NCBI GenBank assembly: GCA_900320955.1
Contig: ONUN01000004.1
Span: 1-34,608, forward strand
DNA length: 34,608 nucleotides
Source of the DNA: an uncultured Methanobrevibacter sp.
GTDB lineage: Archaea > Methanobacteriota > Methanobacteria > Methanobacteriales > Methanobacteriaceae
Direction of reading: 5' to 3'
Part shown: piece by piece, positions 1 through 34,608 of the stretch
Numbering within the stretch: position 1 is the stretch's first letter
Layout of the letters: the number at the start of each line of letters is the position of its first letter
Notes under the pieces: generated by a model
The model's input: the letters and a program-made list of their open reading frames with translations, nothing else
Databases searched by the model: none
What the model was told of the DNA's origin: nothing
Made by a program: the position numbers and the translations under genes

Positions 1-48
1 AATGACTATGATGTTGAGGAGTTGAAAAAACAAATCCTCAAAAAATAA
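1..48 (+). CDS. C-terminal end of an upstream gene (partial)
   Basis: The window opens inside a reading frame that codes for NDYDVEELKKQILKK and stops with TAA at 46-48. The charged, Lys-rich tail is typical of a soluble protein C-terminus, but too little is present to identify it. It reads in the same direction as the cluster that follows, with a gap of about 130 bp that contains promoter-like sequence, so it is probably a separate transcription unit. Confidence 0.55.
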   Translation, partial: NDYDVEELKKQILKK

Positions 49-82
49 AATTTTTTCCCGAAAACATCAATTTTACCGAAAG

Positions 83-100
83 CTTTATATATTACGTAAT
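83..100 (+). promoter_or_regulatory. Box A and palindrome upstream of the TPR/cold-shock gene
   Basis: An archaeal box A-like TTTATATAT (about 84-92) is overlapped by a perfect 10-bp palindrome ATTACGTAAT (91-100), where a repressor could block initiation. A second box A-like sequence, CTTTATACA near 139-147, lies closer to the start codon at 180 and could give a nearly leaderless transcript. Which box is used cannot be told from sequence. Confidence 0.4.
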
Positions 101-179
101 GACATAGTTATATATAATCATTTAAAAAAAATCATCTGCCTTTATACAAACGCCACATTAAAGATACATCACTAGAGAT

Positions 180-1340
180 ATGAATATAAGAGAAGATTTT
201 AAAAGAGCAAACGAACTTAAGTTTAGAGGAGATTATAAGGAAGCCTTGGAAATTTATGAAAGACATTTCAGGGAAAATCCTCAAGCATTCAAGTTCAAGG
301 ATAAGGAAAACTACGCCTGGATTTTATACAGAATCAACGTTCAGACATTCAAGGATGAAGATGATTTCTACGGCTCTGCAGAATTCATCACCCAGCTTGT
401 ACCTCAAAAGGACATGAACGTCAGCAAAAACTGCGTCTACACCACTGCAGTATTCAGCGTCCTCAATCAGCTGAATGATGACAATGACTACTTTTCAATG
501 ATTTGCTGGCTTGACAAGATCAATCCGGAACTTCTTGACGAAAAGCCTTTCAGAAGATACGGCAGAATCAACAAGTCCAAAAGGGAAAAGTTCTATGACT
601 ATGCATCAAGAGCATACTATAAGACCCAAGACTATGATGCCTGCATTGAAGTGTCAACCCATGCGCTTGAAAGCCTGAATTCATTCAGGGACGACGGAGA
701 CATCTGGCTTAAAAGAAACATAGGCATGTCACTCAAGGAATCCGGCAGACTCACCGAATCCCTGCCATATCTGCTTGAAGTCATCAAGGTCAAGCATGAC
801 TGGTATATCTACAGGGACATCGCCGAGGTCTACTGCATGCTCAAAAGGCCGCTTGATGCCCTTGAATACTGCTGTCCGGTTGTCCTTTCGGATGTTTCCG
901 ACTACAGCAAAATCAACATTTACTATCTGATTTACCGCATCCTCAAAGGCTTCAACGAAAAGCAGGCTCTCAAGCATGCCCAATACTTTTACCTTCTAAA
1001 AAAGGAAAAGGGATACTGGATTCCTGAAGATATAGAGAACTTGGGAATCGATGAGACACGGCTTGACAAGTTGCAGCTGAAAGGTGAAATAACCGAAATC
1101 TGGCAAGAATACAAGTTTCGAGACATCGAACCCAGTCACGGCACTGTCGTAAAGTTCATTGAAGAGAAAAACTATGGCTTCATCAGGCCTGAAAAGGGCA
1201 AGACCCTGTTTTTCCACGCAAGTGAATTTAAAGGCGACACAATATATGTCGGCCAGAAAGTCAAATTTTATACTCAAAAGGCATTTGACAGATCCAAAAA
1301 AAGAGAGTCCTTAAATGCCGTTTACATAAGGGCCGAATGA
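180..1340 (+). CDS. TPR-like protein with C-terminal cold-shock domain
   Basis: A 386-residue soluble protein. The first ~300 residues are helical and resemble tetratricopeptide-type repeats (for example 'RANELKFRGDYKEALEIYER' and 'AYYKTQDYDACIEVSTHALE'), a fold used for protein binding. The last ~68 residues (319-386) look like a cold-shock/OB domain: KNYGFIRP (330-337) matches RNP1 and LFFHAS (343-348) matches RNP2, the aromatic surfaces that bind single-stranded nucleic acid. The combination suggests an RNA- or ssDNA-binding protein with a protein-docking arm. There is no signal peptide or membrane segment. It is the first gene of the cluster to 3632. The start at 180 lacks a good ribosome binding site, so a short leader is possible. 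Domain calls are by eye; the cold-shock call is the stronger. Confidence 0.75.
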   Translation: MNIREDFKRANELKFRGDYKEALEIYERHFRENPQAFKFKDKENYAWILYRINVQTFKDEDDFYGSAEFITQLVPQKDMNVSKNCVYTTAVFSVLNQLNDDNDYFSMICWLDKINPELLDEKPFRRYGRINKSKREKFYDYASRAYYKTQDYDACIEVSTHALESLNSFRDDGDIWLKRNIGMSLKESGRLTESLPYLLEVIKVKHDWYIYRDIAEVYCMLKRPLDALEYCCPVVLSDVSDYSKINIYYLIYRILKGFNEKQALKHAQYFYLLKKEKGYWIPEDIENLGIDETRLDKLQLKGEITEIWQEYKFRDIEPSHGTVVKFIEEKNYGFIRPEKGKTLFFHASEFKGDTIYVGQKVKFYTQKAFDRSKKRESLNAVYIRAE

Positions 1341-1386
1341 TTTCGGCTCCAACCAAACCATTATTATAGAAATAGGAAGTGATAAT

Positions 1387-1725
1387 ATGAACGAAAATGA
1401 TTTAAAAAAATTGGAAAACCTGAACGAAAGATACACAGCAGTCAACATGACCGGATTCAAACTAGTCAATGAAAAAACCTCAAGGGACACAGTCCTGAAG
1501 CATATCGAACTTGATTTGAAAATCCTCAATTCAAATGACTTAATTACAAAACACGTAAGCAGAGTAATAATCAGAAGCGACTGCATCGACATCTGCACCG
1601 TGGACAACGGCACATATGCAAGCTACTTTTTCACAGAAGATGCGAAGTTCACAGCAAAATCCCTCAAGGAAGATGTCATGGCCATCTGCAGCAATTTAGA
1701 TGTCCATTTTGAGAACATAAACTAG
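1387..1725 (+). CDS. Hypothetical protein, 112 residues
   Basis: Not recognised. It is a small soluble protein, helical at the N-terminus, then mixed alpha/beta with a central segment 'VSRVIIRSDCIDICTVDNG' that looks like two beta strands. It has no signal peptide, membrane segment or metal-binding Cys pair. The start is supported by GAAGTGAT a few bases upstream of the ATG. It lies 46 bp after the TPR/cold-shock gene and 45 bp before the SseB-like gene, on the same strand, so cotranscription is plausible. No function is claimed. Confidence 0.7.
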   Translation: MNENDLKKLENLNERYTAVNMTGFKLVNEKTSRDTVLKHIELDLKILNSNDLITKHVSRVIIRSDCIDICTVDNGTYASYFFTEDAKFTAKSLKEDVMAICSNLDVHFENIN

Positions 1726-1770
1726 AATTTTTACTTCAGGCAAATGCCTGTTTACACTGTAGGTGATACA

Positions 1771-2691
1771 ATGAGAAAAGCAAGCATCCAACATATACAC
1801 TTGAGAAAGGCAATTGAAGAAATCAGAGAAATGGGAGATGAGGAAATTTCAGATGAGCTTTTTGAAAGGTTCATATCGGAGCTCAAGCATTCCTGCCTCA
1901 TAACTGCAGGAGACGTCAAAGGCGACACCATCAACATGATGACAGCAAAGACCAACCACGGGGATTTTGGAATGCTTTTTACAGATATGGATGAGTTCAC
2001 AAAGGCCTTTCCGGATTATGAAGTCGAGGCCCATGAAAATGTCTTTGCAGAATACATTGACCTTTTAATCAGATCAGACCTTAAGGGCTATGTCATCAAT
2101 GTCAAAAGCGAAGGGATACTCATTCCAAGGGACATGCTGGAGTTGTTCGAAACATTTCCCAAAAGCGTATACGACGGCACAGACTCATATACATCAGAGG
2201 AACTTAAAGGACTTAAGGATTCCATAAAAAACAGCGAACTGGAAAGATTCATCGAAAACCCCGAAAACATCGGAAAATACGAGGAGCTTTTCGACATGAT
2301 TTCTTCATCAACAATCCTCACCCTGATGCTTTCACCGGACGACCTTACGGAATATGTTGAAGATGGAGTCATTTCAATGGCCAAGACAGGACCTCTGGCG
2401 TTTCTCTACATTGATGAGGTCGGAGGAAACTATGCTGCAGTATTCACTTCAGAAGACAAGATTGCAAACGTCACCACACCGTTCAACAGATATTGCCAGA
2501 TTGTCAACCTTTCGCAGATGACCAATTTCATCCTCAACGATGACATGGACGGCATAATTATAAATCCCAATAGCGACAATATCCTATTGACAAGGGACAC
2601 ATTGCTTGAATATTCACCATACCTTGAGGTGACATGCAATGACCCCAAGCTGAACTCAGCGATACTGCACATGTTCCCAATGGAGGTATAA
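1771..2691 (+). CDS. Tandem SseB-like domain protein
   Basis: A 306-residue soluble protein if it starts at the ATG at 1771, where AGGTGAT sits 3 bp upstream; an in-frame ATG at 1744 has no such site. Two regions follow the pattern of SseB N-terminal-type domains: about residues 35-125 ('FGMLFTDMDEFTKAF' ... 'GYVINVKSEGILIPRD') and about 200-290 ('YAAVFTSEDKIANV' ... 'GIIINPNSDNILLTRD'). Each has the FTd.. strand followed by a G-(V/I)-I-(I/V)-N-P/V turn. The family is broad and poorly understood, so the call does not imply type III secretion. The stop is 3 bp before the next start codon, which indicates an operon with the zinc-ribbon genes. The internal duplication is visible; the family name is inference. 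Confidence 0.6.
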   Translation: MRKASIQHIHLRKAIEEIREMGDEEISDELFERFISELKHSCLITAGDVKGDTINMMTAKTNHGDFGMLFTDMDEFTKAFPDYEVEAHENVFAEYIDLLIRSDLKGYVINVKSEGILIPRDMLELFETFPKSVYDGTDSYTSEELKGLKDSIKNSELERFIENPENIGKYEELFDMISSSTILTLMLSPDDLTEYVEDGVISMAKTGPLAFLYIDEVGGNYAAVFTSEDKIANVTTPFNRYCQIVNLSQMTNFILNDDMDGIIINPNSDNILLTRDTLLEYSPYLEVTCNDPKLNSAILHMFPMEV

Positions 2692-2694
2692 AAG

Positions 2695-3015
2695 ATGATT
2701 GAATGCCAGATGTGCGACTGTGAAATAGATGAGGACGACATGCTAAGCGAATGTCCGTACTGTGAATGTGAAATCGACGAGGAGGTCTACTGGTGCGAAA
2801 ACTGCGAAACTCTTGTGGACTGCGAAGGCTATGAATGGACATGTCCCGAGTGCTTCAACGAGAAGCCTGAAGAAGATAAAAAAGACATTGAAATCATATT
2901 CACAAAAAGGCGCAGCGAATGTCCAAGCTGCGGAGCAGAAATTGACGACGAATACTGCGATGAGTGCGGATGGCCCGACGTCAACCAGGGTTGGGTAGGA
3001 GAAAACTACGGATAA
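2695..3015 (+). CDS. Zinc-ribbon protein A (long paralogue 1)
   Basis: A 106-residue acidic protein with 15 cysteines, including six CxxC pairs (ECQMC, ECPYC, WCENC, TCPEC, ECPSC, YCDEC), enough for three zinc ribbons. It ends with 'CGWPDVNQGWVGENYG', shared almost exactly with the long paralogue at 3158-3457. There is no signal peptide, so it should be cytoplasmic. Zinc ribbons of this kind bind nucleic acid or mediate protein contacts; nothing here points to catalysis. The ATG lies 3 bp after the SseB-like stop, implying translational coupling. It is the first gene of a duplicated long-short pair. Confidence 0.8.
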   Translation: MIECQMCDCEIDEDDMLSECPYCECEIDEEVYWCENCETLVDCEGYEWTCPECFNEKPEEDKKDIEIIFTKRRSECPSCGAEIDDEYCDECGWPDVNQGWVGENYG

Positions 3016-3033
3016 TCCATGGAGGTGTATAAT

Positions 3034-3150
3034 TTGATTGTATGCAACGAATGCGGACACTTGAACGACAATTCAAACACAGTATGTGAGAAATGCGGAT
3101 TTGACCTGACAGACAGCCAGGATTTTCTGGACTTTGACACTGAAGAGTAG
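3034..3150 (+). CDS. Small zinc-ribbon protein with TTG start (short paralogue 1)
   Basis: A 38-residue protein beginning at TTG (3034), preceded by a strong GGAGGTG at 3021-3027. The sequence opens MIVCNECGHLNDNSN and continues with a second pair, VCEKCG, giving one complete zinc ribbon followed by an acidic tail. It aligns without gaps to the start of the short paralogue at 3462 (MITCSVCGCLNDSSN..VCKECG), which is the main reason to believe it is real. It is easily missed because of its length and non-ATG start. It sits 18 bp after long paralogue A and 7 bp before long paralogue B. Confidence 0.75.
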   Translation: MIVCNECGHLNDNSNTVCEKCGFDLTDSQDFLDFDTEE

Positions 3151-3157
3151 TGAGTCA

Positions 3158-3457
3158 ATGATTGAATGCAATCTCTGCGGCTACAAGTTCGAAGAATCAG
3201 AAGCCCAATTCGAGTGTCCATACTGCGGAAGGGACGATATAGGCGACGGATATTTCGTATGTGAAAATTGCGAAAGCATCATAGACTGGCAGGGCAGTGA
3301 ATGGGAATGTTGGTACTGCCAAAACAATGGAGATACAAAAATGAGAGAAGAATACTGCGAATGCCCTAACTGCGGGGCATTGTTTGACGGTGACGTGTGT
3401 GACGAATGCGGCTGGCCTGACGTGAATCAGGGATGGCTTGGAGAGGAATACGGGTGA
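3158..3457 (+). CDS. Zinc-ribbon protein B (long paralogue 2)
   Basis: A 99-residue acidic protein with six CxxC pairs (ECNLC, ECPYC, VCENC, ECWYC, ECPNC, VCDEC). It is clearly homologous to protein A along its whole length, including the MIEC start and the 'CGWPDVNQGW' end. The ATG at 3158 is chosen over an upstream in-frame ATG at 3134 because it reproduces the paralogue's N-terminus and avoids overlap with the short gene. It probably forms three zinc ribbons. The divergence from A (shorter linker, different residues between pairs) suggests an old duplication that both copies survived. Confidence 0.8.
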   Translation: MIECNLCGYKFEESEAQFECPYCGRDDIGDGYFVCENCESIIDWQGSEWECWYCQNNGDTKMREEYCECPNCGALFDGDVCDECGWPDVNQGWLGEEYG

Positions 3458-3461
3458 TGCC

Positions 3462-3632
3462 ATGATTACATGCAGCGTATGCGGATGTCTTAATGACTCA
3501 TCAAATGCCGTTTGCAAAGAGTGCGGATCCGATTTGTCAGACAGCCCAGACTGGGGCAATGATTACGACGACGATTTGAACTACGACGATAGCGAAGAGT
3601 TCGGATATGCAGATGACGGCTATTTTGACTGA
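3462..3632 (+). CDS. Small zinc-ribbon protein (short paralogue 2)
   Basis: A 56-residue protein starting at the ATG at 3462, with GTGATG just upstream overlapping the previous stop; an in-frame upstream ATG at 3438 lies inside the preceding gene. Two CxxC pairs (TCSVCG, VCKECG) make one zinc ribbon. The tail is extremely acidic (runs of D, E and Y), longer than in the first short paralogue. A very acidic tail after a zinc ribbon could mimic nucleic acid or bind basic proteins, but that is speculation. It is the last gene of the cluster; the next gene has its own promoter. Confidence 0.75.
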   Translation: MITCSVCGCLNDSSNAVCKECGSDLSDSPDWGNDYDDDLNYDDSEEFGYADDGYFD

Positions 3633-3660
3633 ATGCAATTGGGCGCTTGCATTCGAAAAA

Positions 3661-3691
3661 CTTTATATGCCATCCATTAAAGACTTAATGG
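3661..3691 (+). promoter_or_regulatory. Promoter with operator-like dyad for the DUF2207-like gene
   Basis: Box A CTTTATATG (3661-3669) is followed by a perfect inverted repeat CCATTAA-AGAC-TTAATGG (3674-3691). With box A centred near 3665, transcription would start near 3691, so the dyad fills the space between TATA element and start site. This is where archaeal repressors usually act. Confidence 0.55.
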
Positions 3692-3704
3692 TGATGGTGA
3701 TATT

Positions 3705-4502
3705 ATGTTAGGTTTAGGAAACACCAAATACGATGAAAGCATTAAAGAAATTCCAAGCGACGATTCTTATCCTATGGTATCAATACTCTTTTCCAAAGAC
3801 AACGGGATAGATGTCAATGCGCTGTCACTTACAGTCCTTGACCTCATAAGCAGGGACCAGATCAGATGCCACATCGATTTGGACGATTCATATGAGGTCG
3901 GAAAGAAGCTTACCAGCGATGACATGGAAGTCATGAAAGGGATAACCCTCAGAATCGCAAACAGGGGAGAGCTCAAGACTTCAGAATCAGCAGCCATTAA
4001 CCTTCTAAAGAACCTGAACAAGGGAAAGAAATTCAACCTGAAGGCAATGGCAAAGCAGACCAACAATCATTCCATTGCAAACAAGTTCGAAAAGGACTTC
4101 AACGATTTCATAAAAGCCCTTAAAAATGAAAACGCCTATGACGGTGAAAACTACACAGACATCCTTAAAAACGGCAAGCTTACTGCTAAAGGAAATGAAA
4201 TCAAAAAGCAATGGAAAGTTTATGCGGATTATCTGAAATCCAAGGATTTGACAGAAAAATATCCTCCTGAGTCCGAAGAGGAAAGCACAGCACAGATTCT
4301 CTATGCAGCATGCTTTGATGTTGAGCGTGAAGCACTCAAAGCAAGAGAAAACAGCACTTCTCTAACAGATTTCATAGACAAGGATGGATATAAATTGTTA
4401 AACATCATATTCAACAATGCCTTGCTGAACGTTACCGAAAAAAGAAAAGGTGACGGAATATTCTATGGTGTCAATGACAAATACACCGTTCCGGGCGCAT
4501 AA
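3705..4502 (+). CDS. DUF2207 C-terminal-like cytoplasmic protein
   Basis: A 265-residue soluble protein. The opening (residues ~20-60: 'YPMVSILFSKDNGIDVNALSLT', 'VLDLISRDQIRC') and the later 'IKKQWKVYADYLKS' segment resemble the cytoplasmic C-terminal region of DUF2207 membrane proteins, where a winged-helix-like part is followed by a W-x-x-Y/F-x-x-YL motif. The membrane helices usual for that family are absent, so this is either a detached domain or only a distant relative. It has its own promoter with an operator-like dyad and a GGTGATGGTGAT ribosome binding site. Convergent with the large minus-strand gene at 4682. Confidence 0.5.
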   Translation: MLGLGNTKYDESIKEIPSDDSYPMVSILFSKDNGIDVNALSLTVLDLISRDQIRCHIDLDDSYEVGKKLTSDDMEVMKGITLRIANRGELKTSESAAINLLKNLNKGKKFNLKAMAKQTNNHSIANKFEKDFNDFIKALKNENAYDGENYTDILKNGKLTAKGNEIKKQWKVYADYLKSKDLTEKYPPESEEESTAQILYAACFDVEREALKARENSTSLTDFIDKDGYKLLNIIFNNALLNVTEKRKGDGIFYGVNDKYTVPGA

Positions 4503-4541
4503 TAATATTTCCTGGAAGGTGGAAATTTCATTATCATTTAG

Positions 4542-4609
4542 TGAAAGGAACGATTAATTATCATGTATATAATGAAATATGATTCATATTTTAATTAACA
4601 TTCCTTTCA
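4542..4609. terminator. Long inverted repeat between convergent genes
   Basis: TGAAAGGAA (4542-4550) pairs perfectly with TTCCTTTCA (4601-4609). Inside it TTAATTA (4554-4560) pairs with TAATTAA (4592-4598), and the loop contains another small hairpin (AAATATG / CATATTT). The structure lies between two genes that end toward each other and may help stop transcription or stabilise both 3' ends. Archaeal termination normally relies on T-rich tracts, so the role is inferred. Confidence 0.45.
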
Positions 4610-4681
4610 AAATAATGATTAACATATTCTTATTTTAATATTTTCTTAGATGGATGTAGATGTCCAGGCAAAAAAATCAAA

Positions 4682-7600
4682 TTATATTATATTTATTTTG
4701 ACAGTCTTGGTTGAGGATCTGAAGTTGGAATTGCCCTCAAACTTACACACCGCACTGTACCTGCCCTTTTTAGTCAGCTTGATTGCAAAAACTGCAACAC
4801 CTTTTGAATTGGTTTTGACCTTGTAGGTCTTCTTGTTGACAGTCAATTTGACAACGACATTTTTCATGAACCTGTTTTTATTTTTAAGTGTAACAGTAAA
4901 CTTTTTAGATTTTGATTTGGCTTTAAACGATTTTGCTGAAGCAGTAATTTTTAAAGCAGCCTTGCTGACAGTCACTCTGGATGTATGACTTGATGACCTG
5001 TAGATGTCATCGCCTTTAAAGGAAATTTTGGCATTGTATTTGCCTGCCGGCTCGCTAACACCCAATACCACACGACCCTTTGCATTTGTTTTTCTGGTGA
5101 AAACATCATCATTCAGCCTGACTGTAACTGATTTTCCACTAATAGCATTTCCTTTGCTGTCTTTAAGTGTAACGATAAGATTTTCTGAATCATCATATAC
5201 CATATTGACGTTATTGGCGCTTAAAACAGTGGCAACTTTGTCAACGGAAATATTTGCATCAACAAATGATGAGAGGTATATCATATCTTCACCAAACTGT
5301 ATTTTTGCTGCATATTTTCCAGGCAGAAGATCAATCGGCAGTGTTGCCACACCATCATTATCAGTTTTAAGAGCATAATCATTATCATTCAAACTGATTG
5401 AAATATCTTTTCCTTTCAAAGGAGCATTATTACTGTCCTTTAAAGTAATGGTTAAATTAGCTGAATCACTATAAATGATATTGATGTCATTGGCACTTAA
5501 AGCAGTAGCAACCTTATTAACAACAACATTTGAACTGACAGATGAAGCCAAATAAATATTATCTCCATTGAATCTTATTTTTGCAATGTATTTTCCTGGA
5601 ATTAAATCAACAGGCAGTGTTGCCACACCATCATTGCCAGTTTTAACAGTGAAATCATTACCATTCAAATTGATTGAAATGTCTTTTCCTTTCAAAAGAG
5701 CATTTTTATTATCTTTTAAAGTAATGATAAGATTGGCTGAATCACCATAAATGATATTGATGTCATTAGCACTTAAAGTGGTAGCGACCTTATTAACTAC
5801 AATATTTGAACTGACAGATGAAGCCAAATAAATATTATCTCCATTGAATTTTATTTTTGATGTATATTTTCCAGGCAAGAGATCAATCGGTAATGTTGCC
5901 TTACCATCATTGCCAGTTTTAAGAGCATAATCCTTACCATTCAAATTAATTGAAATATCTTTACCTGCTAAAACTTTGCCTTTAGCATCTTTTAAAACAA
6001 TGACTAAACTGGCTGAATCACCATAAACGATATTGATGTCACCAGCACTTAAGGCAGTGGCAAGCTTATTAACAACAACATTTGAACTGAGAGATGAAGC
6101 CAAATAAATATTATCTTCCTTAAATTGAATCTTAGCCACATATTTACCAGGAACTAAATCAACAGGCAATGCAACCTTACCATCATTGCCAGTTTTAAGA
6201 GCATAATCTTTACCATTCAAATTAATTGAAATATCTTTATCTGATAAAGCATTGCCTTTAGCATCTTTTAAAGCAACAACCAAATTGGCAGAATCGCCAT
6301 ATATGATATTGATATCATCGGCACTTAAAGCGGTAGCAAGCTTATTAACAACTACATTTGAACTGATAGATGAAACCAAATAAATATTATCTTCCTTAAA
6401 TTGAATCTTAGCCACATATTTGCCAGGAACTAAATCAACAGGTAATGTTGCCCTTCCCTGCTTGTCTGTAGTCAGTGTATAGGTTTTACCGTTCAATGTT
6501 ATTGCAATGCTTTTTGCTTCAAGAGCATGGTTTTTGCCGTCATTTAATAAAACCACCAGATTGGCAGAATCGCCGTAATCAAATCGGATGTCATTTGCAA
6601 TCAAGGAAGTAGCAATCTTTTTTATGAAAACATTTGCGGATGCAGATGATGACAGATAATTATTGTCGCCTGCATATGTTATGTCTGCAGTGTATTTTCC
6701 CGGAAGCAGATCAATCGGAAGTGTCGCATGTCCATTGTTGTCTGTTTTAATGACATGTCTGATGCCGTTTAAATTAACTGTTATCTCTTTTTCCTTAAGG
6801 GGATTGCCTTTTGAGTCCTTTAAATTTAAAGTTAAAAGAGAAGAGGAATTGTAGTCTGCTGTCACATCACCTGCTTCAATGACAGTTTTAAGCCCTACAT
6901 TGACAGTAAATGTCTTATGATAAAGGTTTGTGCCATCATTGTATCTTATCATGACTGTGTGACTTCCGAAAGAAAGTCTTTGAACTGTTGCCCTGAATTT
7001 TCCGCCGGTGACTGAAAATGTTTTTTCAACGATTCCGTCAACCAGAATGTATATTGTACCCCTGAAACCTTCAGGTGCTGTAAGTGAAATGTTTGCATAA
7101 GACCCAGGTTCGATTTGTGGGGAAACCTCGACTGTTATGTTTTTTGAGTTTTCGATTATTAGGACGTCATGAAGCATATGATATCTGCCGTCGATGTAGT
7201 CGAATTCAAGATAGAACCTGTTCATACCGGAAAAATTACTTGAAAGTGAAAGTGATGAATGTCCGTTGACGATTTTACCGCTAGCCAAGAGATTTCTCTT
7301 TTCGGTATTGTTGTATTCATATATATTGAAATTTCCATTAATCCACTGGTTTGTCTGTATCTCGATTGTGAAGTTTTCAGAGACGCTTGCATAATCGGGA
7401 GTTGTGATTTGAGGTGAAACGATTCCAGGCTTTCCGCTCATCTCGAGATTGCGAAGTATTGCATACTCGTCATAGCCAAGTATCTTGCCGTCCCTTCTCA
7501 CCTGTGTACCTGCCCAAACGTAAACCTCCTTGAAGTTATGTGCAATCGCATCCTCAAGTGCCTTTTCTATAAGCGGCCAGTATCTTGCTGCATCTTCGGG

Positions 7601-9454
7601 ATAGAGTACGAATCCTCCGAAATAGTGAAGGCCGGATTCGTTGAATCCCAGTTCCTTTCCGACGGCATATGCTTCCCTGTGATGAATGCTCTGATTGATT
7701 ACCCAGTCATAGTCCTCGATTTGAAGCACGTCAAGCCCGTAAGGTGAATAGACATCCGGCAGATAATTGACGTCAATCATCATGGAAGGTACCCTGTCTT
7801 CGTCGATTACGCTTGGAAGATAGAATAGTGCAATGTATATTCCGTCGCTGTACCTGTCGCTTTTGACAACATTACTTAAGGAGTCGCTGTATTTTATGAG
7901 TTGCTGGTTGAGCCATTTCATTGCTTCTTTATCATATTTCTTGCTCCATGCGTCTGCATATTCTGGAAGTGGTGTGCCGTGTTCGGCGAGATATTTGGTT
8001 CTGGTTGCGTTGTCATAAAAGCATGGGGACTGGTTCGGCAGGTCATTTTCATTCCACCACCACCAGACTTCTCCCATCTGGAGGACAGGCTGAAAACCGT
8101 TTGCCACAGTAATGTCAAGGCATTCCCCAGATACCCTTTGCATATATTCGACTGCCTCATCATTGCATGGGCTTATGAGGAATGTTGACGGATTCCATCC
8201 GGTTATGGCGAAATTGCCCTTTGAATCCATTTGTCTCCAGCTTTGAGGAGCCTGGATGTTTTCCATTGAAACGCTTATGACGAGATTTTCCACATCGTTC
8301 ATTTTCAATTTGCGTGAATAGCAGTCAAGCCATGCCCTGAATGCTGCGTTTAAAGGAACATCCTTATCAAGAGTCATTTTTTCTGTTCTGTCGTTGGTAA
8401 AACCCATATCGACAATAACGTCACCTTTCTCGCCATACTTTTCATAGTAGTGTGAAGCTCCAAGGTAGAGATTGACCCATCCGACGTATCCGAGCTTTCT
8501 CATCTCGTTTGAAATCCTGTATGGATTCATGTTGTAGATGTCGTCATATCCTTCACAAAGCCTGTAGCGGTGAGGTTCCAGTCTAGGCTGCTCTGCACAT
8601 ATTGCACCGTTTGCAACGTTTATGTTGCTTATCCTGCATGTGAAATTGGCATTTTTCATTATTTTATATGTTGAGCCTGAAACGTATCCCTGAGGCACAA
8701 TTACAAACATTATGGATTTGATGTCTTTGACGTCCAGATTGGTTTTCTTTTTGACTGTCTGTTCTCTGCCGTTCTTGTCGAAATATGTATTGCCCGCAAG
8801 CAGTGTCAGCTTATTGAAATCGATTGTCACATGATTTTTCTTGATGAACCTGTTCATTGTGAGGTAATATGTTTCGCCGGAATTCTTGACGATTGAAATG
8901 CTTATTGAAGGGTTTGAAAAATCTGTGCAACCTTTCATTTCATAGTCGAATTCCAATTTGACGCCTGAATAGTCGTATCGAGATCCGTAGCTTATGTATG
9001 GGTGGGTAATGATGTCCTTTGAATTCCAGTAGAGTCCCACCATGTCGCTTTGGGTACGGAATGTTCCGGTAACCGTAAGATCTGTGAATGTTTCGCTGGT
9101 AACTGCAGCGCTTGACTCGAAGTTATTGTTGATTGACCAGCAGTCGCCTCTGAAAAGATAGTACTGGCCGTCATAGAAACCCTTTGCCTCGCCATTGGGT
9201 TTTGATAAAACATCCTGAGTGCAGGATGAATCATTTTCATTATCTTTAAAAAAAGAGTGGGGTGCGCTGATGTCATCTGTATTGTTTTTCTGCACACTTT
9301 CATATAACCCGTCCCCGTCAAATGACCCTGCAGGGCATGTGTCGGAGGAATTGGTTGAACTTATTTCATTTTGAGGTGTGTTGTCTGCGGCACATACGCC
9401 GCCAACGAGGATGACAAGCAAGAAACTAATCATCATTAATTTATATATTTTCAA
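4682..9454 (-). CDS. Giant secreted adhesin-like protein with TIM-barrel-like module and Ig repeats
   Basis: A 1590-residue protein with a clear signal peptide (residues 1-~22, ending VGGVCAA). Residues ~90-280 look like a beta-sandwich. Residues ~300-665 resemble a TIM-barrel glycosidase-type module: Trp-rich 'LQMGEVWWWWNEND' (E462) and 'DVLQIEDYDW' (E580) sit where strand-end acids would be, although a catalytic pair is not proven. From about residue 680 a linker Ig region leads into seven ~92-residue Ig-like repeats (units starting '..TALSANDINIIYGDSANL') and a Lys-rich terminal domain. No transmembrane anchor or sorting signal is visible, so attachment is probably through pseudomurein binding or other surface contacts. 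Large Ig-repeat proteins are typical of Methanobrevibacter. Substrate and activity are unknown. Confidence 0.8.
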   Translation of the reverse strand: MKIYKLMMISFLLVILVGGVCAADNTPQNEISSTNSSDTCPAGSFDGDGLYESVQKNNTDDISAPHSFFKDNENDSSCTQDVLSKPNGEAKGFYDGQYYLFRGDCWSINNNFESSAAVTSETFTDLTVTGTFRTQSDMVGLYWNSKDIITHPYISYGSRYDYSGVKLEFDYEMKGCTDFSNPSISISIVKNSGETYYLTMNRFIKKNHVTIDFNKLTLLAGNTYFDKNGREQTVKKKTNLDVKDIKSIMFVIVPQGYVSGSTYKIMKNANFTCRISNINVANGAICAEQPRLEPHRYRLCEGYDDIYNMNPYRISNEMRKLGYVGWVNLYLGASHYYEKYGEKGDVIVDMGFTNDRTEKMTLDKDVPLNAAFRAWLDCYSRKLKMNDVENLVISVSMENIQAPQSWRQMDSKGNFAITGWNPSTFLISPCNDEAVEYMQRVSGECLDITVANGFQPVLQMGEVWWWWNENDLPNQSPCFYDNATRTKYLAEHGTPLPEYADAWSKKYDKEAMKWLNQQLIKYSDSLSNVVKSDRYSDGIYIALFYLPSVIDEDRVPSMMIDVNYLPDVYSPYGLDVLQIEDYDWVINQSIHHREAYAVGKELGFNESGLHYFGGFVLYPEDAARYWPLIEKALEDAIAHNFKEVYVWAGTQVRRDGKILGYDEYAILRNLEMSGKPGIVSPQITTPDYASVSENFTIEIQTNQWINGNFNIYEYNNTEKRNLLASGKIVNGHSSLSLSSNFSGMNRFYLEFDYIDGRYHMLHDVLIIENSKNITVEVSPQIEPGSYANISLTAPEGFRGTIYILVDGIVEKTFSVTGGKFRATVQRLSFGSHTVMIRYNDGTNLYHKTFTVNVGLKTVIEAGDVTADYNSSSLLTLNLKDSKGNPLKEKEITVNLNGIRHVIKTDNNGHATLPIDLLPGKYTADITYAGDNNYLSSSASANVFIKKIATSLIANDIRFDYGDSANLVVLLNDGKNHALEAKSIAITLNGKTYTLTTDKQGRATLPVDLVPGKYVAKIQFKEDNIYLVSSISSNVVVNKLATALSADDINIIYGDSANLVVALKDAKGNALSDKDISINLNGKDYALKTGNDGKVALPVDLVPGKYVAKIQFKEDNIYLASSLSSNVVVNKLATALSAGDINIVYGDSASLVIVLKDAKGKVLAGKDISINLNGKDYALKTGNDGKATLPIDLLPGKYTSKIKFNGDNIYLASSVSSNIVVNKVATTLSANDINIIYGDSANLIITLKDNKNALLKGKDISINLNGNDFTVKTGNDGVATLPVDLIPGKYIAKIRFNGDNIYLASSVSSNVVVNKVATALSANDINIIYSDSANLTITLKDSNNAPLKGKDISISLNDNDYALKTDNDGVATLPIDLLPGKYAAKIQFGEDMIYLSSFVDANISVDKVATVLSANNVNMVYDDSENLIVTLKDSKGNAISGKSVTVRLNDDVFTRKTNAKGRVVLGVSEPAGKYNAKISFKGDDIYRSSSHTSRVTVSKAALKITASAKSFKAKSKSKKFTVTLKNKNRFMKNVVVKLTVNKKTYKVKTNSKGVAVFAIKLTKKGRYSAVCKFEGNSNFRSSTKTVKINII
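5215..6620 (-). repeat. Tandem 276-bp repeats encoding Ig-like domains
   Basis: A marker sequence (GCACTTAAAG and close variants) recurs at 5493, 5769, 6045 and 6321, exactly 276 bp apart, with more diverged copies on both sides. The four central units are nearly identical at protein level (DINIIYGDSANL, KDISINLNGKDY, GKATLPIDLLPGKY, DNIYLASS). The regular spacing and high similarity imply recent unequal recombination or gene conversion in the middle of the array, with older units at the ends. Confidence 0.9.
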
Positions 9455-9959
9455 GATTAAACCCCATTTGTTTCGCCATACTTACTTTTTTTACATGTCC
9501 TTTATTAACTTTTCTACTTGATGTTCATTTGTTCCTATTATAAAAAACAATTTTTATTAATGCGAATTGTAAATGTTTTGGCAATTCTTTTTGGAAATAT
9601 TGAAAAAAGGAACGTTTAGAAGCCTTTAAAATAAAAATTTTTTCGCAAAAATCGTTCTCTTTTTAATGATTTTTATATGAATTTTGTACAATTATTATTT
9701 AAAATAATATTGTTTATTTATTAAAAACTGATTTATATGCAATAATGTTTAGAAAATCCATTGATTAAATTGCATTTGTTGTGTAAAATCATTTTAAATT
9801 TACTGATTATTGAACAAATCCAATATTTTCCAATTGTTATATGAACATAATTATCTATCATGATTAATAATGCTAAATTAAAAAATTGATAAAAACGTTC
9901 CATAAAAATCAAAAACATTAAATATCATATGGCACAAGATATTCACAAGGTGATAATAT
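9455..9959. other. AT-rich divergent intergenic region with shared GGAACGTTT motif
   Basis: This 505-bp stretch separates the divergent genes at 9454 (minus) and 9960 (plus), and no gene is seen in it. GGAACGTTT at 9611-9619 and its exact reverse complement AAACGTTCC at 9893-9901 lie at similar distances upstream of each promoter. Candidate box A elements are a TATAATAGG-type sequence near 9535-9545 (minus strand) and ATTAAATATC near 9918-9927 (plus strand). A shared regulator is possible but unproven. Confidence 0.35.
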
Positions 9960-10373
9960 ATGTATATAACAATACAGTCATTCAACAATATGCACGGCTC
10001 AAAACCGCTCAAGCTTGGAGGACTAATCAAGCTTGTCAAGGAGCCGGACAACAAGTATGATGCCGAAGCGATAGCCTGCGAAATGAGATATTTCGGAAAG
10101 ATAGGCTATGTGGCAAACAGCACCAACACCGTCGTCATTGGATCCATGAGCGCAGGAAGGCTATACGACAAAATCAATGATGAATACTTTGCAAAAATCA
10201 GATTCGTCACTTCTTCCGTTGCACTTGCAAGGGTTCTCACATCAGACGAATACATTGCAGAAGTGGAAAACCCCGAAAGCGACATACACTATCTTTCAGA
10301 CAATCTGGGAAAGATTGACATTGAATTCATTAAGAAAAACATAAAGGGTGAAGCAGATGATAGCCACCTATGA
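9960..10373 (+). CDS. Stand-alone HIRAN-domain protein
   Basis: A 137-residue soluble protein. Residues ~3-100 match the HIRAN pattern: 'KLVKEPDNKYDAEAIACEM' (residues 24-42), where N-x-Y/D-A-x-A-I/V is the family signature, then 'GKIGYVANS' (46-54). HIRAN domains bind DNA 3' ends or damaged DNA in eukaryotic HLTF, and occur as small single-domain proteins in prokaryotes, where their role is less clear. AAGGTGAT (9948-9955) is a good ribosome binding site. Its end overlaps the next gene by 17 bp, so the two are translationally coupled. Confidence 0.75.
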   Translation: MYITIQSFNNMHGSKPLKLGGLIKLVKEPDNKYDAEAIACEMRYFGKIGYVANSTNTVVIGSMSAGRLYDKINDEYFAKIRFVTSSVALARVLTSDEYIAEVENPESDIHYLSDNLGKIDIEFIKKNIKGEADDSHL

Positions 10374-11277
10374 ACTTCTCGAAGAGCAGGTCCACAAAAA
10401 CGTTGCCGTCATCCCAATCAAAACCCCAATAAACCACAAGGTCGATTTATTAACCCTTAAAAAGGGATTTGAGCTGGGCCTTGTAGATGTCAGGGAATGC
10501 GAACAGTCAACAGTAAACACAATAATCGTTGAAAACAAGTCCGTAGCTCCGCTTCTTCTGGTGGACGGTGAAGAGATTGTAGGAGGAGACCAGAACCGCA
10601 TAATGGATGCAACAATTCTTATTGCACCCCAAAGCGAGATGAAGGTACCCGTCAACTGTACCGAGCACGGAAGATGGGGATATGTAAGCGACTTCAAGCA
10701 ATCCAAAAACATTGCAAACTACAGAACACGCCTTGCAAAGCACCATGCATTCAGAAGCAACGGCAATGTTCAAAAGGCGGTTTGGGATTCAATCGACGAA
10801 CTTGAAATGTCAAGATCATTTTCATCACCGACCCAGGCAATGTCTGAAAGCTATGAAAATGCAAAATCAGACCTCAGCGAATTTGTGGAAAGCTTTGATA
10901 TTGTCGAAGGCCAGACAGGTATTGTGGTAATGGTTGACGGAGAGGTAAAGGGCTTTGAAGTCTTTTTAAACAGCGAAATATACAGGGAATACCATGAAAA
11001 GATTCTGAAAAGCTACCTCATCAATGCCGAAATAAACGACAATGTATTTGCAATCGACAGGGATGCAATCAGAAGCATCATTGATGGTGCATTGAATGAT
11101 GAATTTGAAGAAGTGAAAAACGAAGGCATGGAAAGTCGATTCGAAATTAAAAGCGAAGACGGTATTGGCAGCGTTTATACATACAAAGATGAGCTGATTC
11201 ATATGTCCTATTTTGTGGGAAGTGGCGAAGAATTTCCTGAAAGTGAAAAAAAGATTAATTATGATGTTAGAATATGA
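10357..11277 (+). CDS. ARPP-1-like protein
   Basis: A 306-residue soluble protein starting at the ATG at 10357; GGGTGA ends 5 bp upstream, while an in-frame GTG at 10348 is part of that site. 'APLLLVDGEEIVGGDQNRIMD' type sequence (residues ~64-84) followed by 'VPVNCTEHGRWGY' (98-110) is the hallmark of the ARPP-1 family (ARG and rhodanese-phosphatase-associated). In that family a conserved G-E-E/x-Q-N-R motif and a C-x-E-x-x-R-W motif line a likely active or binding site. The biochemical function of the family is not established. Coupling with a HIRAN protein and a zinc-ribbon protein suggests a small stress- or nucleic-acid-related operon. Confidence 0.75.
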   Translation: MIATYELLEEQVHKNVAVIPIKTPINHKVDLLTLKKGFELGLVDVRECEQSTVNTIIVENKSVAPLLLVDGEEIVGGDQNRIMDATILIAPQSEMKVPVNCTEHGRWGYVSDFKQSKNIANYRTRLAKHHAFRSNGNVQKAVWDSIDELEMSRSFSSPTQAMSESYENAKSDLSEFVESFDIVEGQTGIVVMVDGEVKGFEVFLNSEIYREYHEKILKSYLINAEINDNVFAIDRDAIRSIIDGALNDEFEEVKNEGMESRFEIKSEDGIGSVYTYKDELIHMSYFVGSGEEFPESEKKINYDVRI

Positions 11278-11312
11278 TTTCTAACACATCATTATTTTAT
11301 TGAGTGATAAAT

Positions 11313-11879
11313 ATGCCGACATGTCCTAATTGCGGTGCCTATATTCCTTTGGGCGAATCCATGTGCAGCTGCGGTGCCAGTTTCAGAAATTATGATTATG
11401 AGGACGATTCTGATTTTCAAATTGAGCGAAGAGAGAATGAAAATCCGTATAAGTATGATTTCTTCAATCAGCTGTATCATGAGTCTGCACCGCTCGATTT
11501 GATTGACAACATGTATATGGAACTCATAAATCTATTGAATAAACTGGACGGCGAACTGGATAGCGTGAGCATATACAAGACCGCCGCCTTTTTCAAAATT
11601 GTTAAAAAAACCAAATATTATGACGCCATCTTAAGAGCCCATTTTGACATGTCAAATCCATCTAACGAAATCGTTTTAGACCAAACAGCAGTAACTCCCG
11701 ATTTCACAAAGCTTTACAAAAGTGAAGAAATCAAAAAGATGATAAATGTCTCAGAAAAGGAATTGAATTCCATCTTCCTCCATTTCAACATTGCATTGAA
11801 TGGTTATGAAGTGATAGTTTATGCTGTTTTTGAAAACAGAGGATATATGATTGATTTTGACAATATGGATTTGGTCTAA
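11313..11879 (+). CDS. N-terminal zinc-ribbon protein of unknown function
   Basis: A 188-residue protein starting at the ATG at 11313, with GAGTGAT directly upstream. The N-terminus 'MPTCPNCGAYI..ESMCSCGASF' provides four cysteines for one zinc ribbon. An acidic linker (YDYEDDSDF) and a ~140-residue alpha/beta region follow, the latter not recognised. There is no signal peptide or membrane helix. It begins 36 bp after the ARPP-1-like gene on the same strand and is probably its operon partner. It shares the zinc-ribbon theme with the genes at 2695-3632 but is not obviously their paralogue. Confidence 0.65.
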   Translation: MPTCPNCGAYIPLGESMCSCGASFRNYDYEDDSDFQIERRENENPYKYDFFNQLYHESAPLDLIDNMYMELINLLNKLDGELDSVSIYKTAAFFKIVKKTKYYDAILRAHFDMSNPSNEIVLDQTAVTPDFTKLYKSEEIKKMINVSEKELNSIFLHFNIALNGYEVIVYAVFENRGYMIDFDNMDLV

Positions 11880-11927
11880 TAGCTTTTAAGCATAAATAAA
11901 AAAAAGAGATAAGTAAAAAACTTATCT

Positions 11928-13238
11928 TTAAGGACTATATGTATAGAAATTTATCTTACTGAATGCCAATCTAGTACCTAAATCTCCACCGCCAGCAGTC
12001 CAAGCACGTATATAATCTCCTTTTTTGATTAAAGCATCTTTAGGCAATAATTCTACCATAACATAAATTGGACTTTTAGCAGATTTATATCCATCTCTGA
12101 CTTGTTTAGAAACTGTATAGGTTACTTTCTTTTTTAATTTGGCATAAGATTCAAAACCATCTGAAAAACTTTTATCATATGATCCATACCATTGCCAGCC
12201 AGCATTATAATACTTACTCAAGCTGTAGGAATAAGAATCATAGGTTCCATCCCCATAATAATAAGATTCATAGGATAAAACTTTTTTATAAACCCATTTA
12301 GTTTTCTTTACTTTAACTGTTTTATATGCAGGAGCATCATAATAATAGAAGTCACCAGTTTTTAGACTTACATAACCTGATTTATGATGATTTTTAGCAT
12401 TAATCAACTGCAAATACTTCTTATAAGGTAATTTAATACTATATTTTCCAGCTTTAATAGTATAATATTTCTTAGCTTTTTTTACATAAACCTTTGAAGA
12501 TACGGATTTAGTTTTATAATTTTTAGAAATAAATATGGCTCTATAATTATAATTTTTAGCCTTGTTAAGTTTGATTTTCTTGATGGCTGCACCCTCATAA
12601 ACTTTAGCTTTGTATGTTTTTCCATTGATTTTGAAGTTGACTATACCATCCTCAACATAAAAACCCCCTTTGTCCAAAATAGATACTTTCAAAACAGCGT
12701 TAGTTTTTGTTGTGGAAATCCAATTGTTGGCTTTCATTTTAACCGGTGCTTTTGATAATTTCACATTAATAACAATAGGTTTAGCCGAATAACTTGAATC
12801 GGCCAACATAATCTTTACCTTATGGTTCCCCGCACCTCTAATACTTGCATCGAAATAATATTTTCCACCATTTTCATCATATGGAGTATCTGAAAATTTT
12901 CCATCCCAAATTGCCTTAACCTTTGCATTTTTGATAGGTTTTCCATCATTATCCTTTATAACCACTTTTATTTTATTGTTTAAATAATTATATTGTTCAT
13001 TTACATCCTTAACACTTAATTTAGCATTATATTTTAATTCATCTTTTTTTTCATCAACTGATTCATCAACAAACTCATCATCAGAAATCACATCAGTAAT
13101 ATCTTCATCAACTGATTCATCAACAAAATCATCATTAGAAATCACATCAGTAATATTTTCATTAGCTGATACAACTGAAACCGTACATAAAACAAGCAAA
13201 ATCATGCTAACGAGAAACAACTTATTCCTGCAAATCAT
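11928..13238 (-). CDS. Secreted Ig-like/Tyr-rich surface protein
   Basis: A 436-residue protein with a signal peptide (residues 1-~25, ending VSVVSA). Next comes an acidic stretch containing an 18-residue duplication (ITDVIS.DDFVDESVDE twice), then two Ig-like beta domains (residues ~70-160 and ~165-255) of the kind seen in adhesin-like proteins. The C-terminal ~170 residues are rich in Tyr and Lys, including a segment around 320-355 with YYYGDGTYDSYSYS. No C-terminal anchor is visible. GGGAGG upstream of the ATG is a strong ribosome binding site. The protein is probably exported and cell-wall associated; a specific ligand cannot be named. Confidence 0.7.
   Translation of the reverse strand: MICRNKLFLVSMILLVLCTVSVVSANENITDVISNDDFVDESVDEDITDVISDDEFVDESVDEKKDELKYNAKLSVKDVNEQYNYLNNKIKVVIKDNDGKPIKNAKVKAIWDGKFSDTPYDENGGKYYFDASIRGAGNHKVKIMLADSSYSAKPIVINVKLSKAPVKMKANNWISTTKTNAVLKVSILDKGGFYVEDGIVNFKINGKTYKAKVYEGAAIKKIKLNKAKNYNYRAIFISKNYKTKSVSSKVYVKKAKKYYTIKAGKYSIKLPYKKYLQLINAKNHHKSGYVSLKTGDFYYYDAPAYKTVKVKKTKWVYKKVLSYESYYYGDGTYDSYSYSLSKYYNAGWQWYGSYDKSFSDGFESYAKLKKKVTYTVSKQVRDGYKSAKSPIYVMVELLPKDALIKKGDYIRAWTAGGGDLGTRLAFSKINFYTYSP
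13053..13160 (-). repeat. 54-bp direct duplication inside the secreted protein gene
   Basis: ATCAACTGATTCATCAACAA begins at 13053 and again at 13107, exactly 54 bp (18 codons) apart, and similarity continues across both units with a few substitutions. It encodes the acidic linker that follows the signal peptide and probably arose by slippage. Confidence 0.85.
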
Positions 13239-13466
13239 TTATAACCTCCCCATTCTATCGTTAATACATACTGTATCAAAGATATTATTTAAGTATTGTT
13301 AAAAAAACCAAACATTTACAGTGATAAAATTGAAAAACCATAAAAGTTGACATTAGATGAAAATACGACCGAACAATGAAAGCAGAACATACATCTTGAC
13401 TATGGAAAAATAAGATTCCCTAGCCCCTTTTAATTTTTAAAATTTAAAATTTTAAACAAAAAAAAT

Positions 13467-14813
13467 TCATTTTCTTTTAAAGGAATTTGTGAAGCTGCGC
13501 ATAGGCCTTGTCATTCTCCATGACCTTGAGGATTCCATTTCCCTGATGATTTTACCTTGCCTTTTTATTTTTGCCTTTAAGCTTTTGATTTCTTCCTTAT
13601 GTTTTTTATCCTGAGCTTTAAGGCCTTCAATTTTTTCCTTATGTTTTTTATCCTGAGCTTTAAGACTTTCAATTTTTTCCGTTTGATTCTTATTTTTGGC
13701 CTTAAGGCTTTCGTTTTTCTCTTTTTGATCTTTATTTTTTTCTTTAAGACTTTTTATTTCCTTGTTTTTGGATTTTTCCAAGTTTTTGTTGAACTTCAAT
13801 ACTTCCTGGAAATACTGCCTTGTTTCTATGGCATTTCTGGATAAAATCAGAGTGTTGTTTTTAACCAAATCATCATATGAGAAATTGGAGTAGCATGAAT
13901 CATTGACTGTACCGGTAAAGTCGCTGCATGTTTTGATAAGGTTATTTCTGATTTTAAGGTATTTGTCTGAATTTTCAGGAGGATTATCAACATCAAAGAT
14001 ATTATAGTCGTTTTGATATTCCTCAAATGTGGATTCAAGAAGCAAATCGGAAAGTCCGTTGAATCTCTCCTTCATATGCCTTTCATTAAAAAGAATCACA
14101 GGTGTTTTGAATGCAAGACATGGAAGTGCGCAGTGAAGCCTGTCTGTGAGAACGCATGAGGCATTTTCATAAACCTTCAGGAGATGTTCAGCCATGAAAA
14201 ACTTTTCCCTGTAGTTGTAGTATGAAGACAGGTTATACAGCTTGAGTGGCATCTGTCCCGGAAAAGCCTTTTTGAATGAAGGAATCATTTCCTGCTGAAT
14301 CCTGTATATCTTCTTGTCGGTTTTTTCTTTTAGAAATGAGATTATCGGGTCTGCATTGTCAATGTTTACTATAATATATCCATCATCATTTTGCAGGTCC
14401 TTCTTTTTTCCTGAGTCAAGTGTTAATGTCAGACATCCGGTAAAATGCGCTTCAATGTCGTTTTCATTAAGAAAATTAAGGGAATGCATATCTCTGCATC
14501 CTACAGATCCGTGCTGTGAGAAGTATTCCTTGCTTTCAGGAGAGAGAAACGCTGCGATTTTCTTTTCGTTGGTTGTGCTGAAATGCATTGAAACCAACAA
14601 TGGGTCGATTTTATCTGACGGAGGCCATGCTGCAGGACAGTCAACAAAAAAACCGTTCATAATCATTTTGACCTTATCTGGACTGTCAAACCTTTCCAAT
14701 TTTTCATGCTCTATATAATGGTCGACTTTAGGTAAAAAGCGTCTTGCTGCAATGCTTTGAATTTCATTACCTAAATTTGTGGTATAGTCATAGCATATCA
14801 AACCGTATTTCAT
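13467..14813 (-). CDS. Polysaccharide pyruvyl transferase family protein with coiled-coil tail
   Basis: A 448-residue cytoplasmic protein. Residues 1-~340 fit the polysaccharide pyruvyl transferase family, a GT-B-like fold that adds ketal pyruvate to surface glycans: N-terminal 'TNLGNEIQSIAARRFLP', 'GCRD' (105-108) and the conserved 'TDRLHCALPCLAF' (223-235). From ~345 to ~430 there is a Lys/Glu coiled coil with 14-residue repeats. The end, 'SRSWRMTRPMRSF', is a motif common at the C-termini of Methanobrevibacter glycan enzymes. Nearby acyltransferase and surface proteins support a role in surface polysaccharide modification. The acceptor is unknown. Confidence 0.75.
   Translation of the reverse strand: MKYGLICYDYTTNLGNEIQSIAARRFLPKVDHYIEHEKLERFDSPDKVKMIMNGFFVDCPAAWPPSDKIDPLLVSMHFSTTNEKKIAAFLSPESKEYFSQHGSVGCRDMHSLNFLNENDIEAHFTGCLTLTLDSGKKKDLQNDDGYIIVNIDNADPIISFLKEKTDKKIYRIQQEMIPSFKKAFPGQMPLKLYNLSSYYNYREKFFMAEHLLKVYENASCVLTDRLHCALPCLAFKTPVILFNERHMKERFNGLSDLLLESTFEEYQNDYNIFDVDNPPENSDKYLKIRNNLIKTCSDFTGTVNDSCYSNFSYDDLVKNNTLILSRNAIETRQYFQEVLKFNKNLEKSKNKEIKSLKEKNKDQKEKNESLKAKNKNQTEKIESLKAQDKKHKEKIEGLKAQDKKHKEEIKSLKAKIKRQGKIIREMESSRSWRMTRPMRSFTNSFKRK
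13570..13740 (-). repeat. 42-bp repeats encoding a 14-residue coiled-coil unit
   Basis: TCCTTATGTTTTTTATCCTG occurs at 13594 and 13636, exactly 42 bp apart, and less similar units continue to about 13740. Each encodes a 14-residue unit of the EKIESLKAQDKKHK type, which is two heptads. The two best-conserved copies imply recent expansion of the stalk. Confidence 0.8.
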
Positions 14814-15458
14814 ATTCTCTCAAGAATGCATTCGACAATGCTTCGAATGCATCATCCTCCATTGAATTATTTAACGAAAATCATCAACACAAAGTAAAAT
14901 ATATTATCTCATTGATTAATGAATCCTATACAAATGAGTTTATTTTCAAATATATTTAAAGTTTGGCATCAATTTTTCCTTTAGGCCGATTACACATTAA
15001 CACAAGCTTTAAACACCAAATATTTCTTAAAATCATAATGGAACATATTTATTACTATATTTTTAAATTTGAAACATCTAATGGTATTTTGAACCAGTAG
15101 CGAATAGCTTAAATTTTCAAACAGGCATAATATTTCTGTAATCGCATCTGTTTTTATTGTCATGTTATTTTTCGCATCCGTGCATGCAAACAATCTCTAA
15201 ATGTTCATTTTGCAATATTCATACAGAAATTATGCCCTATTTTTGAATTTTTCGGACACATCAAGACCAAAAACATATGGATTCCATACATTACCCATAT
15301 GTATGGATGTTTTCATTTACTCAACAATGATTATAAGATTGTAAAAAATATCATACAATCAACGATATATTATTTTAAAATTGTAATATATTTTTGAACA
15401 ATCTTTTAAATATCATTAAAAATATAAAATTTTTTACAGATTTTTATGGAGACAAAAA
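14814..15458. other. Long AT-rich gap with a strong bulged hairpin
   Basis: No convincing gene is present in these ~645 bp; short frames at 14744-14959 and 14990-15193 have no ribosome binding site or recognisable sequence. The notable element is a hairpin at 15271-15312: CCATACAT (15284-15291) pairs with ATGTATGG (15299-15306), extended by AAACAT / ATGTTT outside a 7-nt bulge. Box A-like AT-rich sequence near 15415-15428 probably serves the small gene at 15459. Confidence 0.4.
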
Positions 15459-15623
15459 ATGGCAGAAGCGTATGAATATCTGGTTGGCGGAATTATCTGT
15501 CTGATAATTTCTGGAATAGCCGCAGTCATGCAGAACAAAATTTCACCCCCTTCTCTGGTTGCATTTGGACTATTTATTTTTGGCGTTTATAAGGCAATCC
15601 AGGCAAATAAAAAGGAAGAATAA
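15459..15623 (+). CDS. Small two-helix membrane protein
   Basis: A 54-residue protein, MAEAYEYLVGGIICLIISG..., ending QANKKEE. Two hydrophobic helices (residues ~7-24 and ~32-47) are separated by a short polar turn (QNKISPPS), and the tail is charged. TGGAGA about 8 bp upstream of the ATG is a plausible ribosome binding site. The family is not recognised. Composition, start signal and clean hydrophobic pattern argue for a real gene. Confidence 0.6.
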   Translation: MAEAYEYLVGGIICLIISGIAAVMQNKISPPSLVAFGLFIFGVYKAIQANKKEE

Positions 15624-15645
15624 TGGAAACATAACTATTCTTTTT

Positions 15646-15776
15646 AAAACTATTAGAATTGATGTCATTGGTGGAAATACAGGTGTGTGAAGGTATTTGA
15701 ATATGTCGATTCGCTTAAGGCATTATACGAATCCGTAGGCCTCAAAACCTTTCACCTCTATGAAAAGCCATTATAA
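15646..15776 (+). pseudogene. Frameshifted C-terminal relic of a GNAT-like acetyltransferase
   Basis: One frame reads '..RIDVIGGNTGV' and stops; the neighbouring frame continues as 'VKVFEYVDSLKALYESVGLK' and then TFHLYEKPL before a stop at 15774. Joined, this matches the end of many GNAT enzymes: a beta strand with D-V-x-x-x-N, then a helix with ALYES-V/L-G-L/F-K and a final K-P-L strand. Neither the acetyl-CoA-binding motif nor a start codon is found upstream. It is most likely a decayed remnant; the family call rests on a short stretch. Confidence 0.45.
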
Positions 15777-15837
15777 TTCTGATAGCTTTAAAAAAAAGTA
15801 TGCTTTTTTGTAAATTAAATTAATTAGGGTCGGAACA

Positions 15838-17096
15838 ATGTTTAATAGTATTAAATCTTTATTAAAAAGGGATAATTCTCAATTTATCAAAATAGACTCA
15901 ATTGAAAAAACCAGCAATTCAATTAAAGTAAACTTCAGCTTTTGTGATGAGATTTCCAAATATTTCAGGCAAAATTTCCAAAAAATTCAATATTTAAAAC
16001 TGAATCATGATTTGACCAATATTCCGGATGGAATCGCCATCATTCCTTTTGTATCAAATGTATTACCAATCATATGGTTTTTTGACCTGAAACTGATTAT
16101 AGATGAAATCGATAAGAACTTTTTTGAAAGCATTGATGATATCAAAAAAGGTTATAAGTTACTTTTTCCATTCATTGACTTTAAAGGAGAGGTCATCTGC
16201 AAAAATACAAAAGACTTTTCATATACTGCACAAAACAATTCCGTTGCCTTGTTTTCACAGGGACTGGATTCCATTAACACCGTAATAAATAATCTGGATA
16301 AGAATTTAAGTCTGCTCACCCTGCACGGATCTGACATTCCCCTAGACAAGACCGAAGGATGGAATAATCTTTCAGGTAAAATCGATGAGTTTGCCGAAAG
16401 CGTTAATGTTAAAAACTATTATGCCAAATCAAATTTCAGACGCATGCTTAATAACACGCAACTGAACAATGCACTGCCCGACGGAATGAAGAAAAGCTGG
16501 TGGCATCAGTTTCAACATGGAATCGGAATAATCAGCCATGCGACAATAATCGCATATCTTTTGAAATCCGAAAACATTCTGATTGCAAGCTCACTGTCCA
16601 AAGCTTCAGCGAATTTGAAAATTTAAAGTATAATCCAATTGCATCTTCACCGGTTATTGACAATAACTTTAAATTTGCAGCCTGCAGAACAATTCATGAC
16701 GGATATGAATTTGAAAGAATTGACAAATTAAGAAATACAGTTAGCTATTCAAGGGAAAATGAACCTATTTTTTTAAGGGTATGCATTACATCCCAAAACG
16801 GAGATAACTGCAGCGTATGCGACAAGTGCAGCCGTTCGATTTTGGGTCTGATTTCTGAAAATGAAAATCCGAATGGATATGGATTTGATGTTTGCGATGA
16901 AACATTGCTTGGCATCAGGGCGAATCTGGATGATTTGAAAAATGGTGTTGAAAAGAAAGGATGGTATTTCAGAAATTTCAGGCCGTACTTTTGGATTGAT
17001 CTTCAAAATAACTTCCAGAAGAATGCGGAAAAATATGATTTTGATGAAAATGTAAAATGGATATTGGATTATGATTTCTCCAATATCAAAAAATAA
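15838..17096 (+). pseudogene. Frameshifted QueC-like PP-loop ATPase
   Basis: Two overlapping frames together encode about 420 residues of one protein. The first frame (15838-16626) contains the PP-loop-like 'ALFSQGLDSINTV' (residues 138-150), where QueC would have SGGxDS, and 'LTLHGSD'. The second frame carries the rest from about 16600, including 'NPIASSPVIDNNFKF' and 'CITSQNGDNCSVCDKC', a C-x8-C-x2-C-x2-C zinc site identical in spacing to QueC. The switch is a single-base shift around 16598-16615, just before an early stop at 16624. This could be a true pseudogene, a sequencing error or programmed frameshifting; no slippery site is evident. The SQG variant suggests a relative of the preQ0 synthase, not QueC itself. 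Family assignment is inference from these motifs. Confidence 0.65.
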
Positions 17097-17111
17097 TATA
17101 TGTTTAAGCGA

Positions 17112-18188
17112 TTAATTGGCACCGGTTATATTTTTCAAACCTGGTATCTTATCTAAAATCCATAAGATAACAATTGTAATTACCAAAAAGGCCAGAAGAA
17201 TTATAGGGAACCATTTGAGTGGATTATGGGAAAATACCGGGAAGTAATATTTGTCAATCCATTTGAATGAATAAAGAGATATGTAATGTGCCAGATAGAT
17301 TCCATAGCTGAATGTGCTTATTGTAAATATGATTTTGAACATGAATGAATCCTTGAAAAATAAATGGATCTTATTTTTGATTGAACCTGGGGTTTTTGCA
17401 CTGCTTTGGGAAAAATATCTTATAAACAAATACATTGCTGCTGACTGAATAACCACTTCAATGCTTTGGTATCCGTAATAACTCAAACGATGCTTCATAT
17501 AACTGATTGAAACTGTGTGTTCCATCGAGAATATTGTAATTATCAGCAATACAACCAGGGACAATATTGCCATATTAGAATCAGATATCCTAAACTCCTT
17601 ATTGGAGAGGTAATAACCAAGGACTAAGTAACCGAGATATCCTGCGAAGTTGCCAAGTTCAAAATTATGAAACGGATACAGTCCTGCAGTATCCAATATT
17701 ATTACGAATGTCCAAATAGCTAAAAAGTATTCAACACCTTTAATTCCGTAATTTTCAATAAAAGCGTTTATAATTGGAATGAAAAGATATACGCCCAATA
17801 TCATCCATACATACCAATAGTCATCAAAGAACATGGTCAATATATTGGATGGGGATGGGGCTTGATTGTCTAGGAAAATTCTAAGTATTATGGTCACTAC
17901 GCTCCAAAAGAGAAACGGTATTAGAACCCTCCTGTATCTTCGTTTTAAAAAGTCTCCAAGCTCATATTTTCTATTTAAAAGCAAAGCTCCACTAATCATT
18001 AAAAACAGTGGCACTCCCATAATGGCCACATTAATCATAGGGGCTACCAAATGCATATAATTGGCAGAATGAGGTGCATTGTTATAAAACAGCCTGGTTA
18101 TATGTGCTGAAAGCACCAGAATAATTGCCAATGCCCGAATAAAATCCAGATAAAAAATTCTTTTTCTCCCGTTTACCATCTTATACAT
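17112..18188 (-). CDS. Acyltransferase 3 family membrane protein
   Basis: A 358-residue integral membrane protein with about ten hydrophobic helices. The N-terminus 'RIFYLDFIRALAIILVLSAH' is the signature of acyltransferase 3 enzymes (OafA/WecH type), with the conserved R and the H at the end of the first helix; 'FLKRRYRRVLIPFLFW' follows in the usual place. These proteins move acetyl or other acyl groups to extracytoplasmic sugars. The ATG at 18188 is preferred because GTGAT lies just upstream; a GTG at 18197 is part of that site. A box A-like CATATAAAC (18255-18263, minus strand) fits. With the pyruvyl transferase it suggests decoration of a surface polysaccharide. Confidence 0.8.
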   Translation of the reverse strand: MYKMVNGRKRIFYLDFIRALAIILVLSAHITRLFYNNAPHSANYMHLVAPMINVAIMGVPLFLMISGALLLNRKYELGDFLKRRYRRVLIPFLFWSVVTIILRIFLDNQAPSPSNILTMFFDDYWYVWMILGVYLFIPIINAFIENYGIKGVEYFLAIWTFVIILDTAGLYPFHNFELGNFAGYLGYLVLGYYLSNKEFRISDSNMAILSLVVLLIITIFSMEHTVSISYMKHRLSYYGYQSIEVVIQSAAMYLFIRYFSQSSAKTPGSIKNKIHLFFKDSFMFKIIFTISTFSYGIYLAHYISLYSFKWIDKYYFPVFSHNPLKWFPIILLAFLVITIVILWILDKIPGLKNITGAN

Positions 18189-18440
18189 AATAATCACATA
18201 TGCCGTCTTTAAATCTGAAGAATTTAAAGTAAGTTATTCCATGCATATGTATGTTGTTTATATGATTTAAATATTATTCCGCGCCGATGTTGGATTTGGA
18301 AATTGCCTTATGATAAATAGCCAATCATTTCATCAACATTGATTTGCAAGGTAACAATTTTTAGCTTACCATTCCCCAACAGATTTCACCTGACAATTTG
18401 TCATGCCAAATAATTAAAGTTAGCATTAAACAAATTAAAT

Positions 18441-18536
18441 TTAATGTGACTGCCGGCATTTTGATGATGCATGCATCTCATTAACGGCAATGTTTTCAAA
18501 AATCAGTTTGCTTTTTAACTTCACATCTACATCTCT
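18441..18536 (-). pseudogene. Relic A of an unidentified gene (C-terminal fragment)
   Basis: On the minus strand an open stretch reads RDVDVKLKSKLIFENIAVNE and then MHASSKCRQSH before a stop. A second intergenic site (30281-30367) encodes a clearly related sequence with the core LIFNNLAVNTIHAS. Over 87 aligned bases without gaps (18422-18508 against 30252-30338) I count about 62 identities. Both lack a start codon and the rest of a protein. They are probably the surviving 3' ends of one gene family, perhaps a mobile element, but I do not recognise it. The surrounding gap (18198-18582) holds nothing else except the acyltransferase promoter. Confidence 0.45.
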
Positions 18537-18582
18537 TCATTTAAAAATATCCATTTCCTGTGAAGTCATAGTGAAATGCACA

Positions 18583-18963
18583 CTATCTTAAATCGATTTT
18601 CATTTGAGCAAGATATCCCAGAAATGTGGTAATCAATAAGGTAATTACAATCATTGAAGCAATATGCATCGGAAAATTGGGAATGAAAAATCTCGAAGGG
18701 GAAAATATGAAAATCAGCAAATCCAATATCAGATTGACCAGGCAAAATACGACTCCTGCAAGAACTCCTTCAACAACTTCATTTTCATCGATATTTCTGA
18801 TGTAGATTATTCCGAAAAACACTGTTGTAATAATGGTCAATATTGGAATTAGAATATTGAAATATTGAAGATTATTGTTGAAAATCGGATGGAAAATGCT
18901 TGCTATGCAATTTGTTAAAATCCATATTAAAACTCCAAATATTATTGCCATATTCAGTTTCAT
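18583..18963 (-). CDS. Four-helix membrane protein of unknown function
   Basis: A 126-residue protein with four hydrophobic helices (about residues 4-22, 33-53, 65-88, 98-118). A short polar loop 'RNIDENEVVEGVLAG' precedes the third helix; an E-G-x-x-x-G pattern there is seen in DUF5367-like small membrane proteins, which is the closest resemblance I can offer. GGGTTGAT upstream of the ATG supports the start. The gene stands alone, with the hydrolase gene divergent from it at 19143. Confidence 0.65.
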   Translation of the reverse strand: MKLNMAIIFGVLIWILTNCIASIFHPIFNNNLQYFNILIPILTIITTVFFGIIYIRNIDENEVVEGVLAGVVFCLVNLILDLLIFIFSPSRFFIPNFPMHIASMIVITLLITTFLGYLAQMKIDLR

Positions 18964-19142
18964 ACAATCAACCCTAAAAAAACTTTAATAATGTTTTTAA
19001 ATTTGAGATATTTAATTCTTTGTTTAGAACTTTTTGCGTGAGTTCAATCACTTAATTAAAAAAAAATCAGACAATGTATAAATAAGACCGAAGGCAAATA
19101 TATATTACAAAAACATTCATAATTTTTCGAAGGGGATTTTTC

Positions 19143-19853
19143 ATGAACAGAAAACTTAAAATAGGAATTGTCCTGTTTCTTATTGTATTTTTCGGGGGCT
19201 TTTTTGTATATGCACAGTTCTATTATCATGCAGAAAAGACTGCAACAGATTATCTCAATGGAACAGATGACGTCAACGTTGTAAAAATCTCCAACGGACT
19301 GTTTTTGGACGGATACGGAAACAACACCACAATAATATTCTATCCCGGAGCCAAAGTGGAATATACGTCATATCTTCCCCTTTTCACAAATCTGGCAAGC
19401 AGGGGAATTGACTGCTATCTTGTCGAGATGCCCTTCAATCTTGCATTCTTTGGAATAAACAGTGCAGACAATATAATCAAAAATTCAAGTTACGATCATT
19501 ATTTCATGGCAGGTCATTCATTGGGCGGCGCTATGGCCAGCTCATATGTAAACTCCACACACAACAACATAAGCGGCCTTATATATCTCTCATCACACTC
19601 TCCAAAAGAGATTCATGTGCCTGTCCTGTCAATTAGGGGCACAAACGATGGAGTCATCAATCTGACAAGCTATGATAATGCAAAGTCACTGATGAAAAGC
19701 AATTTCACGGAAGTGATTATAAATGGCGGAAACCATGCGCAGTTCGGATATTACGGATTCCAGTCCGGGGACAATCAGGCAAACATCACTCCTGAAAGCC
19801 AGCAGAACCAGACCGCCGAAGCCATAATAAAATTCATCAATGCGAATACATGA
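19143..19853 (+). CDS. Membrane-anchored alpha/beta hydrolase
   Basis: A 236-residue protein with one N-terminal transmembrane helix (residues 6-24), so the catalytic domain is probably outside the cell. The nucleophile elbow is GHSLGG (S126). The acid is probably D169 in 'RGTNDGV' and the base H198 in 'GGNHAQFG', in the correct order for the fold. 'IIFYPGAKVEYTSY' precedes them as the oxyanion-hole strand. The family includes carboxylesterases and small-molecule hydrolases; the substrate cannot be predicted. GAAGGGGA upstream serves as ribosome binding site and a TATA-like AAATATATATT lies near 19097-19107. Confidence 0.8.
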   Translation: MNRKLKIGIVLFLIVFFGGFFVYAQFYYHAEKTATDYLNGTDDVNVVKISNGLFLDGYGNNTTIIFYPGAKVEYTSYLPLFTNLASRGIDCYLVEMPFNLAFFGINSADNIIKNSSYDHYFMAGHSLGGAMASSYVNSTHNNISGLIYLSSHSPKEIHVPVLSIRGTNDGVINLTSYDNAKSLMKSNFTEVIINGGNHAQFGYYGFQSGDNQANITPESQQNQTAEAIIKFINANT

Positions 19854-19855
19854 AA

Positions 19856-20278
19856 CTAATCAACGATGCCGTCAATTATATCAAATAGTTCGCCGTATTT
19901 TTTAAAAATTTCGCTTAATTCCCCATCATTTTTAGACATCATGGTCATATTCAGCTGATTGTCATTTTTGATGATTTTAACCTGTTCATCGCCAGATGCA
20001 TCTTCAATCATTGAGATGATTTGGTTGTATTTCTCTTCAGTCAGGTTATGTTTTCTGTGATGGCTCAACATGTCCATTGCATGAATGAGGCCATTATCAG
20101 GCCTGTCAATGCATGTGGACATTTTGATTTTTGTAATCATATAGTATGGAGCTTCTATTTTGTCCCGGCGAAGCACGATTGAAATTTTTGATATCACGTG
20201 GTCGTCTTTAGAGTTTTCATTGATGAATTTGATCAGTTGAAACTCTTTGATATTGGCATTATTGTTCATTAAAGTCAT
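19856..20278 (-). CDS. Hypothetical protein, 140 residues
   Basis: Not recognised. A soluble protein with a beta-rich first half ('HVISKISIVLRRDKIEAPYYM', 'TKIKMSTCIDRP') and a helical Lys/Glu-rich second half. It has no signal peptide or Cys pair. Two ATGs (20278 and 20269) are possible starts; neither has a clear ribosome binding site, and an AT-rich TATA-like stretch about 25 bp upstream suggests a leaderless transcript. It is convergent with the hydrolase gene, with only 2 bp between their ends. Confidence 0.6.
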   Translation of the reverse strand: MTLMNNNANIKEFQLIKFINENSKDDHVISKISIVLRRDKIEAPYYMITKIKMSTCIDRPDNGLIHAMDMLSHHRKHNLTEEKYNQIISMIEDASGDEQVKIIKNDNQLNMTMMSKNDGELSEIFKKYGELFDIIDGIVD

Positions 20279-20360
20279 GTTAATATATTATTTTTACAGA
20301 TATTTAAGTTTAATGTGGCAATATTCATTTAAAATGAATTTATAAAGCTACGCCGGATAA

Positions 20361-21005
20361 TCAGATTTGACCTTTCAGTTCACCATCATCCAGAGTTCTT
20401 ATATGTTCAATTACTTTTCTGGTTACCGGATATGCCAGAATTTCATATAGGACCTTGAATACAATCTGACAGCCGATCATTGTCAATACCAAATTATCAG
20501 GCAAAACGCCAATGAATGAAATTGTGATGAAAATAACAGAATCAACGGATTCGCCTATTGCAGTACTGATAACACAGCGTACAAAAAGCTGGTCCCAGTA
20601 TTTTTCCTTCAGTTTTACCATAACTTTTGAATTCAGTATATTTCCCACCATATATGAAATCAGCCCGGCTATAAATAGCCTTGGAGTGGTTGAGAGAAGC
20701 GCTGTAAAGGCATGTGCATTGGGACTGCTTGTAGGAAATGCCATTGCAACATGATACAGTACAATTGCTACAATATTGATTACAAAACCTACATAAATTA
20801 CGTCCCTTGTCAGTTTATAACCGTATATCTCTGAGAGAATGTCATTGACAATGAACAATATCGGGAATGTCAATATTGAACATGGCAGTGCAATGAATTC
20901 AAATTCCAGTGTTCTTGTAGCCAATATATTGGATACTATCATTGAAGCAAAGAATATCCCCGTCAGATATGCATATGCTCTTGCTTTGGTCATTCTTTCA
21001 AACAT
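20361..21005 (-). CDS. yhhQ: Queuosine precursor transporter family (YhhQ/VUT) protein
   Basis: A 214-residue membrane protein with about six helices. It matches the YhhQ/VUT family: 'FFASMIVSNILATR' in helix 1, 'FPILFIVNDILSEIYGYKLTR' in helix 2-3, and 'VRCVISTAIGESVDSVIFITI' in the later conserved helix, where the G-E-x-x-D-S/T motif is diagnostic. Family members import preQ0 or preQ1, in archaea for archaeosine in tRNA. The start has GGAGA upstream. The frameshifted QueC-like gene at 15838 is a functional echo but not a neighbour in the same operon. Confidence 0.85.
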   Translation of the reverse strand: MFERMTKARAYAYLTGIFFASMIVSNILATRTLEFEFIALPCSILTFPILFIVNDILSEIYGYKLTRDVIYVGFVINIVAIVLYHVAMAFPTSSPNAHAFTALLSTTPRLFIAGLISYMVGNILNSKVMVKLKEKYWDQLFVRCVISTAIGESVDSVIFITISFIGVLPDNLVLTMIGCQIVFKVLYEILAYPVTRKVIEHIRTLDDGELKGQI

Positions 21006-21192
21006 TTATTACAAATCTCCATCAATTAATAATATAATTTATATATTACACTAATAATTATTTTACTCCCTCCTGCTGACATTACATTAATGAAAAATAT
21101 AACACATATCCGACAAGATTGCATTCAAAAAGTTTAAATATCTTAAAAACTTTACTTTAAATATTATAAAAGTTTTAAAAAATTGTGATAAG

Positions 21193-22623
21193 ATGAAAAT
21201 AACTTTTCTAAATCCTCCCCAAACAAACTCAAAATACAAGTTTTTAGGTGTTGTAGCACCATCTCTTGGAATAGGCTATATGGCAGCTGTCCTTGAGAAA
21301 AACGGATATGATGTTGACGTTATAGATGCTACAGCTCTTGAGCTGACATATGATGAACTGGGTGAGGAAATTTTGAAGAGAAATCCAGATATCGTATCCA
21401 TCAGCGCATTGACACCGACAATAGGAGTTGCGCTTGATTCTGCCGATAAGATAAAGCAGGTAAAACCGGATACGCTTGTTGTTCTGGGAGGATATCACCC
21501 TACCTTTGAATACAAAAGTGTTCTTGAGGAAGATAGCGTTGATGTTGTTGTGAGAGGAGAGGGAGAATATACTCTATTGGAACTTGTTCAAACAATTGAA
21601 AAGGGTGGAGACTTGAAAGAGGTTCAGGGACTTGCATTTCATGATGAAAATGATGATTCCCTCGTATTGACTCCAGACCGTCCGATTATACAGGATTTGG
21701 ATGAGCTTCCGTTTCCGGCATTCCATCTCTTTCCAATGGAAAAATACAGGATTTTGAATATTACAACAAATGTCGCAACAATAATCACTACAAGGGGATG
21801 TCCTATGCAGTGTTCATTTTGCTCATCCGCAGCGCTTCACGGAAACAAGTTAAGGAGAAGATCATATTCCAATGTCGTTGATGAAATCGAGATGAGGCTT
21901 CTTGAAGAAAACATCGACACAATAGCATTTATGGATGATACATTCACCTTAAACAAAAGGTTTGTATATGATTTCTGCCGTGAAATAAAAAGGCGAAACC
22001 TTAAGTTTTGGTGGGGATGCACCTCAAGGGTGGATACCCTGGATGAGGAGCTTTTGCAGACCATGAAGGATGCGGGATGCATTACCATTTTCATTGGAGT
22101 TGAAAGTGCAGATCAGCAGACACTTGACAAGATGAACAAGAACATCACAGTTGCCAAAACCGAGAATGCATTCAAGCTTGCTCGAAAGGTTGGAATAAGA
22201 ACCATAGCTTCATGCGTGATAGGAATGCCTGAAGATACCCGTTCAAGCATTCAAAAAACCATCGGCTATGTTAAAAAGCTGAACCCGAATTATGCCCTGT
22301 ACAGTCTGGCTACACCATATCCGGGAACAAGATTTTACAACGAGACATTCAAGAAAAATCTAATCAACATTACTGACTGGTCCAAGTACACCCTTTTAAA
22401 TCCTGTGCTGGAGACAGTTGACTGCAGCAGCAAAGAGCTGAGAAGCATTCAAAAGAAAGCTTTCCTTAAGTTTTATTTGCGTCCGACTTATCTTGTCCGT
22501 CAGGTTTCACAGGACGGTCTTGTTCTTTTAAAAACTATTTTAAATGTTTCAAAAACATTGCTTAAAAAGCAGACAAACGGAAATACAGACTACAATAAAA
22601 CAAATATAAATAAGGGAAAATAA
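21193..22623 (+). CDS. B12-binding-type radical SAM protein
   Basis: A 476-residue protein. Residues 1-~140 form a cobalamin-binding-like Rossmann domain: 'PSLGIGYMAAVLEKNGYDV', 'VVLGGYHPTF' (97-106) and 'VVRGEGEYTL'. The canonical DxHxxG base-off motif is not visible. The radical SAM cluster site is C203-x3-C207-x2-C210 in 'TTRGCPMQCSFCSS', followed by a barrel ending in 'YALYSLATPYPGTRFY'. Relatives perform methylations or C-C bond formation on lipids, proteins and cofactors; which one applies here cannot be decided. GTGAT just upstream of the ATG is a normal ribosome binding site. It seems monocistronic. Confidence 0.8.
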   Translation: MKITFLNPPQTNSKYKFLGVVAPSLGIGYMAAVLEKNGYDVDVIDATALELTYDELGEEILKRNPDIVSISALTPTIGVALDSADKIKQVKPDTLVVLGGYHPTFEYKSVLEEDSVDVVVRGEGEYTLLELVQTIEKGGDLKEVQGLAFHDENDDSLVLTPDRPIIQDLDELPFPAFHLFPMEKYRILNITTNVATIITTRGCPMQCSFCSSAALHGNKLRRRSYSNVVDEIEMRLLEENIDTIAFMDDTFTLNKRFVYDFCREIKRRNLKFWWGCTSRVDTLDEELLQTMKDAGCITIFIGVESADQQTLDKMNKNITVAKTENAFKLARKVGIRTIASCVIGMPEDTRSSIQKTIGYVKKLNPNYALYSLATPYPGTRFYNETFKKNLINITDWSKYTLLNPVLETVDCSSKELRSIQKKAFLKFYLRPTYLVRQVSQDGLVLLKTILNVSKTLLKKQTNGNTDYNKTNINKGK

Positions 22624-22666
22624 GTGGTAGGCATTTTCTCACTAAAAATGACAAATGCATTAAATG

Positions 22667-23113
22667 CTAAAATTCCTTTCTCATGCAGACAACATCATCA
22701 TCATTTTTAAACTGTCCGAATTTTTCTACAACAATGTAATTCAGCTTTTTATATAATCCTATCGCAGCATGATTGTTTTTACCGGTTACTATATAGGAAT
22801 ATTTGAAATTCTCTTTTAGAAGAGATGATTCCAATTGGCAAATTAGATTATATGCAATTGCCTTTTTTCTATATTCCTTTTTAACGTAAACACGTTTAAA
22901 TTCAACCGAATCACTGTCAAAAACCCTATAGCTGGCACAGGCAACGGCAATGCCATTATCCAATGCCAATATGACTACATGAGGAGTATCAAACTCATTA
23001 TAGCTATCGTATTTTGACAACTCATCGCCGATGCGCTCATAATATAGCTTATCCAGCTCATCAACAAGCTTTAGAAATCTTTCATCTTTTTCATCAGTAA
23101 AAACGATATCCAT
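22667..23113 (-). CDS. GNAT family N-acetyltransferase
   Basis: A 148-residue protein from the ATG at 23113, preceded by GTGATTTG; a GTG at 23122 is part of that site. 'FKRVYVKKEYRKKAIAYNLI' (middle) is the acetyl-CoA pyrophosphate-binding motif, here K-K-A-I-A instead of the usual Q/R-G-x-G-A, and 'NNHAAIGLYKKLNYIVVEKF' is the typical end. The weakened glycine motif is unusual and may reduce cofactor binding. The substrate is unknown. The upstream M14-like gene runs in the same direction and ends only 27 bp before this start, so the two may be cotranscribed. Confidence 0.75.
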   Translation of the reverse strand: MDIVFTDEKDERFLKLVDELDKLYYERIGDELSKYDSYNEFDTPHVVILALDNGIAVACASYRVFDSDSVEFKRVYVKKEYRKKAIAYNLICQLESSLLKENFKYSYIVTGKNNHAAIGLYKKLNYIVVEKFGQFKNDDDVVCMRKEF

Positions 23114-23140
23114 ACAAATCACTGATTTGTCTTAAATGGA

Positions 23141-23866
23141 TTAGTTATAAATAGGCAGGGAATCAACTGTCCTGACCAGATTTATTGCAGTCAGTTCCTT
23201 ATCGTGCTGAGTGTCATTCTGTGCGGTTTCAAATAGAATAACGTTATGATTCTTTTGGGCAATAGGTATTGTTACCCATTCCGGTGAGGTACCTGTTACG
23301 ACCGGATAAACTGGATAGCTTAAGTTGCCGCCAATCTTATTGGCATAATCCATTGTTGTGCTTGACTTGTTGTCGACAATTCCGACATATTTCTGCAGAT
23401 TCCAGTAGTCTTCCATTTCGTGGGCATCTACAACGACATAAGGATTGTAGTTTTCAATATCCGGAACAATATAGTCATTTGCCAAAAGTTCACCCATGTG
23501 TCTGTTTGTATCATAATCGCTGATATTCATTCCGCTGTCCTTGAAATTAAGCTGGATGAAGTATATGATGTACTTTTTATTGAGGCTGTTGTCCTTTGTA
23601 AAATTCATTATTGCCTCATATGTTGCATTATGAATACCGCTTTCAAGGCTGTGAACTCCCAATATCATTATCGCAGTATCGCTGGATTGAGTATTTCCTG
23701 CAACTACCTTATAGACAGTTCCATTGGAATTATTTCCAATTACTTTTCCATATTTGCCTAGATTTCCAGCAGTAGGTTGCTCTGTTTTCATTGTAAAAGT
23801 AGCTATTCCGGCAAAAACAACAAGCAAAATCAATATAACAATTAAAATTTTAGTCATTCTTTTCAT
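23141..23866 (-). CDS. Membrane-anchored M14-like zinc metallohydrolase
   Basis: A 241-residue protein with an N-terminal membrane helix (residues 4-24) and an extracytoplasmic domain. Residues compatible with an M14-type site are in the right order: H72-x2-E75 in 'GVHSLESG', N121-R122 in 'YDTNRHMGE', H149 in 'VVVDAHE' and E213 in 'VILFETAQ'. M14 enzymes bind zinc through HxxE...H and use a C-terminal Glu as base. The domain is shorter than classical carboxypeptidases and closer in size to the AstE/aspartoacylase branch. In a pseudomurein-walled archaeon a wall-peptide role is conceivable but speculative. The assignment rests on motif order alone. Confidence 0.55.
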   Translation of the reverse strand: MKRMTKILIVILILLVVFAGIATFTMKTEQPTAGNLGKYGKVIGNNSNGTVYKVVAGNTQSSDTAIMILGVHSLESGIHNATYEAIMNFTKDNSLNKKYIIYFIQLNFKDSGMNISDYDTNRHMGELLANDYIVPDIENYNPYVVVDAHEMEDYWNLQKYVGIVDNKSSTTMDYANKIGGNLSYPVYPVVTGTSPEWVTIPIAQKNHNVILFETAQNDTQHDKELTAINLVRTVDSLPIYN

Positions 23867-23937
23867 TGCAATCGTTATTATGTTTATACTCCACAGATAT
23901 ATAAAATTATAGACATCGAAAAATAATGGGCATTAAA

Positions 23938-25314
23938 TTAATTGCCAATATGGATGTCAGATTCGTTTTCCATCCTGCTGGTGCTGATTTTGGAATCAAA
24001 GAATCTTTTAAGCACCACAAGCATGCCAACAGCTTCAATAGCATTGCTTAATATGATTGACAAATATACTCCTGCACTGCTTAATCCCAAAAAGTGGTTA
24101 AATAATCCTATGAAAAATATCAAAGTCAATATGTTTAATACAAGAAACATCAGTGTATAAGTACTCTTTTCAATTCCTAAAAATACATAACTGCAGCCCA
24201 TTATTATTGGAAATGAAATTATGTAGATGACAACGAAATACAGTATGTTTCTCACCTCATCCAAAACGACATTCTCCGTTGAAAATATGCCTATAATCGG
24301 ATTGTGGAATATTGCAAGTACCAATGCAATTAATATTCCAAGGCCGAGGGATATTGAAAATACTTTTCTTATCGTATTTCTAAGTTCAATGTATCTTTCT
24401 GCCCCATTCAAATGTCCGGATACAATACACAATGCTTTCATAATGCCCTGAATTGGAGTAAATACTGTTGACTGAACATTTAAAATAATAATATAAGTAA
24501 AAACTGCAATCGGTGATGCGTAAAGTTCAAGGGAATATGTGATGATAATTCCCAGGAAAGTTAAGATTACCCCCACTATAATAATCGGAATTGCAAGTAC
24601 GACAATCTCTTTTAATATCCCAAAATCCAGCCTGAATCCTTTCAGACGAATCTTCACCTGAGTATCCTTTTTAATGGAATATATGTATACAAAAAGCAGA
24701 AAAGATAATAATCCTCCGATTATTGTTGAAATAGCTGCTCCAAACATTCCCAGATTCAAGTTGAAAATAAGTATCGGATCCAGAATTATATTCAAAATAT
24801 TTCCGGCAGTAACAATGATTGCAGCCCTTTTTGTATCACCTTCACTGCCTAAAATGACACAAAAGAAATTGTTTATCATGATTATTATGGCAAAGCCCAA
24901 ACATGGAGCGATATATGCAAATATCATGTCAGTGTACTCGCCAATGCCCGCCATGACACAAATAGGTTCAATTAATGGTATGGAGACAATAGGAATAATG
25001 ATTGAAAGAACAACAATTAAAAGCAGTCCCTGTTCTGCATATTTTTCTGTTTTTTCTATTTCCTGTGCTCCAAAAGCATTTGAAATTAGAATATTACATG
25101 ATCTGCCTATTCCATCCCCCAGATAATGCAATGTGATTATGAAATTTGAAATATATCCCATACATATGATGGCAGTTGTGCCCAAACCGTTAACCCAGTA
25201 GATATCGCCGACGGCGTATAGGGAATCCAAAAAGTAGAGTATTATGATAGGGATACTTAACATAAATGTTGATTTCACGGGATTAAGTTGGATGTCTTTT
25301 ACATGTTCGCTCAT
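23938..25314 (-). CDS. MATE family efflux transporter
   Basis: A 458-residue protein with twelve predicted membrane helices in two similar halves, the size and pattern of MATE (multidrug and toxic compound extrusion) exporters. 'MLSIPIIILYFLDSLYAVGDIYWVNGLG' style sequence opens the first bundle, with 'ISNAFGAQEIEKTEKYAEQG' in the loop after helix 2. The second half begins around residue 235 with 'EIVVLAIPIIIVGVILTF'. These proteins use Na+ or H+ gradients to export organic cations. Substrate cannot be inferred. It is followed on the same strand, 71 bp on, by the M14-like gene. Confidence 0.85.
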   Translation of the reverse strand: MSEHVKDIQLNPVKSTFMLSIPIIILYFLDSLYAVGDIYWVNGLGTTAIICMGYISNFIITLHYLGDGIGRSCNILISNAFGAQEIEKTEKYAEQGLLLIVVLSIIIPIVSIPLIEPICVMAGIGEYTDMIFAYIAPCLGFAIIIMINNFFCVILGSEGDTKRAAIIVTAGNILNIILDPILIFNLNLGMFGAAISTIIGGLLSFLLFVYIYSIKKDTQVKIRLKGFRLDFGILKEIVVLAIPIIIVGVILTFLGIIITYSLELYASPIAVFTYIIILNVQSTVFTPIQGIMKALCIVSGHLNGAERYIELRNTIRKVFSISLGLGILIALVLAIFHNPIIGIFSTENVVLDEVRNILYFVVIYIISFPIIMGCSYVFLGIEKSTYTLMFLVLNILTLIFFIGLFNHFLGLSSAGVYLSIILSNAIEAVGMLVVLKRFFDSKISTSRMENESDIHIGN

Positions 25315-25479
25315 AATTGATATGATTTATATTATTCATAAGTTAAATAAATATACCATTAATTTGAGTTGAAAAATCCCTTATCGAAAGAGCACAAATT
25401 GAAATTCCAAACGAAATATGCAGAAAAAATGCCTGCATGATTTAAATAATATTAAGATAAATAAATCATCAGATATAAG

Positions 25480-25842
25480 ATGAAAATAAGAAAAGATATT
25501 ATTATACTGATTTGCTGCGCAATATTGTACTTTGCCAATCAAATCTGCTTCAAGACATTGGGAATTTCATTTTTCAATGACCATTTTAATGATTTGCTAG
25601 CAATACCACTCTATTTTTCAGCAATGAATCTGATATTGCATTATTCGTTAAATAAAGAGGTCAGATCATTTAAAACCTTATTTTTAATGACAGTAATCCT
25701 GTCAGTTTTAGGTGAATATGTTTCCTTGTATACCAGGAAGGGAAGCGTATTTGACTATTGGGACATATTATGTTACTTCATAGGGCTTGTAGCGTATTAC
25801 ATCATGAAAAATTATCAAAAAATGTTTCGCTATTTAACCTGA
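25480..25842 (+). CDS. Small integral membrane protein, 120 residues
   Basis: A protein with about four hydrophobic helices (residues ~8-24, 38-54, 66-82, 95-110). The loop 'YTRKGSVFDYWDILCYFIGL' contains a D-x-W-D-I pattern seen in small VanZ-like or uncharacterised membrane proteins, but I do not recognise the family. The start is near an AT-rich promoter-like region. Its 3' end overlaps the convergent gene at 25830 by 13 bp. Confidence 0.65.
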   Translation: MKIRKDIIILICCAILYFANQICFKTLGISFFNDHFNDLLAIPLYFSAMNLILHYSLNKEVRSFKTLFLMTVILSVLGEYVSLYTRKGSVFDYWDILCYFIGLVAYYIMKNYQKMFRYLT

Positions 25843-26621
25843 TCATATTTCCTGGATTCGATGTTTCTAAAGCGATTGTCATCATAGCTTTTGGCTATAT
25901 TTGAATAGAGCAATCCCAAGGAATAATTGGCTATGCTTTCAAGTACTGGAATAACAACAACCACATAAATTAAAAATCCCACATAAGGAATTGACATTAC
26001 AAATGATGAAACAAAACCAACTGCAATCAAAAGTATTGCCATTACGATTAGCCATTTGATTATGGTAAAAATGCCTATCCTATTGATGTCGCCTATTACC
26101 TTATTGACCTTTAAAGCTTCAGATAAACTGTTGAAGTAAGCCAGTCTGGCCTTTGCAAAGAACAGTAAAAATTCAAATATGAGATATATGATGATAATGA
26201 GAAACAGCGAAACGTTAAGAGTTAAAATAAACTCAATTATCTTATAGTTATAAATCAGGTCTCTGCTTGTAGAGCTCAATATCTTAAAAGCAATGAGAAA
26301 TGTTGTAGCCGGAACGATCATGTAGACCATTCTTAAAAATATCACCTTAATGGAATCATATATATTATCCACCAAATTGAAGGAAGGAAGCATTGCGGAT
26401 TGGGCTGAACCCATTCGAACAATAGACAAGAAATATCCCGGAACAAACAATATGAACAGGAAAAATGCAACTACTCCAATGGCCAATACATAATCATTAT
26501 CAATCATCATGCCAATTGGAATGATGGCAATCAAAATGAAAAACAGACAGATTACCAGCATTTTTTTAATGCTTCTGAACGGATATTTGAAGGAATTTGA
26601 AACTATCTTTAACAAATCCAT
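25830..26621 (-). CDS. DUF4013-like membrane protein
   Basis: A 263-residue protein with six membrane helices. The N-terminus 'IVSNSFKYPFRSIKKMLVIC' and 'VPGYFLSIVRMGSAQSAMLPSF' (residues ~65-86) match the DUF4013 pattern, in which a YP motif precedes the first helix and a G-Y-x-x-x-x-x-R sequence the loop with L-P-x-F. The function of the family is unknown. GGGGAG upstream of the ATG is a good ribosome binding site. It overlaps the end of the plus-strand gene by 13 bp. Confidence 0.75.
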   Translation of the reverse strand: MDLLKIVSNSFKYPFRSIKKMLVICLFFILIAIIPIGMMIDNDYVLAIGVVAFFLFILFVPGYFLSIVRMGSAQSAMLPSFNLVDNIYDSIKVIFLRMVYMIVPATTFLIAFKILSSTSRDLIYNYKIIEFILTLNVSLFLIIIIYLIFEFLLFFAKARLAYFNSLSEALKVNKVIGDINRIGIFTIIKWLIVMAILLIAVGFVSSFVMSIPYVGFLIYVVVVIPVLESIANYSLGLLYSNIAKSYDDNRFRNIESRKYDQVK

Positions 26622-26792
26622 AATAAAACTCCCCTAATCTAAGGATAATTGAATAAATTCTATTAAACAGTTTTATTTTTCTTGTTTAAAAAGCTTTATC
26701 CATAATAGTGCAGGAATGCCTTGTCTTTTAAGGTTGAAAATAACCTCATTAAAAAAACGTTGCAAGTGAAAACATTCAGCTCAAAGAAAAAA

Positions 26793-26846
26793 TATTTATA
26801 AAAATATAAATAATCATGGCACAAAACTATTAATTGTACACAATTA
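26793..26846 (+). promoter_or_regulatory. Promoter with dyad near the start site
   Basis: Box A-like TTTATAAAA lies near 26794-26803. About 25 bp downstream, where transcription should begin, is the inverted repeat TAATTGT-AC-ACAATTA (26831-26846). The placement suits a repressor operator for the secreted protein gene at 26882. Confidence 0.4.
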
Positions 26847-26881
26847 TAATTTTTCGATACACAACATTAAAGAGGAAAAAA

Positions 26882-27379
26882 ATGAATCTCAAAAAGATAT
26901 TGATTGCTTTGACTGTCCTATCCCTTTTAATCGGATGTGCCGGTGCAGTAAGCATACAGGAATTCAAAATTGAAAGTCCGGTTAAGGAAATATATGCCAG
27001 CGACAACTGTGTGATATATGCCAATTCCCATGGTGATGCGGGAATCGGAATCTACAAAAGCCTGGACAATCAAAAAGACAACAAAACTATCGAGGATGGG
27101 CCAATTAGCAACCTGATTTATGATGACGGGGACGAATACATAACCCCGGACAATACCATGAAACTCAGCATCAATCAGGACCATACTGCAAACTTCACTG
27201 ATTTAACCCACAAAACCAAAGGCATTTCAGAAATCATCAACACCGAGGGACAAAAGTACGTTGTAATTTTCTGGGAAAAATCTTCAAGCGACATGAACAT
27301 GACCAAATTGAATATCGCCAAGGATAATTTCAACAATAACAACGAGGTTACTCCGATAGCATTCAATGCATCCAAATAG
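26882..27379 (+). CDS. Small secreted protein, 165 residues
   Basis: Starts at the ATG at 26882 after AGAGGAA; an in-frame upstream ATG at 26834 lies in the promoter region. The signal peptide (residues 1-~22) ends GCAGA, and C20 could allow lipid attachment, but the context does not strongly fit a lipobox. The mature part is about 140 residues, beta-rich first, ending with 'GISEIINTEGQKYVVIFWEK' and 'NLNIAKDNF'-like helix. The pattern resembles the small secreted proteins at 31312 and 32949 in overall design. It is probably displayed outside the membrane; function unknown. Confidence 0.6.
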   Translation: MNLKKILIALTVLSLLIGCAGAVSIQEFKIESPVKEIYASDNCVIYANSHGDAGIGIYKSLDNQKDNKTIEDGPISNLIYDDGDEYITPDNTMKLSINQDHTANFTDLTHKTKGISEIINTEGQKYVVIFWEKSSSDMNMTKLNIAKDNFNNNNEVTPIAFNASK

Positions 27380-27442
27380 AAGTGTAGGATTTTCTCACAA
27401 TTCAACTTTAAAAGAAGTGTATGGATGATTTAAATTATTAAA

Positions 27443-28153
27443 TCATTCCTTTTTTAAATCATCAATCTTTTCGTTAAGCCTTTCAATTTCAGATGTCAGG
27501 TCTTCAATTTTTGAATTCAAATCATCATGATTGCGCTTATTGATTTTTGAAATATACAATGATGAAATTACCGCAGTAAATGTTGCAAAAACCAAAATGC
27601 CTCCAATCATTCCAAAAACTCCAATGACCCGTCCGTAAACTGAAGATGGAACTACATCCCCATATCCTGTGCTGGTTACGGTAACAATGGTATACCATAA
27701 AGAGGTATTGATATCATTTATATTCGGATCGATTAAGCGGATTGACACGGTCAAAATGAAAATGAAGATGATTGCAACCAGAATTATCTTGTCCAGATAT
27801 GTATTTTTCAAAAAGATGGAAACGGTTTTTTCCCTATCCCTTGCAAGAACAAAAAGCTTAATCAGCTGGATAAGTTTCACCAATCTCAATGCTCTAAGGA
27901 ATACGAAATTAATAGGCAACATTCCAAGAATACTTATGGAATTGTCTATCAGATACTGCTTTTTATTGTCTGATTTCAAAAAGCTGTAGATAAACTCTAC
28001 CCATAATACTGCGCATAAAATTATATCAAAAGAATAAACCCAATTTCTGAAGGTTGGAGAAACTGGACGGAAAGCTACATGAAACAATAGCAAAATATCC
28101 AAAAATGTTGCAAAAATCAATATCAGGTATATTCTTTGTTTATTCTTTTCCAT
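27443..28153 (-). CDS. Voltage-gated-type potassium channel
   Basis: A 236-residue membrane protein. The selectivity filter is TVTSTGYGD (158-166), followed by a pore-lining helix. The first part has four helices, and the fourth, 'LRALRLVKLIQLIKLFVLAR' (86-105), carries regularly spaced Arg/Lys like an S4 voltage sensor. The C-terminus (205-236) is a coiled coil (LTSEIERLNEKIDDLKK) that probably holds the tetramer together. There is no RCK/TrkA nucleotide-binding domain. It conducts K+ across the membrane; gating by voltage is inferred from the S4-like helix. Confidence 0.85.
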   Translation of the reverse strand: MEKNKQRIYLILIFATFLDILLLFHVAFRPVSPTFRNWVYSFDIILCAVLWVEFIYSFLKSDNKKQYLIDNSISILGMLPINFVFLRALRLVKLIQLIKLFVLARDREKTVSIFLKNTYLDKIILVAIIFIFILTVSIRLIDPNINDINTSLWYTIVTVTSTGYGDVVPSSVYGRVIGVFGMIGGILVFATFTAVISSLYISKINKRNHDDLNSKIEDLTSEIERLNEKIDDLKKE

Positions 28154-28354
28154 TATTTATTATTATATGAATCACATATATTTATAACTTTTAATGATAG
28201 GGTGCAAAAGTCATTTTTTCAGCCGGTGAAAGTGAATGAATGTTCAACGAAATATAATATTCCATAATCTTAATGCCAAATAGCCATCTAAAAATTTTTA
28301 AGTATGCAAAAAAAATAATAACTATTAATATTATATTGTCAATAAATTATTAAT

Positions 28355-29857
28355 ATGGAGATTACAAGCAAGAGAGATTTTTTAGGAATGATTTTTTTCG
28401 CGTTGAGCGTAGTAATATTGGGTTACATGTTTCTAACGCCTCTTAACAATTACATAATGCACGTTGATGAATACTTTACAATAAGTGTTCTCACCCTTCC
28501 TATAGGAGATATCTTGAACATAACCAGTTGGGACGTGCATCCGCCACTGTACTACTTTTTGGGCAAGATTGCAATAAACGTGGCAGACACATTTGGATTG
28601 GATTATCTTCACACTTTAAGAGTCCTTTCAATCATACCATACATCATTATCCTGGCCATTTCAGCTACCAAAATCAGAAAGGATTTTGGTCTTTTGACTG
28701 CAGGTGTCTTTACATTTTCAATGGCGGTCATGACCGAATTTTTCGCACACTTTCTGATTGCAAGGATGTACAGCTGGGCGATCCTATTTTTAATCATCTC
28801 ATTTATAGCATTTATAGAAATTATCAAAACCAACGACAAAAAGGCATGGATTATACTAACAGTGTTTTCAGCACTTTGCGCATACACTCACTACTTTGCG
28901 GCAATTAGTGCAGGATGCATCTATCTTTCACTGTTTGTTTATCTGATTAAATATGAAAGAAAAGACCTCAAAATTTGGATAGTGTCAGCTATTGGAGCAG
29001 TAATATTATACCTCCCATGGATACAGATACTCATGAGGCAAATGACACAGGTTAAGGCTGCATATTGGATTCGTCAGCTCAACCCGGAAACATTCATCAA
29101 GACATTAAGCTACTTTGCATATACAAATGATATGAAACTCAGCCTGGTTGCAATTGCAATTGCAATAGCGCTTATAATCATCTACAAAAGGGATTCCAAA
29201 GATGTTGATGAAAAGGAAAGATTCCTTGTTTTAAGCGGAATGACCGTATACTTTTTAACAGTCATACTGCCGGTCATATTTTCACTCAAGTTCCGACCTA
29301 TACTGATGCCAAGATACCTTCTTCCTGCAACAGCCGTAATGTGGCTTTCAATTTCAATCCTCTTCGCAAAGATTAAAAACAGAAAGAGGTTTATGATTTC
29401 CGCAGCACTAATAGCTGTGCTTCTGGTTATGGGTTTTACAACATCAATGACAACCAATGATATAATTTATCACAGCGGAGTCCATCAAAAGGAGATTATG
29501 GACAACATCACAGAAGATCCCAATTCCGTACTGATTGTCAATAACGAGAACCTGATAATGTACTTCCTGAGTTACGCCAACCAGACGGATACGTATTTCC
29601 AGAACATCCCCCACATATTCGGTGAAAACCTTACTCAGCTGCATAAGTACTATGACTTCAAAAGCTTTGAAAAGGGTGAAATCGACTGGGTGATTTTAAA
29701 CAATACAGGAAAGGACATCTATATCATAAGCTGGAATAAACCGGTTCTTTACTCAGATACCGAAAAGATTGACACCTGGACAGGTGCTACAATTTCAAAG
29801 GTAAAGCCAGACAATAGGCTTACGGCTTCCAAATTAATTAATGCTACCCAAAAATAG
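28355..29857 (+). CDS. GT39-like membrane glycosyltransferase
   Basis: A 500-residue protein with about eleven membrane helices. 'MHVDEYFTISV' (D38-E39 in the first loop) and 'WDVHPPLYYFLGKI' (59-72) are typical of the PMT/ArnT-type superfamily (GT39 and relatives), where the first-loop acid acts in catalysis and the donor is a polyprenyl-phosphate sugar. The C-terminal ~110 residues form a soluble extracytoplasmic domain. It probably glycosylates surface proteins or glycans. A relic of a paralogue lies at 33545-33765. It is monocistronic, with AT-rich promoter sequence upstream. Confidence 0.75.
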   Translation: MEITSKRDFLGMIFFALSVVILGYMFLTPLNNYIMHVDEYFTISVLTLPIGDILNITSWDVHPPLYYFLGKIAINVADTFGLDYLHTLRVLSIIPYIIILAISATKIRKDFGLLTAGVFTFSMAVMTEFFAHFLIARMYSWAILFLIISFIAFIEIIKTNDKKAWIILTVFSALCAYTHYFAAISAGCIYLSLFVYLIKYERKDLKIWIVSAIGAVILYLPWIQILMRQMTQVKAAYWIRQLNPETFIKTLSYFAYTNDMKLSLVAIAIAIALIIIYKRDSKDVDEKERFLVLSGMTVYFLTVILPVIFSLKFRPILMPRYLLPATAVMWLSISILFAKIKNRKRFMISAALIAVLLVMGFTTSMTTNDIIYHSGVHQKEIMDNITEDPNSVLIVNNENLIMYFLSYANQTDTYFQNIPHIFGENLTQLHKYYDFKSFEKGEIDWVILNNTGKDIYIISWNKPVLYSDTEKIDTWTGATISKVKPDNRLTASKLINATQK

Positions 29858-30054
29858 GGTTCAAAAACCCTACCACTTATTTTTTTTAAAAGTTATTTTT
29901 TTCACATCACTAATATAAGTGTTCATCATAGTGTCCATTTCAAGAGTTATTATTGGCTTTAACTAATTCTAATCGAGGATGTTCATTGATTTTACCATTA
30001 ACTTTTTAATATATTAAAATGAAAATAACTATCAACCAACATGGAGGTTATATT

Positions 30055-30204
30055 ATGTCAATGATATCAATAATATGCGGAATAATTATCGTTATACTTT
30101 TAGCAGTAACCTACTTAAGAAAACCTGATTACAAACATAAAACCCTTCTTTCAGTATTGCTGATTTTAACAGTAATTTTTATAATATTGAATATTTTATG
30201 GTAG
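30055..30204 (+). CDS. Small two-helix membrane protein, 49 residues
   Basis: The ATG at 30055 follows a strong GGAGGTTAT; an in-frame ATG at 30019 lies upstream of that site and is not used. Two hydrophobic helices (residues ~3-19 and ~32-48) flank a basic turn, LRKPDYKHK. Design and size are similar to the 54-residue protein at 15459, without clear sequence identity. The function is unknown. Confidence 0.65.
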   Translation: MSMISIICGIIIVILLAVTYLRKPDYKHKTLLSVLLILTVIFIILNILW

Positions 30205-30280
30205 AAAATTCCCCATCACCAAATCCATTTTTTATATATGTTAATTTAATTTAGCATTAATCAAATTGAATGAATTGAAA

Positions 30281-30367
30281 TTACTTACGATTTAATGATG
30301 CATGTATTGTATTTACTGCAAGGTTATTAAAAATCAAGTTACATTCAAACAATACATTTACATTAAC
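30281..30367 (-). pseudogene. Relic B of the same unidentified gene as at 18441
   Basis: The minus strand reads VNVNVLFECNLIFNNLAVNT and then IHASLNRK before a stop. The core 'LIFNNLAVNTIHAS' pairs with 'LIFENIAVNEMHAS' of relic A. There is no start codon and no continuation upstream. The rest of the gap 30205-30486 shows nothing else. Being next to the cas2-like relic may be chance. Confidence 0.45.
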
Positions 30368-30486
30368 TTATTTGATTTAAAAAAATATGGCAATCTGATT
30401 GTCTTTCTTATGGATTGACTTGCTATATCCATCTATCACCAGCTTCATTTCAATACACCCCGTACTAATCGTTTTTGAATTTGATT

Positions 30487-30745
30487 TCACTTCCGCAATG
30501 CTTCATTTTTGAATAGCAGTTTTTGACATATCAGAATTATCAAAACGCTGCCCTTTAATGATTTCATTGATGTTTTTCACCAATGTTTCACATTCATTAT
30601 TTTCCAATTCACCTGCATATAATGAACTTTGAATCTTTCTAAGTCCATAATGCAAAAGCATATTTTCAATATTTTCCTGATTGGTTTTGAATTTGCAATC
30701 AAAAGTGGCTATAGCATATACATGAATTAACTTATATAAATTCAA
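30487..30745 (-). pseudogene. cas2: Frameshifted Cas2-like relic
   Basis: The minus-strand frame contains 'VYAIATFDCKFKTNQENIEN' then 'MLLHYGLRKIQSSLYAGELE', matching the Cas2 core: strand 1 with an acid (normally Y-D), then a helix with Y-G-L-x-x-I-Q-x-S-x-x-x-G-E-L. The frame then drifts to 'GQRFDNSDMSK'. In the neighbouring frame the expected Cas2 end appears as 'GSVLIILICQKLLFKNE', so one base has been lost or gained near 30545. The start is also damaged: no ATG, and the first codons fall inside the 184-bp repeat. No cas1 or other cas gene and no CRISPR array are visible. The gene is probably dead. Confidence 0.65.
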
Positions 30746-30904
30746 CTTTAAAATTAATGTTTTTAGAAATAGTTAATTTCATATGCTATGTTTAAATGAA
30801 AGCAATTTTACAAGGTCACAACAATTAAACAAAGCTAATACAATTAGAATAAGTTTAAATAAGATGAGCACAATAGAAATTAGTAATTATTAATGAATTA
30901 CATT
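30721..30904. repeat. 184-bp direct repeat, copy 1
   Basis: This segment matches 31942-32125 along 184 bp with no gaps and 8 mismatches (about 96% identity). It starts just inside the 5' end of the cas2-like relic and is AT-rich, with no ORF of its own. A CRISPR leader could be AT-rich and lie beside cas genes, but here it lies on the 5' side of cas2, and no repeat-spacer unit follows. Confidence 0.9.
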
Positions 30905-31039
30905 AAAGAAAAGTAAAAAATATGGGAAAAATCATATTTTCGAAATAAACTAAAATAGTTCATAAATAATTATTATTTTCAAGGATTATAATGAAAGAGG
31001 ATTATTGGAAGAAAAATATCCGAACAAGACAAATTTCAT

Positions 31040-31252
31040 TTGATTTGTGAATTGATAGATGTTTTTAAAAAGGGTGAAGATGTTGAAGTGGCTACAATTT
31101 GTAGCCAGTTGAAATTAAATTGCCACGGCTTAATAGAAGCCGTGGATTTTCTAGATTATTTTCTAGAGATCCACCAATTTAATAGACTCAGACCTATTAA
31201 ATGGTCTATGTTACCCGAAAATGAAGTTAATAATTTATTTAAAAATATTTAA
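31040..31252 (+). ncRNA. Hairpin array, candidate structured RNA (doubtful 70-codon TTG ORF)
   Basis: A TTG-started frame is open here, but the sequence is dominated by consecutive perfect stems: TGGCTAC/GTAGCCA (31089-31107, loop AATTT); CCACGGCTT/AAGCCGTGG (31123-31145, loop AATAG); GTGGAT/ATCCAC with inner TCTAGA/TCTAGA (31142-31174); ATTTAATAG/CTATTAAAT (31177-31202). Stems two and three share bases and cannot form together, and AGACC/GGTCT (31190-31207) competes with the last stem. Coding sequence would not be expected to do this, so a structured RNA or a set of DNA hairpins is more likely. Transcribed strand is unknown. An additional hairpin, AAAATATG/CATATTTT, precedes it at 30917-30940. 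Confidence 0.5.
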
Positions 31253-31275
31253 AAAATAGTTTTCAAAAAAAATAT

Positions 31276-31299
31276 GTTAGGTAAAATTAATCACCTAAC
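31276..31299. terminator. Hairpin between the hairpin array and a convergent gene
   Basis: GTTAGGT (31276-31282) pairs perfectly with ACCTAAC (31293-31299), 10-nt loop, following an A-rich tract and 12 bp before the stop of the minus-strand gene at 31312. The position fits a transcript end for either side. Confidence 0.45.
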
Positions 31300-31311
31300 A
31301 CCAATCTCAAT

Positions 31312-31716
31312 CTATTTTCCCATTGTTTCTTTAATTAAATTGTCGTTAGGAGCATCAATTTGCACAAATTGACCATCTTTATCTGGGAACATAAAGATGG
31401 AACGACCATCTACTTTTTGATATAGGCCTTCAATACCATTAATGGTTTTCATTTCAGAACCGCCACTTGGAGATAATTGAATCACTTGTTCGGGCATGTA
31501 AAAATTGACAGTAATGTTTTTGTCACCGTTTACCATTACAATACGATTATATATAGTTTTAACACCCATAATTTCTGTTGTTTCGTTTGTAATGTTTTTG
31601 GAATCATCGACTTTATATCCATCAGGTATATTAAATTCATAAAAAGCAGATACTGCTCCTATTGAAGCTATTACTGCAACCAATACCAAAAAGGCTAAAA
31701 GTATTTTTTTATTCAT
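31312..31716 (-). CDS. Small secreted protein, 134 residues
   Basis: Starts at the ATG at 31716, with TGGTGAA directly upstream; the in-frame GTG/TTG codons are part of that site. The signal peptide covers residues 1-~24 (ends IGAVSA). The mature part begins 'FYEFNIPDGYKVDD', a strand followed by P-x-G-Y, and ends with 'FPDKDGQFVQIDAPNDNLIK'. The gene at 32949 has the same plan (FSIELPEGY near the start, DKDGHHFVII near the end), so both probably belong to one family of small secreted proteins common in methanobacteria. A broken copy of residues about 38-75 lies at 32369. Function unknown. Confidence 0.7.
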   Translation of the reverse strand: MNKKILLAFLVLVAVIASIGAVSAFYEFNIPDGYKVDDSKNITNETTEIMGVKTIYNRIVMVNGDKNITVNFYMPEQVIQLSPSGGSEMKTINGIEGLYQKVDGRSIFMFPDKDGQFVQIDAPNDNLIKETMGK

Positions 31717-31778
31717 ATTTTTCACCAAAAAACTTTCAACAATTTTAAATTGTCGTTTTGATATTCTGTTTTGGAACT

Positions 31779-31843
31779 CTCAACTTATGGAAACTGAGTA
31801 TTCCCAGGTTATTAAACCTAGGCTATCCCCTTTGTCCCCAAGG
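31779..31843 (-). ncRNA. GC-rich three-hairpin element upstream of the secreted protein gene
   Basis: In very AT-rich surroundings this stretch is clearly GC-richer and forms three stems on the minus strand: CCTT/AAGG with loop GGGGACA (31843-31829), CCTAGGTT/AACCTGGG with loop TAAT (31822-31803), and CTCAGTTT/AAGTTGAG with loop CCAT (31798-31779). The last two have G-U pairs that hold only if the minus strand is the RNA; on the plus strand they become A-C mismatches. It may be a structured 5' leader of the gene starting at 31716, 62 bases downstream, or a separate small RNA. Confidence 0.45.
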
Positions 31844-31941
31844 TTTAAACAATTTCAAATATTAATGTTTCTTAATAGTTGAAGAAAGTTTTAATATTGT
31901 AATTGTTATTAATATTTTAGTTATTGCCGATATTTAAACTT

Positions 31942-32125
31942 CATGAATTAACTTATATTAATTCAACTTTAAAATTAATGTTTTTAGAAATAGTTAACTT
32001 CATATGCTATTTTTAAATGAAAACAATTTTATAAGGTCACAACAATTAAACAAAGCTAATACAATTGGAATAAGTTTAAATAAGATGACCACAATAGAAA
32101 TTAATAATTATTAATGAATTACATT
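31942..32125. repeat. 184-bp direct repeat, copy 2
   Basis: Second copy of the repeat at 30721-30904, same orientation, same length, 8 mismatches. No cas2 sequence adjoins it. Each copy is followed, at different distances, by a full or partial copy of the secreted protein gene, which suggests that a block of about 1.2 kb was once duplicated in tandem and one half then decayed. The next ~95 bp (32126-32225) contain AT-rich sequence without a visible gene. Confidence 0.9.
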
Positions 32126-32225
32126 TAAATAACAAATATATAACTTCAAGTTACAATACCATAGAAAATTTTTGTTAATATCTAATTTTTTTAAAATACT
32201 AGTCTTTATAAATAACTAGTTACAT

Positions 32226-32365
32226 TTGAAATTCCACCAACTTTTAAGAAGTTGGGGATTCTCGATTAATTAACATACTTTTACTGAGCGAAATGTTAAT
32301 ATTTTCGAGCCGATACCTGCGCACCTCAGGCCATGACAATACCCTACGAAGATTGTCTTTATTAT
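32226..32365 (-). mobile_element. 3' end of an IS200/IS605-type tnpB element (relic with guide-RNA region)
   Basis: On the minus strand a frame ends '..WPEVRRYRLENINISLSKSM' then LINRESPTS and a stop, resembling the tail of TnpB proteins, which often end QES/REAP-like. The stop lies within a hairpin AACTT-type stem (CCAACTT/AAGTTGG, 32237-32255), and TCAA follows at 32229-32226, as at right ends of IS608-like elements. Upstream is a GC-rich, structured stretch with GACAAT/ATTGTC (32335-32357) and GCC..GGC/CCTG..CAGG pairing, like the omega-RNA scaffold that overlaps the tnpB 3' end. Everything 5' of about 32365 is missing, so it cannot be functional. Family call is by pattern only. Confidence 0.5.
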
Positions 32366-32368
32366 TTT

Positions 32369-32479
32369 TTGACAGTAATGTTTTTGTCACCGTTTACAAT
32401 TACTATACGATTATATTTAGTTTTAACACCACTAATTCAGTTCTTTCGTTTGTAATGTTTTTGGAATCATCGACTTTAT
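32369..32479 (-). pseudogene. Broken partial duplicate of the secreted protein gene at 31312
   Basis: These 111 bp match 31505-31616 of the intact gene almost throughout, with the same strand. The reading frame still shows 'KVDDSKNITNE', then after a one-base deletion 'YNRIVIVNGDKNITV', ending in an early stop. It directly adjoins the TnpB relic, so insertion of that element may have broken the copy. Confidence 0.85.
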
Positions 32480-32533
32480 GTTTTGGTCGTGTAAGGAAAG
32501 TTTGACAGAGCAACTCCATATCCCATTTAAATG

Positions 32534-32585
32534 TTAAATAAATGTTTCATTTTAAAGTAAACATTAAATAAATGATGTTATAAAC
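32534..32585 (+). promoter_or_regulatory. Direct repeats and box A before the TM2-like gene
   Basis: TTAAATAAATG occurs at 32534-32544 and 32564-32574, 30 bp apart (about three helical turns, so on the same DNA face). It is followed by a box A-like GTTATAAAC (32577-32585), 29 bp before the ATG. The repeats could bind an activator or help TFB recruitment. Confidence 0.35.
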
Positions 32586-32613
32586 TATTATCACCAAATA
32601 AAGAGGTGTTATA

Positions 32614-32844
32614 ATGGCAAAAAAGAATATGATAATAGCATTAATCCTTTCACTCATATGGTCAGGTTTGGGATTAATCTATGCCGGAAATGTTCAGAAG
32701 GGTATTATTTTAGCCGTGATTGCAATAATCGCTGAAGTGTTACATCTGTTTGTAAACCCAATTTTTGGTTTAATTGTCTTCATCACATGGATTTACTCCC
32801 TATATGCAACATATACTGAAGTAAAAACCATAAACGGACAGTAA
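32614..32844 (+). CDS. TM2-like small membrane protein
   Basis: A 76-residue protein with two or three hydrophobic helices. 'LIWSGLGLIYAGNVQKGIIL' (residues ~14-33) is the TM2-type hairpin: a helix, a G-x-x-Y-A-G-x-x-x-K-G turn and a second helix. TM2 proteins are found in all domains and their role is not settled. AGAGGTG upstream of the ATG is a strong ribosome binding site. The gene is intact among relics. Confidence 0.75.
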   Translation: MAKKNMIIALILSLIWSGLGLIYAGNVQKGIILAVIAIIAEVLHLFVNPIFGLIVFITWIYSLYATYTEVKTINGQ

Positions 32845-32948
32845 AACCACAGACATCACCATTTTTTCTTTTTTAATTAAATGCAATATAATTAATGCTT
32901 GGCTAAAAAATGCTTTTGAATATAATTCATTTAAACAAAAAAAAATAA

Positions 32949-33464
32949 TTATTTAATTTTAAGTGATTCTTTAATCTGTTTAGCCAAATCAACATCTTTT
33001 TTAAGGTCTATATCCTCATATTTTCCCTGAAACTCATGTATAATTACAAAATGATGACCATCTTTGTCAAATTCAATATGAGTAGAATTATAACCAAGAA
33101 CAGGATTTACATCAACATACACTTCTTTTTCAGGATCATAACATTTTTGTGCTTTTATATCCCCATCAGTGTAATTTTCAATGATTTGTTCTGTTTGTGA
33201 TCGATTATAATCATCAAAAGATGAAACCTCATTCATATACAAGTATGTTACGGTATTATTGTCCTTTCCACCGTGAGAAGAAGTTATATGAAAACCGCTT
33301 TCAGCATGAGGGTCATATGCATCGGTTGTAGAATATCCTTCAGGAAGTTCTATTGAAAACTTATTACATTCAACTGTATCTGGCTCAAAAAAACCTTCAC
33401 CTGCAACAGCAGTTACTGGTAAAAACAATATCAAAATGCCTATTAGAATTATTGATTTTTTCAT
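32949..33464 (-). CDS. Small secreted protein, 171 residues
   Basis: Starts at the ATG at 33464, with GGTG upstream; the longer frame from 33476 begins before that site. The signal peptide (residues 1-~21) ends VTAVA. The mature domain starts 'CNKFSIELPEGYSTTDAYDP' and ends with 'EFDKDGHHFVIIHEFQG' and a helix 'DVDLAKQIKESLK'. This strand-P-E-G-Y...D-K-D-G-x-x-F-V-x-I plan is shared with the gene at 31312 and is compatible with a small alpha/beta sandwich outside the cell. Single cysteines are present but not paired. The function is unknown. Confidence 0.7.
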   Translation of the reverse strand: MKKSIILIGILILFLPVTAVAGEGFFEPDTVECNKFSIELPEGYSTTDAYDPHAESGFHITSSHGGKDNNTVTYLYMNEVSSFDDYNRSQTEQIIENYTDGDIKAQKCYDPEKEVYVDVNPVLGYNSTHIEFDKDGHHFVIIHEFQGKYEDIDLKKDVDLAKQIKESLKIK

Positions 33465-33544
33465 TGAAAACACCATTTTTATATATTTGATTTAAAAAGA
33501 TACACTGTTAAAAAAAAATAAATTCCAATTACTTCTGATTTGAT

Positions 33545-33765
33545 TAATTCAATCGAAAATATTCAGTTTAAACGAAAATACACGATTCTTGGAGTCAAAA
33601 GGCATTATCTCATTCTGATTTTTGTTTTTGAAATGATTAAAATCAGAATGTATGGTATTATTGAAAGAATTCTTAATGCCTGGAGTGAATCCATTCCTAC
33701 TGCTGCAGCCATATCTACTGCAATATTTTCCAGAGTGTAGTACAATGGAGAGTGGAAATCCTACT
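33545..33765 (-). pseudogene. Relic of a GT39-like glycosyltransferase gene
   Basis: The minus strand encodes 'DFHSPLYYTLENIAVDMAAA' and then 'ALRILSIIPYILILIISKTK' before a stop. The intact gene at 28355 has 'DVHPPLYYFLGKIAINVADT' and 'TLRVLSIIPYIIILAISATK' in the same order. DNA similarity continues past the stop (CTTTTGACT in both), confirming a decayed gene and not a chance frame. About 70 codons survive out of roughly 500, and no first loop or C-terminal domain remains. Confidence 0.75.
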
Positions 33766-33784
33766 GAATTAATAATAAAAATAG

Positions 33785-33898
33785 TATTGTCTAAATAGTT
33801 TAGGAAAAACTCCCAAACCATCACACACTTTAGACAATAATCACTAATAGTTGAAAACAGAGGTTAAACCTCATTTTCTAGAATATGAAACCATATTC
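33785..33898. other. Cluster of three perfect hairpins
   Basis: TATTGTCTAAA (33785-33795) pairs with TTTAGACAATA (33829-33839), 11 bp, around a 33-nt interior. GAGGT/ACCTC (33860-33872) is a small hairpin. GAATATG (33881-33887) pairs with CATATTC (33892-33898), 7 bp and a 4-nt loop. They follow each other directly in a gene-free stretch. They could be RNA structures or remnants of a mobile element with terminal inverted repeats. Confidence 0.45.
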
Positions 33899-33920
33899 GT
33901 ATTGAAGATTATGTAATTTA

Positions 33921-34024
33921 AAATATATAAAGTTTTTTTAATTAATTATTATAATGAAAGTAAGGGAGAATTATGGCTAGCTTCCGAGTGTGAATCCTAA
34001 AAAAGCGTCAAGAACCTTACTTTC
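33921..34024 (+). ncRNA. Promoter-associated hairpin, candidate small RNA gene
   Basis: Box A-like AAATATATAAAG (33921-33932) predicts a transcript start near 33952. A perfect 10-bp stem begins exactly there: GAAAGTAAGG (33956-33965) pairs with CCTTACTTTC (34015-34024), enclosing 49 nt that include GCTAGC and a comparatively GC-rich segment. The only open frames inside are very short (MASFRV). Promoter, position and perfect pairing suggest a small structured RNA of about 70-80 nt. No known archaeal RNA class is recognised; C/D and H/ACA box motifs are not evident. Confidence 0.4.
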
Positions 34025-34050
34025 AAGTTCATCAATCAAATTTCAAGGTT

Positions 34051-34122
34051 TTACAAGGATAAATCGATAATGCAAATGATTAGTGTTATAACACTTAAAA
34101 ATAATGCAATATATTTTATCAT
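34051..34122 (-). CDS. 23-residue hydrophobic ORF with strong ribosome binding site
   Basis: The ORF encodes MIKYIALFLSVITLIICIID plus SL, a single membrane helix. GGAGG lies 7 bp upstream of the ATG, as good as any start signal in the window. After the stop, another frame reads NLIDELESKVLDAFLGFTLG before ending, so this may be either a real one-helix microprotein or the head of a frameshifted longer gene that ran through the hairpin at 33956-34024. Confidence 0.4.
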   Translation of the reverse strand: MIKYIALFLSVITLIICIIDLSL

Positions 34123-34555
34123 TTGTAAACCTCCGCATTATGATGTAAAAATTTTTTTGAAATTTTAATACATCCTATTAGTGATTAAGTTTTTTTAAAA
34201 ATTTCTATTGGAAGTTACATATTATTATTACTAATTTATAAAATAGTATTACTTAAAATTATTGGTGATATTTTTCAAAATCATGAAAAATTTTTTATTA
34301 CATTTAAAATTATTTTTATTACAAAATCAAAATTTAAAGAAAACACCATTTTGAAACCACTTGATGTATATGTATTACTTCACTTACAACATTTCCCCAG
34401 AAACTCCCAAATTATCCAAATTTTATATATAAAGAGAACGTATATTTTATGTAATAATATACAGTAAAAATGAAAAGATACGAAGTCTTTATATACTCAA
34501 AAAATCAATAGTATAACCAAGGGTTATGTATAAAAATTTAGGAGGCAAAAAGCTT
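34123..34555 (+). promoter_or_regulatory. AT-rich upstream region with box A and dyad at the start site
   Basis: Most of these ~430 bp are AT-rich and show no gene. Two box A-like sequences are present, TTTATATATAA (34422-34432) and TTTATATA (34488-34495). From the second, transcription should start near 34517, which falls in a perfect inverted repeat ATAACC-AAG-GGTTAT (34513-34527). This fits an operator covering the start site of the gene at 34556. Confidence 0.45.
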
Positions 34556-34608
34556 ATGATCGAGGTTGATGAGCTAACAGACTACCTAGATGAATACTTA
34601 GAAGAAAA
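34556..34608 (+). CDS. N-terminus of a gene running off the window
   Basis: The ATG at 34556 follows AGGAGGC (34540-34546), a strong ribosome binding site, with a promoter and dyad further upstream. The visible part reads MIEVDELTDYLDEYLEE and is acidic and helical; there is no signal peptide. This is too short for identification. Confidence 0.6.
   Translation, partial: MIEVDELTDYLDEYLEE

Follow-up and report, generated by a model that had tools for sequence, protein, structure and literature searches.

The window, a stretch of 34,608 nucleotides from a Methanobrevibacter genome (assembly GCA_900320955.1, contig ONUN01000004.1), contains an interval in which several perfect hairpins follow one another. 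A truncated Cas2 gene and a direct repeat that bounds the surrounding block (Table 1) are both present, as the first-pass annotation had described; a search of the genome itself with part of the repeat (30800-30907) revealed no third copy. A DNA search of 67 genomes of the genus returned three abutting homology blocks with sharp borders, which are those of the three relics listed in Table 1. The interval is a mosaic of the tail of a protein gene, a fragment of a bro-N gene and the first half of an omegaRNA, and is neither a novel RNA nor a switch.

Table 1. Features of the interval and its surroundings (window coordinates)
Feature	Position	Strand	Basis
Truncated Cas2 gene	30503-30745	-	PF09827, E 2.7e-8
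187-bp direct repeat	30721-30907 and 31942-32128		95% identical
Stem AAAATATG/CATATTTT	30917-30940		AT-rich; further support looked for, none found
C-terminal relic of ~125-aa protein gene	30959-31071	+	Frame broken by 1-nt gap; DNA identity 78-82%
70-codon TTG frame, chimera through all three relics, no gene	31040-31252	+	Parts match different sources; no family match
bro-N (PF02498) gene fragment, codons EDVEVATICSQLK	31074-31114	+	98% over 41 nt (G010), 100% over 34 nt (G035)
Palindrome in bro-N coding DNA, with the GGCTACAA/TTGTAGCC stem inside it	31083-31113		Perfect core TGGCTACAATTTGTAGCCA at 31089-31107; covariation seen in 90 bro-N genes, also with the putative recognition helix
Putative ~17-nt guide position of the former omegaRNA, equal to the insertion-site flank	31098-31114	+	Predicted from IscB omegaRNA anatomy; directly 5′ of scaffold start
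HEARO/omegaRNA scaffold, 5′ half (guide-adaptor stems and next hairpin), without 3′ half	31115-31222	+	84% to G026 copy, model R1, covariation
Stem P1, 8 bp, TTAAATTG/CAATTTAA, around the CCACGGCTT hairpin (31123-31145) and the stem GTGGAT/ATCCAC (31142-31174)	31115-31182 (31115-31122 with 31175-31182)	+	Alignment, covariation, private compensatory change
Stem CCACGGCTT/AAGCCGTGG	31123-31131 with 31137-31145	+	
Stem GTGGAT/ATCCAC, CTAGA/TCTAG stacked above	31142-31147 with 31169-31174	+	
Stem ATTTAATAG/CTATTAAAT, 9 bp	31177-31185 with 31194-31202	+	Private to window copy; competes with AGACC/GGTCT
omegaRNA hairpin AGACC/GGTCT	31190-31207 (31190-31194 with 31203-31207)	+	Covariation

The first relic derives from a gene for a ~125-aa protein, relatives of which are found in several genomes of the genus (L073, L076, L003 and L002) and which is an intact open reading frame in L002 and L003. 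In L002 this gene and bro-N adjoin in the same order as in the window, both intact, so that a deletion most likely joined the window's bro-N fragment to the end of the ~125-aa gene. The fragment retains 13 bro-N codons, too few for a Pfam match, though its DNA is 98-100% identical to bro-N genes; an intact bro-N gene matches PF02498, as does each of 31 sequences in a diverse alignment. Bro-N genes elsewhere are continuous across the position of the junction 31114/31115 and so provide the empty sites. Beyond the third block, residues 31223-31280 matched only AT-rich runs without common content in the genome itself. All named public records with the hairpin are from Methanobrevibacter, and the hairpin pattern was absent from the viral contigs searched.

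A protein family match for the 70-codon frame, which the first-pass annotation had set against its reading as an RNA, was not found in Pfam or NCBIfam, as is explained by the frame being a chimera of the three relics. When the frame was extended upstream of its TTG and searched against 61 genomes only partial matches were seen, with different ones over different parts. While 85 codons are open without a stop, each part traces to a different source and the third overlies non-coding omegaRNA, and we consider it extremely improbable that the frame encodes a genuine small protein; the stems are not explained by it, as had been held.

Homology and decay of the omegaRNA half

The stems lie where the first-pass annotation had placed them, with the addition of P1, the closing stem, which it had missed. 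They are beyond chance: the fold of 31115-31222 has a predicted energy of -35.8 kcal/mol, shuffled sequences averaging -14.9 (sd 3.2; z = -6.6), and that of 30917-31207 gives z = -5.7, the real sequence being more stable than all of the 200 dinucleotide shuffles. Residues 31115-31222 are 84% identical to the first half of an omegaRNA in genome G026 (E 6e-26), whose immediate downstream neighbour is an intact IscB gene, and the window scores 100.5 bits (E 3.7e-19) against model R1, made without it. The copy L004, which is one of the partial matches of the frame, is a full HEARO/omegaRNA (RF02033, 110.8 bits) followed closely by a 418-aa IscB gene with RRXRR and HNH domains in Pfam (NF040563, E 4.8e-109). 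The full-length relatives exceed the cut-off of RF02033. The window itself gave no match to this covariance model over 31115-31222, whether at the gathering threshold or with the cut-off relaxed as far as E 10, where only chance matches were seen, because only half of the RNA remains.

In an alignment of the 5′ half from 22 copies (the window and 21 others) 98.2% of stem cells are paired, and 11 of the 22 stem pairs have changed on both sides, which was equalled by none of 500 shuffles; compensatory changes in homologues, which had been proposed as a check, are therefore present. One compensatory change in P1, C31120T with G31177A, is private to the window, as is C31209T, a position where the 21 other copies all have the same base.

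Two pairs of stems had been described as mutually exclusive, as in a switch. The overlaps are real in the sequence, with GTGG at 31142-31145 common to two stems and the last stem, ATTTAATAG/CTATTAAAT, overlapping AGACC/GGTCT. In the 21 relatives, however, the arm and loop corresponding to the last stem are exactly complementary over only 1-6 nt, so there is no evidence for a switch. The hairpins had also been taken as one RNA; this holds for those in 31115-31222 other than the private last stem, which are omegaRNA stems, but the GGCTACAA/TTGTAGCC hairpin is a DNA palindrome of bro-N.

In published structures the 5′ stems of the omegaRNA form the guide adaptor (PMC9581776; PMC9640706) and the guide of IscB omegaRNAs is 16-17 nt (PMC9640706). 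Like the HEARO/omegaRNAs of IscB elements (RF02033), the window has the homologous 5′ half with the same stems and the insertion-site flank at the guide position. Unlike them, it has lost the 3′ half with the partners of the nexus, central stem and pseudoknot, similarity ending at about 31222; it has no right element end CCTTGCCATAAGATAGATGAA, even with up to 3 mismatches allowed; and it carries the changed base at 31209. No IscB gene was found in the window or the assembly, a single match being confined to an HNH-like stretch, and the assembly (84% complete) has no other detectable HEARO RNA or IscB gene.

These comparisons show the remnant of an IscB element formerly in a bro-N gene and since eroded on both sides. 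An IscB (OMEGA) mobile element was inserted in the gene at the junction 31114/31115. On the left, most of bro-N was later lost and the remainder now continues the end of the gene before it, and on the right all of the element beyond the first ~108 nt of the omegaRNA is gone. The remnant is probably non-functional, its stems presumably still being present because the decay is recent, although with these stems intact and the private compensatory change in P1 it may have retained some function after divergence.

Might the remnant still act as a shortened omegaRNA, for example as a decoy or by serving, in trans, an IscB from another source? In addition to the intact stems and the private pair in P1, the genus has solo omegaRNA elements without IscB, full-length ones among them, and standalone omegaRNAs working with IscB have been reported, as cited in PMC9581776. 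Those standalone RNAs, as described there, resemble the window in having no adjacent IscB gene but are full-length, whereas the window has the first half only and is relic-like. Disruption of the pseudoknots abolishes activity (PMC9581776; PMC9640706) and their partners are gone here, the assembly has no IscB, and no other half-length copy was seen in the 67 genomes except those truncated where a contig stops or decayed over their whole length. We therefore consider a functional shortened omegaRNA very unlikely. A recurrent class of half-length copies was likewise unsupported, as the contig of L118 stops within the copy and L113 was once full-length and has decayed. The original proposal, a new structured RNA or riboswitch-like element, draws on the very stable fold and the overlapping alternative stems, but it retains practically no probability, as the sequence is clearly homologous to a known class (the 5′ half of HEARO/omegaRNA), the last alternative stem occurs only in the window copy and the first hairpin is bro-N coding DNA.

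The genus carries varied IscB elements. Six solo omegaRNA elements of ~335 bp were found at different sites (L043, L058, L062 and L064 in G087; L042 and L059 in G019), with no IscB in the flanks examined and with a right end, CCTTGCC...GATGAA, in common with IscB-bearing elements. They include the top HEARO scores of the genus and look like a non-autonomous, omegaRNA-only family that is still mobile. In two genomes different omegaRNA copies occupy the same place, which by its sequence is the 3′ end of a sucC-like gene (L062 1440-1500 and L113 1440-1500, the latter on the reverse strand); the L062 copy is an intact solo element and the L113 copy is decayed. An IscB/omegaRNA copy is inserted in a Virulence_RhuM (PF13310) gene in L004 (665-1525), where this was tested, and in L061, where it is apparent from the flank. 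The hairpin run itself is unremarkable: it is what decay has left of one IscB element, and the genus has many kinds, solo omegaRNA copies included.

A palindrome at fixed codons of bro-N

Other bro-N genes have different palindromes at the same codons as the first hairpin of the window. We investigated this in 90 non-redundant bro-N genes, of which Methanobrevibacter supplied 21, IMG/VR contigs 60 and plasmid or phage records 9. Watson-Crick pairs account for 8.67 of 10 arm pairs at the fixed codons, compared with 2.58 (sd 0.56) at 189 other codon offsets in the same genes and 5.81 when the same peptides are synonymously recoded, a test that individually gave p <= 0.05 for 71 of the 90 genes. 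The three sources agree (8.6, 8.7 and 8.3 pairs). Among the 90 genes there are 37 different six-base half-sites, and their 540 core pairs comprise 495 Watson-Crick pairs, a single G.T and 44 that are neither. Nearly all of the bro-N genes studied have the palindrome, a few, such as L191, L192 and L257, having none. The first hairpin is a DNA-type palindrome in bro-N coding sequence, separate from the omegaRNA, whose sequence varies while its palindromy is kept.

In 17 Methanobrevibacter genomes, each scanned for one or other of two palindrome classes, exact copies were found only within bro-N genes or their relics, with one-mismatch sites outside bro-N in G018 and G025, and a second site within 2 mismatches of 12 was present at only 5 of 80 bro-N loci. 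A bro-N gene of the palindrome class of the window lies between cas4 and cas1b on the Arcobacter cloacae plasmid pACLO (L187 82-1989).

Coupling of the half-site to the encoded protein

About ten codons upstream of the palindrome, three residues of the protein, one before a conserved YW and two after it, predict the half-site arm. AYWRK is found with GTGAC, KYWSV with CTAC, NYWKV with GTTAC, RYWSD with TACGA, KYW(S/G/N)D with TCCGA and DYWYR with TCGAC. Among pairs of genes less than 45% identical elsewhere, 5.36 of 6 arm bases agree where the triplet is the same (47 pairs) and 1.80 where it differs at all three residues (755 pairs). Given overall identity, helix and half-site show a partial Mantel correlation of 0.50, which none of 1000 permutations reached (maximum 0.11); distant control triplets gave -0.03 to 0.15 and overlapping or adjacent ones up to 0.33. 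As the helix and site are only some ten codons apart, exchange of a cassette could spread combinations, so that shared combinations are not all independent, and stratifying by identity limits this non-independence without removing it.

In an AlphaFold2 model of Bro-N (mean pLDDT 86) the triplet lies in a helix formed by residues 43-56, preceded by a helix at 30-38 and followed by a beta hairpin at 66-83. This succession suggests a winged helix in which 43-56 would be the recognition helix. The half-site is coupled to three helix residues of this predicted winged-helix domain. The predicted fold matches dimers of DdrC (E about 5e-6), a DNA-binding and DNA-condensing protein of Deinococcus (PMC5436757).

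From the sequences it would seem that Bro-N, as a DdrC-like dimer, binds a predicted operator inside its own gene. Were the palindrome an mRNA hairpin for control at the RNA level, its place in coding sequence and the short spacer between the arms, which could form a loop, would both be accounted for. As an RNA hairpin, however, the palindrome should tolerate G.U, which a double-stranded DNA site bound by a symmetric dimer should not, and the near absence of G.T pairs therefore disfavours this, as does a half-site that follows residues of the helix; we consider it unlikely. It is quite unlikely, too, that the palindrome is the target of mobile elements or of another protein and diversifies to escape them. 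The IscB element in the window did insert 7 nt from the palindrome, but escape would leave the coupling to the recognition-helix residues unexplained. The joint reading, an IscB relic in a bro-N gene whose product binds a predicted operator within that gene, is in our judgement highly probable.

In this scheme a Bro-N dimer would sit on the palindrome within its own coding sequence and, when bound, would most likely repress its own transcription by acting as a roadblock. Autorepression is the least certain step, and we suggest it with less confidence, as we do the idea that half-sites diversify to avoid cross-talk among bro-N genes in one cell. LacI at O3 is an autorepressor that roadblocks its own transcription (PMC3711431), and the proposed Bro-N would resemble it as a DNA-binding protein that limits its own transcription. 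Unlike in LacI, the presumed operator of Bro-N is inside the codons of the DNA-binding domain and has diverged along with the recognition helix. We found no description of an intragenic Bro-N operator in the open literature, and a covarying intragenic palindrome coupled to a recognition helix is undescribed for DdrC or known Bro-N proteins in the literature searched; as the search covered open literature only, the novelty is provisional.

The palindrome matters more than the hairpin run that contains it. It seems likely to us that Bro-N proteins, whether archaeal, bacterial or viral, regulate themselves, each with a private palindrome in the codons of its own DNA-binding domain. Helix and operator would then form one small exchangeable cassette, with dozens of half-sites and a natural recognition code that may be read from single genes. 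If this is true, Bro-N, a widespread but poorly understood family on viral contigs, plasmids and chromosomes, would gain a mechanism, and a recognition code could be studied in a data set of helix-to-site pairs that nature offers by the dozen.
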